Positions 1-64,000 of a stretch of DNA of 64,000 nucleotides are shown one piece after another. Under the pieces are notes generated by a model, which saw nothing but the letters and a program-made list of their open reading frames with translations, had not been told where the DNA came from and did no database searches. How positions within the stretch are numbered: position 1 is the first letter of the stretch; each line of letters begins with the position of its first letter. A program made the translations under genes and the position numbers. Origin of the DNA: Wenzhouxiangella sp. AB-CW3 (GTDB lineage: Bacteria; Pseudomonadota; Gammaproteobacteria; Xanthomonadales; Wenzhouxiangellaceae). The stretch is from NCBI RefSeq assembly GCF_014725735.1, contig NZ_CP061368.1, positions 3,549,225 through 3,613,224 on the forward strand. Reading direction: 5' to 3'.

Positions 1-890
1 TGACCCTTGAGCAGCCAGCGGTAATACCCTTCACCGTCGGGCAGACGCCAGATTCCATTATTGGAATCGGCCTGCTCGATCAGGCCTTCGAGATAATCGG
101 CAAAGACCTCGTAGGCCGGCACCACGTATTCGCGTACCGCACGAGCGAGCTCATCCTCCAGCCCGGCACGTCGCTCATCGGACAACACACCGGCATGATC
201 GGCACGAGCGATGAATCGATCGACCAGCGGATTGTCGGCCGCATCGCCTGCGACAAACTGGCGCGCATCGCGCGCGGTCTTTTCCAGCGCGAAACGCGGC
301 GGATACAGGTCCTGTTCGGCACGGTAGGCGACGACCTCGATCGCACCCTGAAACACCTCGGGAAACTGCTGGATTCTCTGGATATAGAAATCCACATCTT
401 CATCTCCGCGCAGCGGGTGCTGATCGGTCATGAACGCAGGCAACTGGTTGTGCACAGCCATGAGCTGGTTGATCGGAAAATCGTGCCAGAGGTAATCGGC
501 ACCGGTGATCCGCTGGTCGAGTTGCCAGGCCATGATGTCCCACGACAGAGCGTCCTGACCCTCCAGGCTGTCGCGATCGAATCGGGCCAGCTCATCGCGA
601 TGCCGCCTGGCCATGGCAAGCTCCGCTTCGCTGCGCTCGATCGAGGGGATGTCGAGGCGCCCAAGATAGTCGGCCTCACGCTCGGTACCGGCGACTGCAG
701 CCGCCTTGGTCTGCGGGCTGAGTTCGGCACGCTCGGTCTCGATACGCTCAAAGAAGTCGTGCAGGCTCTCGCTGACGGCCTCGTCAGCTGGCACCTCGCT
801 GTCCCGGGTCTCGCGCTCACTCTCGCCACCGCAGCCGGCCAGCAGCGCCAGCAGCGCCAGCACGGCCAGTATTCTGATTGCATTTGCCAT
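1..890 (-). CDS. DUF885 family lipoprotein, N-terminal part (cut by window edge)
   Basis: The reading frame opens at 890 and runs off the window start, so only the first ~296 residues are visible. The N-terminus is a lipoprotein signal: a hydrophobic run ending LLALLAGCGG, giving an LAGC lipobox. The mature part is rich in acidic and aromatic residues and includes stretches such as LSWDIMAWQLDQRI and FPINQLMAVHNQLPAF, which I recognise as the style of DUF885 proteins (metallopeptidase-like, often outer-membrane lipoproteins). The HExxE metal site of that family would lie in the missing C-terminal half, so activity cannot be judged. It is divergent from the SLC13 permease at 999. Family assignment is moderately sure; the lipoprotein signal is clear. 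Confidence 0.75.
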   Translation of the reverse strand, partial: MANAIRILAVLALLALLAGCGGESERETRDSEVPADEAVSESLHDFFERIETERAELSPQTKAAAVAGTEREADYLGRLDIPSIERSEAELAMARRHRDELARFDRDSLEGQDALSWDIMAWQLDQRITGADYLWHDFPINQLMAVHNQLPAFMTDQHPLRGDEDVDFYIQRIQQFPEVFQGAIEVVAYRAEQDLYPPRFALEKTARDARQFVAGDAADNPLVDRFIARADHAGVLSDERRAGLEDELARAVREYVVPAYEVFADYLEGLIEQADSNNGIWRLPDGEGYYRWLLKG

Positions 891-998
891 CTTCAGTCTT
901 CCAACCATGAATCCAGGGGTGTCGAGCATACCCCAACCCGATGAATGTCGCCGCGGTAGACTGCACGTAAGAATCGCGGGAACTCACCGACAGCAACC

Positions 999-2810
999 AT
1001 GCCCACCGACCTGATCATCGTCCTGGTCATTCTTGGCCTGACCCTGGCGCTGTTCGTCAGCAACCGGCTACGGCTGGACCTGGTGGCCGTCATGGCATTG
1101 CTGGCCCTGGTCTTTGCCGGCGTGATTTCGACCGAGGAAGCACTGGCCGGCTTTTCCGACCCCGTGGTATTGATGATTGCCGGCCTGTTCGTGGTCGGCG
1201 CGGCCCTGTTCAAGACCGGCGTGGCCGACGCCATGGGGCGGGGGGTCGAGCGGCTGGCCGGGCAAAGCCCGGCGCGGCTGGTTGCGGTACTGATGCTGAC
1301 CACAGCCGTGCTGTCGGGGTTTCTCAGCTCCACCGGAACCGTCGCAGTGATGTTGCCGGTGGTCATCGCCATCGCCCGTTCACGCGGCATCAGCCCCTCC
1401 CGACTGCTGATCCCGCTGGCTTTCGCCGCCCTGCTGGGCGGCATGCTGACACTGATCGGCACGCCACCCAACCTGATCGTGGCCGGCCAGCTCAGGCAGG
1501 CCGGCCTGGAGCCCTTCGCCTTTTTCGATTACACCGCGCCGGGGCTGGTCATGCTGGCCATTGGCATCGTGTTCATGGTACTGGTCAGTCCCTGGCTGGT
1601 GCCGGCGAGGAAACGGGCCGAGGAGGTCGAAACCGGCCCTCACTGGTTCGACCTGTTCACCGAATACGGACTTGAGAAAGGGCTGGCCAGGGTCCGCCTG
1701 CCGGCAAGCTCCCCCCTGGCCGGGCAGAGCGTGTCCGGTTGCGGCCTGCGCTCACGCTACCAGGTCAGCGTACTCGCCATCACCAGCCAGACCCGTCGCG
1801 GCCGGTTTACCCGGCGGCCCGAACCCGGCACACCGATGCTCTCGGGCGATGATTTGTACCTGAGCGGCGATCCGGAACAGATCGAGCAGGCCGTGGCCGA
1901 CATGTCGCTGGAGTTCGACCAATGGCAACCGGAGTTGCCGGCACCACTCAGCCTGGTCGACGCCCTGGTGCCGCCGCGTTCACGCTGGATCGGCAAGACC
2001 CTGCGGGAACTGCGCCTGCACAGTGGCGCCGGCGTGACCGTGCTCGGCCAGCGCCCCAATGGCGGGAAGGGCAGCATGGTCGACCTCGATCGCAAGCTGG
2101 GGGTGGGCGACGTTCTGCTGGTCACCGGCAAGCGAAGCAACCTCAACAATGTGGCCCGCGACGCGCGCGACCTGGTGCTGCTCGGCGTTGACGGACAGGC
2201 CGAGTCCCGAAGGACCGGAATGGCGCCGGTGGCCATGGCGGTCATGCTGCTGATGCTGGTGGCCATGACCTTTGATCTCGTTCCCAACGTGATTGCCGTG
2301 CTGGCTGCCGCCAGCGTGCTGGTGCTCACGCGCTGCCTCGACGGCCTGGAGGCCTATCGCCACATCAACTGGGAAAGCGTGGTCCTGATCGCGGCCATCA
2401 TGCCCATGGCCACCGCGCTGGACAATACCGGCGGGCTGGAGCTGGCAGCCGACTGGCTGTTCGGGCTGTCAGAGAGCCACGGTGCGCTGGTCATACTGGC
2501 CGCGCTGTTCATCATCACCTCGGCCTTCAGCCAGGTCATTTCCAACACCGCCACCACGGTACTGATCGCCCCGGTTGCCCTGCAGGCCGCGATGGCCATG
2601 GAACTGAGCCCCTATCCCTTCATGATGACCGTGGCCATTGCCGCCAGCACGGCATTTGCCACCCCGGTGGCCTCTCCGGTCAACACCCTGGTGCTCAATC
2701 CCGGCGGCTACCGCTTCGGCGACTTCGCCCGCGCCGGCATTCCGTTGCAGTGCCTGATCCTCATCGCCACCCTCATCGTCGTACCCTGGCTATTCCCCCT
2801 GAAACCGTAA
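999..2810 (+). CDS. SLC13/DASS-type permease with two internal RCK_C (TrkA_C) domains
   Basis: A 603-residue inner-membrane protein of the divalent anion:Na+ symporter (SLC13) superfamily. An N-terminal membrane half (about residues 1-205, with the typical GTPPNLIVAGQ signature near residue 152) is followed by two soluble RCK_C/TrkA_C modules (about 220-300 and 305-390, ending VGDVLLVTG), then a C-terminal membrane half carrying SNTATTVLIAPVA and ATPVASPVNTLVLNPGGY. This architecture is common in bacterial putative sulfate, citrate or C4-dicarboxylate transporters; the substrate cannot be read from sequence. The ATG at 999 starts directly before the first hydrophobic segment. It is a single gene convergent with lpdA, 20 bp away. 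Confidence 0.88.
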   Translation: MPTDLIIVLVILGLTLALFVSNRLRLDLVAVMALLALVFAGVISTEEALAGFSDPVVLMIAGLFVVGAALFKTGVADAMGRGVERLAGQSPARLVAVLMLTTAVLSGFLSSTGTVAVMLPVVIAIARSRGISPSRLLIPLAFAALLGGMLTLIGTPPNLIVAGQLRQAGLEPFAFFDYTAPGLVMLAIGIVFMVLVSPWLVPARKRAEEVETGPHWFDLFTEYGLEKGLARVRLPASSPLAGQSVSGCGLRSRYQVSVLAITSQTRRGRFTRRPEPGTPMLSGDDLYLSGDPEQIEQAVADMSLEFDQWQPELPAPLSLVDALVPPRSRWIGKTLRELRLHSGAGVTVLGQRPNGGKGSMVDLDRKLGVGDVLLVTGKRSNLNNVARDARDLVLLGVDGQAESRRTGMAPVAMAVMLLMLVAMTFDLVPNVIAVLAAASVLVLTRCLDGLEAYRHINWESVVLIAAIMPMATALDNTGGLELAADWLFGLSESHGALVILAALFIITSAFSQVISNTATTVLIAPVALQAAMAMELSPYPFMMTVAIAASTAFATPVASPVNTLVLNPGGYRFGDFARAGIPLQCLILIATLIVVPWLFPLKP

Positions 2811-2830
2811 GGCTTTGGCCCTTTCACCTT

Positions 2831-4642
2831 TCACCCTCTCTTAGGCATATACAGGTCGGTAATCGTGCCTTCATAGGCTTCGGCGGCCATCATCACCGAC
2901 TCGCTCAGCGTCGGATGCGGATGAATGGTCAGCCCGATGTCCTCGGCATCACAGCCCATTTCTATGGCCAGGCCCAGCTCGGCGATCAGGTCGCCGGCAT
3001 GCAGGCCCACCACGCCGGCGCCCACCAGTCGACCGGACTTGTTGTCAAAAATCAGTTTGGTAAAGCCTTCGGAACGATCCATGCCCAATGCCCGGCCCGA
3101 GGCAGCCCACGGGAACTTGCCGATGCCGTAATCCAGGCTGCCGTCCTTGGCCTGCTGTTCGGTCAGGCCCACCCAGGCCACTTCCGGGTCGGTATAGGCC
3201 ACCGATGGAATGACCCGCGCATCGGCAGCACGCTTCTCGCCGGCGGCCACTTCGGCGGCGACCTTGCCTTCGTAGCTGGCCTTGTGCGCGAGCATGGGCT
3301 GGCCGACGATATCGCCGATGGCGAAGATGTGGTCGGCATTGGTTCGCATCTGGCCATTGACTTTGATGAAGCCCTTGTCGTCGACCTTCACGCCGGCCTG
3401 GTCGGCATCGATGCGATCACCGTTGGGTCGGCGGCCGACGCACACCAGCACGCGATCGAATGCTTCGGAATCGGGAGCCTTGTCGCCATCAAAATGCGCA
3501 GTAAGGACCGAATCCCCGGCCTCGACTTTCTCCACCTTCGTCTTCAGATGAAACTCGACGCCCTGCTTCTTCAGATGCTGGTGCAGCGGCTTGACCAGGT
3601 CGGGATCCGCGCCGGGCATGAGCTGGTCCATCAGCTCGACCACGGTCACTTTCGCGCCCAGGGCACGGTACACGCAGGCCATTTCCAGACCGATGATGCC
3701 GCCGCCGATGACCAGCAGACGCTCGGGTACGTCTTTCAGCTCCAGCGCCCCGGTGGAATCGATTACGCGCTCGTCATCCCAGGGGATCCCCGGAATCTCG
3801 ATCACCCGCGAACCGGCGGCGATGATGCACTGATTGAAACTGATCGTCTTCTTCTCGCCGTCATGCTCGATGGCCAGTTCCTGTTCACCGGCGAACCGCC
3901 CTTCGCCCTGGATCACCTCGACCTTGCGTTTCTTCGCCATGCCGCCCAGACCGCCGGTGAGCTTGCCGACGACCTCATCCTTGAACTCACGCAGCTTGTC
4001 GATATCGAGTTCCGGCTGGCCGAACTTCACCCCGTGCGAACCCAGGTGTTGGGCGGCATCGATGACCTGACCGACGTGCAGCAGCGCCTTGGAAGGAATG
4101 CAGCCCACGTTCAGGCACACGCCACCCAGCGACGGATAACGCTCGATCAGCGCGACCTTCAGGCCGAGGTCGGCCGCGCGGAAGGCAGCGGTGTAGCCGC
4201 CAGGGCCGGAGCCGAGCACGACCAGGTCGAAGTCGAAGGAATGATCGGTTTCGGGTTTCAGGTTTCGGGTTTCAGGGCGGGCTTCGTCAGAGTCGCCGGC
4301 ACCCTTCTCACCTATCTTGCTTTCCGTCTCCCCCTCTTCATCCGAGTCCCGATCACCTTCGTCACCGGAGTCGTGATCATCCGATGCTTCCCCTGAGTCT
4401 TCGGATACCTCGACCACCGCAATCACATCCCCCTCGCCCACTTCGTCGCCCTCGGAGACCTTCACCTCGACGACCTTGCCGGACTCCGATGACGGCACTT
4501 CCATGGTCGCCTTGTCGGACTCCAGCGTGACCAGCGAGTCCTCTTTTTCGACCTCGTCACCGGCGGTGACCAACACCTCGATGACCGGCACCTTGTCAAA
4601 ATCGCCGATGTCGGGAACCTTGATTTCCTTGTTTTCACTCAT
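2831..4642 (-). CDS. lpdA: Dihydrolipoyl dehydrogenase (E3) with N-terminal lipoyl domain
   Basis: FAD-dependent E3 of the pyruvate dehydrogenase complex, which reoxidises dihydrolipoamide with NAD+. At 603 residues it is longer than a bare E3 (~475) because a lipoyl domain (1-80, lipoyl lysine K44 in ESDKATMEVP) and a flexible acidic linker (80-135) precede the catalytic core. The core shows the FAD dinucleotide fold GSGPGG (144-149), the redox disulfide C176/C181 in GGVCLNVGCIPSK, and the C-terminal HPHPTLSES motif with the catalytic His. Part of the linker is encoded by a 7-bp tandem repeat (4248-4275). It is the last gene of the aceE-aceF-protease-lpdA cluster. Its lipoyl domain and the bases just before its ATG closely resemble those of aceF. 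Confidence 0.96.
   Translation of the reverse strand: MSENKEIKVPDIGDFDKVPVIEVLVTAGDEVEKEDSLVTLESDKATMEVPSSESGKVVEVKVSEGDEVGEGDVIAVVEVSEDSGEASDDHDSGDEGDRDSDEEGETESKIGEKGAGDSDEARPETRNLKPETDHSFDFDLVVLGSGPGGYTAAFRAADLGLKVALIERYPSLGGVCLNVGCIPSKALLHVGQVIDAAQHLGSHGVKFGQPELDIDKLREFKDEVVGKLTGGLGGMAKKRKVEVIQGEGRFAGEQELAIEHDGEKKTISFNQCIIAAGSRVIEIPGIPWDDERVIDSTGALELKDVPERLLVIGGGIIGLEMACVYRALGAKVTVVELMDQLMPGADPDLVKPLHQHLKKQGVEFHLKTKVEKVEAGDSVLTAHFDGDKAPDSEAFDRVLVCVGRRPNGDRIDADQAGVKVDDKGFIKVNGQMRTNADHIFAIGDIVGQPMLAHKASYEGKVAAEVAAGEKRAADARVIPSVAYTDPEVAWVGLTEQQAKDGSLDYGIGKFPWAASGRALGMDRSEGFTKLIFDNKSGRLVGAGVVGLHAGDLIAELGLAIEMGCDAEDIGLTIHPHPTLSESVMMAAEAYEGTITDLYMPKRG
4248..4275. repeat. Heptanucleotide tandem repeat inside lpdA linker
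   Basis: Four 7-bp units alternate GGTTTCG and GGTTTCA on the + strand. They fall inside lpdA and encode the linker segment PETRNLKPET between the lipoyl and FAD domains. Unit length matches the heptamers at 28470-28530 and 29733-29802. Confidence 0.75.
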
Positions 4643-4781
4643 GGCATTCGTCTCGTTATCGTGTCTGTCTGGATGCGCGCATCAACCCATCGGATCTCGG
4701 CGCACATCGGCACGGATGATCATGGTTGATGTGTCGTCCGTCGGGGATGCAACCCCGACCTACCGTTCTGGTCCCTGTCCC

Positions 4782-5291
4782 CTACTCGGCCACCAGGCGC
4801 AGTTCGCCCGAGCGCTGGGTCATTTCCAGGTCGCGCAGGAAACTCATGCCCAGCAGGACGCTTTCATGACGCCCGGGGTTGATACTGGCCCGGACATCAC
4901 GCTGGACGATATCACCCAGGCGAACCTCTTCGAGCCGGGTCAACCAGCCCTGCACCGTACCACCGGCCGTTTCCAGCCGGATGGGGGCCTCTTTTTCCAG
5001 CCCCAGCCGATCAGCCAGTGCCTCGGGCACCGAGACCAGCGTGGCCCCGGTATCGACCAGGAAACGCACTTCGTGCCCGTTGATCTGGCCGGTGGCGACA
5101 AAGTGACCCTGATGATCGGCCTCCAGCACCACTTCAACCGCTCCATTGACGATCTGGCTTTGCACCTGGCGGTTGGGGTTGGCACGGTCGTCGACCACGC
5201 CGGCGAAAAACCAGGTCAGCAGCGCCAGAAACCCGACCGCGGCGACCAGCATCATGCCGAAACCCGGGTTGTGCGAGCCGCGCTCGGCCAT
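4782..5291 (-). CDS. Membrane-anchored retropepsin-like aspartic protease
   Basis: A 169-residue protein of the clan AA (TIGR02281-like) retropepsin family. Residues ~11-32 form one membrane segment, followed by a periplasmic domain carrying the active-site motif VDTGAT (Asp80-Thr81-Gly82) and a second conserved element ending GMSFLRDLEMT that closes the single-lobed fold. Such enzymes need to dimerise for activity. Start 5291 lies 5 bp downstream of the aceF stop, so it is very likely co-transcribed between aceF and lpdA. No role for such a protease in pyruvate dehydrogenase is known to me; it may simply be a passenger. Family assignment is strong; its substrate is unknown. Confidence 0.88.
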   Translation of the reverse strand: MAERGSHNPGFGMMLVAAVGFLALLTWFFAGVVDDRANPNRQVQSQIVNGAVEVVLEADHQGHFVATGQINGHEVRFLVDTGATLVSVPEALADRLGLEKEAPIRLETAGGTVQGWLTRLEEVRLGDIVQRDVRASINPGRHESVLLGMSFLRDLEMTQRSGELRLVAE

Positions 5292-5296
5292 GGCGG

Positions 5297-6658
5297 CTAC
5301 AACAGCAGCCGGCGCAGGTCTTCGAGCTGCTCGGCCAGGAAGCGGGTAAAGCGTGCCGCATCGGCGCCATCGATGACCCGGTGGTCGTAGGACAACGACA
5401 GGGGCAGCATCAGGCGCGGCTGGAACTGCTCACCATCCCACACCGGCTTCATCTCCGATCGCGACACGCCCAGAATGGCCAGCTCGGGCGCATTGATGAT
5501 GGGCGTGAAGGCCGTTCCACCAATGCCGCCCAGGCTGGAGATGGAGAAGCAGCCGCCCTTCATCTCATCGCCCTTGAGCTTGCCGTCGCGGGCGCGCGTG
5601 GACAGATCGGTCAGCTCGTGGGCCAGCTCGATCAGGCCCTTCTGGTCGCAGTCGCGCAGCACCGGCACAACCAGCCCGTTGGGCGTGTCGACGGCCACGC
5701 CGACATGGAAGTATTTCTTCCTGATCAGCACCTCGCCATCGTTGGACAGCGACGCATTGAAATGCGGGAACTCCTTTAAGGCCGCGACCACGGCTTTGAT
5801 CAGGAACACCAGCGGCGTCATCTTGGTGCCCGCGGCCTCGGCCTGCTGCTTGCTGGCCTTGCGGAAGGCTTCCATCTCGGTGACATCGGCCTCGTCGAAC
5901 TGCGTCACGTGCGGAATCGAAACCCAGTTGCGATGCAGGTTGGGACCGGAAATCCGCTTGATACGCGAGAGCTTTTCTTCCTCGACCTCACCGAACTTCG
6001 AAAAATCGACTTGCGGTGGAGCCGCAATATTCAGCCCCGCGCCACCCGCGCCGCCTGCGGTGGCCGTGCCCGACTCCATAGCCTGCCTGACGTGCGCCTT
6101 GAGGTCGTCTTCGGTAATGCGCCCCTTGCGGCCCGAGCCGCTGACACCGGAAAGCTCGACCCCCAACTCGCGCGCCAGCTTGCGCACCGAGGGCGAGGCA
6201 TGCGGCAGGCTGCCTGGTTCGCGGTCCATTTCATCGAACGGCACCGGGGGCGGCGGCACATCATCCTTCCAGCCCGGCACGGCCTGGTTGCCGTCGGCAC
6301 GCGCCGGCGGGGAATGAGTATCCGGGGCTCCCGGGCTGGAAGCGGTTTCCGGCTTCCGTCTCTCGTCTCCCGACTTCCCGTCCTCGTCACCCCCTTCAGA
6401 CGCATCCCCGGCGCTTTCGTAAACCTCGACCACCGCAATCACATCCCCCTCGCCGACCTCGTCGCCTTCGGCGACCTTCACTTCGACAACCTTGCCGGAC
6501 TCCGACGACGGCACTTCCATGGTCGCCTTGTCCGACTCCAGCGTGACCAGCGAATCTTCCTTCTCGACCTCGTCGCCAACCGACACCAGCACCTCGATGA
6601 CCGGCACCTTGTCGAAGTCGCCGATATCCGGCACCTTGATTTCTTGCTTATCACTCAT
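5297..6658 (-). CDS. aceF: Pyruvate dehydrogenase E2, dihydrolipoyllysine acetyltransferase
   Basis: The E2 core of the pyruvate dehydrogenase complex transfers the acetyl group from lipoamide to CoA. The 453 residues contain one lipoyl domain (1-80, K44 in ESDKATMEVP), an acidic/proline-rich linker, a peripheral subunit-binding domain (about 150-190, SVRKLARELGVEL), and the catalytic acyltransferase domain ending in SYDHRVIDGADAARF (His426, Asp430). E. coli AceF has three lipoyl domains; here there is one, and a second copy sits on lpdA. The linker around 6340-6385 is encoded by degenerate CTTCCGT/CTCCCGT-like heptamers. It lies 69 bp downstream of aceE. Confidence 0.97.
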   Translation of the reverse strand: MSDKQEIKVPDIGDFDKVPVIEVLVSVGDEVEKEDSLVTLESDKATMEVPSSESGKVVEVKVAEGDEVGEGDVIAVVEVYESAGDASEGGDEDGKSGDERRKPETASSPGAPDTHSPPARADGNQAVPGWKDDVPPPPVPFDEMDREPGSLPHASPSVRKLARELGVELSGVSGSGRKGRITEDDLKAHVRQAMESGTATAGGAGGAGLNIAAPPQVDFSKFGEVEEEKLSRIKRISGPNLHRNWVSIPHVTQFDEADVTEMEAFRKASKQQAEAAGTKMTPLVFLIKAVVAALKEFPHFNASLSNDGEVLIRKKYFHVGVAVDTPNGLVVPVLRDCDQKGLIELAHELTDLSTRARDGKLKGDEMKGGCFSISSLGGIGGTAFTPIINAPELAILGVSRSEMKPVWDGEQFQPRLMLPLSLSYDHRVIDGADAARFTRFLAEQLEDLRRLLL

Positions 6659-6727
6659 GACATTCGTCTCGGTTCTGTCCTGTATCGCATCGGTCGGGAT
6701 TGGCGCCCGACCTGCTCATCCGGCCCG

Positions 6728-9391
6728 TCACACCTTCAGTGGCAGGGGCTTGTCGGGATCGATATCCAGGTTCTTGCGGGCCTTGAGCAGATCATCGTCG
6801 CTGAACTTGCCCTGGCGATTCAGCCCGACCAGCGCGGCCCAGGCCACGTGCCTGCGATCCACCTCAAAGAAGCTGCGCAGGTTCTCGCGCGTATCGGAGC
6901 GCCCGAACCCATCGGTGCCCAGCACGATATAGTCATCCTGGGGAATGAACTCGCGTACCTGGTCGGCATAGGCCCGCACGTAGTCAGTGGCGGCGACCAC
7001 CGGGCCTTCCCTGTCCTTCAGCAATGCGGTAATCCACGGCGTTTTCGCCGGCTGATCCGGGTTGAGGCGATTGCGACGTGACACCTCGTGGCCCTCTCTT
7101 CTGATCTCGTTGAAGCCAGGAACCGACCAGATGTTGGCATGAACGCCAAAGTCCTTTTCCAGGAGATCCGCCGCAGCAATCACTTCGCGCAGGATCGAGC
7201 CACTGCCCATGAGCTGCACCTGCGAGGTTTGTGGCTCGCGGAACAGGTACATGCCCCGGCGAATGCCTTCCTCGGCACCCTCGGGCATTTGCGGGTGGTG
7301 ATAGTTCTCGTTGAGCACCGTGATGTAGTAATAGACATCCTCGCCCTGCGCATACATGCGTTTCAGGCCGTCCTGAACGATCACGGCCAGTTCGTAGGCG
7401 AAGGTCGGATCGTAGCTGACGCAGTTGGGCACGGTACCGGCCATTACGTGGCTGTGACCATCCTCGTGCTGCAGACCCTCGCCATTGAGCGTGGTCCGGC
7501 CCGATGTGCCACCAATCAGGAAGCCGCGTGCACGCATGTCGCCGGCCGCCCATGCCAGGTCGCCGATACGCTGGAATCCGAACATCGAGTAGAAGATGTA
7601 GAACGGAATCATGGGCACGCCATTGGTGGCGTAGCTGGTTGCCGCGGCAATCCAGGAACTCATCGAACCGGCTTCGGTAATGCCTTCCTGCAACACCTGT
7701 CCCTGCTGATCTTCCTTGTAGTAGGCCAGCTGCTCGGAATCGACCGGATCGTACAATTGGCCGAACGGTGCGTAGATGCCGATCTGTCGAAACAGCCCTT
7801 CCATGCCGAAGGTGCGCGCCTCGTCGCAGATAATCGGGACGATGTTCTCCTTGATGTTCTTGTCCCTGAGCATCACGGCGAGTGCCCGAACGAAAGCCAT
7901 GGTGGTCGATATTTCGCGCTCTCCGGTATCCTTCATGATGGATTCGAACGCCTTGAGCTCGGGCACCTTCAATGCCTTGGCCTCGACCCGGCGTTGCGGC
8001 AGAAAGCCGCCGAGTTCCTCGCGGCGCTTTTTCAAGTAGCGCACTTCCTCGGAATCCTCGCCGGGGTGGTAGTAGGGCACTTCGCCCAGCTTGTCGTCCG
8101 GGACCGGCACATTGAAGCGATCGCGGAAGTACTTCACCCCTTCATCGTCGAGCTTCTTTTGTTGGTGCGAGATGTTCTGACCCTCGCCGGACTGTCCGAG
8201 ACCATATCCCTTGATGGTCTTGGCCAGAATCACGGTCGGCTGGCCCGTATGGTTGGTGGCCGCATGGTAGGCGGCGTAAACCTTGTTCGGATCGTGGCCG
8301 CCACGATTCAGGCGCCAGACATCCTCGTCCGACAGGTCGGCGACCATTTCCCGAAGTTCGTCGTAGGCACCAAAGAAGTGCTCACGCACGTAGGCGCCAT
8401 CGTTGGCCTTGTATTTCTGGTAGTCGCCATCCAGTGCCTCCTCCATGCGTTTGCGCAGAAGGCCCTTGTGATCACGCGCCAGCAGCGGATCCCAGTAAGA
8501 TCCCCAGATCACCTTGATCACGTTCCAGCCCGCGCCCCGGAACACGCCCTCGAGCTCCTGGATGATCTTGCCATTGCCCCGCACCGGCCCGTCCAGGCGC
8601 TGCAGGTTGCAGTTGACCACCCAGACCAGGTTGTCGAGTTTCTCGCGCCCACCCAGCGAAATCGCGCCCAGCGATTCCGGCTCGTCCATCTCGCCATCAC
8701 CAAGGAAACTCCATACCTTGCGCTTGCTCGCATCGACAAGGCCGCGATTGTGCATGTATTTGAGGAAACGCGCCTGGTAGATCGACATGATGGGGCCCAA
8801 GCCCATCGAGACGGTCGGGAACTGCCAGAAATCCGGCATCAGCCAGGGATGCGGATAGGAACTCAGGCCCTCGCCATCACTTTCCTGGCGAAAACCGTCG
8901 AGCTGCTCCTCGGTCAGCCGACCCTCAAGAAAAGCACGGGCATAGATGCCGGGCGAGGAGTGGCCCTGAATATAGAGCAGGTCCGAGCCGTCTTCGTGGT
9001 CCGGCCCCTTGAAGAAATGGTTGAATCCAACATCGTAGAGCGTGGCCGCCGAGGCAAAACTGGAGATATGACCGCCGAGCTCGCCGCCACGCCGCGCAGC
9101 CCGCACTACCATGGCCATGGCATTCCAGCGAATCATATGCTTGATGCGTTTTTCAAGAGCGCGGTCGCCGGGCATGCTCGGCTGGCGATGCGGTGGAATG
9201 GTGTTGATATAGGCAGTGGTCAGATCAAACGGCAGGTGGGCGCCACTGCGCCGGGCCAGTTCGACCAGGCGATCGAGAATGAAATGTGCCCGCTCCGGGC
9301 CATCACGATCGACCACGGCGGCCAGCGACTCCAGCCACTCCCGTGTCTCCTGCGGATCCAGATCATCCGGATGGGGATACTGTTGAACCAT
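6728..9391 (-). CDS. aceE: Pyruvate dehydrogenase E1, homodimeric type
   Basis: Thiamine-diphosphate-dependent E1 decarboxylates pyruvate and acetylates the E2 lipoyl group. The 887 residues equal the length of E. coli AceE and align by eye end to end: DPQETREWLESLAAV at the N-terminus, the active-site histidine region SSGHISSFASAATLYDVG-like (here GGHISSFASAATLYDVG), and the ThDP/Mg motif starting GDGEMDEPES and closing NCNLQRLDGP. It is the first gene of the minus-strand operon with aceF, the retropepsin-like protease and lpdA. No pdhR-like regulator gene is adjacent. Confidence 0.98.
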   Translation of the reverse strand: MVQQYPHPDDLDPQETREWLESLAAVVDRDGPERAHFILDRLVELARRSGAHLPFDLTTAYINTIPPHRQPSMPGDRALEKRIKHMIRWNAMAMVVRAARRGGELGGHISSFASAATLYDVGFNHFFKGPDHEDGSDLLYIQGHSSPGIYARAFLEGRLTEEQLDGFRQESDGEGLSSYPHPWLMPDFWQFPTVSMGLGPIMSIYQARFLKYMHNRGLVDASKRKVWSFLGDGEMDEPESLGAISLGGREKLDNLVWVVNCNLQRLDGPVRGNGKIIQELEGVFRGAGWNVIKVIWGSYWDPLLARDHKGLLRKRMEEALDGDYQKYKANDGAYVREHFFGAYDELREMVADLSDEDVWRLNRGGHDPNKVYAAYHAATNHTGQPTVILAKTIKGYGLGQSGEGQNISHQQKKLDDEGVKYFRDRFNVPVPDDKLGEVPYYHPGEDSEEVRYLKKRREELGGFLPQRRVEAKALKVPELKAFESIMKDTGEREISTTMAFVRALAVMLRDKNIKENIVPIICDEARTFGMEGLFRQIGIYAPFGQLYDPVDSEQLAYYKEDQQGQVLQEGITEAGSMSSWIAAATSYATNGVPMIPFYIFYSMFGFQRIGDLAWAAGDMRARGFLIGGTSGRTTLNGEGLQHEDGHSHVMAGTVPNCVSYDPTFAYELAVIVQDGLKRMYAQGEDVYYYITVLNENYHHPQMPEGAEEGIRRGMYLFREPQTSQVQLMGSGSILREVIAAADLLEKDFGVHANIWSVPGFNEIRREGHEVSRRNRLNPDQPAKTPWITALLKDREGPVVAATDYVRAYADQVREFIPQDDYIVLGTDGFGRSDTRENLRSFFEVDRRHVAWAALVGLNRQGKFSDDDLLKARKNLDIDPDKPLPLKV

Positions 9392-9735
9392 GCCTGTCCT
9401 CTCGCGGGGCGTTGACTATTATGCAAACCCCGTATTGTACCGACTGCAGAGAGAAGTGCATGCATCACTGATCGCCAGCAGCCACCGTACACCTGCGTAT
9501 TGAAATAGGCACCTTTTCGCCGAAACACATCAGGGCGAACAGAGCCCGGCTACTGACCACGGCACTGCCGCGAACGAAACACTTCTGGGCCGTGTCAGCC
9601 AGACTACCCGGACTAGCCATGCCAGCAAGCGTGTCGTGTTTGACAAGCATTCGGGCCTATTGCATAGTCGATGGAACTGGCGCCACTGGGCCAGAACCAA
9701 AAAAAGCTTGGGGGGCAAGTAGTTGGGACCCGAGC
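9392..9735. other. Divergent intergenic region between aceE and the ECF sigma operon
   Basis: About 340 bp with no convincing gene; short reading frames here lack coding character. It must hold the aceE promoter (minus strand) and that of the sigma-factor operon (plus strand, see 9640-9668). Confidence 0.6.
9640..9668 (+). promoter_or_regulatory. Putative sigma-70 promoter for the ECF/kinase operon
   Basis: A perfect TTGACA (-35) at 9640-9645 is followed after exactly 17 bp by CATAGT (4 of 6 to TATAAT) at 9663-9668, 67 bp before the chosen start of the sigma factor. Seen by eye only. Confidence 0.45.
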
Positions 9736-10311
9736 ATGCAGGAGCACTCTCAAGCTGGCGAAGTCACGCGCCTGTTGCAGGACTGGCAGCGTGGCTATGC
9801 CGGAGCGGATGAACGACTCTGGTCGATTGTCTATTTCGATCTGAAGAACCTGGCACGCAGTGCGCTGCGTGACAGCGGCCGCGACGCGCGTCATGACGCC
9901 ACCAGCCTGGTCAACAAGGCCTACCTGCGCCTGGTCGGAGCAGATGTTGATTGGAATGATCGCCGGCACTTCTTTCTCATCGCCGCGCGCGCTATGCGCT
10001 TCATTCTTGCCGACGAGGCGCGCCACCAGTTGGCCCGGAAGCGAGGTGACGGCCAGGTCGTGTCGCTGGAAGCTGAGGCACCCGCCTTGTCCGATCACGG
10101 CATCGGCAATCCGGCCGAGGTTCTCGCCATTCATCAGTTACTCGATCGGCTGGCCGAAGTCCGCCCGCGCCACGAGCAGCTGGTGGAACTGCGCTACTTC
10201 GCCGGGCTGACGGTTCCCGAAACAGCCCGGATACTGCAGATCACGCCGCGCACGGTGGTACGCGACTGGCAGGCCGTTCGTATCTGGCTACTCGACAAGT
10301 TGCGGCTGTAG
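9736..10311 (+). CDS. ECF-subfamily RNA polymerase sigma factor
   Basis: A 191-residue sigma factor of the TIGR02999-type ECF group common in Xanthomonadales and planctomycetes. The sigma2 region includes LVNKAYLRLVG, and the sigma4 helix-turn-helix is ETARILQITPRTVVRDWQAV near the C-terminus. The ATG at 9736 was chosen because the family normally begins a few residues before LLQDWQRGYAGADERLW; a GTG at 9592 would add 48 uncharacteristic residues. Its stop is 2 bp before the Ser/Thr kinase start, implying one transcript. No anti-sigma gene is present. ECF factors paired with Ser/Thr kinases are known to be switched on by phosphorylation in Vibrio and Xanthomonas, so the kinase may be the activator here (inference). 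Confidence 0.9.
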   Translation: MQEHSQAGEVTRLLQDWQRGYAGADERLWSIVYFDLKNLARSALRDSGRDARHDATSLVNKAYLRLVGADVDWNDRRHFFLIAARAMRFILADEARHQLARKRGDGQVVSLEAEAPALSDHGIGNPAEVLAIHQLLDRLAEVRPRHEQLVELRYFAGLTVPETARILQITPRTVVRDWQAVRIWLLDKLRL

Positions 10312-10313
10312 CA

Positions 10314-13010
10314 ATGAGCAAGCGAAGAAAGCCGCAGCAGGAGGCGCCGCCCGGGGGAGGCAGTGAACTCCAGGTTGATGAGGCACTGCTGCTGGCGGCC
10401 GGCATGGATCCTCTGGAGCGAAGAGACTATCTGGCCGCTGTCGATCGAGACCATCCTGAGCTCGCGCAGGAGCTGCGGCGACGCCTCAAGGCAGTCAGTG
10501 AAATGTCGACCACGTTTCTGGACTACCCGGCGGCGGAACGCCTGACGAATCCACAGCTCGCCGGTGCCGGGGCGCCGTCGGCGAAGACCCTGTCGCCCGA
10601 GCAACGATACTCCCTTGGCCCCTGCCTGGGTACGGGCGGCATGGGACAGGTCTTTCGGGCCAGGGATCAGCATCTGGACCGGGAGGTGGCACTGAAGCTG
10701 CTCAACCACGACGCCCCGGAAGTGCGTGACCTGTTCCTGCGCGAGGCGCGCCACCAGGCCCGGGTGCGCCATCCACACGTACTTGATGTTTACGACAGCG
10801 GTGAACTGGAGGGCCGACCCTTTGTCTCGATGCGGCTGGTCGATGGCCGGTCACTGGCCGAGATCGGGCCATTGCTCCCCCTGGAACAGAAAGTCCGCTT
10901 GCTGGTTCAGGCGGCAAAAGGCCTGCACGCGGCTCATCGGGCCGGCCTGCTCCATCGAGACGTGAAGCCGTCGAACATCCTCGTTGAAGCCCTGTCCGAC
11001 GGCGAACTGCGGGCCCTGGTGACGGATTTCGGCCTGGCGGTGGAAATCCGCGATACGCTTGCCGGCGCCGCCGACCCAGTCGCCGGATCACCCCAGTACA
11101 TCGCGCCGGAACGTCTGAACCCGGATTCGGCGCCTGAAGACCGTCGCGCCGATGTCTATAGCCTGGGCGTGACCATGTACCGCGTGCTGACCGGCAGCCT
11201 GCCACTGGACGCCGACAACACCGTGGACATGCTGCGCCAATCCCGGGAAGCCGCCATCGTGCCGCCAGGCAAACGCATCGCCGACTTTCCGGCCGATCTG
11301 GAAGCTGTCATTCTGCGCTGCATGGCCCGTGATCCTGCCGAGCGCTACGCCTCGGCCCGGGCGGTGGCCGACGAACTCATACGCTTTCTGGACGGTGAGG
11401 TGGTGGAAGCCTATGCCGCCAGTCTGGCGTTCCGGCTGACCCGATGGCTGTTGCGCAACCGTGCAGTCGCCGCTCTGGCTGGGGTGGCCCTGTGCGCACT
11501 GGTCGGGGCAACGATTGCCGTCAGTGTATTCGCGCTGCGTGCCGACGCAGCGCGCGAGCGGGCCGAGTTGCGCCAGGCCCAGGCCGAGGGGCTGATCCGT
11601 TTTACCGTTGTCGATCTGCATGACAAGCTTGATGAACTGGGCCGACTGGATGTGCTGGCCGACGTGGGCGATGCCGCCCGAGCCTACTTTGCAGCCGTCC
11701 CGGAAACCGATCTCAGCCCCGCTGAGAAGTTGCAGCAATCCCGCATGCTGTACCAGATTGCGAGGGTACAGATCCGCCAGGGACGGCTTAATTCGGCCTC
11801 CGCGGCACTGGAACAGTCGCTCCAACTTGCCGAACACCTTTCAAGACTCAACCCCGAGCACAATGAACGGCGTTTCGAGCTTGCCCAGAGCCACTTCTGG
11901 GCTGGCTACCTGGCCTGGCAGCGTGGCAGTCTGGGCAGCGCCAGGCCACATTTCGAGCGCTACCTGGTCCTTGCCACAAAGTTGGTCGAAGGGGAACCCG
12001 ACAATCTGAAATGGCAGCAAGAACTGGCTCATGCTCACAGCAATCTGGGCTCACTGCAGCGCGCCGAGAACGACCTGGAAGCCGCCCTGAAGCAGTTCCA
12101 GGCCACACTGGCCATCGACCAGCAACTTGCGGATGCCGATCCGGACGATGCGGAAGCGCGGTCGGAACTGGCCGCGAGTCACAATATGGTCGGTACGGTC
12201 CTGCAGGATCTGGGTCGATTGGACATCGCGGGCGAGCACCTGGCCACCAGCATGCAACTCCGTCGAGAACTGTCTGAGCGGGACCATGAGAATCCGCGTT
12301 ATCGCGATCTGCTCGGCACCAGTCACAACGACTTCGGCGTACACCTCGGCCTGGTGGGACAGTGGAGCGAAGCCAAGACTCATTTCCAGCAGGCCCACGA
12401 GCTGTTTGCCGAACTGACAGGACACGATCCCAAAAACGTCCAGTGGCAGTTCAAACTGGCCTGGAGTCACATCAATCTTGCTCGCGCACACCTGATCGAT
12501 CGGGACTCGACGACCGCGGCGGACGAGCTCGGCCACGCACGGCGTCTGGTCACCGACTTGCTGGAGCAGGATGATCCGCACGCCTGGCGCCGCACAGGTG
12601 CAGTGATCGATTACCACCTGGCCCTGTTGGATCTCTTGCACGGCCGCTCGCAATCCGAGGCTATCGAGCCAGCCCTGGAAGCTCTGAAAGCGCTGGCCGC
12701 CGAACGCCCCGGCGACCTGTCCGTCCATCGCTGGCTCGTCCAGACCCACCTGGTAGCGGGCGCGCTGGCTGCTTCACCGGCAAAAGCGCGGTCTGCCTGG
12801 AAAAGGGCGGAACAGACGATCGGCACCCTGGCCCGGGACGGAAACGACATCCGTTTGATATTGCCGTGGAAGACCGCCCTGAAATGCCTGGGACAAGACC
12901 AGCCTGTCCCCGTGGTTGGCGCCCGAACCCTTATCGATGTTGAACCGGGGCTGGACCAGATCTGCCCTGCAACAAGTCATGAACGACAACACGAGGAGAA
13001 CCCGATATGA
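10314..13010 (+). CDS. Transmembrane Ser/Thr protein kinase with C-terminal TPR repeats
   Basis: An 898-residue Hanks-type (PknB-like) kinase. The catalytic domain spans about residues 99-365: glycine loop GTGGMGQV (107-114), catalytic lysine K128 in VALKLL, catalytic loop HRDVKPSN (from 214) and DFG (238-240), so all key residues are present. One membrane segment (~385-407) separates it from a long helical region (~420-890) with repeated TPR-like units (for example SHNMVGTVLQDLGRLDIAGE, SHNDFGVHLG). It starts 2 bp after the sigma factor stop and ends in an ATGA overlap with the next gene, so the genes are translationally coupled. Likely substrates are the co-encoded sigma factor or downstream proteins; this is inference. 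Confidence 0.93.
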   Translation: MSKRRKPQQEAPPGGGSELQVDEALLLAAGMDPLERRDYLAAVDRDHPELAQELRRRLKAVSEMSTTFLDYPAAERLTNPQLAGAGAPSAKTLSPEQRYSLGPCLGTGGMGQVFRARDQHLDREVALKLLNHDAPEVRDLFLREARHQARVRHPHVLDVYDSGELEGRPFVSMRLVDGRSLAEIGPLLPLEQKVRLLVQAAKGLHAAHRAGLLHRDVKPSNILVEALSDGELRALVTDFGLAVEIRDTLAGAADPVAGSPQYIAPERLNPDSAPEDRRADVYSLGVTMYRVLTGSLPLDADNTVDMLRQSREAAIVPPGKRIADFPADLEAVILRCMARDPAERYASARAVADELIRFLDGEVVEAYAASLAFRLTRWLLRNRAVAALAGVALCALVGATIAVSVFALRADAARERAELRQAQAEGLIRFTVVDLHDKLDELGRLDVLADVGDAARAYFAAVPETDLSPAEKLQQSRMLYQIARVQIRQGRLNSASAALEQSLQLAEHLSRLNPEHNERRFELAQSHFWAGYLAWQRGSLGSARPHFERYLVLATKLVEGEPDNLKWQQELAHAHSNLGSLQRAENDLEAALKQFQATLAIDQQLADADPDDAEARSELAASHNMVGTVLQDLGRLDIAGEHLATSMQLRRELSERDHENPRYRDLLGTSHNDFGVHLGLVGQWSEAKTHFQQAHELFAELTGHDPKNVQWQFKLAWSHINLARAHLIDRDSTTAADELGHARRLVTDLLEQDDPHAWRRTGAVIDYHLALLDLLHGRSQSEAIEPALEALKALAAERPGDLSVHRWLVQTHLVAGALAASPAKARSAWKRAEQTIGTLARDGNDIRLILPWKTALKCLGQDQPVPVVGARTLIDVEPGLDQICPATSHERQHEENPI

Positions 13011-13420
13011 ACACACCCGACTGTCTGGTAGAAGTCAATTTTTCTTTCCGGTCCTCAGAACCGGTCTTTCAATACCTGCTCACCAGCAGCTCACCGGGCT
13101 GGCAAGTATCGCAGGATGGAAACATCCGGCCGCCACGCCGCGGTCGAGTGGTCGAACTGCGGCTGGCCGAGGCGAGCAATGCCGAGTTCTACGGGCTGCG
13201 TTTTGCCAACAAGGATAGCGAGTTCCCCGATGACCCGAATGCCGACCGCTGGTTCAACGATACCCACGGCCAGGCGCGGATGCTGAACTCGAGGAGCGCC
13301 CGGACACTGAACTTCGAACTGGATGGCCAGAGCCATGAGATCTACTATCAACTCGGCATCAATGCCGACGGCAGGATAGTCTGGGATGACCCTCGCATCT
13401 ACAGCGACGGCAGTCAGTAA
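13007..13420 (+). CDS. Unrecognised soluble protein coupled to the kinase
   Basis: A 137-residue protein with no signal peptide or membrane segment. It is rich in beta-prone and polar segments (GRVVELRLAEASNAEFYGLR, ARTLNFELDGQSHEIYYQLG) and has one Cys near the N-terminus, suggesting a small beta-sandwich. I do not recognise the family. Its ATG overlaps the kinase stop (ATGA), so it is translated with the kinase. It is followed 23 bp later by a clear terminator. A role as sensor, inhibitor or substrate of the kinase/sigma pair is possible but unproven. Confidence 0.75.
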   Translation: MNTPDCLVEVNFSFRSSEPVFQYLLTSSSPGWQVSQDGNIRPPRRGRVVELRLAEASNAEFYGLRFANKDSEFPDDPNADRWFNDTHGQARMLNSRSARTLNFELDGQSHEIYYQLGINADGRIVWDDPRIYSDGSQ

Positions 13421-13443
13421 GGGAACCTCCAGCAATCCGAATC

Positions 13444-13472
13444 ATGCCGCCCACCCCGGGCGGCATTTTTTT
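13444..13472 (+). terminator. Rho-independent terminator of the sigma/kinase operon
   Basis: A perfect 9-bp stem, ATGCCGCCC pairing with GGGCGGCAT around a 5-nt loop (13444-13466), is followed immediately by a seven-T run. It lies 23 bp after the 137-residue gene and separates it from the Cys-rich gene. Confidence 0.92.
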
Positions 13473-13591
13473 GTCCTCGATTTTTCATGCCTCGCGATAG
13501 TTGGGTAACTGCGACGCGACAAGGCGCGCAGTTTCAGGAGCGGCATCCAGCCCGCTCACCTCAATCAACCACAAAGCGAGGAATGGAAATC

Positions 13592-13969
13592 ATGGCTAAT
13601 CACGAACTCAAGGAACTCGACAGCGATCCGTTGCAGCACCTCGACGAGGAGCCCTATTCGGTACTTGCACAGCACGAAAACGTCCAGGGCTGTTTCAACA
13701 TCATCGGACCGATCAAGATCTGCTACTCGCAATCAGGTAGCGGATTCAAGGTCTGTCTGAACATCGCCGGCGTTGATGTTGCCTGCGGCAATCTCGACCC
13801 CAGCAACCCATGTGTCAAGCTCCATGGCAGCGTCCTGCTGGCCAAAGCTTCGGTCGAGGTCTGCCTGAAGGACAGATGTCTGACCTACTCGGCCAAGGCA
13901 TGTGTCCGGCCCACGCCGTTCAACAAGTGGAAGTGCACCTCCGCCAGCGGCAAGATCATCTGCTTCTGA
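13592..13969 (+). CDS. Small Cys-rich protein with acidic leader-like N-terminus
   Basis: A 125-residue protein with 10 cysteines, all after residue ~33. The first ~33 residues are acidic and cysteine-free (DSDPLQHLDEEPYSVLAQ) and lack any signal peptide; the rest alternates hydrophobic strands and cysteines (IKICYSQ, VEVCLKDRCLTY, SGKIICF at the very C-terminus). This two-part layout resembles a leader plus core, as in ribosomally made peptides or exported Cys-rich effectors, but no maturation enzyme is adjacent. Start 13592 was chosen because GAGGA (13578-13582) sits 9 bp upstream; ATG 13583 is in frame but too close to that site. It lies behind the operon terminator, so it probably has its own promoter, perhaps one read by the ECF sigma factor. 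Family not recognised. Confidence 0.7.
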   Translation: MANHELKELDSDPLQHLDEEPYSVLAQHENVQGCFNIIGPIKICYSQSGSGFKVCLNIAGVDVACGNLDPSNPCVKLHGSVLLAKASVEVCLKDRCLTYSAKACVRPTPFNKWKCTSASGKIICF

Positions 13970-14003
13970 TACAGCCTGGACAACAAGACCAGTGAGGTTG
14001 AAA

Positions 14004-14042
14004 CATCCCGTCCGTCGCAAGACATCAACGGCGGGCGGGATG
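14004..14042. terminator. Possible bidirectional hairpin between convergent genes
   Basis: CATCCCGTCCG (14004-14014) pairs with CGGGCGGGATG (14032-14042) with one mismatch that can be a G-U pair in RNA. It lies between the convergent Cys-rich gene and the Yip1-like gene, but no T-run follows, so termination is uncertain. Confidence 0.4.
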
Positions 14043-14068
14043 CCTCGCAACCCGGCTGGACTGGCCAC

Positions 14069-14689
14069 TCAAGTGGCTGCCCGCAAGAGTAGATGGATCA
14101 GCCCCTTGCTGAGGATGATGGCAGCCACCAGTGCGGCGGCAAAGCTGAAGAAAACCCGGGTGCCGCGCAGGTTGGTCACCAGGGCGTAGCCATGAAACAT
14201 CAGCCATACCATCCATCCAATCGCTGCCAGCCCCGGCAGGCTCAACAGCAGCAACCACATGGCATCAAACATATGTTCAATCGGTGCGATCACCTGCCCG
14301 GGCTGGTCGGGCATCTGCGCCATCAGCGTGGCTGTGCGCGATTCGATGGCCGCACCCACACCGGGAATTGACAGCCAGACCGCGCCGATGAGTAGTGGCC
14401 AGCGGGCCAGTGCCTGGGTGGCGAACAGATCAAGCGCGCGGAAGCGACCATGGCTCAACCATCTGCCCACGCCGAACAGCAGCAGCGACAGGGTCAGCCA
14501 GTTGATCAGCCCCTGCATGACCAGCACCCACAAGCCCAGGCGCGGACCGAAGTGAAGATCGATCACGCCACGGGTATGCAGCCCGGACTGCCAGGCCAGC
14601 AAGGCGGCCAGCACGATCACGCCCAGACCGGCAACCAGCGCCGGGCCGCCCGCGACCCGTTCGAAGGGCTTGAACAGCCAGGTCATCAT
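14069..14689 (-). CDS. Yip1-like multi-pass membrane protein
   Basis: A 206-residue inner-membrane protein with about five hydrophobic segments (around residues 17-37, 52-75, 92-110, 142-168 and 178-200) and little soluble sequence. Layout and size resemble YIP1-family integral membrane proteins. Its start overlaps the stop of the upstream DUF2089 gene (ATGA at 14686-14689), so the DNA-binding-like protein and this membrane protein form a coupled pair. The function is unknown; the family call is tentative. Confidence 0.72.
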   Translation of the reverse strand: MMTWLFKPFERVAGGPALVAGLGVIVLAALLAWQSGLHTRGVIDLHFGPRLGLWVLVMQGLINWLTLSLLLFGVGRWLSHGRFRALDLFATQALARWPLLIGAVWLSIPGVGAAIESRTATLMAQMPDQPGQVIAPIEHMFDAMWLLLLSLPGLAAIGWMVWLMFHGYALVTNLRGTRVFFSFAAALVAAIILSKGLIHLLLRAAT

Positions 14690-14958
14690 TGCTCCCGCCC
14701 CCCGTTCAGTTGCTCGATGATGTCATCGAGGCGATTGCGCACCGTTGGATAGCTGACCCCGAGCTGACCGGCCATTGCCTTGAGGCTGCCCGAGGACAGC
14801 ACGAAGGCTTCAACAAAATGCTGGTCGTCAGGGGACAGGCGCAACAGCGCCGGCAGACGATAGTGCCCGGTCACCCGAGTGTCGCATTGCAGGCAGGTGA
14901 GCTCGGTCACGGCCAACTCACCATCACAGGCGGGACATTGCGCCGGAGTTCGCTTCAT
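14686..14958 (-). CDS. DUF2089 family zinc-ribbon/HTH protein
   Basis: A 90-residue protein with an N-terminal zinc ribbon, Cys8-x2-Cys11 and Cys22-x2-Cys25 (CPAC, CLQC), followed by a C-terminal helix-turn-helix-like region (LKAMAGQLGVSYPTVRNRL). This is the full DUF2089 arrangement and suggests a transcriptional regulator. It is coupled by a 4-bp overlap to the membrane protein gene that follows. The ~120 bp upstream is unusually AT-rich and probably contains the promoter. Confidence 0.88.
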   Translation of the reverse strand: MKRTPAQCPACDGELAVTELTCLQCDTRVTGHYRLPALLRLSPDDQHFVEAFVLSSGSLKAMAGQLGVSYPTVRNRLDDIIEQLNGGREQ

Positions 14959-15082
14959 GATGAAAATAAAACAACTTTCAATTGAATATTATTTATTGTA
15001 GGGTGAATATAAATAAACCGCAACCATCACAACTCAATCACCACCCCACCCTTCGGATGGGTGCCGGAACCGGAGACCAAGC

Positions 15083-15319
15083 ATGACACAAGAGGACATC
15101 AACCAGGCCGAATGGAACAGTCCGGCCAATTGGTCCCCGCCCCGCTGGCTGGGCATTTACTTCAGTCGGAAAGACTCTCGCAACTGGGTGCCGAAACCAG
15201 TCCCGATTCTGGGATGGACTGTCAATCTGGGACATCCCGGGGGTGTTGCATGGGGACTGGGGATCGTCGCGAGCGCCATCATCGTGGCCTTTCTTGCCGG
15301 GTGGTTTGCAGCCGCCTGA
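15083..15319 (+). CDS. DUF5808-like small membrane protein
   Basis: A 78-residue protein. The N-terminal part (WLGIYFSRKDSRNWVPKPVP, then GWTVNLGHPGG) matches the pattern of DUF5808, a short motif found at the ends of bacterial membrane proteins. One membrane segment (~55-76) closes the protein. Start 15083 fits the first ATG of the conserved part. Function unknown. Confidence 0.72.
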   Translation: MTQEDINQAEWNSPANWSPPRWLGIYFSRKDSRNWVPKPVPILGWTVNLGHPGGVAWGLGIVASAIIVAFLAGWFAAA

Positions 15320-15356
15320 GCACTTGCGACTGTGCATGAAACTGGCTGGGCAACGC

Positions 15357-16061
15357 TCAGCCTGCGGCTTCTTCATCCGTCCGATCGTTCTGCCCCCAGC
15401 GCCTTGTGGTGAGTTCGTGATAGGCCAGCGACAGGCAGGCGATGGCAAAGATTTCGATACCGAAGCCCAGTGCAACGCGCAAGGGCACGCCCCACCAGGT
15501 ATCGGGCATCCATGCCAGCGGGATGAACAACACACAGGGAATGAATGCAACCAGCATGAACATGCTGAACCCGTGCCCGGCAGTCAGTCGCCAAGAATAG
15601 CCAAAGGACACCGCCCGATCCACGGATATGCCAGGAAACACCAGGGAAAGCCGACCCACGACATAGCCGATTGCAAGCAACGCCAGCAACCAGCCGATTA
15701 CGGGGAAAGCGGCCAGCACCAGCAACAGCATGACCACGATCAGCACGGCAAACAGGTGCAGTGCAAACCAGGTTTCCCGGAATGTCCAGGACGGACGCCG
15801 GTCTCGACTCACCGCGTCTCCCAGCAGCATGACCCGGTGGACCACCACGGCCACCAGCACCGTGGCCGCAAGGTACAGCGAGAACACGGCCAAAGTAAGC
15901 ATCGCGGTCAACAATCCTGGAAAGTCACCCGCCAGCGGCCTGAGCCAATCCAGCACCATGGCCAGTAGCGCCAACCCCAACGGGACGGGGAGCCGCCGAG
16001 CAAGCAGCTCACGACGAGCCGAGACGGCGCGAAGCGCGCGTTCCAGTACCAACAACATCAT
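15357..16061 (-). CDS. Unrecognised integral membrane protein
   Basis: A 234-residue protein with about five or six hydrophobic segments (about 25-45, 50-75, 105-125, 130-150, 175-200 and 205-222) separated by short arginine-bearing loops. It resembles DUF975/BPSS1780-like bacterial membrane proteins in layout, but no diagnostic motif could be recognised. Its stop lies 37 bp from the convergent DUF5808-like gene. The C-terminal tail is acidic (NDRTDEEAAG). Confidence 0.75.
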   Translation of the reverse strand: MMLLVLERALRAVSARRELLARRLPVPLGLALLAMVLDWLRPLAGDFPGLLTAMLTLAVFSLYLAATVLVAVVVHRVMLLGDAVSRDRRPSWTFRETWFALHLFAVLIVVMLLLVLAAFPVIGWLLALLAIGYVVGRLSLVFPGISVDRAVSFGYSWRLTAGHGFSMFMLVAFIPCVLFIPLAWMPDTWWGVPLRVALGFGIEIFAIACLSLAYHELTTRRWGQNDRTDEEAAG

Positions 16062-16627
16062 GAATTGATGACCTCCCTGACCCCGTTCAGCCCAGCGTAT
16101 CGTGTGGCCTGCCTTTATTCAACAGAACCACCTGATTGCTCAGATCTTTCAACTATCTTCCAGACGGAAATTCAAGGAACCGCAGATGAACGCGGATAAA
16201 CGCAGATTTATGGGCTTACAGCAGCAAACCCTGTAATCATCCGAATCCCAAGAGCGTCGCGACCATACACCTCAGCTTATGGACACATGAAGGTCGGGCC
16301 GCATATGAATCGCTGATCCCCACCACCTATTCATGATCCATGAGTTCAATCAACAATCTGCGTTTATCTGCGTTCATCTGCGGTTTTATAAATCAAGTCA
16401 GTTCCGTTACTGAAAACCACACCTAATCAGGAAACGATATAAATCGTCAATAGCGCCCGCGTACTGATGAGATCGATCATCAACCTCCCTACCTTGACAA
16501 GCCATGGCTACGTCGCCAATTTTTTGGTGACCACCGCCTTCGGGGGAAGCAGTGGCTTGGCGTCGACTGCCGCATTGGGCGGTCACATTTTGGCATCAAA
16601 ATGGCAGTAAGTAAGGAGAAAGGTTCC
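16062..16627. other. Gene-free region with a long inverted repeat
   Basis: About 565 bp without a credible gene. It holds a widely spaced inverted repeat (16178-16209 / 16355-16386). An AAGGAG-like ribosome binding site at about 16614-16619 precedes the secreted-protein start at 16628. Short reading frames here look non-coding. Confidence 0.6.
16178..16386. repeat. Spaced inverted repeat of the AACCGCAGATGAACGC type
   Basis: The left arm at 16178-16209 contains ACCGCAGATGAACGCGGATA followed by AACGCAGATTT. The right arm at 16355-16386 is its near-perfect reverse complement, about 145 bp away. A third related copy (ACCGCAGATTAACGCAGATG) lies at ~19709-19734. The arms are themselves made of ~9-bp CGCAGATNAA steps. 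It looks like a dispersed intergenic repeat rather than a gene-specific site. Confidence 0.7.
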
Positions 16628-16702
16628 ATGAACTCCGGTCGTATCGTACTGGCCCTGCTGGGCCTGATTCTCGTTTGTTTCAGCACAGGCCGACCACGAT
16701 GA
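16628..16702 (+). pseudogene. Signal-peptide fragment of the frameshifted secreted protein
   Basis: The ATG at 16628 has an AAGGAG-type site upstream and encodes MNSGRIVLALLGLILVC, a good signal peptide, but reads to TGA at 16700. One base fewer in the TTT run at 16678-16680 would join it to the next frame, giving a normal SAQA-DHDEQ cleavage site and continuing into the downstream gene. The downstream frame has its own stop at 16665, so the two pieces fit only through a shift of one base here. Confidence 0.7.
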
Positions 16703-16763
16703 GCAGGTCGGCTACTTCTGCAGTTCGTGCATCAATGAACAGAGCGCTGCCACCCAGGCGGGC

Positions 16764-17738
16764 ATGTATGCTACTCCGCTTCAATGCCGTCGCAAAGAGA
16801 ACAGCATGTCGGATTCCGAAGAAGCCTGGCACTGCCGGGGTCCAACGCGATGGGTCATCCTCGGCAACCCGAACACCGGGCAGGTCTTTGCCTTCAGGGT
16901 AAGCTGGGAACAGTGGCCAGCACTGACGGTGGAAGCCAGTCCGCTTGACACTGTTGAACAGGAGCTCTACCAAAGCATCATCAGCCTGCGTCAGGATTGG
17001 GAAGCGCTGCTGACCGGCTTGACCCTGGACGATATCGACCTTCAATGCAACAGTGCCCACCGCCGCCCCCTTGTTTCGCCATCGGACCAACCAGCAACCG
17101 TGCAAGGTGCCGTGGATTGCCCGGTAGACACGGCCCTGGAAGCAGCCATCGGTCTGCATGCCAACCCCGGCACGACGGCACAGCTGGAAGCCGCCATCCG
17201 CGAGCATGTACGCGACAGCCTGTGCGACTATCAGGACCAGCACCCCTCGGTCGATAGAGTCAGAGGGATCGGCCTAGCCGATGCGGGGAATCGGGGTCAC
17301 CTGAGCTGGGAGCCTACGGACAACATACCCCGGCGTTTGCTGATTGAGGGCACCTCCCCCAACGAGATTGGAGGCAGCGACGACGGCCTGATCTGGGCAG
17401 TGGAGCTCGCCGGCATGATCGGGGACGCCGCAGCAGTAGACATTCGATTTCGCCCGGAGTCGAGCTGGGTGGCCGGAACAACGGTCAGCCGCCTGTTCTC
17501 GGGCAATGCCGCTGTCGACAACCCCTGCGTGGCGCAGAAGTTCGCCAATATTCAGGGTCTGCTCGTCGACTACTATCATGGAACGGGCGGTGACTCTCCC
17601 GTCGATGGTTTTCCCATGTCCCCGCCAACAAGCAACGGAGGCGGACAGTGCTACGCCACCCTGTGCGCGAGAACCGGGGTGGACGGTGAGTCAGCCTCCT
17701 GCCAGTTCAAGGTGTCGGTGGTCAGGCCATGCGAGTGA
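16764..17738 (+). CDS. Secreted-type protein of unknown function, separated from its signal peptide by a frameshift
   Basis: The annotated frame can start only at ATG 16764 (324 residues), but the same frame is open upstream from 16668 and encodes a plausible mature start (QVGYFCSSCINEQSAATQAG) directly after the signal peptide at 16628. The intended product is therefore probably a ~360-residue exported protein. It has at least 12 cysteines, consistent with a periplasmic or secreted location, and several beta-rich segments (RRLLIEGTSPNEIGG, GLIWAVELAGMIGD). I do not recognise the family. A palindromic element begins 7 bp after the stop. Whether the frameshift is biological or a sequencing error cannot be told from one sequence. 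Confidence 0.65.
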   Translation: MYATPLQCRRKENSMSDSEEAWHCRGPTRWVILGNPNTGQVFAFRVSWEQWPALTVEASPLDTVEQELYQSIISLRQDWEALLTGLTLDDIDLQCNSAHRRPLVSPSDQPATVQGAVDCPVDTALEAAIGLHANPGTTAQLEAAIREHVRDSLCDYQDQHPSVDRVRGIGLADAGNRGHLSWEPTDNIPRRLLIEGTSPNEIGGSDDGLIWAVELAGMIGDAAAVDIRFRPESSWVAGTTVSRLFSGNAAVDNPCVAQKFANIQGLLVDYYHGTGGDSPVDGFPMSPPTSNGGGQCYATLCARTGVDGESASCQFKVSVVRPCE

Positions 17739-17744
17739 GCGGTC

Positions 17745-18012
17745 ATTAACCCGGCTATTGCATAAATGTCCGGATGCAGGAGCCCGGAGAGCAGTGTTTC
17801 CGGGGCGTGGCGCGGAGATTTTTCAACCGGAGCATAGTTCACACTATGTGAGGATTGAAAAATCGAGCACGCGCACCGGAAACACGCGCAACGGCTCCAC
17901 TGCAGGGCTTTTTTCGCCTTTGGCGCAATCCGCCCTTCCGTTCCCGCCTGCGCTGCTATACCGGGCAGTAGAGCGGTCCTGCGCCGGAGATTTATGCAAT
18001 AGCGGGGTTAAC
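17745..18012. mobile_element. Palindromic MITE-like element A with terminal inverted repeats
   Basis: A 268-bp segment without a gene, bounded by 29-bp inverted repeats: ATTAACCCGGCTATTGCATA onward at 17745-17773 and its complement at 17984-18012, 26 of 29 matching. Inside is a further hairpin (GATTTTTCAA with TTGAAAAATC around a small CATAG/CTATG stem, about 17817-17862). The ATTAACCCGG end is shared with the elements at 48.7 and 51.8 kb. It lies between the frameshifted secreted gene and the broken hspQ. No transposase is nearby, so it would need one in trans. Confidence 0.65.
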
Positions 18013-18040
18013 CGGGCAGGTATGTAGATCGCATTCAGCG
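18013..18040. repeat. GTAGATCGCATTCAG half-repeat
   Basis: Contains GGTATGTAGATCGCATTCAG. The same sequence, in forward or inverted form, occurs at 48.67-48.73, 48.95 and 51.82-51.88 kb as part of the palindromic elements there. Confidence 0.65.
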
Positions 18041-18045
18041 GCCGG

Positions 18046-18369
18046 TCAGTGCGGGCCGGCCGCGCGAAAGTAACGTCCACGCTCGAAGCGATCGAAGAAC
18101 TGCCCCAGCGCCGGGTGGCTGACCTGATGACCGCTCGGATCCGCTTCCAGGTGTTGCTCGGCCACGTAGGTGAAATGTTCGGCACCGTCGACCAGAACGT
18201 GGTATCAGGGCCGGTCTTTCGGCGGCAGGCTGACGGCCATCTGTTCGTACCATTCCTCGGTGCCCTGAAAGACCGGGTCCACATCGACGATGACTCCGCG
18301 GTAGTCGTACTTGCGGTGTCGAATGATCTGGCCAATGGCGAGTCGGGGGTTGGCGGGGTCTTGCGACAT
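18046..18369 (-). pseudogene. hspQ: HspQ-like protein with an in-frame TGA at a conserved Trp
   Basis: The frame from ATG 18369 encodes 54 residues of clear HspQ (YccV) sequence (AIGQIIRHRKYDYRGVIVDV, then DPVF) and stops at TGA (18205-18207). Reading straight through gives YHVLVDGAEHFTYVAEQHLE and the rest of HspQ to a normal stop at 18046; total 107 codons, the family length. Family members have Trp at the stopped position (PWYHV), so this is a TGG-to-TGA change, with no frameshift. HspQ binds DnaA and modulates Lon protease in enterobacteria. As written the gene would make a truncated product. The downstream half remains intact, so the change is recent, a sequencing error, or read through. 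The neighbour is palindromic element A. Confidence 0.85.
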
Positions 18370-18418
18370 GGGATTACCTAGTGGATTCAGGGCGGGGCAA
18401 TCGCCCCGCCCTGATGCT

Positions 18419-19672
18419 TCACTCGAAGTCTTCGAACTGTGCATCGGAGGCCGGACGCTCGGATTGCATTCGCGCGGCAACGGCCTCGGCTTCGCGCATC
18501 ACCCGCAGCACGTTGTTGCCGAGAATGGCGCGGATATCGTCATCCGAATAGCCTCGACGGATCAGCTCGGCAACCAGCGCCGGGTAGGTGGACACATCTT
18601 CCAGACCGACGGGGACGGTGGTAATGCCGTCGTAATCGCCACCGATACCAATGTACTCGACACCGATACGGTCGCGGATATAGTCGAAATGATCAACCAC
18701 ATCGGCCAGATCGGCCTGGGGTTCCGGGTTGGCTTCCAGCCAGTCGTCCATGCCGGACTCAACCGCATCGGGATGACCGGGGTGCAGGCTTTCCAGGCGG
18801 GCCTGCTCGGCGGCACGCTCGGCACCCCACTGGCGCAGCTCCTCGTTGACGAAGCTGGGCACGATCGTGATCATCACCACGCCGCCATTGTCCGGCAGGC
18901 GGTCAAGTACATCGTCGGGCGCGTTGCGCGCATGCGGTGTCACGCCCATGGCAGACGAGTGCGAGAAGATCACCGGCGCTTCGCTGACATCCAGTGCATC
19001 GTGCATGACCGCCGGGCTGACATGGGACAAATCGATGAGCATGCCCAGCCAGTTCATCTCGCGTACCACTTCCTTGCCGAACTCGTTCAGTCCGTCATGG
19101 CGCGGCGCATCGGTGGCGGCATCGGCCCAGTCATGGCTCTGCCAATGGGTCAGCGTCAGGTAGAGGGCGCCGAGTCGATGGAACATGCGCAGTGTGGCCA
19201 GCGAATTGTTGAGTACGTGCCCGCCTTCCATGCCGAGCATGGAAGGAATACGACCCTCGGCGAAGGAACGCTCCAGTTCATCGGCAGTAGTGACAAACTC
19301 CAACTCGTCATGACGCTGGATCAGGCGATGGGCCAGGTCGATCTGTTCGAGCTGGATACGCACCGCCTCGTCCCCGCTGTAGGCCGGCGGTACATACACC
19401 GACCAGAACTGCGCTCCCAGCCGCCCGGCCCGAAGACGCGCCATGTCGGTGTGCATGGGCGGATCCAGCTCGGTGGTGTCATCGTTGAGATCAATGGCCT
19501 CGAGACGGTTGTCGACCCGGGTGCGGTACTGCCAGGGCACGTCGTTGTGACCGTCGATCAGCGGTGTCTCGGCCAGCAGTTCGAGTGCGCGCTGGTACTC
19601 GGGAGACTGTTCAGCGGCCACTGCCGGTGCGGCAAGCAGCAGGACAATAGCGAGGGGAATGAATTTCAGCAT
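18419..19672 (-). CDS. Exported membrane (renal-type) dipeptidase, family M19
   Basis: A 417-residue zinc dipeptidase that splits dipeptides. The N-terminal signal peptide (residues 1-20, ending APAVAA) places it in the periplasm. The metal-ligand motifs of M19 are in order: LIDGHNDVPW (His42, Asp44), MLGMEGGHVL (Glu), DLSHVSPAVM and FSHSSAMGVTPHARN (His residues). All ligands are present and the length is normal. It starts after a gene-free stretch and stands alone on the minus strand, ~50 bp downstream of hspQ's start. Together with the P1, S9 and S1 enzymes in this window it suggests a peptide-based diet. Confidence 0.93.
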   Translation of the reverse strand: MLKFIPLAIVLLLAAPAVAAEQSPEYQRALELLAETPLIDGHNDVPWQYRTRVDNRLEAIDLNDDTTELDPPMHTDMARLRAGRLGAQFWSVYVPPAYSGDEAVRIQLEQIDLAHRLIQRHDELEFVTTADELERSFAEGRIPSMLGMEGGHVLNNSLATLRMFHRLGALYLTLTHWQSHDWADAATDAPRHDGLNEFGKEVVREMNWLGMLIDLSHVSPAVMHDALDVSEAPVIFSHSSAMGVTPHARNAPDDVLDRLPDNGGVVMITIVPSFVNEELRQWGAERAAEQARLESLHPGHPDAVESGMDDWLEANPEPQADLADVVDHFDYIRDRIGVEYIGIGGDYDGITTVPVGLEDVSTYPALVAELIRRGYSDDDIRAILGNNVLRVMREAEAVAARMQSERPASDAQFEDFE

Positions 19673-20048
19673 GTCGATTTTGTGTGTGTATTCGCGTGGG
19701 TGGGGAACCGCAGATTAACGCAGATGAACGCGAATTGCTGGAATTTGCCTGGCAAAGAGATGGGTGGGGGCGGGGTGGCGAGCGGTCTTTAAACCTTCTC
19801 TCACCGTTCATAGCGGGTGGTATACGGTCGAGCACGGCCTGGGCGGGTGACGGATTATCCACCTGAGTCATCCCGATCCTTCCTCAGCACCTACAGCCAA
19901 GTCGAAGGCAACTCAGCCGTCGGTGGCAACACGCCAATCGTATCGACGCAAGGGCCACCCAACCCAAACGACCCAAAAGAGCCGATCACCCGCCCAGGCC
20001 GTGATCGACCGGATGCCACCCGCTACTACCCCCCCCACCCCCTCGGGA
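19673..20048. other. Gene-free region with repeats between two exported peptidase genes
   Basis: About 375 bp. It contains a third copy of the CCGCAGATTAACGCAGATGA repeat (~19709-19734) and a spaced inverted repeat (19813-20023). No credible gene. Confidence 0.6.
19813..20023. repeat. 38-bp inverted repeat pair, 135 bp apart
   Basis: The arm at 19813-19850 (begins GCGGGTGGTATACGGTCG) and the arm at 19986-20023 are reverse complements at 35 of 38 positions. The enclosed 135 bp has no gene. The structure is MITE-like but unrelated by eye to the ATTAACCCGG family. Confidence 0.7.
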
Positions 20049-21221
20049 TTACTTGAGCAGGTCCACGACCCGCTCAACCGGCAAGGCTTCGATGATACGA
20101 CCCTCGTGGCCGGTCATGGTCTCGGCGGCAAACAGGGAATTGAGAATGGCTTCCTCGGTGGCCTCGATGGCGGCCAGGAAAAGCGGTGTCATGGCCGCGT
20201 TGGACAGCTCGGTGAATGCGTGACGGTCGCGGCCATCGTGCTTGATGCGCACCTCCTCGGCGGTGGAAAAGGCGATCACGTAATCGCCCGAGCCGTTGGA
20301 CATGATGCCGCCCACTCTTCCTACGCCCAGCAGCGCCCTGCTGGCCAGGCGTTCGAGGTTGCGGGCGGTCACCGGTGCGTCGGTGGCAATGACAATCATG
20401 ATCGAACCATCGGCATCCTCGTCGTATTCGGTCGGAGAGCGGTCAGCGTTCTGGCCGTTAGGACGCTCATACGGCACCTTGTCGGCCAGATAGTGATTTC
20501 CCAGCCGCTCGCCGACTCGCACTCCGTCGATGGACAGCACGCCACCGAAATTCGACTGCACCAGCACGCCCAGTGTGTAGCCGCCTTCCGATGCCGGAAG
20601 GACGCGAGACGCCGTACCGATGCCGGCCTTGAAGCCCAGCGCTCGTGTGCCGGTGCCCGCGCCGACGTTGCCTTCTTCGACCGGCCCGGTGCGTGCTGCA
20701 TCGATGGCTTTATGCACGTGCTCCGGCCTGATCACACGCGCACGGATATCGTTGAGATAACCATCGTTGGTCTCGCCGGCCACGGCATTGACCGAACGCA
20801 CCGCTTCGTTGCCGTCGAGATTCAGCACCCAGTCGGCCAGCCCGTGAGCGGCCTGGTAGACGCTCAGGGTGTTGGTGAGCGCGATGGGCGTTTCCAGCTC
20901 GCCGAGCTCCTGCACCTGGGTGAATCCGACCGCCTTGCCGAAGCCATTACCGACATGGACAGCCGCCGGTACGCGCTCGGTAAAAGGGTTGTGATCATGG
21001 GGCAGGATGGCCGTGACCCCGGTGCGAATGTCGTCGCCTTCGAGCACGGTGTAGTGACCCACCTCGACCCCGGCCACATCGGTAATGGCGTTGTGTTCGC
21101 CGGGCGTGAGAATGCCGATCTCGATACCGAAATCGCGGGGACGGTCCGTCTCTGCGACCGTGTCTGAGTGGATGCTGGTCATGGCAAGCAGGGTACTGAT
21201 GAGAAAGACTGGTTTGTTCAT
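20049..21221 (-). CDS. Exported P1 family (DmpA/S58) aminopeptidase
   Basis: A 390-residue self-processing N-terminal nucleophile hydrolase of the DmpA/BapA type, which releases N-terminal or beta-amino residues from peptides. Residues 1-24 form a signal peptide. The conserved GVLVQSNFGG element and the autocleavage/nucleophile motif NGSGDYVIAFST (Ser311) are present, so an active alpha/beta enzyme is expected. It stands alone with repeats downstream and the HDAC-like gene upstream on the same strand, 88 bp away. Confidence 0.93.
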   Translation of the reverse strand: MNKPVFLISTLLAMTSIHSDTVAETDRPRDFGIEIGILTPGEHNAITDVAGVEVGHYTVLEGDDIRTGVTAILPHDHNPFTERVPAAVHVGNGFGKAVGFTQVQELGELETPIALTNTLSVYQAAHGLADWVLNLDGNEAVRSVNAVAGETNDGYLNDIRARVIRPEHVHKAIDAARTGPVEEGNVGAGTGTRALGFKAGIGTASRVLPASEGGYTLGVLVQSNFGGVLSIDGVRVGERLGNHYLADKVPYERPNGQNADRSPTEYDEDADGSIMIVIATDAPVTARNLERLASRALLGVGRVGGIMSNGSGDYVIAFSTAEEVRIKHDGRDRHAFTELSNAAMTPLFLAAIEATEEAILNSLFAAETMTGHEGRIIEALPVERVVDLLK

Positions 21222-21309
21222 TGACTGGTCATGCCCTCGTGGTCAAACGTCGATATCCGGAATGTTTCGGCAGACTTGTGGCTCATTATGCATCGCGACT
21301 GATCCGATT

Positions 21310-22425
21310 TCAGCGTGCCAGACCGGGTACGGTTCTGGCGAAGTGGTCGCGCGCACGGCGCACCGCCGGCAAGCCGGTGCGGGTGGGCTTGATCGAGGGA
21401 AGGTCGGCATCGGGATCGAGCAGGACATGTATACATTGTTCCAGCGCCTGGCGCATGGGATTGATGTGATACCCCCCTTCCAGCACCATGGCCAGACGCC
21501 CCTGTGCATGGGTTTCGGCCAGGTCCTGCAAGCGCCGTGTCAGGTGAGCGTAGACCGCCGGGCTGAAGCGACAGGCCAGGTGCTCGCGAGTGCCATCGAA
21601 TCCGGCCGAGACGAGGATCAGCTCGGGACGGAAAGTTTGCGCGGCGGGCAGGAGAATCTCGTCAAATGCCGCCAGCACGGCGCGGTCTCCGGCACCAGCC
21701 GGCAGGGGCACGTTCAGCGTGGTGCCCTTGCCGCGACCGCGGCCGATGAACTCGAGTGGTCCGCTGCCCGGATAGAACGGCGCCGACCGGTGGACATCGA
21801 AGAACAGGACGCTCGGGTCGGCAGCAAAAATCGACTCGGTGCCGTCACCATGGTGGATGTCCCAGTCTACAATCAACACGCGATCCATACCGTGTACCGC
21901 CCGGGCGTGACGGGCGGCCACGGCCACGTTGTTGACCAGGCAGAAGCCGCGGTAAGTTGCGGCAAAAGCATGATGTCCGGGCGGGCGCACCAATGCGAAG
22001 GCGGTCTCGGCGCGTCCGTCGCACACGGCGTTAACCGCTTCGACCGCCGCGCCGGCGGCGCGGGTGGCCGCATCCACACTGCCCGGCGATACGGCCGTGG
22101 TGTCGATCGACAACATGCGGCTGCGCCCCCTCAGAGCCTCGAGACGACGCAGATGCACTGGCGTGTGGGCGCGCAGTATCGTTTCGGCATCGGCCCGTTC
22201 CGGCTCGATCCAGGCGATGCGTTCGTCGGTAACGCCCCGCAGGTACTCGACCAGCGCCGACAGGCGTTCCGGACGTTCGGGGTGCTTCCATGGCGACTCG
22301 GCCACCAGGGGACCGAGCAGCGCTCGGAGCTTGCGCGCATGATAGTCGCGAATTTCCGGCTCCAGCCCGGGCGGGCGATGCGCCAGCATCTCGTCGTGAT
22401 AAACCAGGGCCAAGCGGGCGGCCAT
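21310..22425 (-). CDS. Histone-deacetylase-family amidohydrolase (acetylpolyamine amidohydrolase/AcuC-like)
   Basis: A 371-residue zinc deacetylase. The tandem active-site histidines (RPPGHHAF, His151/His152), the zinc ligands Asp189 and His191 in VDWDIHHGDGT, Asp277 in SAGFDG, and the C-terminal LEGGYHI tyrosine motif are all intact. Bacterial members deacetylate polyamines, small molecules or protein lysines; the substrate is not decided by sequence. Its ATG shares one base with the TGA of the upstream 669-residue gene (TGATG), so the two are translationally coupled and probably work on one substrate with the ATP-grasp enzyme further upstream. Confidence 0.93.
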   Translation of the reverse strand: MAARLALVYHDEMLAHRPPGLEPEIRDYHARKLRALLGPLVAESPWKHPERPERLSALVEYLRGVTDERIAWIEPERADAETILRAHTPVHLRRLEALRGRSRMLSIDTTAVSPGSVDAATRAAGAAVEAVNAVCDGRAETAFALVRPPGHHAFAATYRGFCLVNNVAVAARHARAVHGMDRVLIVDWDIHHGDGTESIFAADPSVLFFDVHRSAPFYPGSGPLEFIGRGRGKGTTLNVPLPAGAGDRAVLAAFDEILLPAAQTFRPELILVSAGFDGTREHLACRFSPAVYAHLTRRLQDLAETHAQGRLAMVLEGGYHINPMRQALEQCIHVLLDPDADLPSIKPTRTGLPAVRRARDHFARTVPGLAR

Positions 22426-24434
22426 CAGCTTAAGACCACCTCGTGCCAGGCCTTGTCCGCCGCCCAGCTATCGCGCACGGCATCGGCGATAGCGCCGACG
22501 ATGTCATCGGAAACGGCCAGTGGATCGCCCAGGTCACGCTCGTTGTAGTGGAAGACATAGAGCCGGGCACAGAAATGCTCGAATGGCAGCGAGGACTCAC
22601 CGGGAATCTCGCCGTTTCCCCGGGTGGAGGTGACAATGCCATTCCCCCAATCCTGCCGCCCCTCGTTGTTGGGATTGTAGAAATACACCCGCATCACGCC
22701 CTCGGGGTCTAGGGCAACGCGCTGTATGGCGATGGCGTGCCAACCGACGAACTGGCCGAAGGGGTCGGTGGCCACGATCCCGGCCGGCTGCGGGTAGATC
22801 AGCTCGGCGCCATCGTTGTAATAGGGATGATAGGCGGCATGGAAGCGCCGTATGAAACCGGCGAAATCGATCACCGCCCCGGTGGCGTATTCAATGGTCG
22901 TGGCGAATCCGCGGTGCACCCACCAGCCATGGAACTCGGGGTTGATCCAGCGATGACCGTCCTCGCCACGCCCGGCGATGCGCCGCCCCATCTCCCAGTA
23001 GATCTTGTCCAGGTGCGGCACCAGCAGCAGGGAGACGATATCGAGTTCGGTGTGAAAATCATCGATCAGGCCCTCGGTCAGTTCGCTGGAGCGAATCAGG
23101 TCCCCTTCGAAATGCAGGTCGATCTCGCCATCGCGCGCCGCCCAGGTCACCAGCTCCAGCAGGAATCCGGGGTCGCACTGCGCCCACAAGCTGATGGCGC
23201 GGGCCGACTGGCAGGTGGGATTGTTACCCTGGCTCACGCCCAGCGGCAGGCCCAGCACGCTGATCACTCCGGCCAGCAGCAGGCTGCGCCCGGACGGCGG
23301 GTTGTCATGCCCGAACTCCTCGCGCAGATGTTCGGAGACATCCGGCAGCGGATCGAGCCGGGTCAGCCGCCACAGGGCATGCGGCACCGGCGGGAAAAAG
23401 AGCATCCCGCGATCAAGCAGGTTGCTCAGGCCCTCGATGCACTGGGCAGTCTCGGGCCAGACCGCCTCAAGAATCAGGGCACGAGACAGGTCTTCAAAAG
23501 CATCCAGGCTGTCGGCGCCGACATTGTCCAGCCCCATCGCCAGGGCCAGGTCCCGCTCGCTTCCGCTTTCGGCCAGATGGCGCAGCAGGGCGCCATGGGC
23601 CGGGCAGACCAGGCCTGTGGCATTCATCGTTTCGCCCAGCGCGACCAGTTCCTCCTCGCGGCGCTCGGTCGAAAGGGCCTGGAAGGCAACAACATAATCG
23701 TCGACCTTCCCGGCACTCAGTTCAGTCGGCCCGCGACAGGCCGACACGAGAAAACGGGCACGCTCGACTGCGTCACTGTCGGGCAGGTCGCGCTCTAGCA
23801 GGCGTTCGACCTGGATCAGCAAATGGCGAACCGGTGCGATGTCGATCGGCCGCTGCTCGAGAATGCGATCGGCCTCGCCGACCAGGGCCTGGATCACGCG
23901 GCTGCCACCGAGCCGGTCGAGCTCGAAAGCAAGCAGATTGCGCACTGCCTCACGCTGAGCACCCGCGGCTCGGGCCGCCTCGGAATGATCGACCAGCATC
24001 AGATCGAGGTTGTGCACCAGGCTGCGCTCGAGAAAGTCACGCGCGGCGGCGGCATCCATTTCGGGATGCTCGTGAGTTCCCTCGGCGATTGCCAGCATTC
24101 GCAGACGGCTGAGTGATTCGACAGCGATGGCTTCCGGCGTGCCGGTCAACGATCCGCGTGACAGCTCCGGCTGCAGCCGCGCCGGATGATCCCAGTCACT
24201 GCCGGCAAACACACCCGCTGAGTCGAAACGACCGGCATGACCATGCAAGTGCTCGGCACCGCCGGGCAACCTGAGCAGGCGAGTCGTGGCATTGAACAGA
24301 CGGGGCAGGTGGCCGGCACGGGCAAAGTCGGAAACCGTCGCCAGCGTGTCGAGGGCATGCTCGAACTGCTCCACGGCCCGGGCCAATTCGGGGTTGTCAT
24401 CCACGCCCTGCCCCTGGAAGCGCTGGTGCATCAT
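22425..24434 (-). CDS. Large protein of unknown function with possible Cys-His-Asn catalytic triad
   Basis: A 669-residue soluble protein with no signal peptide. Residues 1-~370 are mostly helical and acidic. The C-terminal half carries QGNNPTCQSARAISLW (Cys408), FVGWHAIAIQRV (His566) and VYFYNPNNEGRQDWG (Asn587). The order Cys ... GWHA ... Asn/Asp at these spacings is how papain-fold and transglutaminase-fold enzymes present their triads, so I suggest a cysteine amidase/peptidase or transglutaminase-like domain; this is inference. It lies between the ATP-grasp gene (110 bp upstream) and the HDAC-like gene (1-bp overlap). I do not recognise a named family. Confidence 0.8.
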   Translation of the reverse strand: MMHQRFQGQGVDDNPELARAVEQFEHALDTLATVSDFARAGHLPRLFNATTRLLRLPGGAEHLHGHAGRFDSAGVFAGSDWDHPARLQPELSRGSLTGTPEAIAVESLSRLRMLAIAEGTHEHPEMDAAAARDFLERSLVHNLDLMLVDHSEAARAAGAQREAVRNLLAFELDRLGGSRVIQALVGEADRILEQRPIDIAPVRHLLIQVERLLERDLPDSDAVERARFLVSACRGPTELSAGKVDDYVVAFQALSTERREEELVALGETMNATGLVCPAHGALLRHLAESGSERDLALAMGLDNVGADSLDAFEDLSRALILEAVWPETAQCIEGLSNLLDRGMLFFPPVPHALWRLTRLDPLPDVSEHLREEFGHDNPPSGRSLLLAGVISVLGLPLGVSQGNNPTCQSARAISLWAQCDPGFLLELVTWAARDGEIDLHFEGDLIRSSELTEGLIDDFHTELDIVSLLLVPHLDKIYWEMGRRIAGRGEDGHRWINPEFHGWWVHRGFATTIEYATGAVIDFAGFIRRFHAAYHPYYNDGAELIYPQPAGIVATDPFGQFVGWHAIAIQRVALDPEGVMRVYFYNPNNEGRQDWGNGIVTSTRGNGEIPGESSLPFEHFCARLYVFHYNERDLGDPLAVSDDIVGAIADAVRDSWAADKAWHEVVLS

Positions 24435-24544
24435 GGTACCTCTCCATCCTTCGCGTCAGCCGCAAACGGCAATGCACTCATTATGCCCCGGCCAGCCCCT
24501 GTGCGATGGGGCCCGGGACAGGTGCAACAGTCGGATCGACCAAT

Positions 24545-25822
24545 CTATACGTAAAAGTCCAGGTCTTCCTGATGCCTGAGCAGATCGCGCATGGTGTGGG
24601 CGTCCTCACCGAAGAAATAAACCAATCCCCAGTGGGTGCCGAAAGCTTCGCGTTCGGCCACGACTTCGTTTTCCAGCGGGTAGAGTTCATGACTCTCGAA
24701 GTAGGGATGCTCGGCGGTTTCTTCCGGAAAGGCCAGCTCGCTGACCACGCGCCGGCGCGGGAACACGCCGAAGCAGCCGGCATGCCCCTTGGCGCCCTTG
24801 ACGGGCTCGGGGAAGAAGGCATCGACTTCTTCCTTCGTTGACTTCGGATCGAACACCACGGCCGAGGCCTGATAGGCATTGAAACCGTAGGCACGCTCGA
24901 TCAACTCAAAGGCCTTGAATCCCGGCGGTCGATAGGCCACTTCGCCGAAGTACATGGTGCCGTCGGAAGTCACGAAGTACTCGGGATGAATCAGGCCGAA
25001 CTTGATATCGAAGGCCTTGATCAGCTTTTCGATTTCCCGGGTGATGGCGTCTCGCCAGCTTTCGAGTTCCGGCGTGGCCGGCACGAATACCGAATAGCCG
25101 AGGGTGACGTACTCGGAAATATTGAGAAACTTGATCTCGCCATCGTGAATCCAGGCTTCGACGGCGAACTCCCAGCCGTCGAGATGACTTTCCATCAGCA
25201 GCGGGAAGTCGGTATCGGGAATCGAGTCGATCTCCTCGGGAGACCGGATCACGCGATGACCAAGACAACCTGCCTGGTCGAAGGCCTTGAGATGAATGGG
25301 GTCATTGGGGTCGCCGTCGAGCTTGAGCAGTGTCTGGTTGACGCGACGCAGAAAGCGGTAGACATCATCGCGATCATGCGCTTCCTCAAACACGCCGACA
25401 CGGATGCCACCGAGGTGGGCGCGGCGCTTCATCAACGCCTTGTCCCGAAACAGAACGGACTGACCGTGCAGGCGTGGATTGCCCATCAGCACCGAATTGA
25501 TCGCCCCGGCCCACTCCACCGTTTCCTCGAACAGCGGGATGGAGACATCGACACCTTCCTTTTTCAGGGTCTCGGCAATTTCCAGCGAGCGCTCGTTGAT
25601 CCGTTCGAAATCCCATTCCAGGAACGGAATGTCGTTCTCGCGCGCGTAATCGGCCGCCCAGGACGGGGCTACCACCACGTAACGCCGGTCAAAGCGCTCC
25701 ATGGCATCGATGGCGTTCAGGCTCCAGCCAAGCAAGGCGATATACCCCTTGTCGGGATTCTTTTCCACGCCTTTCGAACGAATGGGACGCTGAACTGCGC
25801 CAGGCTGATTCTGCTGAATCAT
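24545..25822 (-). CDS. ATP-grasp domain ligase of unknown substrate
   Basis: A 425-residue ATP-grasp enzyme. The N-terminal ~110 residues form a Rossmann-like pre-ATP domain (GYIALLGWSLNAIDAMERF). The ATP-grasp fold follows, with GQSVLFRDKALMKRRAHLGG, the nucleotide-binding LLMESHLDGWEFAVEAW and the metal-binding GLIHPEYFVTSDGTMYFGEV, near PylC/PurK/carbamoyl-phosphate synthase-type members. Such enzymes join a carboxylate to an amine or thiol through an acylphosphate. It is the first gene of a three-gene minus-strand cluster with the 669-residue protein and the HDAC-like enzyme. The product is not predictable from sequence. Confidence 0.88.
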   Translation of the reverse strand: MIQQNQPGAVQRPIRSKGVEKNPDKGYIALLGWSLNAIDAMERFDRRYVVVAPSWAADYARENDIPFLEWDFERINERSLEIAETLKKEGVDVSIPLFEETVEWAGAINSVLMGNPRLHGQSVLFRDKALMKRRAHLGGIRVGVFEEAHDRDDVYRFLRRVNQTLLKLDGDPNDPIHLKAFDQAGCLGHRVIRSPEEIDSIPDTDFPLLMESHLDGWEFAVEAWIHDGEIKFLNISEYVTLGYSVFVPATPELESWRDAITREIEKLIKAFDIKFGLIHPEYFVTSDGTMYFGEVAYRPPGFKAFELIERAYGFNAYQASAVVFDPKSTKEEVDAFFPEPVKGAKGHAGCFGVFPRRRVVSELAFPEETAEHPYFESHELYPLENEVVAEREAFGTHWGLVYFFGEDAHTMRDLLRHQEDLDFYV

Positions 25823-26085
25823 CTACTGACCTCCAATTCTGCGATGACTGACTCCACGCTAACACGCACAACGTGAAATTTTCGCAACTTGCCGCTAATT
25901 GACTACATACAGCCGCACAAAAATAACATTTGACTCAACGGAAGCGTCCGGGAAAAGATCGATGCCGGACCACTCCCGCAGAGCTTTGACGTCATTGATG
26001 CAAGCTGCGCTTCACCGTCGGCCGGGGATCACAAGACCTTGCGATGTGCGCCAGAGAACACTCAACATCTGGCCCGCGAGGTTGC

Positions 26086-28395
26086 TCAGCCGAACAATTC
26101 CCCGGTCTTCTGCCGGCGCCGCTCGTACTGCTGGGCCTCGACCACGGAAATGGCGGTCATATTGACCACGCGGCGCACGGTCGCGGAAGGAGTCAGCACG
26201 TGGGCCGGGCGGCCGATGCCCATCAGGATCGGGCCGATGGTCACCCCGCCGCCGATCACACGTGCCATGGAGAACGCGATATGGGCGGCATCCTGATCCG
26301 GCATGACCAGCAGGTTGGCCGAACCGGTCAGCCTGGAATTGGGAAAGATGCGTTCGCGGATCTCGGGCACCAGCGCGGCGTCGGCGCGCATTTCGCCCTC
26401 GACTTCCAGCTCCGGTTCCATCTCTCGTACTTTCAGCAGCACCTGGCGCATCTTCGAGGCTGAAGGGTTGACGTGACTGCCGAAGTTCGAGTGCGAGCAC
26501 AGTGCCACCTTGGGCGTAATGCCGAACATGCGCAACTTCTTTGCCGCCTTGATGGTCAGCTCCGCGAGCTGGTCGACCGTCGGGTCGGGGTTCACATGAG
26601 TGTCGAGCACAAACCAGGCGCCGTCGTCGTTGGTCATTGCCGAGAGCGCGCCGAGGGTATTGCTGTTCTCGCCCAGGCCGAGCACTTCGTGGATGTATTG
26701 CAGCTTCTTCTGATAACGACCCACCACGCCACAGATCAGCGCATCGGCCTCGTTGCGATGCACCATGATCGCGGCAATCACTGCCGTGCGGGTGCGTACG
26801 ATGGCCTTGGCCGAATCGGGGGTGACTCCCCGGCGCTGCGTGATCTCGTGAAAGGTCTGCCAGTACTCTTTGAAACGAGGGTCGTCCTCGGGATTGACCA
26901 GTTCGAAATCCTGGCCCGGTCGGATACGCAGACCGGCCCGCTCGATTCTCATGTCGACCACCTTGGGGCGGCCAATGAGAATGGGCCTGGCCAGGCCATC
27001 GTCGACGATGGTCTGCACGGCACGCAGCACGGTTTCTTCCTCGCCCTCGGCGAACACCACGCGCCTGGGATCCTTGCGGGCGGCATCGAACACCGGCTTC
27101 ATCAGCAAACCGGTCCGGAATACGTACTGGTTGAGCCGCTCGCGGTAGGCTTCAAGGTCGTCAATGGGGCGCTGTGCCACGCCTGAATCCATGGCCGCCC
27201 TGGCCACCGCCGGCGCCAGGTGAACCAGCAGACGCGGATCGAAGGGTTGCGGAATAAGATAGTCCGGGCCGAACTTGGGCGCCTGGCCACCATAGGCCTG
27301 GGCGGCCACGTCGGATGCTTCCATGCGGGCCAATTCGGCGATGGCATGCACACAGGCCATCTTCATTTCGTCATTGATGGCCGTCGCCCCCACATCCAGC
27401 GCGCCGCGGAAGATGTAGGGGAAACACAGGACGTTGTTGACCTGGTTGGGAAAATCGGATCGACCGGTGGCAATCAGCGCGTCCGAGCGCACCTCGCGGG
27501 CCTCGTCCGGCATGATCTCGGGCACCGGATTGGCCAGCGCCAGGATGATCGGCCTGTCGGCCATGGCCTTGACCATTTCGGGTTTGAGGACCCCCGGACC
27601 GGATACACCGAGAAACACGTCGGCATCGGTAATGACTTCTCCGAGCGTGCGCGCATCGGTGTCGGCGGCGTAGCTTGCCTTGCGCTCGTCCATGTAGGAT
27701 TCGCGGCCGGTGTAGATCACGCCCTCACGGTCGCAGACCACGATATTCTCCCGTCGCACCCCCATGGTGACCAGCAGGTCCAGGCAAGCCATGCCGGCCG
27801 CGCCGGCACCGGAAGCCACCAGGCGGATATCCTTCATTTCCTTGCCGACCAGCTCCAGGCCGTTGACCAGGGCAGCGGCGGCAATGATCGCCGTGCCGTG
27901 CTGATCGTCATGGAAGACCGGGATATTCATGCGCTCCTTGAGCGCCTCCTCGACCTTGAAGCACTCGGGCGCCTTGATGTCTTCCAGGTTGATGCCGCCG
28001 AAGGTGGGCTCCAGGCTGGCAATGATGTCGATGAGCTTGTCGGGGTCTTTCTCGTCGATCTCGACATCGAACACGTCGATATCGGCAAACTTCTTGAACA
28101 GCACCCCCTTGCCCTCCATGACCGGCTTGGAGGCCAGCGGACCGATATCGCCCAGGCCCAGCACCGCCGTACCATTGGAGACGACCGCCACCAGGTTGCC
28201 CCGGGCCGTATAATCACGCGCCTTGTCGGGTGTCTCTGCGATCTCCTCACTGGCCGCGGCCACGCCCGGCGAATAGGCCAGCGCCAGGTCCTTGGCCGTG
28301 GTCAGCGCCTTGGTCGGCGTGATTCGAATCTTGCCCGGCACCGGATAACGGTGATAGTCGAGCGCCTGTTCTCGGAATTTGTCTTTGTCGGTCAT
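26086..28395 (-). CDS. maeB: NADP-dependent malic enzyme with C-terminal phosphotransacetylase domain
   Basis: Oxidative decarboxylation of malate to pyruvate, giving NADPH. The 769 residues comprise a malic enzyme domain (about 1-430; [47 protein letters not shown]) and a phosphotransacetylase-like regulatory domain (about 435-765; [15 protein letters not shown]), the normal MaeB layout and length. ATG 28395 was chosen because [16 protein letters not shown] is the usual family start; an upstream ATG at 28533 would add 46 low-complexity residues encoded by heptamer repeats. No other gene is coupled to it. Confidence 0.96.
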
Positions 28396-28469
28396 GGGGT
28401 GGCCTGATGGCAGGTTGGTTTGGTCTCTAATGACAGGGGCTTCGATTGGCGCTCTGCGATTCGGGACCC

Positions 28470-28530
28470 GGGACCCGGCCTCTCTTTTCCGAGTCACGAG
28501 TCCCGAGCCCCGAGTCCCGACACGCCCGAT
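28470..28530. repeat. Degenerate heptanucleotide repeats upstream of maeB
   Basis: Includes GGGACCC units (about 28456-28474) and CGAGTCA, CGAGTCC, CGAGCCC, CGAGTCC in tandem (about 28489-28520), all 7 bp long. They lie between the aldolase stop and the maeB start and do not encode a protein. Confidence 0.65.
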
Positions 28531-28569
28531 CAAGAATCATGCAACGAACTTCAACAACCACCTTGCCAA

Positions 28570-29592
28570 CTACGACTCTTCGTCCTCGCTCCACTCGCCC
28601 AGGGCGGCCAGGCCATTCATGCGGGCGCGGTGGGCCAGGATCTTCTGGGCCTTCTCGCGATGGCCTTTCGGGTCGGCGGCCCAGGTTTTCAGGCACTGGG
28701 CCTGAAGGGCGCGACCGTAGGAGAATGACAGCGGCCACGGCAGGCTGCCCATCTTGTTCATTGCATCCAGGTGGGCGGTGGCCTCGATATCGCCCTGACC
28801 TCCCGACAGAAACACGATGCCGGCGGTCGCGGCAGGCACCGAGTTGAGCAGGCAGTCGAGCGTGGCCTCGGCCACTTCCTCGGTGTCGGCGCGTTCAGTG
28901 GCATTGGAACCCGAAATCACCATCGAGGCTTTCAACACCGTCCCTTCCAGCAGCACGTTCTGCTCGTAGAGTTGATGAAACAGAGTCTTGAGAGTTGCCT
29001 CGGTGACATCGTAAGAGGTATCAAGGTCGTGGTCGCCGTCCATCAGCACTTCCGGTTCGACGATGGGCACGATGCCGGCTTCCTGGCACAGGGCGGCATA
29101 GCGGGCCAGCGCATGAGCATTGGCTTCCAGGCAGGCACGGGTGGGCGCATCCTCGCTGATGCCGATGACCGCGCGCCACTTGGCGAACTTTGCACCCAGT
29201 TCGGCGTACTCGGCCAGTCGTTCGCGCAGACCATCGAGGCCCTCGGTGACCTTTTCGCCATCAAAACCGGCCAGTGCCTTGGCACCCTTGTCGACCTTGA
29301 TGCCCGGCAGGATGCCCTGCGATTCCATCAGCTTGACCAGCGGCGTGCCGTCAGCCGTGTTCTGGCGAATGGTTTCGTCAAAAAGAATCGCTCCGGAAAT
29401 GTGTTCACCCAGCCCGGGAGTCGAGAGCATCATCGAACGGTAATCGAGGCGGTTCTCCTCGGTGGACTCGACACCCACGCCGTCAAAGCGCTTCTTGATG
29501 GTGCCGGTGGATTCGTCGATGGCGAGAATGCCCTTGCCGGGCGCTACCATCTGACGGGCGATTTCAACGAGTTGTTCAAGCTTGTCGATCAT
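28570..29592 (-). CDS. Class I fructose-bisphosphate aldolase
   Basis: A 340-residue Schiff-base aldolase interconverting fructose 1,6-bisphosphate with dihydroxyacetone phosphate and glyceraldehyde 3-phosphate. The eukaryote-like class I signature is intact: GKGILAIDEST near the N-terminus, FAKWR (Lys138) and the Schiff-base lysine Lys221 in LLEGTVLKASMV. The size is normal. It lies between pyk and maeB on the same strand, with repeat-filled gaps of 170-220 bp, so a glycolysis/pyruvate gene neighbourhood rather than a tight operon. Confidence 0.96.
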   Translation of the reverse strand: MIDKLEQLVEIARQMVAPGKGILAIDESTGTIKKRFDGVGVESTEENRLDYRSMMLSTPGLGEHISGAILFDETIRQNTADGTPLVKLMESQGILPGIKVDKGAKALAGFDGEKVTEGLDGLRERLAEYAELGAKFAKWRAVIGISEDAPTRACLEANAHALARYAALCQEAGIVPIVEPEVLMDGDHDLDTSYDVTEATLKTLFHQLYEQNVLLEGTVLKASMVISGSNATERADTEEVAEATLDCLLNSVPAATAGIVFLSGGQGDIEATAHLDAMNKMGSLPWPLSFSYGRALQAQCLKTWAADPKGHREKAQKILAHRARMNGLAALGEWSEDEES

Positions 29593-29732
29593 GACGGTCC
29601 CTGATGCGAAGGTGGTTTGGAGTTGGGCGAAATCAGGCCGGTATTGTAGCCCGCCGAGCCGGGGAGTTCATCTGTTCGAGCGGCTGGAGGGGGAGAGGAG
29701 GAGAGGAGGAGAAGAACAGCAGTGCCCATCCT

Positions 29733-29802
29733 CTTCCGTCTTCCGTCTTCCGTCTTCCGTCTTCCGTCTTCCGTCTTCCGTCTTCCGTCTCCCGTCTCCC
29801 GT
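29733..29802. repeat. Ten-copy heptanucleotide tandem repeat (CTTCCGT)n
   Basis: Eight exact CTTCCGT units (29733-29788) are followed by two CTCCCGT units (29789-29802), ending just 8 bp from the pyk stop codon. On the minus strand the repeat lies in the 3' untranslated region of pyk. Slippage-prone arrays of this kind can vary in copy number. Confidence 0.95.
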
Positions 29803-29809
29803 CTCCCCT

Positions 29810-31246
29810 CTACCCCACCTCTCCAGACACCGTCAGTATCTTCATCGTATTGGTGCCACCCAGCACGCCCATTTCGTCACCCAGGGTCAGCAGCACGCGG
29901 TCGCCGGGCTGGATCAGGCCGGCATTGCGCACCCGATCCAGCGCAAGTTGCTGAATCTCGGCCGCCGGTTCGTCGCCGGGGGCGAAAAAGAGGGGCTGCA
30001 CGTGCTGGAAAAGGCGCATGCGGCGCAAGCTGAAACGATTGGGCGAAAGCGCGATGATCGGCACCGGAGAGCGCACCCGGCTAAGCCACTGTGCGGTCGA
30101 ACCGGATTCCGTAAGTGCGATAATGGCCGTAAGCGGCAGCGAGTGAGCCGTGACCATGGTGGCCATGGCAATGGCCTGATCGATGCGTTCGGCACGCACG
30201 TTGAGTCGCCGGATCGGTACATGAGCCTCGACATGGCGTTCGGCCCCGAGACAGATGCGGCTCATCGCCTCAATCACCTTGACCGGATGACGACCGACCG
30301 CGGTTTCGGCCGACAGCATGACCGCATCGGTGCCGTCGATCACGGCGTTGGCCACATCAAGCACTTCCGCGCGGGTCGGGATTGGCGACTCGACCATGGA
30401 CTGCATCATCTGCGTGGCGGTGATCACGGCACGATTCTGTTCCAGCGAAGCGGAAATGATGCGCTTTTGCAAACCCGGCAGCTCCTCGTCGCCGATCTCC
30501 ACGCCCAGGTCGCCTCGCGCGACCAGCACGGCGTCGGAAGCATCGATGATGGACTCAAGATTCTCGATGGCCTCGGCGCGCTCGATCTTGGAGACCAGCG
30601 CAGCCTGCCCTCCTGCCCGCTTCATCAGGTCGCGTGCCTGCTCGATATCCTCGGCGCTGCGCGGAAAGGATACGGCCAGGTAGTCGACCTGCCATTCAGC
30701 TGCACGTTCGATATCGCGCTCGTCGGCTGCCGACAGGCCCGGCACGGAAAGACCACCGCCGCGCAGGTTCAAGCCCTTGCGATCAGACAGCTTGCCGGCC
30801 GTCAGCACGGTGCAATGAATCTCGTCGCCGTTGACCTTCTCAACGCGCATGGCCATCAGGCCATCGTCGAGCAGCAGCTCACTGCCCGGGCGAACATCGT
30901 CGACCAGTCCCAGGTAGGCCACGCCCACGCCACTCTCGTCACCGGCGGGTGGATTCTCGCGCGCATACAGCGTGAAGGGCTGACCGGGGACGAGTTCCAC
31001 GGCGCCTTCCCTGAAGCGGTCAATACGGATCTTTGGACCCGACAGGTCGGCCAGCACGGCGATATCGGTATCGAGCTCCCGGGCGGCAGCCCTCACCATG
31101 CGAATGCGCCGAGCATGCGTCTCGGCATCACCGTGTGAGAAATTGATCCGGACCACGTCACAACCCGCGGTGATCAGACGTTCGAGCACCTCCGGTTCAT
31201 CAGTGGCCGGCCCCAGGGTGGCAACAATCTTGGTTCTTCGGCTCAT
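29810..31246 (-). CDS. pyk: Pyruvate kinase
   Basis: A 478-residue glycolytic enzyme making pyruvate and ATP from phosphoenolpyruvate and ADP. Motifs in order: TKIVATLGPAT at the N-terminus, CDVVRINFSHGD, SKIERAEAIEN (catalytic Lys), VARGDLGVEI, ITATQMMQSM and VMLSAETAVGRHPV. ATG 31246 was chosen because MSRRTKIVATLGPA is the family's normal start; ATG 31312 would add 22 unusual residues. The stop codon TAG abuts a heptamer repeat. It is divergent from the hybrid kinase at 31399. Confidence 0.97.
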   Translation of the reverse strand: MSRRTKIVATLGPATDEPEVLERLITAGCDVVRINFSHGDAETHARRIRMVRAAARELDTDIAVLADLSGPKIRIDRFREGAVELVPGQPFTLYARENPPAGDESGVGVAYLGLVDDVRPGSELLLDDGLMAMRVEKVNGDEIHCTVLTAGKLSDRKGLNLRGGGLSVPGLSAADERDIERAAEWQVDYLAVSFPRSAEDIEQARDLMKRAGGQAALVSKIERAEAIENLESIIDASDAVLVARGDLGVEIGDEELPGLQKRIISASLEQNRAVITATQMMQSMVESPIPTRAEVLDVANAVIDGTDAVMLSAETAVGRHPVKVIEAMSRICLGAERHVEAHVPIRRLNVRAERIDQAIAMATMVTAHSLPLTAIIALTESGSTAQWLSRVRSPVPIIALSPNRFSLRRMRLFQHVQPLFFAPGDEPAAEIQQLALDRVRNAGLIQPGDRVLLTLGDEMGVLGGTNTMKILTVSGEVG

Positions 31247-31398
31247 GTCGTCTAGTGTAGCGCTGCCGCTCACCCGGATGGTCACTTCCGGGTCGCGCGA
31301 CCTTTTCGCCAATGACCCACGGTGGTATTGTCAGAGTGGCGGGGAAGGATGTCTCTTGCGCCGGTATTGTATCGGGGCAAAAGGCCTATGGAGTGACC

Positions 31399-34300
31399 AT
31401 GAAAGAGTCGCGTCACGACACCGAGGTGCGGCGGCAGCGGAAGCTCGAAGAGTACCGTGTGCTCGACACCGACAACGAGGCCCTGTTCGATGAACTGGTC
31501 AGGCTCGCTGCACAGGCCTGTGACACCCCCATGGCCATTGTCAGCCTCATGGATGCCGATCGCCAGTGGTTCAAGGCATCGGTGGGCATGGACATCGACA
31601 GCACGCCGAGAAAGATAGCCTTCTGTGATCTGGTTATTCGGCAATGCAGGAACCTGGTCGTGGATGATGCCGCCTTGGACCCCCGCTTTATCGACAACCC
31701 GCTGGTTACGGGAAAGCCCAATATCCGATTTTATGCCGGCGTACCGCTGCTTGCAGCCGACGGCTCGTGCATCGGCACCCTGGCAGTCATGGATTCCGAG
31801 GCCCGGTCCATTGAAGCGCATCAGGTGCATACGCTGCAGGCCTTTTCCAAGCTGGCCATGCATGCCCTGGACCTGCGCCTGACCCGACTGGCACTCAAGG
31901 ACAGTGCCGACGAGAAGCAGCATCTGCTCGATAAGCTCGACAAGAGCCAGTGGCTGATGGATATCGCCCGGCGCGCTGTCAGGCTGGGCGGATGGCATGT
32001 TGACCTTGCATCCGAGCAGATTACCTGGAGCGAACAGGCAGCCGTCATACATGAAGAGCCACCCGGGCACTCACCCAGGGTCGACGAGGGCATCAATTAT
32101 TACGCCCCCGAACACCGTCGCAAGATCCGCGAGGCCTATACGTCCTGCGCGACCCGCGGTGTGCCCTTCGACGAAGAACTGCAACTGATAACCGCCAGGG
32201 GCCGTCGGCGCTGGGTGCGAACCATCGGCGAGCCCGAGCATGATCCGGACGGCAGTATCATCGGCGTACAGGGCGCCATCCTGGATATCTCCGAACGCAA
32301 GCGTACCGAAGAGGCCCTGCGCCTGTCGGAGGAACGCTACCGACATGCCGCCGAGGCGTCCCAGGCCGCGCTCTGGGACTACGACATGATCACCGGCAAG
32401 GTCAGCTTCTCCGAGACCTTTCGCAATATGCTGGGCTACGCACGCCTGGAAGACATGCCCGACACGCTCGAGGCCTACATGCAGCTGATGCACCCGGAAG
32501 ACCGTGACCGCGTGCGTGAGAAGGCGGACAGGATGGTCGATCGCGCAACCGAGGACCGGGCCACGGCCCAGTTCCGCTTGCTGACCCAATCAGGCGATTA
32601 TCGCTGGGTTGAGTCCAACAGCAAGGTGATTCGCGACGAACAGGGCCGCGCTATTCGCCGGCTGGGATCGACGGTGGATATCCACGAACGCCGCTTGGCC
32701 GAGCAGCAGCTGCGTGAGCAAGCCGAGCGCATGCGCGGCGTTCTGGAAACCGCCTGCGATGCCATCATCACCATCGACGAGTACGGTGTCATGGAAACAG
32801 TCAACCCGGCCGCCACCGAGATGTTCGGTTACCGGGCCGAGGACATGCTGGGCCAAGGTATCAGCATCCTGATGACCGACAGGTATCGACGCTTGCACGA
32901 CGATCACCTCAAGCGTTACCGGGAAACCGGCGAAGCCCGAATCATCGGATCCCCACAGCGTCTGGAAGCGCGTCGTCGCGACGGGACTGCTTTCCCTATA
33001 GAGCTGACTGTCGGTGAGGTCCATCTGCCGGAACGGCGCATCTTTACCGGATTCATCAGTGACGTCACTGAACAGGAGACGGCCCGCTCTGCACTGGAAG
33101 ACAGCGAAGAACGCTTTCGTGCTGTCGCCCGCGCCTCCACCGACGTCATTTACGACTACGTCATGGAGTCAGGCGAGCTGTGGTGGAGTGACGGACTGGA
33201 GGCCGCTTTCGGCTACACGCTCGAGGAAGCGGGGAATGACATTCAGTTCTGGATCGATCATATTCATCCAGACGATCAGGACCGGACCATTGCCTCTCTC
33301 GAGGCTGCCTTCGAGTATCGAGATCAGGAATGGTCTGCCGAGTATCGGTTCCTGCGCAAGGATGGACGATACGCACAGGCGACCGACAGCGGAGTGATCA
33401 TTCGGGGCAAGCCGGGCAAACCTGATCGCATGGTTGGTGGCATGAAGGATGTCACCGAGCAGCGCGTTGCTCGCCGCAAGCTCGCCGAGCAGGCCGAACT
33501 GCTCAACAAGGCCCGGGACGCCATCTTCGTGACCGACCTGGAAGGAACGGCAACCTACTGGAATCACGGCGCCGAACGACTGTACGGCTGGCAGGCGCAC
33601 GAGATCCAGGGAAACACCATCCTCAAACGTGTCTTTGCCAGCCGTGACGATTGGGACCAGGTCCTTGCCCGGTTGCTCGAAGCGGGTGGCTGGGACGGGC
33701 AGATGCGGCAGCTCCATCGCGACGGACATGAGCTCCAGGTACAGTGTCACCTGACCCTGGTGCTGGACAAGTCCGACCAGCCCCGCTCCATACTGGCTAT
33801 TAACACGGATATCACCGAAAAAATCGAGCTGGAGGAGCAGCTCAGGCAGGCCCAGCGGCTCGAAGCCATCGGCCAGCTTACCGGTGGCGTGGCACATGAC
33901 TTCAACAACCTCCTTACCGTCATTCTGGGGAATGCCGAGCTGCTCAGCGAAACGCTGGAAACCGGCAGCACGCAAAAGGGAATGGCCGACCTGATGCTGT
34001 CGGCCGCCGGCCGCGGCGCCGAGCTGACCAACCAGTTACTGGCCTTCGCCCGCCGTCAGGCGCTGGAGCCGAAAGCAACCGATGTGCTGAACCTGGTGCA
34101 AGCAATGCAGCCTCTGCTGCGCCGTTCCATTCCCGAAAACATCGAAATCCGTATCAGCCCCGAACCCGACCTGTGGCTGGCCGAGATCGATCCCGGACAA
34201 CTTGAATCGGCCCTGCTCAACCTGGCTTTGAATGCCCGGGATGCCATGCCTGAGGGTGGCCGCCTGTCCATCACGATCAGCAATTCTGTACTCGATGGCG

Positions 34301-34980
34301 ACTACACGCGCCAGCATGCCGACGTACTGGATGGAGAGTATGTTCAGGTGGCCGTGACCGACAACGGACAGGGCATCGGGGCCAAGGACCAGTCGCGGAT
34401 CTTCGAACCCTTCTTCACCACCAAGCAAAAGGGCAAGGGTACCGGACTGGGCCTGCCCATGGTCTATGGCTTCATCAAGCAATCACGCGGCCATATCGCT
34501 GTCTATTCCGAGCCAGGCATGGGGACAACGGTGCGCATGTACCTCCCACGCGCTTTTGGCGAAGCCAGCAAGGAGCAGACAGACGATGCGGAAGGAGTAC
34601 TGCCGGGTGGATCGGAGCGCATACTTGTCGTCGAAGACGATGAGCTCGTGCTTGAACATGTCAGACGCCTGATTTGCCAGCTTGGCTACGAAGTCGCGAC
34701 CGCAACGTCAGGCGACGAAGCGCTGCAACTGGCGCGCAGCGAGCAGGAATTCGACCTGCTGTTTACCGATGTCATCATGCCCGGCGGTCACACGGGCCCG
34801 GATCTGGCCCGCGAGATTCGGCGCATCCATCCCGACCTGCGTGTCCTGTTCACCTCCGGCTATACCGAGGATGCACTGACCCTTGAAGAATCGGACCGAC
34901 CTTCTGCCCGTCTGCTGCAAAAGCCCTATCCAAAGGCCGTCCTGGCACGGGCACTGCGCGAGGCACTCGACAAGCGGTGA
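31399..34980 (+). CDS. GAF-PAS5 hybrid sensor histidine kinase with receiver domain
   Basis: A 1193-residue soluble kinase without membrane segments. Domain order: GAF (about 15-160), five PAS domains (starting near 190, 320, 445, 570 and 705), HisKA with phospho-acceptor His833 in GVAHDFNN, HATPase (NLALNARDAMP, VTDNGQGIG, GTGLGLPM), and a C-terminal receiver with Asp1124 in LFTDVIMPGG. The last three modules match the FixL/NtrB-like hybrid class. ATG 31399 fits the conserved GAF lead (ESRHDTEVRRQRKLEEYRVL); an upstream start at 31312 has no such match. No DNA-binding response regulator is adjacent, so the phospho-relay partner is elsewhere. Confidence 0.94.
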   Translation: MKESRHDTEVRRQRKLEEYRVLDTDNEALFDELVRLAAQACDTPMAIVSLMDADRQWFKASVGMDIDSTPRKIAFCDLVIRQCRNLVVDDAALDPRFIDNPLVTGKPNIRFYAGVPLLAADGSCIGTLAVMDSEARSIEAHQVHTLQAFSKLAMHALDLRLTRLALKDSADEKQHLLDKLDKSQWLMDIARRAVRLGGWHVDLASEQITWSEQAAVIHEEPPGHSPRVDEGINYYAPEHRRKIREAYTSCATRGVPFDEELQLITARGRRRWVRTIGEPEHDPDGSIIGVQGAILDISERKRTEEALRLSEERYRHAAEASQAALWDYDMITGKVSFSETFRNMLGYARLEDMPDTLEAYMQLMHPEDRDRVREKADRMVDRATEDRATAQFRLLTQSGDYRWVESNSKVIRDEQGRAIRRLGSTVDIHERRLAEQQLREQAERMRGVLETACDAIITIDEYGVMETVNPAATEMFGYRAEDMLGQGISILMTDRYRRLHDDHLKRYRETGEARIIGSPQRLEARRRDGTAFPIELTVGEVHLPERRIFTGFISDVTEQETARSALEDSEERFRAVARASTDVIYDYVMESGELWWSDGLEAAFGYTLEEAGNDIQFWIDHIHPDDQDRTIASLEAAFEYRDQEWSAEYRFLRKDGRYAQATDSGVIIRGKPGKPDRMVGGMKDVTEQRVARRKLAEQAELLNKARDAIFVTDLEGTATYWNHGAERLYGWQAHEIQGNTILKRVFASRDDWDQVLARLLEAGGWDGQMRQLHRDGHELQVQCHLTLVLDKSDQPRSILAINTDITEKIELEEQLRQAQRLEAIGQLTGGVAHDFNNLLTVILGNAELLSETLETGSTQKGMADLMLSAAGRGAELTNQLLAFARRQALEPKATDVLNLVQAMQPLLRRSIPENIEIRISPEPDLWLAEIDPGQLESALLNLALNARDAMPEGGRLSITISNSVLDGDYTRQHADVLDGEYVQVAVTDNGQGIGAKDQSRIFEPFFTTKQKGKGTGLGLPMVYGFIKQSRGHIAVYSEPGMGTTVRMYLPRAFGEASKEQTDDAEGVLPGGSERILVVEDDELVLEHVRRLICQLGYEVATATSGDEALQLARSEQEFDLLFTDVIMPGGHTGPDLAREIRRIHPDLRVLFTSGYTEDALTLEESDRPSARLLQKPYPKAVLARALREALDKR

Positions 34981-37026
34981 TCATCCTTCTCCGGCAGACA
35001 AGTCGTGGCGCTCGAACCAGGCCAGGATATTGTCGATCTTGGCGATATGACGCGTCGGGCGCCGGTCAAGGCCGTGGGCGGTGTCGGGCATGCGAATCAT
35101 GACCGTGTCAACGCCGCGCAGTTGCAGTGCCTGGTAGTACTGCTCGGTCTCGCCGATGGGCGTGCGGAAGTCATCCTCACCGGTCATCAGCAAGGTCGGC
35201 GTGGTGACATTGCCGACCAGCGACAGCGGCGAGCGCTGCCAGTAGTGCTCGAACTCTTCCCACGGCTTGCCCGGGAACTGGTGCGTGATCTGATTCAGAT
35301 AGGTGTCGCCGGTCAGCACCTTTGAAATCCAGTTGATGACCGGGTTGATGGCAGCCGCGGCACGGAAGCGGTCGGTCAGGCCGATAGCATAGGCAGTGGC
35401 AATGCCGCCGGCCGATCCACCGGTGATGAACAGTCGTTCCTCGTCAATGAATCCCTTGTCGATCATGGCATCGACACCCGACATGTGATCGCCGAAGTCA
35501 TCTTCGGACGAGTACTTGTATTCCAGCAGCATGCCGAACTCGGTGCCGTATGAAGCCGAGCCCCGGTAGTTGTTGTAGAAGACCACGTAACCCTCGGCCG
35601 CGTAGCGCTGCAGTTCGGCGGAGAAATGCGGGCCGTAGGCCAGGTGCGGACCGCCGTGGATCTCCAGGATCAGCGGATACTCTTTGTCGGGATCGAAATC
35701 CGGCGGGGTCAGGTACCAGCCCTGAATCTGGGTACCGTCGGTGGACGACTCGTAGACGACCTCGTGGACTTCGGCCATGTCGCGCTGGTCGAACAGGTTG
35801 CGATTGAGATCGGTCAGTTGCCGGCTGCGTCCGCGACGGTCAATCAGATGCACGTCGGCCGGTTGCTGCGCGGTACCCTGAGTGTAGGCAATGGTGCCGT
35901 TGTCGGCGACTGAGAAACTGCCGCTCAGGTAGGGCCGACCCACGGCCACGCCGCTGAGTCGATCAATGCGGTTGGTGATGCGGTCGCGCAGGTCCACGCG
36001 AGCGACCTTGCGCTCACCGCGATTGTCATGGCGAAAATAGATCGAGGAGCTGTCGGCAGCCCAGACCGGGTCGCTCATGGACCTATCCAGAGACTCGCCG
36101 AGCAGCACCAGGTTATCGCCGTCGGCATCGATCACGCCCAGCACGGACTCGGTGTACTGCTGGTTCTGGTGATCGTCGTGCTCGAAGGCAATGCGTCGGC
36201 CGTCCGGCGAGACCGCCGGCGAGCGGGCGATGCCGTCGAGCTCGGTCAGCTGTTCGATCTCGCCACCATCGAGGCTGACGCGATAGAGGTTGGACTGGTT
36301 GCGCTCGTACTGCCAGTTCTCGCCGCGATTGGCCGAGAACACGATGACATCGCCCTCGGGCATCCAGGCCAGCCGGCCTTCATGGTCATAGTCCCCCGAG
36401 GTCAGCTGGCGGGCCGCGCCACCGGTGGCTGAAACAACGAAGACATGTGAAAACCCGGGCTCGAGATAGCCGCGCCCATCCCAGCGATAGACCACCGAAT
36501 CAATCACGGTGACAGGCTCGGCCCAGTCCGCGCCTTCAGGTGCCGAGGGCGGGCTGGCCAGCGCCGGCTTGTCGGCCGGGACACGCATGGAAAAGGCGAT
36601 CTGCTCGCCGTCGGGCGACCAGGCAATGGAGGACGGTGACTCGGTCAGACCGGTGATCATGGCCGTCTCGCCACTGTCGAGCCAGCGCACGAATAGCTGT
36701 GCTTTTCCCTTGCCGTCATCAGCCACGTAGGCCAGGCGCTCGCCGTCTGGCGAAAAACGCGGGGATGAATAGCTCTCTCGCCCGGACAATAGCGGGCGGT
36801 GATCGCTGCCGTCAGCACCGACCATCCACAGGTTGGTACGGATCCGGTCGGTCATGATGTCGTAGAGCGAGCGCACGTAGACCACCCGGGCACCATCGGG
36901 AGCAATCTGCACCTCGCTGGCAAACTGCAGGTCAAACAGGTCCTTGGAGGCGAAACGACGGTCATCGGCGATTCCAGTCGTCGCGGCTAGCATCGTGGCC
37001 AGCAGGGCGATTAAGCGAAGGTGCAT
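34981..37026 (-). CDS. Exported S9 family prolyl oligopeptidase/acylaminoacyl peptidase
   Basis: A ~681-residue serine peptidase. The signal peptide (MHLRLIALLATMLAATTGIA) follows ATG 37026; a longer start at 37110 would bury it, so the shorter is preferred. The N-terminal half is a beta-propeller of PD40 repeats (SPRFSPDGERLAYVADD, SIAWSPDGEQIAFS, SPAVSPDGRRIAFE). The C-terminal alpha/beta-hydrolase domain has the nucleophile elbow GGSAGGIATA and the histidine motif PDTAHGLDRR. It shares its stop region with the hybrid kinase (tail to tail, no gap). Confidence 0.94.
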   Translation of the reverse strand: MHLRLIALLATMLAATTGIADDRRFASKDLFDLQFASEVQIAPDGARVVYVRSLYDIMTDRIRTNLWMVGADGSDHRPLLSGRESYSSPRFSPDGERLAYVADDGKGKAQLFVRWLDSGETAMITGLTESPSSIAWSPDGEQIAFSMRVPADKPALASPPSAPEGADWAEPVTVIDSVVYRWDGRGYLEPGFSHVFVVSATGGAARQLTSGDYDHEGRLAWMPEGDVIVFSANRGENWQYERNQSNLYRVSLDGGEIEQLTELDGIARSPAVSPDGRRIAFEHDDHQNQQYTESVLGVIDADGDNLVLLGESLDRSMSDPVWAADSSSIYFRHDNRGERKVARVDLRDRITNRIDRLSGVAVGRPYLSGSFSVADNGTIAYTQGTAQQPADVHLIDRRGRSRQLTDLNRNLFDQRDMAEVHEVVYESSTDGTQIQGWYLTPPDFDPDKEYPLILEIHGGPHLAYGPHFSAELQRYAAEGYVVFYNNYRGSASYGTEFGMLLEYKYSSEDDFGDHMSGVDAMIDKGFIDEERLFITGGSAGGIATAYAIGLTDRFRAAAAINPVINWISKVLTGDTYLNQITHQFPGKPWEEFEHYWQRSPLSLVGNVTTPTLLMTGEDDFRTPIGETEQYYQALQLRGVDTVMIRMPDTAHGLDRRPTRHIAKIDNILAWFERHDLSAGEG

Positions 37027-37149
37027 CGGACGAACTCCGGTCATTGGTTTCAGACTGGCGCAGTCTAACCCGACTACCGCGCGGATTCTGGCCATGCTGT
37101 CGACTCGCACCGTGTACGCTTGGCACTGTTTTTAGCGGTTTAGCGAGTC

Positions 37150-38028
37150 ATGAGCACAAGCAACAGTGATTACCAGCCCCCTCGCGTATGGCAATGGAAA
37201 GCCGAGAGCGGCGGACAGTTCGCCAACATCAACCGTCCGGTAGCCGGGGCCACACATGAAGCAAAACTGCCTGTCGGAAGGCATCCTTACCAGCTCTACT
37301 CACTGGCCACACCCAATGGACAAAAGGTCACCATCCTGTTCGAGGAACTGCTGGCGCGGGGCCACGAGAATGCCGAGTACGATGCCTGGCTGATCGATAT
37401 CAGAGAGGGCACGCAGTTTTCGTCCGGCTTCGTTGACATCAACCCCAACTCCAAGATCCCGGCCATGGTCGACCATTCCCTGGAAAAGCCATTGCGGGTA
37501 TTTGAATCAGGCGCCATCCTGCTCTATCTGGCAGAAAAGTTTGGCGCCTTTCTGCCCGAAGCGCACACCGAGCGCACGCAGTGCCTCAACTGGCTGTTCT
37601 GGCAGATGGGTTCGGCACCACTTCTGGGTGGAGGTTTCGGGCATTTCTATGCCTACGCCCCGGAAAAGATCAGGTACGCCATCGATCGCTATGCCATGGA
37701 GGCCAAGCGCCAGCTTGACGTGCTTGATCGCGAACTGGCCGACAGGGAATACATCTCCGGCGATGCCTACACCATCGCCGACATGGCCATCTGGCCCTGG
37801 TACGGCCAACTGGTGCTGGGGCGGCTCTACGATGCGGCCGAATTTCTGCAGGTCGAGTCCTACGAGCATGTGCAGCGCTGGGCCCACATGATTGATTCCC
37901 GGGAAGCCGTTCAGCGCGGCTGCATGGTCAACCGCATCAGGGGAAAGCCGGAACGACAGCTGCGCGAACGCCACGATGCCAGCGACTTCGAGCATCGCAC
38001 ACAGGACAAGATCAACAGCCAGGACTGA
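37150..38028 (+). CDS. yghU: YghU-type glutathione transferase (disulfide-bond oxidoreductase)
   Basis: A 292-residue glutathione-dependent enzyme of the Nu-class/YghU group, known to have disulfide reductase and peroxidase activity. The N-terminal extension (PPRVWQWKAESGGQFANINR) and the thioredoxin-like segment (YSLATPNGQKVTILFEELL, then VDINPNSKIPAMVDH) match YghU closely, and the C-terminal helical domain has the conserved YTIADMAIWPWYG. The length is normal. Start 37150 precedes the extension. It faces the DUF2339 gene tail to tail. Confidence 0.95.
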   Translation: MSTSNSDYQPPRVWQWKAESGGQFANINRPVAGATHEAKLPVGRHPYQLYSLATPNGQKVTILFEELLARGHENAEYDAWLIDIREGTQFSSGFVDINPNSKIPAMVDHSLEKPLRVFESGAILLYLAEKFGAFLPEAHTERTQCLNWLFWQMGSAPLLGGGFGHFYAYAPEKIRYAIDRYAMEAKRQLDVLDRELADREYISGDAYTIADMAIWPWYGQLVLGRLYDAAEFLQVESYEHVQRWAHMIDSREAVQRGCMVNRIRGKPERQLRERHDASDFEHRTQDKINSQD

Positions 38029-38061
38029 GGCATGCCCCGGGATGCCGTGCGCCGGTCACGC

Positions 38062-40761
38062 TCATGGGCGTGGCTGACGCTGTTCAGCCTCCCGCAACGG
38101 CGGGGCCGGCGCCAGGTAGCCGACCAGAATGGAGAGCATGCCGAAAGCCAGGAAAGAAAGAATGCCGGCAACGGTCGACAGGAACTGCCGGTCGATCAAC
38201 AGGAGTTTCAGTAGCACCAGAGCGAGCAGAATCGCACCGGCCCACCACACCGCCACCTGGCGGCGGCGTGAACCGGCCACCCAGGCCAGCACGCCCAGCA
38301 GGGTCCAGATTACGCTCAGTGTGGCCTGTGCGACATTGGATGTCGCCAAAGCCATGACACTCCAGTCCACTCCGGCCAGGTGATGAACCGAACGCATGCC
38401 GAACTGCGTTGCGAGCAACAAACCCAGCATCGCCGGCACCGCCAGCGGCAGGCGGAATACTCCCGGACCACCGGCTCCGGACAGCGCGAGCAGTACAACC
38501 AGCGCCGCAACCTGTGCCAGTTCCAGCGGATTGATGAGCGGCAGCCACGGCAGGGGTGCCGCGCTGCCAGCATCCGTCAGACTGACTACAGCACCGGCCA
38601 GCAGTGCCATCACGATGAATGCAGACGGTATCAGCAGTTGAGGCTCCGGCAAGGGCCGGAAGCACAATGGCAGACTCCCGGTCAGCACCCGCCAGGCACC
38701 CAGCAGCAACAAAGGCAGTCCGCCCAGCAGCCAGAACCAGCCACGGCCAGGCTGCCAATAGCTGCTGGCCAGTTCCACCGCAGTGACGCTCAACGCGGCA
38801 ACGACGGCGGCATGACCGACCATGACCGCCCAGCCACGCCAGCGCGAAGCCATCTTGCCAAACCAGTAGTCAGTGGCGAGTATCGCGACCAGCACCAGCA
38901 CCCAGGCCGGCAACCCCCACCCGGCCAGTGGCAGGCCATGAATCACCTGTTCCGGCAATAGCAGGGGACACGACGCCATGAACAGCACGGCGGCCACGGC
39001 CATCGGTGTCCAGGTCTTGCGAAAATGCAGGTAGGCGGCGAGGCAGGCACTGACGGCAAGAAAGAGAATCATTGCCGCTGCGCTTTCGGCGGCGACCAGG
39101 TGACGATCCATCTCAGCCAGTCCATTGATCGACCAGATCAGCAGTGCCCAGACCAGCAGCACGTTCAATCGCCAGCCCCGTGCACCGGCCGCGTCATAGC
39201 GCCAGGCGCTGATCACACCGGCCACGGCCACGGCCAGCCCGCCAAGGAAGTACTTGTTGACCAGCATCAGCTCCGGCGCCGGCCAGATGACGGCCTGGTT
39301 GACCAGCCAGACGCCGGCGGCCATGCCCTGCAATCCCAGGCCGGACAGCCGCGTCAGGCGCTGCTGCTGCAGACATCCGAACCAGACCAGCGCCGCACCC
39401 TCCAGCGCCCAGATCAGCGTGATCGAAAAGCCGGAAAATGCGAAGGGAACCGCCAGCGTTGCCAGGCAGACTGCCAGCACGGCATGCGAACGGCCCAACA
39501 TCGGCATATTCCAGCGCCTGAGCAGCAGGACCGAACTGGTCAGATAAACCAGCGCCATGGCCAGGGTGGAACCGGCAATGGCCATCCGCTCGCCTTCCAG
39601 CAACAGTATCTGCAAAGGCAGGACAAACAGGGGCAGGCCGAAGACCAGAATTACATCCAGCCAGCGCGATCCCCGTTGCCCACGCCAGGCTTCAAGAATG
39701 GGAATCAGGAAGTAGAGCGTGAAGAACAGGATCAGGAATGCCTGCACGCTGGCATAGTGAACCGGCGACCAGGCCAGCACACCCCACAGCGTGGCGATGG
39801 CAAAGGTAAACACGAAGCCGACGCGATTGAGCACCGGCCAGGACTGACGCCAGGCAATGGCGAAGATGCCCAGGTTGAGCACGGCATACCAGGAAAACAG
39901 CGCAACATGACTGCCCTCACCGGTCGATACCAGCATGGGTGCGGCAAATCCGGCAATCATGGCCAGCACGGCCAGCGCAATCGCCTTCTGCACCGTGGCC
40001 AACACCCCGCCGACAGCGACCATTACGACCATCAGCGAGAACGCGACCGATGCCGGCAGCAACTGGTACAGCCGGAAGGCGGCGAAAACCGTCAGCAACA
40101 CTGTACCAATCGCACCACCCTGCAGGGACAGCGCAAAAGCACGTCGGTGCTCGACCTGGCGGACCCCGAACAGCAAGGCAGCAACGGCCAACAGGGCAAC
40201 ACCGAGCAATCGCCATTCAACGGGCACTTTCAACCAGCCCTGTTCACCGGCATAGCGCAGTAGTGCGGCCAGTCCCACAAAAGACACCAGCACACCGATC
40301 TTGACCGGGACGTTGCCCGTGGTGAACCAGCGCTTGAGTTGTTGCAGGCCCGGGCTGTCCGCTCGCTGCGGCTTGGGTGCGGTCGTCCCACTGGCCTGGC
40401 TTGTGCCCTCATCCACCCTGGCTGCCCGGACACCAGTTGCGGCCGCCTGGTGTCGAGATTCCGGAGCATCCGCCGAAGCGGCGCGGGGCGATGGTGTTTC
40501 GACTGCGGGCCGCACTGGCAATACTGATCCGGAATCCGCCCGTCGCGCCAGGCGCTGCTCAAGCTGGCTGATCCTGCGACCCTGATGTAGCACCACCGCC
40601 CACAGCGCGCCCATCAGAGCGCCGATGGCGGCCGCGACCATGCCGGTTCTCTGGTAGAACAGGCCCGACAGATCCACGCCACTGGCGGCCAGGCCAAGCA
40701 AGGCGCCGACAATGGTCAGCACGACCAGCTCGGTGCCGATGTTGCTCTGATTGCTCTGCAT
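38062..40761 (-). CDS. DUF2339 multi-pass membrane protein
   Basis: An 899-residue inner-membrane protein with over 20 hydrophobic segments. The N-terminal ~150 residues hold two membrane helices, then a soluble Arg/Pro/Ala-rich linker (about 65-140), then KRWFTTGNVPVKIGVLVSFV, the signature start of the DUF2339 core. The rest is membrane-embedded. Family function is unknown. It is divergent from the two-component pair starting at 40906. Confidence 0.88.
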   Translation of the reverse strand: MQSNQSNIGTELVVLTIVGALLGLAASGVDLSGLFYQRTGMVAAAIGALMGALWAVVLHQGRRISQLEQRLARRADSGSVLPVRPAVETPSPRAASADAPESRHQAAATGVRAARVDEGTSQASGTTAPKPQRADSPGLQQLKRWFTTGNVPVKIGVLVSFVGLAALLRYAGEQGWLKVPVEWRLLGVALLAVAALLFGVRQVEHRRAFALSLQGGAIGTVLLTVFAAFRLYQLLPASVAFSLMVVMVAVGGVLATVQKAIALAVLAMIAGFAAPMLVSTGEGSHVALFSWYAVLNLGIFAIAWRQSWPVLNRVGFVFTFAIATLWGVLAWSPVHYASVQAFLILFFTLYFLIPILEAWRGQRGSRWLDVILVFGLPLFVLPLQILLLEGERMAIAGSTLAMALVYLTSSVLLLRRWNMPMLGRSHAVLAVCLATLAVPFAFSGFSITLIWALEGAALVWFGCLQQQRLTRLSGLGLQGMAAGVWLVNQAVIWPAPELMLVNKYFLGGLAVAVAGVISAWRYDAAGARGWRLNVLLVWALLIWSINGLAEMDRHLVAAESAAAMILFLAVSACLAAYLHFRKTWTPMAVAAVLFMASCPLLLPEQVIHGLPLAGWGLPAWVLVLVAILATDYWFGKMASRWRGWAVMVGHAAVVAALSVTAVELASSYWQPGRGWFWLLGGLPLLLLGAWRVLTGSLPLCFRPLPEPQLLIPSAFIVMALLAGAVVSLTDAGSAAPLPWLPLINPLELAQVAALVVLLALSGAGGPGVFRLPLAVPAMLGLLLATQFGMRSVHHLAGVDWSVMALATSNVAQATLSVIWTLLGVLAWVAGSRRRQVAVWWAGAILLALVLLKLLLIDRQFLSTVAGILSFLAFGMLSILVGYLAPAPPLREAEQRQPRP

Positions 40762-40905
40762 GACCCTGGGCGTCCCTCTTGTCAGTGAATGAACCCGGTC
40801 TACAGTCTACCCCGGCCATCCTCAAGCTGATCCTGACAGATCCCCAACATTTTCGGCCGGTTCCTGTCATAGACTGAGGATTGTTTGACTTGCCCAGTGT
40901 GCAGC

Positions 40906-42510
40906 ATGTCCGGTTCGGGTCGACAAGCACCTTCACGCGGCAACCTGCTCCCCGGAGGGGCGGCATTGCTTGCCCTGGTGCTGGTCGGTGTCCTGTTTGC
41001 CGAGATGATGCGCTCGGAGAGAGCGCAGCGGGAAGTGACCGCGGGGGCCCTGACGGACTATGCCGATGTGGCTGCCTGGCAGTATGTCCGGCGTGCCGAA
41101 GTCGAACTGCGCGGCAGCCTGGCACCGGCCCTGGGGGCGCTGGCCGAAAGTTCACCGGACCAGTCGGTCGAAACCTTGCACAAACGGGCCACGAATGCCG
41201 CCAGTCGCTGCCCCTGCCCGCATGGCTTGCAACCCGGCCTCACCTTTCGCCTGGACAATGGACGGCTGGAATACAGCGGCAACGATGCCCTGCTCGATCG
41301 CGTCGCGCTCATGGCTCACCTGGAGCACAAGCTCGAGCATGGCAACAACAGCCAGGAACAACAGCGCGGCCTGCACTTCCTGTCCTTCAATGGCCGGGCC
41401 ACAACCGTGGCGCACGTGGCAAATGGATCCAGTCAGCCAGGGATACTGGGCTATCTTGCAGACATCGAGCCGGTAAGGTCGGCCCTTTCCGATGTTTTTG
41501 ATCGCGACGACCTGCTGCCAGCCAGCCTGCTTGCCGACAGGAAGCAGTCTGACCTGTTGACCCTCCGGGTCATCGGTGCCGATGAAACCTTGTATCAAAG
41601 TGGGCCGCTTGATGGTCCGTGGCGTGGTCGTGCAAGTTTCGATTCAATCAGCGAGTCGTTCTCCGGCCTGACCGTGGAAACGGCGTTGCCGCCGATCGCG
41701 GCCGAGTATCTGATCGTTGGTGGAACACCGCGGTCGCGCCTGCCGCTGCTCGGCGCCCTGACCCTGGTGGCGTTGGTGCTCGGGGCAGTGGCCGGCTGGC
41801 AGGTGCTGGCCGAACGCCGCCTGGCGCGCATGCGTACCGACACGATTGCCAGGATTTCGCACGAACTAAGAACTCCACTGGCACAGATTCGCCTGTTTGC
41901 CGACACCCTTCGCCTGGGAAGGGTTCGAGAAGAGCGGGAACGTGAACGCGCCCTGAACGTGATCGACCGAGAGAGTCGTCGTCTCGACCATCTGGTCGGC
42001 AATGTGCTGCACTTCGGCCGCCGTGACGCGGGGGCCGAAACCGTCAACCGGTCATCGATCGCACTCAACGAGTTTCTCGAGAAGGTCAAGTCTGAGTACC
42101 TTCCACTGGCGAGCCATCAGGGTGTGGAGATCGATGTGTCACCGTCCGGCAGCTTGCAGGTTCATGCCGACCAGGAAGCGCTGAGGCACATGCTGCTCAA
42201 CCTGCTCGATAACGCCGCCAAGCACAGTCCCGAAGGGGCAAGTGTGCGGCTGTCGGCTAAAACTGCAGACTGCGGACGGCACGTGCTGATCTGTGTGGAT
42301 GATGCCGGTCCGGGCGTCCCCGTTTCGCGACGGGACGACATCTGGGAAATGTACCGGCGCGCCAGCGATGGCGCCACATCAGGCAGCGGCATTGGTCTGG
42401 CGGTGGTCAGACATTATGCCCGGCAGCTGGGCGGGGAGGCTTGGGTGGAGGATGCACCGGAAGGCGGTGCCCGCTTTGTAATCGAACTTCCGGCAAGCAA
42501 CAAGGACTGA
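40906..42510 (+). CDS. Membrane sensor histidine kinase
   Basis: A 534-residue kinase with two membrane segments (about 10-30 and 277-297) around a ~245-residue periplasmic sensor domain, and no obvious HAMP domain. The dimerisation/phospho-acceptor motif is ISHELRTPLAQIRLF (His319), followed by HATPase elements NLLDNAAKHSP, DDAGPGVP and GSGIGLAVV. ATG 40906 is preferred to TTG 40885, which would add a Cys-containing tail. The response regulator follows 4 bp after the stop, so they form one operon; the signal is unknown. The periplasmic domain has a CPCPHGLQPG segment. Confidence 0.92.
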   Translation: MSGSGRQAPSRGNLLPGGAALLALVLVGVLFAEMMRSERAQREVTAGALTDYADVAAWQYVRRAEVELRGSLAPALGALAESSPDQSVETLHKRATNAASRCPCPHGLQPGLTFRLDNGRLEYSGNDALLDRVALMAHLEHKLEHGNNSQEQQRGLHFLSFNGRATTVAHVANGSSQPGILGYLADIEPVRSALSDVFDRDDLLPASLLADRKQSDLLTLRVIGADETLYQSGPLDGPWRGRASFDSISESFSGLTVETALPPIAAEYLIVGGTPRSRLPLLGALTLVALVLGAVAGWQVLAERRLARMRTDTIARISHELRTPLAQIRLFADTLRLGRVREERERERALNVIDRESRRLDHLVGNVLHFGRRDAGAETVNRSSIALNEFLEKVKSEYLPLASHQGVEIDVSPSGSLQVHADQEALRHMLLNLLDNAAKHSPEGASVRLSAKTADCGRHVLICVDDAGPGVPVSRRDDIWEMYRRASDGATSGSGIGLAVVRHYARQLGGEAWVEDAPEGGARFVIELPASNKD

Positions 42511-42514
42511 AGCG

Positions 42515-43198
42515 ATGGCGACCATTCTGATCATCGAGGACGAACGTGATCTCGCCGACGGCCTGAGGGACAACCTCGAGATCGAGGGTCACCGGGCCGA
42601 AGTGACCTACACCGGCGAGACTGGCCTGGACGCGTTGCGCTCATGCCCTTACGACCTGCTCATCCTTGATCTCATGTTGCCCGATACCGATGGGTACCGC
42701 ATCCTGCGGTGCCTGCGCGAGGAGGGCCAGACCTTGCCCGTGCTCATGCTTACCGCTCGTGGCCAGGAAGCCGACAAGGTAAGGGGCTTTCGACTGGGCG
42801 CCGACGACTATGTCACCAAGCCCTTTGGGCTGCTGGAGCTGCTTGCCCGCGTCGAGGCACTGCTGCGTCGATCAGGCCGGGCGGATACGGGCAGCCGGTT
42901 CCATATAGGGGAGATCGCAGTCGACACCACTCGACGCACCGTGTCGCGGGGCAGCGAGGAGGTGCTGATTGCTCCACGCGAATTCGATCTCCTGGTGGCC
43001 CTGCACCGGCACGATGGCAAGGCCGTTTCCCGCCAGGATCTGCTCGCGGAAGTCTGGGGCCACCCGGGTGCGGTGATTACGCGGACAGTCGACACGCACA
43101 TCGCCGAACTGCGTCGAAAACTGGAACCCGATCCCAACCGGCCAAGGTACATCCTGACCGTGCGCAAGTACGGCTACCGCCTGAATGAGCGCCGCTGA
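42515..43198 (+). CDS. OmpR/PhoB-type response regulator
   Basis: A 227-residue DNA-binding response regulator. The receiver domain (1-120) has the acidic pocket (IIEDERD), phospho-acceptor Asp52 (LILDLMLPDTDGY) and the lysine motif VTKPFGLLELLARV. The C-terminal winged-helix domain ends RPRYILTVRKYGYRLNERR. It is partnered with the histidine kinase immediately upstream. A hairpin lies just after the stop. Confidence 0.95.
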   Translation: MATILIIEDERDLADGLRDNLEIEGHRAEVTYTGETGLDALRSCPYDLLILDLMLPDTDGYRILRCLREEGQTLPVLMLTARGQEADKVRGFRLGADDYVTKPFGLLELLARVEALLRRSGRADTGSRFHIGEIAVDTTRRTVSRGSEEVLIAPREFDLLVALHRHDGKAVSRQDLLAEVWGHPGAVITRTVDTHIAELRRKLEPDPNRPRYILTVRKYGYRLNERR

Positions 43199-43233
43199 TC
43201 CGGCACGAACGCAGTCCACCCTCGTGCCGGATC
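43197..43233. terminator. Hairpin between convergent response regulator and metY
   Basis: A perfect 12-bp stem (GATCCGGCACGA with TCGTGCCGGATC) with a 13-nt loop overlaps the response-regulator stop. No T-run follows on either strand, so it may act with Rho or only stabilise the 3' end. Confidence 0.55.
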
Positions 43234-43242
43234 AACTCAATG

Positions 43243-44514
43243 TCATTGTGCCTGGTCCAGTGCCTGACTGAGATCAGCGATGATATCGTCAATGTGTTCG
43301 ATGCCTATCGACAGCCGCACCATGTCAGTGGTCACTCCAGCTTTTTTCAGTTCACCCTCATCAAGCTGGCGATGCGTGGTGCTGGCGGGGTGGCATGCCA
43401 GTGACTTGGCATCACCGATATTGACCAGCCGCTTGATCATCTGCAGTGCATCGATGAATTTTGCACCCGATTCCGGCCCACCCTCGATACCGAAACTCAG
43501 AATGGATGCGGCCTTTCCATCCATGTATTTCGCTGCCAGCGAATGTCCGGGATCGCCGGGCAAGCCGGCAAAACGGACCCATCGCACCCTGGGGTGCCCC
43601 TCAAGAAACTCCGCCACCTTGAGGGCATTGTCGCAGTGGCGTTCCATGCGCAATGGCAGGGTCTCGATTCCCTGCAACACCAGAAAGGCATTAAACGGTG
43701 ACAAGGCTGCGCCCATGTTTCTCAGCGGCACCACGCGTGCACGCCCGATGAAAGCCGCCTCACCCAACGCCTCGGTATATATGACCCCGTGGTAGGACGG
43801 ATCGGGCTCGTTGAACTGGGGGAAACGTGGATTGCCCTTCCACGGGAAACGACCGGAATCGACGATGGCACCGCCCACGGTGGTGCCATGGCCGCCCAGA
43901 TACTTGGTCAGGGAACACACCACGATATCCGCGCCATGGTCAAAAGGACGACAAAGCGCCGGGGTGGCCACGGTGTTGTCCACGATCAACGGCAGTTCGT
44001 GCTTGTGCGCTATGCGGGCAATGGCCTCCAGGTCGACGATATTACCCGCCGGATTGCCAATCGATTCGCAGAACAGCGCCCGGGTATTGTCGTCAATCTG
44101 GCTCTCGATCTGCTCAAGATCCTGGCCATCGGCCATGCGCACATCGATGCCCATGGTCGGCATGGTATGGGCAAACAGATTGTAGGTGCCGCCATAAAGC
44201 TGGGTCACTGACACGATGTTGTCGCCGCTGCGCGCCAGGGTCTGAATCGTCGCGGTAATGGCGGCCATGCCCGATGCCATGGCCAGTGCCCCGACGCCGC
44301 CTTCCATTTCCGTGAGGCGTTGTTCCAGCACGGCGTTTGTCGGGTTCATGATCCGGCTGTAGATGTTGCCCTCTACCTTGAGGTCAAAAAGATCAGCTCC
44401 GTGCTGAGTGTCGTCGAAGTAATAGCTGGTGGTCTGGTAGATGGGCACAGCGACCGCGTGTGTTTCCGGATCTCCGGCAAAGCCGCCATGAACGGCAATC
44501 GTTTCAAGTTTCAT
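43243..44514 (-). CDS. metY: O-acetylhomoserine aminocarboxypropyltransferase
   Basis: A 423-residue PLP enzyme of the Cys/Met metabolism family making homocysteine from O-acetylhomoserine and sulfide. The PLP lysine is Lys204 in VCSLTKYLGGHGT; YGGTYNLFAHTMP and EGNIYSRIMNPTNAVLEQRL are typical of the MetY branch. The length and the C-terminal region RLSIGIEHIDDIIADL fit. It stands alone, convergent with the response regulator. Confidence 0.93.
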   Translation of the reverse strand: MKLETIAVHGGFAGDPETHAVAVPIYQTTSYYFDDTQHGADLFDLKVEGNIYSRIMNPTNAVLEQRLTEMEGGVGALAMASGMAAITATIQTLARSGDNIVSVTQLYGGTYNLFAHTMPTMGIDVRMADGQDLEQIESQIDDNTRALFCESIGNPAGNIVDLEAIARIAHKHELPLIVDNTVATPALCRPFDHGADIVVCSLTKYLGGHGTTVGGAIVDSGRFPWKGNPRFPQFNEPDPSYHGVIYTEALGEAAFIGRARVVPLRNMGAALSPFNAFLVLQGIETLPLRMERHCDNALKVAEFLEGHPRVRWVRFAGLPGDPGHSLAAKYMDGKAASILSFGIEGGPESGAKFIDALQMIKRLVNIGDAKSLACHPASTTHRQLDEGELKKAGVTTDMVRLSIGIEHIDDIIADLSQALDQAQ

Positions 44515-44591
44515 TGGTCATTCCTTGTGAAAACACTGATATCGTGCGTGCAACTGATCCGTCAGCCGAAAACATCATGAGCCCCACGCAA

Positions 44592-44644
44592 GGGAAGCTC
44601 TGAATAACTCTACGCGGGGCGCGTAGAGTTATTCAGAGCTTCCC
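44592..44644. repeat. 24-bp perfect palindrome
   Basis: GGGAAGCTCTGAATAACTCT (then ACGC) at 44592-44615 is exactly complementary to 44621-44644 around a 5-nt GGGGC spacer. No T-run follows on either strand. The CTCTGAATAACTC core resembles IS5-type transposon ends, so this may be a short MITE or fused inverted repeats. Confidence 0.85.
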
Positions 44645-44669
44645 AAGGATCCGCCGCGAAAGCAACGAC

Positions 44670-45650
44670 TTATTCAGACGCACCCTGGCTGCCGGCCGGA
44701 ACTGAATGGGCATCTGCCGCGGACTCCACAGTGGCCTGCAGCCGATCGGCATTGACCATTTCGCCATTCAGCCACAGGCGACGGCTCATCAGATTACCAC
44801 CTTCTCCTTCCCAGTCCATACGGTAGGGCATTCCCAGACCAGGCAGAAGGATACGCTTCCAGGTGGCAACGGGACGGAAGGCACGAATCCTTTCTAGTTG
44901 AATGCACTGTCGGGAGAACAGCCCCCGAATATCCATGTCGTGCTGGCTGACCTCAATCCGCACCAGCGTGGTCGGCACGCCGGCAATCATATATGCGGCC
45001 AGCAGCATCAGGAACAGACTGGCAGACACCGGCTGACCGGCCAACACTCCCACCCCGGCAAGACCCAGTGCACAGAGCAGGAAAATTGCCGTCATGGCCA
45101 CGAGCAGGATGACACCCGCCCACAGGCTGGAACGGGGGGTATAGACCGTGAAGCCATGCCCGACATCATCACCGGCGGTCGGCATGGACTGGGCAAAACC
45201 GTAAGCAAACCAGGCGCCCATGATCAGGCCATAGACAACGCCCATTGCGGCAAGCGTGACGAGGATATCGAGCGTACCGGTTTCTGTAAGCTTCGCGGCA
45301 AGCAGATAGAAGATCAGCATAAGAGTCGCGAATACCGCCCCGAGAATCAGGGCCGACTTGCAGAAGACGGCGGCCCGCTCCCGGCGCTGATGGGCCGCGG
45401 TGGCTTCCAGGTCGCCCACTTCGCTGGTTGCTAGACGAGCCGCTTCTGCCGGACTGGCGCCCGACTGGACGTGCCGATCCCTGGCTTCCAGCAGGTGATC
45501 GCGCACTTCAAGCAGGGTCAGCCGGCGAACCGATGCCGCGCCAACAAGCGCCGCGTCCAGGCGGCGAAGCGTGTCATCAATGCATGGATCGCCCGTACTC
45601 ATGTCGGATGGAAAAGACGGCGATGGCAGGCGTAGCAGTCTGGAAATCAT
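44670..45650 (-). CDS. HAAS-domain membrane protein partnered with PadR
   Basis: A 326-residue protein. The N-terminal ~90 residues form a helical HAAS/permease-prefix-like module (SVRRLTLLEVRDHLLEARDR, SPAEAARLATSEVGDLEA). Then come about five membrane segments (about 92-112, 120-142, 165-190 and 195-215, among others) and a C-terminal PH-like soluble part (IEVSQHDMDIRGLFSRQCIQ, FRPVATWKRIL). It overlaps the upstream PadR gene by 4 bp (ATGA), the usual arrangement for PadR-HAAS pairs. Confidence 0.82.
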   Translation of the reverse strand: MISRLLRLPSPSFPSDMSTGDPCIDDTLRRLDAALVGAASVRRLTLLEVRDHLLEARDRHVQSGASPAEAARLATSEVGDLEATAAHQRRERAAVFCKSALILGAVFATLMLIFYLLAAKLTETGTLDILVTLAAMGVVYGLIMGAWFAYGFAQSMPTAGDDVGHGFTVYTPRSSLWAGVILLVAMTAIFLLCALGLAGVGVLAGQPVSASLFLMLLAAYMIAGVPTTLVRIEVSQHDMDIRGLFSRQCIQLERIRAFRPVATWKRILLPGLGMPYRMDWEGEGGNLMSRRLWLNGEMVNADRLQATVESAADAHSVPAGSQGASE

Positions 45651-46024
45651 GCGGTTTTGTCCTCTTGTTGCAGTTCGGATCCGGTGCGGGAAAACAGGGT
45701 GCGCTCAAGTACCCCCGCCATACGGCGCCATTCATTCCGGCGCATTTCAAGAAAGGCCTGCCCCTCGCCCGTCAGACGGTAGTACTTGCGGGGCGAGCCG
45801 CGCTCTCCGGGGGCGTGATATGCCGCCAGATAGCCGCGCTTTTCCAGCCGGTAGAGCAAGGGATAAAGGCTGGCCTCCTTGATCAGATCCTTGTCCGGCC
45901 CGAGCCGGTCGAGCAGCTGGCCGAAGATGCCGAACCCGTAATTGTCACCATCGGCCAGCAAATCGAGCACCAGCGTGTCGAGCAGCCCCTTGAGAATCTG
46001 CCCACTATCGGTTTTTCCGGCCAT
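45647..46024 (-). CDS. PadR family transcriptional regulator
   Basis: A 125-residue winged-helix repressor of the PadR family. GQILKGLLDTLVLDLLADGD and NYGFGIFGQL form the N-terminal helix and wing, then EASLYPLLYRLEKRGYLAAY is the recognition-helix region and SPRKYYRLTGEGQAFLE is the wing. It is coupled to the HAAS membrane protein gene that follows, which it probably controls together with itself. The ligand is unknown. Confidence 0.93.
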   Translation of the reverse strand: MAGKTDSGQILKGLLDTLVLDLLADGDNYGFGIFGQLLDRLGPDKDLIKEASLYPLLYRLEKRGYLAAYHAPGERGSPRKYYRLTGEGQAFLEMRRNEWRRMAGVLERTLFSRTGSELQQEDKTA

Positions 46025-46149
46025 GATCTGCCCTGAGGTTTACTTGGTGGCGATTACCTTACATAACAAAGTAAACATGGTCAAGGCTTCCGAACCCGGA
46101 CTTCGCCTGCCCGGCTCGATTGCGTATGATGCACGCAGGAGGTTGAGCC

Positions 46150-46692
46150 ATGTCCAAGCAGTATTACTGGCCCCTTGCGCTTGGCGTTGCCGGGCTTGTT
46201 CTGTTCCTGGCGGCCACCTGGACCATGATTCAGGGGTTTGGCGGCTGGCATACCACTTTCCAGGGACCCGGATCGGTGGAGATCGAGGTACCCGCAGGCG
46301 GTGATTACCGACTCTGGCACGATTCAAAAACGATGATTGACGGGCGTGTTCACGAGGTCGATGACGATCTGCCGTCGGGTTCCAGTCTCCGGTTCACCGA
46401 TACCGACGGCGACAGGGTTCCCGTCGAACCCGTGCGCGGCTCGATGAGCCAGGAAATCGGCGATTCCCGACGGGTGGCCGTGGGCCGCATCGAGTTTCCC
46501 GCGGCAGGCACCTATACCGCCATCAGCGAAGGCTTCGACGATACCCGCCAGTTTCGTCTCAGCGAGATTCGGTTTTTCGAGCACTTTCTACGTGCTTTGC
46601 TGTTCGGCATCCCTGGCGCCGCGCTATTCGTGGTCGCGCTGATCTGGGGAATCGCCGTCTCCGTTCGTGGCACTGACCGCCCAAAAGATTGA
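46150..46692 (+). CDS. Small membrane protein of unknown function
   Basis: A 180-residue protein with one membrane helix near the N-terminus (about 8-28) and one near the C-terminus (about 145-170), and an extracytoplasmic beta-rich domain between (EIEVPAGGDYRLWHDSKTMI, GRIEFPAAGTYTAISEGFDD). Such layout suggests a two-helix anchored beta-sandwich. No family recognised. It stands between the PadR pair and the S1 protease. Confidence 0.78.
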   Translation: MSKQYYWPLALGVAGLVLFLAATWTMIQGFGGWHTTFQGPGSVEIEVPAGGDYRLWHDSKTMIDGRVHEVDDDLPSGSSLRFTDTDGDRVPVEPVRGSMSQEIGDSRRVAVGRIEFPAAGTYTAISEGFDDTRQFRLSEIRFFEHFLRALLFGIPGAALFVVALIWGIAVSVRGTDRPKD

Positions 46693-46888
46693 TTTGAATT
46701 GCTTTTTTGGCGCCCACCCATAGAGTGCAACAGTTCCGCCCGACGCTTGCAATCGAACCGCAAGCCGTGCTAGCTTTTCTCGCGGCGGCATTGGCCGAAA
46801 CCCCGGGGAGGTTGGTATAGGGGGTCGGATGTCCGCCACCTTTGCAATGAGCTAAAACAAGGGGCTCATCAATGCACGAGGGTTAAAC

Positions 46889-48109
46889 ATGAAATCCATT
46901 CAAACCCGTAACAACCGGCGTCATGCCGGTGTTTTTCTGTTCGCTTCCACTTTCTTTCTCTCCGTTTCCTCCCAGGTCTTCAGTTCCGACCTTCCACCTG
47001 AAGAACTGGATATTCCAAGTGATATGGCGACCGCGATCGAACGGGATCTCGGCCTGAGTCAGGCCGAGTTCCAGAGAACGCTTCGCATGGAACGCGAGGC
47101 CGGTTCCGTGCTCTCCCGCGCCGCTTCGGCACTGGGTGACAACTACGGCGGCAGCTGGATCGAGCGTGACGAAAATGGCGAAGTTCGCGCGGTTGTTGCC
47201 GCCACTTCCCGGGCTGCAGTCCAGGGCAACCCCGGCCTGCGCGGACTGGACCGGGCGGCCGCACGCACAGAGGTTCGCGAGGTTCGCTTCAGCCTGGCCG
47301 AACTTGAGCAGACCGTCGAGTCATTCAACCGGGCATCCGGGAACCCCATGGCACGCAGCCTGAACGGGATCCACTCCTGGGGTATCGACCTGCCCAACAA
47401 CCGTGTTGTGGTGGTGGCCTCACCGGACGTATCGGACCGAGTGCTGGACTTCTTTGCCCGCAGCCGGGCCGACCTGGACATGGTGCACTTCGAAGTCTCC
47501 GAACATGAGCCTTCAACACTGGTCAATGTTGTGGGCGGTTTCCGCTACAACGGCTGCTCCATCGGCTTTGCCGTCCGGCGCGGCAGCACCCCCGGATTCG
47601 TCACGGCAGGCCACTGCGGATCGGTTGGCCAGATCGTGAGAATCAACGGCGTGGCCGTGGGTCGGTTCCAGCGCAGCAACTTCCCTGGCGCCGATGCGGC
47701 CTGGGCCAATGTCCGCCGGAGCGACACCCTCCACAATCTGGTCTGGAGATACAGCGGCAACTCCACCTACGCCGTGACCGGCAGCAATGAAGCACCGCTG
47801 GGCGCCACGGTCTGCCGTTCGGGCTTCCGCACCGGCTGGCGCTGCGGCACCCTGACGCGCAACAACGTCACGGTCAACTACGGCAGCGGCCCGGTTCACG
47901 GCTTGCGTGAATCGAATGCCTGCGCCGGACAGGGTGACTCCGGTGGCTCCTGGGTGGCCGGCGGCAACCAGGCGCAAGGCGTCACATCCGGCGGTGCGCT
48001 GGGTGGCGACGGCACCAACTGCGGTATTCCGCAGAACCAGCGCCGAACCTGGTTCCAGCGCCTCAACCCCATGCTCAGCGGCTATGGGTTGAACCTGGTC
48101 ACCAGCTGA
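46889..48109 (+). CDS. Secreted S1 family serine protease (alpha-lytic/streptogrisin type) with pro-region
   Basis: A 406-residue preproprotease. Residues 1-33 form the signal peptide, ~34-212 a pro-region (chaperone-like, acidic and Arg-rich, with AELEQTVESFNRAS), and from ~213 (NVVGGFRYNGCSIGFAVRRG) the mature chymotrypsin-like domain. The catalytic triad is present: His242 in FVTAGHCG, Asp269 in FPGADAAW and Ser351 in ACAGQGDSGGSWV. Six cysteines in the mature part allow three disulfides, as in alpha-lytic protease. Length and layout are normal. A 10-bp hairpin follows the stop. Confidence 0.95.
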   Translation: MKSIQTRNNRRHAGVFLFASTFFLSVSSQVFSSDLPPEELDIPSDMATAIERDLGLSQAEFQRTLRMEREAGSVLSRAASALGDNYGGSWIERDENGEVRAVVAATSRAAVQGNPGLRGLDRAAARTEVREVRFSLAELEQTVESFNRASGNPMARSLNGIHSWGIDLPNNRVVVVASPDVSDRVLDFFARSRADLDMVHFEVSEHEPSTLVNVVGGFRYNGCSIGFAVRRGSTPGFVTAGHCGSVGQIVRINGVAVGRFQRSNFPGADAAWANVRRSDTLHNLVWRYSGNSTYAVTGSNEAPLGATVCRSGFRTGWRCGTLTRNNVTVNYGSGPVHGLRESNACAGQGDSGGSWVAGGNQAQGVTSGGALGGDGTNCGIPQNQRRTWFQRLNPMLSGYGLNLVTS

Positions 48110-48144
48110 TCCAGCCATCCGGCTGAAACGAGAGAGAAAGACCG

Positions 48145-48172
48145 CGACGCCCCGGCCCAGGTCGGGGCGTCG
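48145..48172 (+). terminator. Hairpin downstream of S1 protease
   Basis: CGACGCCCCG pairs perfectly with CGGGGCGTCG around an 8-nt loop, 36 bp after the protease stop. Only a weak T-containing tail follows, so it may be a Rho-independent terminator of moderate strength. Confidence 0.6.
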
Positions 48173-48267
48173 TCTATATTGAGCCGACTCGAAGGCGGAC
48201 CCGACGCACCGCCCAATTTCAAACTGCCGGCCAGGACAGGACACACCGGGTTGTGTATGCTTTAGCA

Positions 48268-48669
48268 ATGAGATACTGGCTACTTGCCATCGGGCTGCAG
48301 GTCATCATCCTGGCACTTGGCTTGGGACTTCAGGGAGCGTCGTTTGTCGAGGTCCAACTGCTGCACGCACCAGTGGTGAACCTGCTGCTGTGGACTGGAC
48401 TGGTCTCGCTGGCCGGACTGGCCGCCAGTGCCGCCCGCCGCCGGCTCCACCGTGGCCTGGGACTGGCGCTGGTCATTCTCGCCGTGAGCTGGTTTCCGAT
48501 ATCGCTGCTGATCTTCGGCAACGCCCGATTCTCCGGCACCTCCTACTTCCTGTGGCAACTATGGCTCAGCGGCACCGCCACACTGGTAATCGCGAGTGTA
48601 CTGTCGCTATCAGCAAGTAGCGTCGCAGGGTTGGCTGGAATTTGGCGAAACCATCGCCTGCGCGAGTGA
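48268..48669 (+). CDS. Small multi-pass membrane protein
   Basis: A 133-residue protein with four hydrophobic segments (about 2-22, 28-48, 60-80 and 90-115) and short polar loops. ATG 48268 was preferred to 48253, since the shorter form begins at MRYWLL, just before the first helix. Its last codons run into the palindromic repeat region. No family recognised. Confidence 0.65.
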   Translation: MRYWLLAIGLQVIILALGLGLQGASFVEVQLLHAPVVNLLLWTGLVSLAGLAASAARRRLHRGLGLALVILAVSWFPISLLIFGNARFSGTSYFLWQLWLSGTATLVIASVLSLSASSVAGLAGIWRNHRLRE

Positions 48670-48977
48670 AAGCGATCTACATACCTGCCGGGCTATTAAC
48701 CCGGCACGAATGTAGATCGCATTCAGCCGCAGTGTGCGCTTCGGCAGCAAGGCAGCGAAACGCCGCTGTAGCACTCCTACAGCAAGTTTCGATAACGCAG
48801 TCTGCCGAAGCGCACACTGCGGCCTGACTTTTTAGAATCAGATAGTTAGGGGCTTCAATCAGGGCCCGACTCTGCGTTCTCGCTCTTGCCAAGGGAATCA
48901 CCCTTGGCGGCGAGCGACGCCTTGATTCGGGCCCTGATTGAAGCCCTGAATGTGATCTACATTCGTGCCGGGTTAAT
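48661..48977. repeat. Nested palindromic element B
   Basis: Bounded by 32-bp inverted repeats at 48695-48726 (ATTAACCCGGCACGAATG...) and 48946-48977, 31 of 32 matching. Inside are two hairpins. The first has 20-bp perfect arms at 48727-48746 and 48803-48822 around a 56-nt core. The second has 20-bp arms at 48850-48869 and 48927-48946, and contains an inner 8-bp stem (GCCAAGGG/CCCTTGGC). A further half-copy of the end sequence lies at 48672-48694. No gene is inside. Confidence 0.85.
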
Positions 48978-50055
48978 AATAGTGACTGGCCAAGAGCGCA
49001 TCATCCCAGAATGATGACGATCCCAGCGCCGCCCAGAATTCGGGATCAAAGCTTTGGGGTCGTGGAGTGTCCAGGCAAAACGATCCGTGACGAAAGAAGT
49101 GGTCAAGCCCAGGGATCGTTTCAACGACCAGATGCGTGTTGCCGGTATCGCGACCAAAATATCGCTCAAGGCGGGGGACATTGGTTTCAGGCATGACCAT
49201 GATGTCGTGAGTGGCAAACAATGCCAGCATCGGCTGCCGCATCCGTGCCAGGTCATCGGCCGGATCGTAGCGCACGATTCTTGACAGGTAGCCAGCCGGT
49301 ACGACACGGCCCAGAGCACCCATCACCGATAGCATCGTGCCCAGACCGGCGCGGCGCAGTCCCAGGGCGCTTTGCTCATCGCACTGCCACCGGTTGACGG
49401 TATCCTCGATGATCTGCTGCCGCACTCCGATGGCCGGCCCGGCCAGGCTGACAACCCAGGCGATATCATCGGGCACCCTTGCGGCAGCCTTGACCGCAAT
49501 CCAGCCACCCTGGCTGTGGCCCAGCAGGCCCAGGCGTGTCTTATCGATTTCGGAACGTGCGCCAAGCATTCGTACCGCGGCCAGTGCGTTGTCGGCACGA
49601 TGACCGAAATCCTCCTTGCGCCAGTCGCCCTCGGATCGTCCAACACCGGGCTTGTCGAAGATGTATACCGCGTACCCGCGTTCGGCAAACCATGCCTGGA
49701 GCTCGGGCCAGAACCATGACCGCCGCTCTCCCTCCCAGCCGGTGCGGTAACTCTCGTCGCCTGACCCGGCCAGGAAGATCACGGCCGGATAAGGGCCTTC
49801 GCCCGGCGGCAGAAACAGCGTGCCCGACAGGGTTCCGGCCGAAGCGTCGAAATCCAGCTCTATGGAATCGGCCAATACAGGCCCACCACTGATCGCAAGC
49901 GCAAGCAGCAACATGAAAATACCTGGGACGCTGACCATGCCGCCGCCTGGCCGCCATGTGTCCTCTCGCTGATCTGCCTGCTCTGTCATTTCCCCATTCT
50001 CCACCATATAGATCAGGCCCGGTCGGCCGATAAGGGAAAGTCGACCAGGCGTCAT
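48973..50055 (-). CDS. Exported alpha/beta hydrolase
   Basis: A 360-residue hydrolase of the dienelactone/serine esterase-like fold. The nucleophile elbow is GLLGHSQGGWIAVKAA, the oxyanion region AVIFLAGSGDESY, and a distal histidine lies in IPGLDHFFRHG. An internal ATG at 49938 precedes a signal-peptide-like segment (MLLLALAISGGPVLADS), so the exported form may start there; 50055 is kept because its ATG overlaps the stop of the upstream beta-lactamase-like gene (ATGA). Its stop codon, TAA, lies inside the end of palindromic element B. Confidence 0.85.
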   Translation of the reverse strand: MTPGRLSLIGRPGLIYMVENGEMTEQADQREDTWRPGGGMVSVPGIFMLLLALAISGGPVLADSIELDFDASAGTLSGTLFLPPGEGPYPAVIFLAGSGDESYRTGWEGERRSWFWPELQAWFAERGYAVYIFDKPGVGRSEGDWRKEDFGHRADNALAAVRMLGARSEIDKTRLGLLGHSQGGWIAVKAAARVPDDIAWVVSLAGPAIGVRQQIIEDTVNRWQCDEQSALGLRRAGLGTMLSVMGALGRVVPAGYLSRIVRYDPADDLARMRQPMLALFATHDIMVMPETNVPRLERYFGRDTGNTHLVVETIPGLDHFFRHGSFCLDTPRPQSFDPEFWAALGSSSFWDDALLASHYY

Positions 50056-51719
50056 TCAACCCGCTCGAACAGAATGTCGCGAGCACGGACGTTTCCGGCC
50101 TTAAAGCCAGTGATCCGCCCATCATCGTCGCGTACGAACTCGACGCTGGCCACCGGAAAGCTGCCGTTAAATCGATCGTCGGATGCATGGTGGAGTGACA
50201 CCGGATTGAAGCGGCGGTGCCTGAGTTCGAGTTGATCGGAGTCGGTCAAGGCAATGGTATAGAAGGTTTCCAGCTCAAGACTGAGATAGCGACCGGCGTA
50301 GGCAGACAGCTCCTCGGCTCCATGGCCCGTTTCGTCCTTGACGCGCACCGCCATGTGCTCGCCATTCTGGTGCAACGTGAGCGCATGCACGCTGCCGTCG
50401 GCTTCGACATCGAAGACGAAACGGGCACCGACGGCATCCTGGGTGAACACATTGACGCCCGCCGGTTCAAGCTCAAAGGCCGGCTGCCCGGTCGCCTGGA
50501 TCATGTACTTTTCGCCTTCACGGAAGAAGTGCATGACGAACCCGGGTATCGACTCCAGTTCATAGCGGCCAGCATAGCGATCAAACAGCTCATCGGTAAA
50601 CTCCGCGGCCTCTGTCACCGAATCCGGCTCGGCGATTTCCTTGTCCCCGGAATCCCGTGCCACCAGATCTTCGCCCAACCAGGTCTCGGCCACGCCATGA
50701 ATGAAGTCGGCATCGATTCCGGGGCCATTGGCAAATATCATGTAGCCGGCATCAAGCTCCGGGAAGAAATCAAACACGGATATGTGACCGATATCGCCGC
50801 CACCATGCTCCCAGCGGTGCAGGCCGCGGAATTCGTCGATGGACAGGCCCAGCCCGTAGCCACTGGAATCGCCGCTGTTGAGCTGGAGTGGCGTGGTCAT
50901 CAGGTTGCGCACTGCATCTCCACCAAGTTCGAATCGGCCCAGGTGTTTCATCCAGCGCGCCATGTCGGCCACCGTCGTGTAAACGCCGCCGGCACCCAGC
51001 GCGCCACCGATATCGCGCGCCTCCCGGTATCCTCCATCCGCCTGCGTATAACCGGTGGCGGCACCTGTAACAATCTCGTCGGCATGCAAGCGGAACCGCG
51101 TGTCATACATGCCCAGGGGATGGAAAACCTCATCGCGTACCCAGTCCTGATAGGGCGTGCCGGTCACGCGGGTGATCACTTCGGCCAGCAGACCATAGCC
51201 GGTGTTGTTGTAATTCCATTCCTCACCGGGCTTGTTCTGCAATTCCGGTTGGCGCCGCACCGTGGCGATCACCGCATCACGATCCATCCAATCGCTCTTC
51301 TCGATGCGTACACCCGCCAGGGCCTCGGCATTGATGAACTCGCGGTAGCCACTGGTATGACCGAGCAGGTGACGCAACCTGACCGCATGTTCGAACTCAG
51401 GCAATTCCGGAATGTGGTTGCGAACATCATCGTCAAGCGAAAGCTGGCCACGATCATGCAGCAACGCCATTGCCATGCCGGTGAACTGCTTGGCCGTTGA
51501 CCCGATATTCACCGGCGTACCCACTTCCATCGGCACTCCAAATCGCAGATCAGCCATTCCGGCTACTTTAATCTCGACCAGCTCACCATCTCGTACCAGG
51601 CCAATCACCACCCCCGGTGTGGACTCATCGTGCCCGGCAAGCAGCGTTTCAATATCAGTTCCGGCCCAGGCCGTGCAACAGGACAGCAGCAGGACTACCG
51701 TCAAACTCAAGCGTCTCAT
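50052..51719 (-). CDS. Exported class C beta-lactamase-like serine hydrolase
   Basis: A 555-residue serine hydrolase of the AmpC/penicillin-binding-protein fold. The signal peptide ends near AWAG (residue 20). Catalytic motifs: SxxK as Ser74-Thr-Ala-Lys77, YxN as Tyr170-Asn-Asn172, and HGGGDIGH in the position of KTG. The C-terminal ~170 residues form a beta-rich DUF3471-like lipocalin-type domain (AEELSAYAGRYLSLELETFY). Such proteins are often esterases or D-amino acid peptidases rather than antibiotic-resistance enzymes. It is coupled to the alpha/beta hydrolase by a 4-bp overlap; palindromic element C lies ~95 bp upstream. Confidence 0.9.
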   Translation of the reverse strand: MRRLSLTVVLLLSCCTAWAGTDIETLLAGHDESTPGVVIGLVRDGELVEIKVAGMADLRFGVPMEVGTPVNIGSTAKQFTGMAMALLHDRGQLSLDDDVRNHIPELPEFEHAVRLRHLLGHTSGYREFINAEALAGVRIEKSDWMDRDAVIATVRRQPELQNKPGEEWNYNNTGYGLLAEVITRVTGTPYQDWVRDEVFHPLGMYDTRFRLHADEIVTGAATGYTQADGGYREARDIGGALGAGGVYTTVADMARWMKHLGRFELGGDAVRNLMTTPLQLNSGDSSGYGLGLSIDEFRGLHRWEHGGGDIGHISVFDFFPELDAGYMIFANGPGIDADFIHGVAETWLGEDLVARDSGDKEIAEPDSVTEAAEFTDELFDRYAGRYELESIPGFVMHFFREGEKYMIQATGQPAFELEPAGVNVFTQDAVGARFVFDVEADGSVHALTLHQNGEHMAVRVKDETGHGAEELSAYAGRYLSLELETFYTIALTDSDQLELRHRRFNPVSLHHASDDRFNGSFPVASVEFVRDDDGRITGFKAGNVRARDILFERVE

Positions 51720-51812
51720 GATCCCGACTCCAGACAGCGACTATGTCGGGTCAGAATAGATCGGGATACTGTAGGTACGCATGTGCCAAACGCCATGGGG
51801 TCATGGGTTACT

Positions 51813-51894
51813 ATTAACCCGGCACGAATGTAGATCGCATTCAGCCGCAGCGCACACTGCGGCTGAATGCGATCTACATTCGTGCCGGGTTAAT
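51813..51894. repeat. 38-bp perfect palindrome C (collapsed copy of element B)
   Basis: The 38-bp arms at 51813-51850 and 51857-51894 are perfectly complementary around a 6-nt spacer, beginning ATTAACCCGGCACGAATGTA. The arms equal element B's ends joined to CCGCAG and CGCACACTGCGG, as if the interior of B had been deleted. Confidence 0.9.
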
Positions 51895-51920
51895 AATGCG
51901 GTCACTAATCAGCAGACACA

Positions 51921-52022
51921 CAGCTTCCCTCTCAGCGTTCGTGGCAAGGCGTCGGCGCGCCGGTGTAGCCACTCTACATCAAGCGCCGAGAACGCAGTCC
52001 ACGGACGCCGAGAGGCAAGCTG
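51921..52022. repeat. Inverted repeat with core shared with element B
   Basis: The 24-bp arms (51921-51944 and 51999-52022) match at 21 of 24. The enclosed ~56-nt core (begins GCAAGGCGTC, ends AACGCAGTC) aligns without gaps to the core of element B (48747-48802) at about 41 of 56 positions, including a conserved TGTAG...CTACA stem. Confidence 0.75.
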
Positions 52023-52224
52023 AATGAGGCGATACTTATGCAGGTGTTTGTAAACCCCGGGCTGTTGCCATTCCTCGTCTACCAGCGCACTTCGGAACGC
52101 TTCCCAGTCTTCGAACTCGCTGTTGGATGACGGTGTATGCATGGAGATCCGGCACTTCGTGGAGCAGACAGGTCGATTCGCGAACAAATTGTAGCCGGGA
52201 ATCCAGCAGGCTCGCTTGCCTCAA

Positions 52225-53400
52225 TCAGGTTCGCAGGGCGGTGGCAATGGGCTGCCGTGCTGCACGCACCGCCGGTGCCAGTCCACCCAGAAAGCCGATC
52301 ACCAGGGCGATGAAGATGCCCTGGACCAGTAGCCCCGGGGTCACGGCAAAGGCGAACACCACCTGGGTAAAGCTGGCGAAGTTGAGCGTGGATACGGTAA
52401 AGCCGTTGAAAAGCGCCCAGGCAATAAGTCCGCCGAGCACACCGCCAAGCAAGGCCAGCGCCAGTGCCTCGGTCATGACCGACACCACGATGGGCAGGCG
52501 GGAAAAGCCCAGCGCGCGCAGGGTGGCAATCTCGCGGGTGCGATCGGACACGGCCGTGTACATGGTGTTGAGTGCGCCAAACACCGCGCCCAGGGCCATC
52601 AGCACGGCAATGCCGTAGCCAATGCCGGAAATGAAGCCCGACAGGATTTGCGACTGTTCGGCGAAGTACTCGGTTTCGCGCTGAACCCTGATCGACATCC
52701 TGGGATCGGCGTCCAGCGCGTCATGAAACTGCTGCAGATCATCTCTTGATGCCAGCCGCGCATAGGCGATGTTGTAGCTGTTGCCGCGCTGGTAGGCGCT
52801 TTGCAGCATGCCGGCATCGGTCCACAGCTCGGATTCGGCCGCCGACCCGCCGGCGGTGAAGATACCGACCACATCCCAACGTTCCTGGCCAAAGGCCAGC
52901 GTCTGGCCGACCACCAGCCCGCTGAACTGGTCGGCCGCGCCACGCCCGGCAATCAGCTCCCGCCGGCCGGACTCGAACATGCGCCCCTCGACCAGCTCGA
53001 AGCGCTCGCGAATCCGGCTGGCATTCTCGCCCACGCCCCGGAACGGCACACTGGCCTGGGTGCCGGTGGATTTTTTCTCCAGATCGACCATGACATACAG
53101 CTCAGCCGAAACCACCCCGCGGCCTTCATCGCGCAGCAGCCCCGGCGCCTGTTCGATGATGTTGACCTGTTCGCCAGTCAGACTGGAGTCCAGTTCCGAA
53201 CTGGACCCCGAGCGCATCACGATGACGTTGTCTTCGGACCCAGCAGCCTGCAGGGTGTGTTCGAAACCCTTGGCCATGGACAGTACCGCAACCAGCACGC
53301 CGACCACACCGGCCACGCCGATCACGGCCACCAGGGATGATCCCAGTCTCTGCGGAATGCTGCGCAGGTTCATCAATGTGATTTCCACGATCTGTCCCAT
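52225..53400 (-). CDS. ABC transporter permease (MacB/FtsX type), second copy
   Basis: A 391-residue inner-membrane subunit. One N-terminal membrane helix, a large periplasmic MacB-core domain (about 45-270), then three C-terminal helices (GYGIAVLMALGAVFGALNTM, EALALALLGGVLGGLIAWAL, GIFIALVIGFLGGLAPAVRA). It is the last gene of the exporter operon, 4 bp after the other permease. Confidence 0.93.
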   Translation of the reverse strand: MGQIVEITLMNLRSIPQRLGSSLVAVIGVAGVVGVLVAVLSMAKGFEHTLQAAGSEDNVIVMRSGSSSELDSSLTGEQVNIIEQAPGLLRDEGRGVVSAELYVMVDLEKKSTGTQASVPFRGVGENASRIRERFELVEGRMFESGRRELIAGRGAADQFSGLVVGQTLAFGQERWDVVGIFTAGGSAAESELWTDAGMLQSAYQRGNSYNIAYARLASRDDLQQFHDALDADPRMSIRVQRETEYFAEQSQILSGFISGIGYGIAVLMALGAVFGALNTMYTAVSDRTREIATLRALGFSRLPIVVSVMTEALALALLGGVLGGLIAWALFNGFTVSTLNFASFTQVVFAFAVTPGLLVQGIFIALVIGFLGGLAPAVRAARQPIATALRT

Positions 53401-53404
53401 GCCC

Positions 53405-54562
53405 TTATCTCCTCGCCAGTGCAGTCACGATGTTCAGGCGCATGGCCCGGATCGCCGGCACAATGCCGGTAATCAATCCCAGCAGCACCGCCAGCCCGGC
53501 CGCCGTGACCAACGCACCGGGCGGCAAGGCCAGGCCGGGCAGGAACTGCCCCACTGCCGTTCGTGCCCCACCGAGGAACAACAAGCCCAGTGCCATGCCC
53601 AGCCCGGCGCCAAGCAATGCAAGCATCAGACTTTCACCCAGCACCAGGCCGAGCACCTGGCGGTCGGTAAAGCCGACGGTTTTCATCACCGCCAGTTCAC
53701 CGGTACGCTCGCGCACCGACTGGGCCATGGTGTTGCCGGCCACCAGCAGCAGGGTGAAGAACACGCAGGCCAGAATGGCCTGCACGATCAGGCCGATATT
53801 GCCGAACTGCGCGGCAAAGCCGGCCACCCATCCTTCTTCGGTGGAGGTTTTGGTTTCGGTCGGCGAATTGGCAAAGCGTTGATCGATCTGGCGCGCTATT
53901 TCCTCGGCGTTGTCAGGGTCTTCGACTCGGGTCACGATCCAGCCGACCATGTCCTGGTAGAACGCGCGCCCCTCGTTAAAGTAATCGAAATGTCCGTAGG
54001 CCTGCATTTCGTCGCCACCGCCGCCGGTACCACGGAAGGTAGCGACGATGTCGAACTCCCAGGCATAGGAGCCGTCACGCTGCGGGAATATGGTCGAGCC
54101 GATTGGTACGCGCTGGCCCAGTTCCCAGCCGAAGGCATCGAGCATGGCCTCGCCCACCAGCAGACCCATCCTGTTTCGTTGCAAGTCCCGGAACTGGTCG
54201 GGGTCGATCTCGAACTCACCATAGATGTCGCTGAACCGGGACAGGTCGGTGGGCATCAGGCCAAACTGGCGGCGCGGGTCCTGGTAGTAGGCGCCAAACC
54301 AGCTGAAGTGGGTGGCCGCGGTCACCCCCTCGATGGACTCGACACGGTTGAGGTAACTGAGCGGCAGCGGCTGAATAAACGATACCCGGTGCATGGTGAT
54401 CAACCGGTCGGCCCCGGCCATCTCCACCCCCATGCTGAACGCCCGGCTCAGGGCCAGCAGCAAGGTCAGCAGAACAAAGGCGACGATGATCGACAGCACC
54501 GTCAGGGTGGTGCGCATTTTCTTGCGCCCCAGGTTCTTTCGCATCAAATGCAGGCTGATCAT
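53405..54562 (-). CDS. ABC transporter permease (MacB/FtsX type), first copy
   Basis: A 385-residue permease with the same topology as the second. ATG 54562 (MISLHLMRKNLGRKKMRTTL) is the normal start; a longer frame that runs to 55039 overlaps the ATPase gene and is a shadow of it. The C-terminal part has the FtsX-like TVGFTDRQVLGLVLGESLML. The start is 2 bp after the ATPase stop. Confidence 0.94.
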   Translation of the reverse strand: MISLHLMRKNLGRKKMRTTLTVLSIIVAFVLLTLLLALSRAFSMGVEMAGADRLITMHRVSFIQPLPLSYLNRVESIEGVTAATHFSWFGAYYQDPRRQFGLMPTDLSRFSDIYGEFEIDPDQFRDLQRNRMGLLVGEAMLDAFGWELGQRVPIGSTIFPQRDGSYAWEFDIVATFRGTGGGGDEMQAYGHFDYFNEGRAFYQDMVGWIVTRVEDPDNAEEIARQIDQRFANSPTETKTSTEEGWVAGFAAQFGNIGLIVQAILACVFFTLLLVAGNTMAQSVRERTGELAVMKTVGFTDRQVLGLVLGESLMLALLGAGLGMALGLLFLGGARTAVGQFLPGLALPPGALVTAAGLAVLLGLITGIVPAIRAMRLNIVTALARR

Positions 54563-54563
54563 G

Positions 54564-55247
54564 TCAAGCCGCCTGGGCCAGCCGGCCCTTGTCGAGGTGC
54601 ACGGTACGCTGTGCGTAGGCCGCCGCGGCCGGATCGTGGGTGACCATGATGATGGTCTTGCCATGCTCTCGATTAAGCACGGTGAGCAGGCCGAGAATTT
54701 CCTCGGCCGTGGACCGGTCCAGATCGCCGGTGGGCTCGTCGGCCAGCAGCAGGCCGGGGTCGCTGACGATGGCGCGGGCAATGGCCACGCGCTGCTCCTG
54801 GCCACCGGACAGTTCGCGCGGATAGTGACTGGCGCGATCGGCCAGGCCGACGATATCCAACGCGTTGAGTGCGCGCTCGCGACGTTCCTTGCGCGACATG
54901 CGACGCAGGAGCAGCGGCAGTTCGACGTTGCGCTGCGCGTTGAGCACCGGCAGCAGGTTGTAGAACTGAAAGATGAAACCCACCTGGCGCGAGCGCCAGC
55001 GGGCCAGTTGCCGACCGGAAAAGCGCTCGATGTTCTCACCGTGCACGCGGATCTCTCCGGAATCCGGCTGGTCCAGCCCGCCGATCAGGTTCAACAGGGT
55101 GGTCTTGCCCGAGCCCGACGGCCCCATCAACGCGACAAAATCGCCTTCCGGCACTTCCAGGTCCAGCGCATGCAGCACCTCGACCTTTTCCTTGCCCTTG
55201 CGATAAGTCTTGGTCAGGCCGGCTACGGCCATCGCCGTTTCACTCAT
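54564..55247 (-). CDS. ABC transporter ATP-binding protein (MacB/LolD type)
   Basis: A 227-residue nucleotide-binding subunit. Walker [10 protein letters not shown] (42-50), Q-loop, signature [15 protein letters not shown], Walker [13 protein letters not shown] and the H-loop VTHD are all intact. It is coupled to the adaptor gene upstream by a 4-bp overlap. It powers the two permeases that follow, for export of a substrate not identifiable from sequence. Confidence 0.96.
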
Positions 55248-56494
55248 GGCGTTTCTCCTCTGATGATTCTTGCTCGCTGTCGGTCGCGCAGCACCACATC
55301 CGGGCCCACGGCCGCAACCTGTTCTCCGGCGCGTACGCCGGCGCTGATCATGATCTCGTTGTCGCGCTGCTCCGCCACCTGCACACCGCGGCGCTCGAGC
55401 CGTCCGTCGGTCACCACGTACACCACGTTGCGACCCTCCTCGCGATGCACCACGCTGGCTGGCAGAAGCACACCCGAAGCCGGTTGCGGCGTCGAGTCCT
55501 GACTGACCCGGTCGGGTTCCAGGAAACGGACCCGAACCCCCATTTCGGGCAGAATGCGGGCATCGGTTTCCTCGAAACCCACCCGCACCCGAACTGTGGC
55601 TCGCTGCCGGTCGGCCGTGGGCACCACGGCAATGACACGGGCCGGGATCTCCCAGTTGGGGTAGGCGTCCAGTATGGCAGTGGCCGGCTGCTTGGGCGAT
55701 ACGCGCTGGATATAGGCCTCGTTGACATCGACCTCGATTTCCAGCGAGCCCATGTCGACAATAGTGCAGATGCCGGTACGGGTATGACCGCCACCGGCCG
55801 AAATCGGCGAGACCATTTCTCCCGGCTGAGCGGCCTTGGCCACCACCACGCCGGAAAATGGCGCACGAATGGTCAGCTCATCGACCCGCTGCTGCTGCAG
55901 CTCCACGGCCAGGCGGGCAATCGCCACATCATCGCGACGTGCCTGCACCTGGGCCTCGAAACGATCGACCAGCGTTTCGGCTTCATCCACATCGGACTGG
56001 CTGGCCAAATCGCGCTGACGCAACTCCTTGCGACGACTCAATGTACGCCGGGCATCGGCAAGGGAAACCTCGAGTTCTCGAACGGCACTTTCAGCCGCGC
56101 GCAGACGTGCTTGCGCCAGTGCCAGCTCGGAGCGATCGAGCACATCGTCCAGACGCGCAAGCACCTGGCCGATCTCGACTTCCATACCTTCTTCCACCAG
56201 CACTTCTTCGATCTTGCCGGTGACCTTGGCCGACACCGTCGCCTGACGGCGCGCAACGACATAGCCCGAGGCATCCAGCACCGCGCTGCGCCGGGCCTGA
56301 TTGCCACTACTGACCTGTCTTGGCTCGACAACTTCGACCTCGGCCACGCCCGGCGAACTCCACCACCAGAGGCTCGAACCGATGGCCAGGACCGCAGCGA
56401 TGGCCGCCGCAAGCCACAGCCAGTGCCTGGAGGCAAGCTGGCTTTCAGGCTCGCGAATGCGCAGCCGATCTATGCGTTCATCACCATGTGCCAT
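55244..56494 (-). CDS. Periplasmic adaptor (HlyD/MacA type) of the ABC exporter
   Basis: A ~417-residue membrane-fusion protein. One N-terminal membrane helix (HWLWLAAAIAAVLAIGSS), a lipoyl/barrel-sandwich domain (SAKVTGKIEEVLVEEGMEVE, GQVLARLDD), a coiled-coil alpha-hairpin (~110-190) and a beta-barrel end with AGVRAGEQVAAVGPDVVL. ATG 56494 is preferred; 56530 adds 12 residues unlike the family. First gene of the MacAB-like operon: adaptor, ATPase, permease, permease. Confidence 0.93.
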   Translation of the reverse strand: MAHGDERIDRLRIREPESQLASRHWLWLAAAIAAVLAIGSSLWWWSSPGVAEVEVVEPRQVSSGNQARRSAVLDASGYVVARRQATVSAKVTGKIEEVLVEEGMEVEIGQVLARLDDVLDRSELALAQARLRAAESAVRELEVSLADARRTLSRRKELRQRDLASQSDVDEAETLVDRFEAQVQARRDDVAIARLAVELQQQRVDELTIRAPFSGVVVAKAAQPGEMVSPISAGGGHTRTGICTIVDMGSLEIEVDVNEAYIQRVSPKQPATAILDAYPNWEIPARVIAVVPTADRQRATVRVRVGFEETDARILPEMGVRVRFLEPDRVSQDSTPQPASGVLLPASVVHREEGRNVVYVVTDGRLERRGVQVAEQRDNEIMISAGVRAGEQVAAVGPDVVLRDRQRARIIRGETP

Positions 56495-56631
56495 CGTGTT
56501 CAATCTCCCTTGGGCGCTTACACCAGCCAAGCCGGACCGGCTTCCACAGCTTGCAATCTAGTCCAACCGTTGACCCAATGACAGTGTCATTTGTCACATC
56601 ATTCTGAACCTGTCACACCAGACCCGACCCA

Positions 56632-57021
56632 TCACCGCGCCTCGCGGCCCCGCTCGACCTGATCGGTCAAGCGCGCAACAGCAATCTCAAGGCGCTTGGT
56701 TTCCCGCACCATCGAGGCGCGGTGCATCTCCATCCAGATCCAGAGTTTCGTTGCAACCTGCGCCAGTAGCACCACGATCAGGATCACGCCCCAGTAGACC
56801 AGATCTTCGGCACTCGACGCGGTGAAGAACCGAAAACCGGACCATAGAATCAGCGCAGTCAGCGCCAGGGCAATGACAGTAGTCAGATAGACATAACGTT
56901 TCAATCCGCCTCGGTAGGCAGGTTTGAGCCGATCCAGAAGGCTGTCGCGTTCGGCCAGGATCTCGTCGATCCGGTCAGTGTCTTGTTCCAGTTCACGCTT
57001 GATTCGTTCATCGATATTCAT
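56632..57021 (-). CDS. DUF6768-like membrane protein coupled to ECF sigma
   Basis: A ~129-residue protein with an acidic helical N-terminus (NIDERIKRELEQDTDRIDEI), two membrane helices (about 44-62 and 73-95) and a C-terminal WIWMEMHRASMVRETKRLEI motif that matches DUF6768. Start 57021 is chosen because an AAGGAG site lies 6 bp before it; earlier ATGs are in the same run of MMM. The gene overlaps the end of the upstream ECF sigma gene by 14 bp, so it may be its membrane partner or a regulator. Confidence 0.82.
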   Translation of the reverse strand: MNIDERIKRELEQDTDRIDEILAERDSLLDRLKPAYRGGLKRYVYLTTVIALALTALILWSGFRFFTASSAEDLVYWGVILIVVLLAQVATKLWIWMEMHRASMVRETKRLEIAVARLTDQVERGREAR

Positions 57022-57544
57022 CATCATCTCCTTCTTCTGCCAATGCTCGCAGTTGATTGCGTGCACGATTTAGCCGTGACTTTACCGTTCCGGCCGGAAT
57101 TTCCAACACGGCGGCCATTTCGGCAATTTTCATCCCGTCCAGATAGAACAGGTGCAGCGCCTGACGCTCCAGCTCGGGCAACTCCGCGATCCACTCGGCC
57201 AGGGCCCGGCCCTGCTGGACCCGATCATCGGCTGGTGCGGCGATTTCCTGCTGATCGAGCGGCACATGCGAGTCCCGCCGGGCCTTGAGGCGATCGAGCA
57301 CCTGCCAGCGCACGGCCCGAAATACCCAGCTTCTGAATGCACGCGGGTCATCGAGACGCCGAAGTCGGCGGGAAATACCGAACCAGGCCTCCTGCACCGC
57401 ATCGCGGGCCAGCTCCCGGTCGCGGGACAGACCAGTAGCAAAGCGCAGCAGGGAGTCGTGATAGCGATGGAACAGGAACTCGAAAGCCCGCTCATTGCCA
57501 TCTTGTGCAGCCAGCACCATCAGATCCTCCTCAGGCTGTTTCAT
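57008..57544 (-). CDS. ECF-type RNA polymerase sigma factor
   Basis: A 178-residue sigma factor. The sigma2 domain (about 25-90) has AFRSWVFRAVRWQVLDRLKA, and the sigma4 helix-turn-helix near the C-terminus (MKIAEMAAVLEIPAGTVKSR) is intact. It is followed with overlap by the DUF6768-like membrane protein, the sort of pair in which the membrane protein may hold the sigma factor; no zinc-binding anti-sigma motif is seen. Separate from, and not closely similar to, the sigma factor at 9.7 kb. Confidence 0.93.
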   Translation of the reverse strand: MKQPEEDLMVLAAQDGNERAFEFLFHRYHDSLLRFATGLSRDRELARDAVQEAWFGISRRLRRLDDPRAFRSWVFRAVRWQVLDRLKARRDSHVPLDQQEIAAPADDRVQQGRALAEWIAELPELERQALHLFYLDGMKIAEMAAVLEIPAGTVKSRLNRARNQLRALAEEGDDDEYR

Positions 57545-57673
57545 TCAATTACTCCCTGGTTTGCCTGAAAGACGAGTGTGGCGGATAAAAGGTTCATTCA
57601 GCACGTGGCAAGTGCGACAAGAGGGGCAAAGCACCGAACCCCTATAAGAAAAATACTGAATCGTGGCAGTCGA

Positions 57674-60172
57674 TCAGGAACTCTCGAGCTGCTGTACCAA
57701 GGCATCAATATCGACCGGCCGTGAGAACAGATAGCCCTGGGCCAGCCGCAGTCCCATGCCGCGAAGCAATTCGACCTGCTGCTCGTTTTCCACCCCCTCG
57801 GCGACCACCTTCATGTCCAGACGCTGGGCAAGCTGCAGAATGAACTCGACCAGTGCATGATCCACTGGACTGTCGATCACGCGTTGAATGAAAGTGCGGT
57901 CGATCTTGATCGTGCTGAAGCGGACCTGTCGCAGCAGGTCCAGCGATGCATAGCCGGTACCGAAGTCGTCAATGGCGACGGGAAAGCCCTGCTGCTCCAG
58001 CTCGCCAACCACCTCCAGGCTGTTGGTGAGCAGGCTCTCGGTTACTTCGAAACACAGCTCGCCCGCCTCCAGGTCATGTTCACTGGCAACGCTGCCCACC
58101 CACTGCGTGGGATCACCCAGGCGGAACTCGGCTGCCGAGATATTGACGCATACTGCCGTGGGGGCCTTCGCACCCAGTCGCTGCTTCATGGTCACGTAGT
58201 CCCGGCAGGCCCGATCCACCACCCACCTTCCTATATCGACGATGGCGCCGTTCTCCTCGGCGATGGGAATGAACCGATCAGGCCCCAGAAGCCCCAGGCG
58301 TGGATGCTGCCATCGCAACAGGGCCTCCACTGCAACCACACGATCCTTACTCAGATCGACAATCGGCTGGTAATGCAACACCAGCTCGTCGTTCTCGGCG
58401 GCCGCCCACAGCTCGTTCTCCAGGTGCAGGCGCTGTTCTTCATGAGCATCGTGTTCCGGATCGAATATATGCCATTGACCGCCGCCGCGTCGCTTGGCCA
58501 CGTACATGGCAATATCAGCGAACCGCAACAGATCGGCCGGGCTTTCACTGTCGCCGGAAATCGCGATCCCGATACTGGCAGAAACCTTCGACTTGAAGCG
58601 ATTGAGTTCGAACCCGGCTCGCAACGCTTCAATGATCCGATCTGCCAGCGTGATTCCATCGGCATCGTACTGCACGTTCTCGACAATCAGTCCGAACTCA
58701 TCTCCACCGAGCCGGGCAATCGTATCCACCTCGCGAACGGCCTGTTTGATACGCTTCGCCGCCTCGCGCAACATGCGGTCGCCGGAAACATGCCCGAGAC
58801 TGTCATTGATTACCTTGAAGCGGTCCAGGTCAATAAAGAGCAGGGCCAGATTCTGCCCATCACGTCGTCCACGACGCAGGGCAACCTCCAGCCGGTCCAT
58901 GAACAGGAACCGGTTCGGCAGACCCGTCAGCGCATCGTAGTGAGCTTGCCGACGAAGCTGCTCCTCGGCACGCTTGCGGTCGGTAATGTCCACGCAAGTA
59001 CCCACGTGGCCCGCCAGCCGCCCCCCCGCCAGCATGACCGGGGCTCCATGAATAAGGACGTTGCGGTAACCGCCGCCACCGTCAGTCAAACGGATCTCCC
59101 GCGTGGTGGTTTCGCCCTGCTCGCGCCGCAGACGATCCTCGGGAATCGCCTTCCGGTCTTCAGCCAGGATGAACTGATCGATGGACTGCCCGGACACATT
59201 CAGGTCCGCCGCGACCCCCATCATCTCGCGCATGGCGGGGTTGATGTAGACAATGCGTCCCTCGGGGTCGATATGCCACATACCGACCTCGGGCTGATCG
59301 ACCAGTGCGCGATACCGTTGCTCGCTCTCGCGCAATGCTTTTTCATCGCGTTCGGCCTTGCGCGTCAGATACCAGCCCAGAACACTGAGGCCAACAATCA
59401 GCAGTAGCGACAAAACCACCATGCTGATGGCGACCAGACGGGTCAGTTGATGAGCCAGCCGACTGATATGCAGGGAGAAGCGATCTTCAAGAATCGTCAG
59501 CTCTCGATCCAGCTCAAGCAGCTGCTCGATGACCGACTGAATCGCCGCTGCTTCCGTACCCTGCTCGTCGACAACAGAGCGCAGGGCCTGAGCCGTCTGC
59601 TCCACCTGCTCGATTCGCCACTCTGCTTCAACCCATACCTGTACCGCGCGTTCGAACTCCTGAAGGTGAGTGGCATGGCGGAACATCCGGATCATCAGGT
59701 CGATATCTTCGGGATGGTTCCGGCCGGCAAGGAACCCTTCCCTGGCGGCCTCGATGTCCGGCCGGTCCGCCTCCAGTGCAATCCTGGCTCGCTGATCGCC
59801 ACGGATGACTTCAAGTGCTTCCCGGTAGTGTTCGAAGGCGACGGGTCGGCCACTGGCGGCATATTCAAGCAGCGAGATCACGGCCTGCTTCTGTGCCTTG
59901 GCCCACTGGCTTTCGCCATGGACGTAGGCACGGGCACCGGACAGCGCCTGAAAACCGACATAGCTCAAGCCGACCAGGACCACGATGGCCAGAGAAACGA
60001 CCAGGCACAGCAGGTACAGGCGCGTACGGATACCCGCCCCTCCCGGCCGGGACCGGGCAACAGTTCGAGGCCCCTCTTGTGAGTCTGGCCGCTTTGCCTT
60101 CAAGTCCGATGTCTCCCTGGCCAGGCCCGCAGCGCGGGCCGGCCTGTCCCCATCCGGGTTGATCCTGTCCAC
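57674..60172 (-). CDS. Membrane GGDEF-EAL cyclic-di-GMP enzyme with PAS domain
   Basis: An 832-residue protein. Two membrane helices (about 50-75 and 245-268) enclose a ~170-residue periplasmic helical sensor. Then PAS (about 280-400), GGDEF (LGGDEFGLIVE near residue 489, intact) and EAL (VEALLRWQHPRLG, and DDFGTGYASLDLLRQ, both intact) domains. Both diguanylate cyclase and phosphodiesterase activities are possible. No c-di-GMP effector gene is adjacent. Confidence 0.95.
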   Translation of the reverse strand: MDRINPDGDRPARAAGLARETSDLKAKRPDSQEGPRTVARSRPGGAGIRTRLYLLCLVVSLAIVVLVGLSYVGFQALSGARAYVHGESQWAKAQKQAVISLLEYAASGRPVAFEHYREALEVIRGDQRARIALEADRPDIEAAREGFLAGRNHPEDIDLMIRMFRHATHLQEFERAVQVWVEAEWRIEQVEQTAQALRSVVDEQGTEAAAIQSVIEQLLELDRELTILEDRFSLHISRLAHQLTRLVAISMVVLSLLLIVGLSVLGWYLTRKAERDEKALRESEQRYRALVDQPEVGMWHIDPEGRIVYINPAMREMMGVAADLNVSGQSIDQFILAEDRKAIPEDRLRREQGETTTREIRLTDGGGGYRNVLIHGAPVMLAGGRLAGHVGTCVDITDRKRAEEQLRRQAHYDALTGLPNRFLFMDRLEVALRRGRRDGQNLALLFIDLDRFKVINDSLGHVSGDRMLREAAKRIKQAVREVDTIARLGGDEFGLIVENVQYDADGITLADRIIEALRAGFELNRFKSKVSASIGIAISGDSESPADLLRFADIAMYVAKRRGGGQWHIFDPEHDAHEEQRLHLENELWAAAENDELVLHYQPIVDLSKDRVVAVEALLRWQHPRLGLLGPDRFIPIAEENGAIVDIGRWVVDRACRDYVTMKQRLGAKAPTAVCVNISAAEFRLGDPTQWVGSVASEHDLEAGELCFEVTESLLTNSLEVVGELEQQGFPVAIDDFGTGYASLDLLRQVRFSTIKIDRTFIQRVIDSPVDHALVEFILQLAQRLDMKVVAEGVENEQQVELLRGMGLRLAQGYLFSRPVDIDALVQQLESS

Positions 60173-60221
60173 CGTCCTGATTCAATCCTGGTGAACGCGG
60201 GCACAGCCCGGGTCAGCAGGT

Positions 60222-61631
60222 TTACGGTTGTTCAGAGTCGCGCCGGCTGTCGGCCATGTCATCAAGCCGCTGTCTGATCGCGCTTTCAGGCAGCCACTGG
60301 CCGGCCACCATGACCCCCGCACGGGCCTCGGCAATGGCACCCACATCATCCAGCGGATTGGCCGATGTCAGAATCAGATCGGCGCGCTTGCCTTCGGCGA
60401 CCGAGCCGGCACGGTCCAGTTCATCGAAATGCTCGGCCACCGCCCAGGTACCGGCATGGATCACCTCTGCCGGCGTCATGCCGAGTGCGACCCACAGTGC
60501 CATTTCCCTGTGCGTGGAAAAACCGGGCACGCTGAACAACTGCGGCGAGTCGGTGCCAAGCAGGAACGGCACGCCGGCCTGGTGCAGGCGCTGAAAGGCC
60601 AGACGCCGCAGGGTGACCACCTGGCGGGCGCCAGCCGGATGGCCGATGGTTTCACGCAGACTCGCCAGCGACGCCTCCCAGTTGTCGACCATTTCGGTGG
60701 GCACGTAGCGCGCTTCCGGCGTATCGCGGCGGATCTTTCCGGGCTTCTCGCCGCCGAAAAAGGTTTCCCACAACACCATGGTCGGCACCTGTGCGGTGCC
60801 GTAACGCGCGGTGAGTTCGACCAGATCGTCAAGCCGCTGCAACTGGGCCTGATTGGCCACCGAAGCCACACCCCATAGCGGTGCGATATCGGCGCGCTGG
60901 TCTTCCGGCACCAGTTCCTCGACGTAATTGTCCAGGTGATCGATGGTCACCATGCCGGCGGCCATCGCCGCCTCCAGTCCGACCTCGTCGGGCACATGCC
61001 CGGCCAGCGGCAGTCCATGGGCCTCGGCCGCCTGTCGCAGCGCCTCGAAAGTTTCCGGATCCGGCCCCTCGCCGATCTTGACCAGGTCAAACCCGACTCC
61101 GGCAAATTCCTCGATCAAGCCCGGCGCCTCATCGACCTCTGGCGTGTTGCCCCAGCCCATCGCCGGACTGCCCAGCACCAACCGGGGTCCAAGCAACTGG
61201 CCATCATCGATGGCCTGGCGCACCCGCAACTGTTCTTCATGCCCCTGCATGCCCCGCACCAGGGTGACACCATTGGCCACATAGAGAAACAGCAGATCGC
61301 CCACCAACGCCTCATCCGGCCCGGCAAACGGCAGATGACCGTGCATCTCGGCCAGCCCCGGCATCAGGTAGTGGCCACTGCCATCAATAACCTTTGCATC
61401 CGCGGGTATTTCGACTTCATCCGTGGCGGCGGCCTGATCAATCATCCCATCGACAACGACGACCGTCTGGCCTTCCAGCACCTGGCCGTCGCGGGTGTCG
61501 ACAATGGCCACCTCGCCAAAAACCACCGCCCGGTCCGAAGCCGGTACCGGCGAGCCAACTGCCAGGGCAATGCCAAGAAAGGCTGCCACACCAAGGCGGC
61601 CAGCCAATCCAGTCCGCATCAATCTCGTCAT
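60222..61631 (-). CDS. Exported amidohydrolase
   Basis: A 469-residue metal-dependent hydrolase of the imidazolonepropionase-like/amidohydrolase group. A signal peptide follows ATG 61631 (GLAGRLGVAAFLGIALAVG); upstream ATGs would bury it. Metal-site motifs: YLMPGLAEMHGHLPFAG (HxH), AHGLPLAGHVPDEVG, MVTIDHLDNYVEE and LGTDSPQLFSVPGFSTHREM. Members act on amide or cyclic peptide bonds; the exact substrate is not predictable. Confidence 0.88.
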   Translation of the reverse strand: MTRLMRTGLAGRLGVAAFLGIALAVGSPVPASDRAVVFGEVAIVDTRDGQVLEGQTVVVVDGMIDQAAATDEVEIPADAKVIDGSGHYLMPGLAEMHGHLPFAGPDEALVGDLLFLYVANGVTLVRGMQGHEEQLRVRQAIDDGQLLGPRLVLGSPAMGWGNTPEVDEAPGLIEEFAGVGFDLVKIGEGPDPETFEALRQAAEAHGLPLAGHVPDEVGLEAAMAAGMVTIDHLDNYVEELVPEDQRADIAPLWGVASVANQAQLQRLDDLVELTARYGTAQVPTMVLWETFFGGEKPGKIRRDTPEARYVPTEMVDNWEASLASLRETIGHPAGARQVVTLRRLAFQRLHQAGVPFLLGTDSPQLFSVPGFSTHREMALWVALGMTPAEVIHAGTWAVAEHFDELDRAGSVAEGKRADLILTSANPLDDVGAIAEARAGVMVAGQWLPESAIRQRLDDMADSRRDSEQP

Positions 61632-61909
61632 CGCTGTCTCCTGCATGCCAGAACAACGTTTGAAACTGCCACCAGATGACGGCGCGGTCAAGGGGCTGCC
61701 ATCTGACTCCTGGCCCCGACGCCCCTCCCGGACGGTGCTGTTTTGCATGCCTGGCGCAGCCCCTCAGCGGACTTCCACAGTCACTTCTTCATCCATTCCA
61801 ACTTTGTCGTGAAAGGGCGGGGAGGTATGAGCGGCAGCAAGAACTTGCAATCCCTGCAGACATGTGGTTTGATCGTTTACGGGGCAGGATGAACAGTGGG
61901 AGGAATACC

Positions 61910-63667
61910 ATGACCACCATCTCGCCCCGTGCCTTTTCATCGTTGTGCAAAGCAGCCGCTCGTGCGCTGGCCACGACAGCACGATATGGCCTGATCGCCA
62001 TGCTACTTGGCCTCGTCGCCTGCACCGAGCCACCGCAACCCGACGCCAACGATCGGGCCGACGAGGAGCCTCTGCCGTCAGAAAACGCCCGCCTGGCTGA
62101 AGCCAACGGCAACGGCACCTGCACCGGAACCTACCCCAGTTACTGGCAGGATCCGGCATTTCCGGAGATGTACGCGGCACAGGAAGTCTCCAATCAGCCT
62201 CCGGCCGGCTATGACGGTCCCGTCTTTCGCCTGAGTGATGCCTACCCCCCGCAGCCGGTGGACGAACAGGCCGACCAGCCCTGGCGGGATGAGCGCTTCG
62301 ATGCCATGTTCGAAGTCGACACCGACCCCGACCTGCGGGCGGAACTGGCCGAGGAGTACAGCTGGCTGGTCATGGCCTACATCCAGGAAGGCAACATCGA
62401 CAGTGGCAGCATCACTACCGACTGGGATGTCTGCAACAACGAGGTGCGGCCCTGGTTCCACATACCGTTCCAGACCTACGACGTCATGAGCGGGCGGGAA
62501 TTTACCCATGGCCTGACGCGGGAAGCGCCGGTTGCCTACAGCATGAACACGGCAAGCGATTTGCTTGACGGCACGATGTGGGCGGTGGGCATCTTCAATC
62601 CCACGGCAGCCTACACCCTGGGCACGATCTGGGGGCCGGAAGGGACACCCACCCTGCCCACTGACAATGTTTCCTTTGACGAAGGCGCGGTGATCGGCAA
62701 GCCACTGTTCACTACCCTGTCTGCCGAGCATATGCCGATGCTAGAGAACATGCCGGCCTGGAATGCCAACATCTCCTCGCCGGATTTCTGCAGCTGCAAG
62801 CCTCCGGATGGCGAGTCCCGTTGCACCATGGCCGAGCAGAGCCGGCAATGCCCACGCAGCCAGGAGCGATGGGGGCCAGTCACACTGCTGCAGTTCGACT
62901 TCGCGATAAAGGACTCCCGCGCGCCGGATACGGCATGGGTGTTCGGCACCTTCGTGGCCGACGGCCAGCGCAAGGCCGACAAGGACAACCCGTGGAACCG
63001 AATCTCCCCGCTGGGCGTGATGTGGGGCAACTCCACGCCACCGGAGGGCCAGCTTGCTTCCGGCTACCCGGACGACCCGCGGAAAAACGGCTTTGAGGAC
63101 ATGGTGATCTTCTGGGATACCGTGGACATGCTCAATGCCGACGGCGGGCCCAACCAGTACGCACATCCCGGACACCTGGGCTGCAACTCCCGCCTCAACG
63201 GCCCGGCCGACAAGGCGTTCAGCTCATGCATGTCCTGCCACGGCACCGCCTCAGTGGCCGATGAAAACATCAACGTGCCCCCGATTGCCGCACAGTTCGG
63301 TGGCCTGACCTCCGAATGCGCGCTGCAAGACGACGACGGCAACTGGATCGACGCCAGCGGCGCGCAAGCCCATCAGCGCAAGGTCAGCGACGTCACCATC
63401 ACCTATCCGCAGATCGACGCCATCTACTTCGCCAACACGCCCGCGGCCGAACCCTTCAACACCACGGTACAAACCGACAGCGGATCGATCAACCTGCTGC
63501 CCGGTCAGCCGGACTATGGCGACAACAACCGATCCAGCTGGATTTCCCTGGACTACTCACTGCAGGCCTCGATCTCCATCGTGCAGTGGAAACAATGGCA
63601 GCAACACAAGGAGGATCCCCAACCGGCAAGGCTCAACATCCACCATGCCGAACCACCGCGCCGATAA
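61910..63667 (+). CDS. Lipoprotein with one c-type haem motif, unknown function
   Basis: A 585-residue protein. Start 61910 is supported by GGGAGGAA 7 bp upstream and gives a lipoprotein signal ending LLGLVACTE (Cys38 as lipid site). The mature part is Trp/Tyr/Pro-rich without transmembrane segments, has a metal-binding-like stretch (SCKPPDGESRCTMAEQ) and one c-type haem motif, SSCMSCHGTAS (Cys440, Cys443, His444). It looks like a periplasm-facing haem lipoprotein, perhaps an electron-transfer or oxidase-like enzyme; I recognise no named family. No cytochrome c maturation genes are adjacent. Confidence 0.82.
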   Translation: MTTISPRAFSSLCKAAARALATTARYGLIAMLLGLVACTEPPQPDANDRADEEPLPSENARLAEANGNGTCTGTYPSYWQDPAFPEMYAAQEVSNQPPAGYDGPVFRLSDAYPPQPVDEQADQPWRDERFDAMFEVDTDPDLRAELAEEYSWLVMAYIQEGNIDSGSITTDWDVCNNEVRPWFHIPFQTYDVMSGREFTHGLTREAPVAYSMNTASDLLDGTMWAVGIFNPTAAYTLGTIWGPEGTPTLPTDNVSFDEGAVIGKPLFTTLSAEHMPMLENMPAWNANISSPDFCSCKPPDGESRCTMAEQSRQCPRSQERWGPVTLLQFDFAIKDSRAPDTAWVFGTFVADGQRKADKDNPWNRISPLGVMWGNSTPPEGQLASGYPDDPRKNGFEDMVIFWDTVDMLNADGGPNQYAHPGHLGCNSRLNGPADKAFSSCMSCHGTASVADENINVPPIAAQFGGLTSECALQDDDGNWIDASGAQAHQRKVSDVTITYPQIDAIYFANTPAAEPFNTTVQTDSGSINLLPGQPDYGDNNRSSWISLDYSLQASISIVQWKQWQQHKEDPQPARLNIHHAEPPRR

Positions 63668-63958
63668 ACGGCGCGGGCAGTTCATCTACGCAAGCATTCA
63701 GCAAGAATTTTTGCCGCCCTTTCCTTCAGGGCTCGGTCTGGAAAATGCAGTGTCGCCAGTTTTCCTTGCCGGGTCCTGAAGCGGAGGACCGCCTTCCTCG
63801 TACCGGCATGAGAAAAGCGAATGATCACTGGCCATCGAGATCACCAAAGTCGGGACAACTTGCGGGTGGCCATCATATCCGCTTGTTCTGCCCCCTTTAG
63901 CCGCCTCTGTCAAGCTGTCCATTCTGCAGCATCGCAAGGCCCGCGATATACTCCACCC
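63668..63958. other. Intergenic region with no recognised feature
   Basis: About 290 bp between the haem lipoprotein and the start at 63959; no gene or structured RNA recognised. Confidence 0.5.
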
Positions 63959-64000
63959 ATGAACGCTTCGAGCGACATTGACAAGATTCGCGATTGCCTC
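63959..64000 (+). CDS. Start of a further gene, cut by window end
   Basis: The ATG at 63959 opens a reading frame that begins MNASSDIDKIRDCL and runs to the window edge. Only 14 residues are visible, so neither product nor reality of the gene can be settled. Confidence 0.35.
   Translation, partial: MNASSDIDKIRDCL

Follow-up and report, generated by a model that had tools for sequence, protein, structure and literature searches.

A conserved bacterial gene module of an L-amino-acid-ligase-like ATP-grasp enzyme, a probable papain-like cysteine protein and, in gammaproteobacteria, an HDAC-fold deacylase

Organization of the locus

The window, as the whole 64,000-nucleotide stretch of DNA analysed here is called, belongs to a genome of 3.84 Mb in a single contig, whose nearest relatives, judged by the 669-residue protein described below, are records titled Wenzhouxiangella. 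Genomes are labelled G and loci L, each with a number, and G000 is the genome of the window. The genes at the locus and the codons of conserved residues are as follows:

24545-25822, minus strand: ATP-grasp ligase (P0001), 425 residues, L-amino-acid-ligase-like according to sequence search and structure model
22425-24434, minus strand: 669-residue cysteine protein (P0002) with a helical N-terminal domain (about 15-395) and an alpha/beta C-terminal domain (about 396-669) in which putative active-site residues follow in papain-like order
22674-23231, minus strand: codons of invariant residues of the 669-residue protein, Q402 (23231-23229), C408 (23213-23211), H566 (22739-22737) and N587 (22676-22674)
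21310-22425, minus strand: HDAC-fold deacylase (P0003), 371 residues, from a clade in which the N-terminal segment is long; its start overlaps the stop of the 669-residue protein gene by one base
20049-21221, minus strand: homologue of S58 (DmpA-type) peptidases, 88 bases 3' of the HDAC gene
18419-19672, minus strand: homologue of M19 membrane dipeptidases, identified by Pfam search

Read 5' to 3' on the minus strand, the order of the genes is ATP-grasp ligase, 669-residue protein, HDAC, S58 and M19. The initial annotation described the first three as lying head to tail on one strand with the last two sharing a base; the open reading frames are indeed intact on the minus strand, and the stop codon of the 669-residue protein gene and the start codon of the HDAC gene have one base in common (TGATG). 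The range of 22425-25822 assigned to the trio, however, covers the genes of the ligase and the 669-residue protein and leaves out that of the HDAC (22425-21310).

Among the neighbourhood loci compared, the S58 and M19 genes are found near the trio only in the Wenzhouxiangella-type loci L018, L020 and L024. The N-termini of both proteins resemble signal peptides by eye, and therefore the two may be peptide scavengers that act outside the module. The S58 and M19 homologues, as well as an M20 amidohydrolase and an alanine racemase encoded at other loci, were considered as core members and rejected, because each adjoins the pair of ligase and cysteine protein in few lineages of the neighbourhoods compared. 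Genes of a malic enzyme/phosphotransacetylase and of an aldolase, upstream of the trio, look like housekeeping genes. Positions 16764-17738 of the window (plus strand) contain an open reading frame of 324 residues with no match in Pfam.

The ligase resembles L-amino-acid ligases

The match of P0001 to the Pfam family PF13535 reaches 24.3 bits, which is under the cut-off of 27, and its sequence is only weakly similar to those of RizA and BL00235. Nevertheless, the identification as an ATP-grasp ligase holds, since the predicted structure of P0001 (pLDDT of 82.5) matches the L-amino-acid ligases RizA (4wd3, E 2.2e-23) and BL00235 (3vot, E 4e-20). Structure 4dim is also among the best matches, and BacD (3vmm) is further down. 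According to the model, the ATP-grasp fold extends over most of the length of P0001 and is common to RizA, BL00235 and BacD, with sequence identities of 14-20% in the structural alignments, a comparison that concerns the protein alone. Residues K179, E211, E281, E294 and R298 are invariant in all 35 ligase sequences. The product of RizA is described as arginyl dipeptides in PMC9321006. The ligase of the window thus resembles L-amino-acid ligases, and an amide-forming activity is predicted from its fold.

The 669-residue protein is likely papain-like

Neither Pfam nor PHROGs nor PADLOC has a match to the 669-residue protein. NCBIfam (14.6 bits against a cut-off of 25) and the PDB, where the best match is a de novo design (E 0.0085), gave chance-level matches only. 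The protein therefore belongs to no recognised family, as was first noted from its sequence. A catalytic triad of Cys408, His566 and Asn587 had also been proposed. These three residues, together with Q402, are invariant in all 41 distinct sequences, including that of the window, that have letters at the respective positions; ten of the 51 hits to the family are cut by the ends of their loci at one or more of the four positions and were left out.

The model of the protein (pLDDT of 87) has helices between residues 15 and 395 followed by an alpha/beta domain. C408 starts the helix 408-420, H566 is in the strand 562-575 and N587 follows the strand 581-586, whereas the segment 399-406 has a pLDDT under 50. 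Papain also has the Q-x5-C spacing that is common to the 669-residue protein and bacterial calpain-like sequences. The sequence contains Q-x5-C, then H and then N-P, like those of calpain/papain-like peptidases of clan CA. Papain-like sites are described in PMC10318531 as having a conserved Cys, a His and a third polar residue in this order, where the Cys occupies the N-terminal end of the core helix. As modelled, the 669-residue protein appears to have both the residue order and the cysteine at the start of a helix.

However, the similarity to peptidases is not accompanied by significant sequence or fold matches. In a Foldseek search with the full-length model there was no match at E of 0.001 or below, and m-calpain ranked 47th (E 0.57, probability 0.69); this query is dominated by the helical domain, so that armadillo/HEAT-type proteins swamp the listing. 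A search of a viral library returned nothing significant. Membership of clan CA was not detected by Pfam, PDB profiles or hhalign. Identity as a calpain was rejected at the level of sequence: PF00648 matched none of the 16 C-terminal domains, and hhalign against four bacterial calpain-like proteins gave a probability of 0.3%, even though the Q-x5-C motif was aligned. Because of the missing matches, the 669-residue protein is considered likely, rather than proven, to be papain-like. The proposed triad retains its invariance and its papain-like order in the model, and residue order and topology, not a match to a known peptidase, speak for it.

Co-occurrence of the ligase and the cysteine protein

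Profiles of the 669-residue protein (A3, E of 1e-10 or below) and of the ligase (A4, E of 1e-60 or below) were searched against 369 gammaproteobacterial genomes from 272 genera. The 669-residue protein is encoded in 13 of the genomes, one of which is that of the window, and the ligase in the identical 13, which belong to ten genera. The chance of drawing the same 13 independently is 3e-24, or 2e-18 when counted by genus, but both values overstate the case because the genomes are related. The two genes are within about 1.4 kb of each other in 12 of the carriers and about 55 kb apart in G345. In the window's own family, 14 of 36 genomes encode the 669-residue protein, and all 14 also encode the ligase. 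Half a ligase gene and no 669-residue protein were found in one further member of the family, G021, which is 65% complete.

The ligase is also encoded in all ten of the further genomes with the cysteine protein, which are those behind the loci L025, L027-L032 and L034-L036. In both G260 and G809, the match to the ligase contains one stop codon. In L028-L034 and L036 the two genes are direct neighbours, and at several of these loci their ends overlap; in L025 and L027 the ligase gene is elsewhere in the genome, away from that of the cysteine protein. The records of these loci are titled Polyangia, Deltaproteobacteria, Vampirovibrionales, Bacteroidetes, uncultured proteobacterium, gammaproteobacterium (L033) and unnamed bacterium. 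The pair is also present on a Halomonas plasmid of 1.8 Mb, the sole match among 72,556 plasmid records. Protein distances across 17 genomes correlate among the members of the trio (r of 0.76, 0.52 and 0.48, values reached in 0, 0 and 1 of 2000 permutations, respectively), although the correlations are partly inflated because the genomes share ancestry.

Additional copies of the genes were observed in some genomes. G229 (L053/L063) and G336 (L055/L064) each have two copies of the 669-residue protein family, only one of them beside the ligase. A second ligase copy in L162 (G422:C1:2421783) has no adjoining gene of the cysteine protein and is near genes of a BCCT transporter and a DUF1538 protein.

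An origin in viruses or mobile elements was rejected, since no relatives were found in phages or viral contigs and the Halomonas plasmid is the only plasmid record with the pair. An anti-phage defence system was likewise rejected: PADLOC models matched neither the ligase nor the cysteine protein, and the HDAC matched HEC-01A weakly (E 0.0059).

A long-form HDAC clade accompanies the pair

P0003 matches PF00850 with an E of 3.9e-88 and contains the motifs RPPGHH, DWDIHH, GFD and GGY, which confirms the earlier reading of an intact HDAC-fold deacetylase. We take H151 and H152 to be the histidine dyad, D189, H191 and D277 the zinc ligands, and Y319 the tyrosine of GGY. All of these residues are kept in the 20 long-form sequences, and by them P0003 is predicted to be a classical zinc deacylase.

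A search of the same 369 genomes with P0003 (E of 1e-15 or below) identified some HDAC homologue in 211 of them. The 12 best genomes score at least 274 bits with matches that start at residues 1-6, and all 12 are among the 13 carriers of the pair; the only carrier without the long form is G219 (189 bits). The best HDAC in the 356 non-carriers scores 240 bits with a match from residue 47, and none of these genomes has the long form. In a tree of 63 HDAC sequences, for which the comparison sequences are mostly best hits rather than a full sample and one (L118) has an aberrantly long branch, the 20 long-form sequences are a single clade with support of 97/86. The expectation that the trio would recur across genomes was thus borne out by the identical 13 of 369 genomes for the pair, 12 of which also have the HDAC clade. 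The trio is a conserved module and not a chance neighbourhood.

A search of 32 of the 36 genomes of the window's family, all 14 carriers included, found the long form in eight of the 14. It is missing in G002, G005, G015, G018 and G033, and G010 has only a fragment. In the wider set of genomes the long form is present in G802 and G803, and absent from G804-G811, which were reached through L028-L032 and L034-L036. Because it is missing in G219, in five of the 14 carriers of the family and in G804-G811, the long-form HDAC is an accessory of the pair. The three genes are at one locus in four of the 13 gammaproteobacterial carriers and in three orders: ligase-cysteine protein-HDAC (G000 and G239), cysteine protein-HDAC-ligase (G318) and cysteine protein-ligase-HDAC (G404). 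In eight of the 12 gammaproteobacterial carriers with the long form, the HDAC gene is unlinked to the pair.

The fragment in G010 is a 70-residue HDAC-like reading frame beside the cysteine protein gene (L021:3660-3872), where the gene or the assembly is broken. A small contig of G025 (C191) contains two short stretches that are 84% and 61% identical to P0003; G025 has neither the ligase nor the cysteine protein, and the stretches are perhaps a remnant.

The chains nearest to the long-form HDAC are those of HDAC6, HDAC15 and HDAH, and HDAC10 ranks lower. Position 284 of P0003, which from its offset from the zinc-binding Asp is presumably the gatekeeper site, is Ala in 12, Thr in four and Cys in four of the 20 long-form sequences. 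None of them has the glutamate gatekeeper that is described for the polyamine deacetylase HDAC10 in PMC5454378. The APAH-like sequences likewise have no Glu at this position. Many bacterial HDAC-like enzymes are described as uncharacterised in PMC11532494.

Neighbouring genes point to a polyamine or diamino acid

A GNAT family (A6) is encoded in seven of 28 carriers of the cysteine protein (G033, G804-G808 and G811), and none of the seven has the long-form HDAC. Among solved structures it is closest (E 2e-8 to 4e-8) to a PaiA acetyltransferase and to the N-acetyltransferases 3fix and 3f0a. The PaiA-like GNAT gene adjoins that of the ligase or the cysteine protein in L028-L033. Neither the long-form HDAC nor the PaiA-like GNAT was found in G018, G219, G809 and G810. 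In G807, G808 and G811, an A6-family GNAT gene adjoins that of an HDAC homologue nearest to acetylpolyamine amidohydrolases (APAH; E 5e-67, 5e-61 and 3e-76, respectively), and the set is beside the pair only in G807. A winged-helix domain, MarR-type in L032, is fused to a GNAT adjoining an APAH-type deacetylase in L032 (7392-8489) and L171 (8502-9629).

Another GNAT gene directly follows that of the long-form HDAC in G229 and G336, which belong to one genus. The best matches of the G336 GNAT are spermine/spermidine acetyltransferases (E 8e-12), but GNAT matches with E from 1e-8 to 1e-12 fall within a large superfamily. This type was found in three of 20 carriers, the third of which (G803) has it on another contig, and in none of 40 non-carriers. 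Genes of amino-acid metabolism also occur near the pair. In L031, argC, argB, argD, argJ and a GNAT gene precede it, and parts of the arg set are in L028-L030, of which argJ in L029 and a gene like argC in L028 were confirmed. The position of these arg genes next to the pair may reflect synteny of housekeeping genes. The ligase gene of G345 is preceded by that of an L-piperidine-6-carboxylate dehydrogenase of the lysine pathway. Together, the GNAT, APAH, arg and lysine-pathway neighbours point to a polyamine or a basic diamino acid. The polyamine or amino-acid conjugate suggested in the initial annotation has thus gained circumstantial support from neighbours elsewhere, whereas the make-modify-break pathway itself is one that we infer.

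Other neighbours recur in few loci. G219 (L061) has genes of a mechanosensitive-channel homologue, the ligase, the cysteine protein and a BCCT transporter in one direction, and an MNHE antiporter subunit gene follows that of the cysteine protein in L025 and is the neighbour in L052 as well; these hint at a theme of osmotic stress. M20 amidohydrolase genes are present in L030 and L031. In the distant records L035 and L036, an alanine racemase gene follows that of the cysteine protein with overlaps of 4 and 34 bases, according to the reading-frame calls.

Proposed function and alternatives

The explanation that we favour, with somewhat less than even confidence, is a conserved metabolic module that would make and break an amide on a polyamine or a basic amino acid, combined with reversible acetylation; its substrate and direction are proposed from gene company and enzyme class. 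Judged by its fold, the ATP-grasp enzyme would convert a carboxylate to its activated acyl phosphate and then join it to an amine, like L-amino-acid ligases. The 669-residue protein, with its Gln-Cys-His-Asn residues and papain-like topology, would then cleave the amide or transfer the acyl group as a thiol enzyme, and its helical domain may bind the substrate or a partner. The HDAC-like enzyme, as its intact zinc-site motifs suggest, may deacetylate or otherwise deacylate an amine, either on the same compound or on its precursor. In several lineages without the long-form HDAC, the PaiA-like GNAT, sometimes together with the APAH homologue, could add and remove the acetyl group. Polyamines and diamino acids, for example ornithine, lysine or arginine, are the most probable amines. 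It is possible, though doubtful, that a polyamine- or diamino-acid-conjugate cycle exists in several phyla, in which a RizA-like ligase makes the conjugate, papain-like thiol enzymes of a new family with a helical domain break or transfer it, and acetylation and deacetylation, by the PaiA-like GNAT and by an APAH or the special HDAC clade, decide which amine is free. If true, this cycle would parallel the glutathionylspermidine and trypanothione systems with a different set of enzymes.

Several alternatives were weighed against this module. By analogy with the N-acetylglutaminylglutamine amide system, the ligase, with a GNAT, might make an N-acetylated dipeptide or amide that serves as an osmolyte and is recycled by the cysteine enzyme or the deacylase. 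The position of the pair in G219 between the channel homologue and the BCCT transporter, the BCCT gene close to the additional ligase gene of G422, the MNHE subunit in L025 and L052, and the Halomonas plasmid are consistent with such a role. However, salt-loving genomes are rich in osmotic-type genes, these loci are few and were counted without a background rate for such neighbours, and the sole gene of this kind among the annotated non-gammaproteobacterial neighbours is a Na+/H+ antiporter gene in L032; we consider an osmolyte unlikely. A role in protein modification is less probable still. A protein would receive an amino acid or a small tag from the ligase and lose it again through the papain-like enzyme, and the HDAC would act on acetyl-lysine, which agrees with the papain-like residue order, the helical domain and the relationship of the long-form HDAC to HDAC6, HDAC15 and HDAH chains. 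Against it, small-molecule ligases are the nearest relatives of the ligase by fold, and no recurrent small-protein gene was noticed near the pair among reading frames of at least 70 or 100 residues, a length below which a smaller one would escape.

The same low probability is given to a non-cyclic biosynthetic route, in which the ligase and the cysteine protein, as an acyltransferase, would build a peptide-like natural product and the HDAC or GNAT would tailor or protect it. Papain-like domains also act as acyltransferases, and the alanine racemase in L035 and L036 and the M20 amidohydrolase in L030 and L031 would suit such a route, but no set of tailoring or export genes recurs across lineages in the neighbour clusters and annotated neighbours. 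A unit limited to the ligase and the cysteine protein, with the HDAC as a housekeeping neighbour of no relation to it, is very improbable. The absence of the long form from G219, G018, G002, G005, G015, G033 and G804-G811 and its separation from the pair in eight of 12 gammaproteobacterial carriers would fit a bystander. The co-occurrence with the pair, in 12 of 13 carriers and none of the 356 other genomes, makes this reading unlikely, and the three gene orders and the single clade also argue against it.

Relation to known systems

In the glutathionylspermidine and trypanothione systems, a ligase is paired with an amidase that acts on a polyamine conjugate. The favoured metabolic module would share with these synthetase/amidases an ATP-dependent amide ligase, a papain-like thiol amidase, predicted in the present case, and a polyamine conjugate. 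The amidase of the glutathionylspermidine system is a papain-like CHAP domain according to PMC10318531. However, ligase and CHAP amidase form one protein in those systems, whereas here there are separate genes, an ATP-grasp enzyme of the L-amino-acid-ligase type, a cysteine protein with a helical domain and an HDAC-like enzyme. Neither a CHAP amidase nor a GSP_synth-type ligase was found here by Pfam at E up to 1, and a glutathionylspermidine-type identity of the ligase was rejected for want of a Pfam match.

The combination of an APAH homologue and a PaiA-like GNAT in three carrier genomes resembles polyamine-acetylation enzymes of the HDAC10, APAH and PaiA types, but in the window's HDAC clade the Glu gatekeeper is missing, and APAH is a more distant relative than the HDAC6 and HDAH chains. 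The N-acetylglutaminylglutamine amide osmolyte system combines ATP-grasp and GNAT logic with peptidase and amidotransferase partners. The ATP-grasp and GNAT logic and the peptidase partner have parallels here, whereas the GNAT is separate and its PaiA-like form was not found in carriers of the long-form HDAC. No description of the pair or trio was recognised among the literature matches listed, in line with the initial annotation, which knew of no described system with this trio; a survey of ATP-grasp amidoligases and their gene neighbourhoods from 2009 might mention it.

The ligase and the cysteine protein, the latter outside Pfam and NCBIfam, are a defined and testable pair, extended to a trio in gammaproteobacteria, with an obvious biochemical question. 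The finding ties one branch of the bacterial HDAC-like enzymes to a likely pathway.
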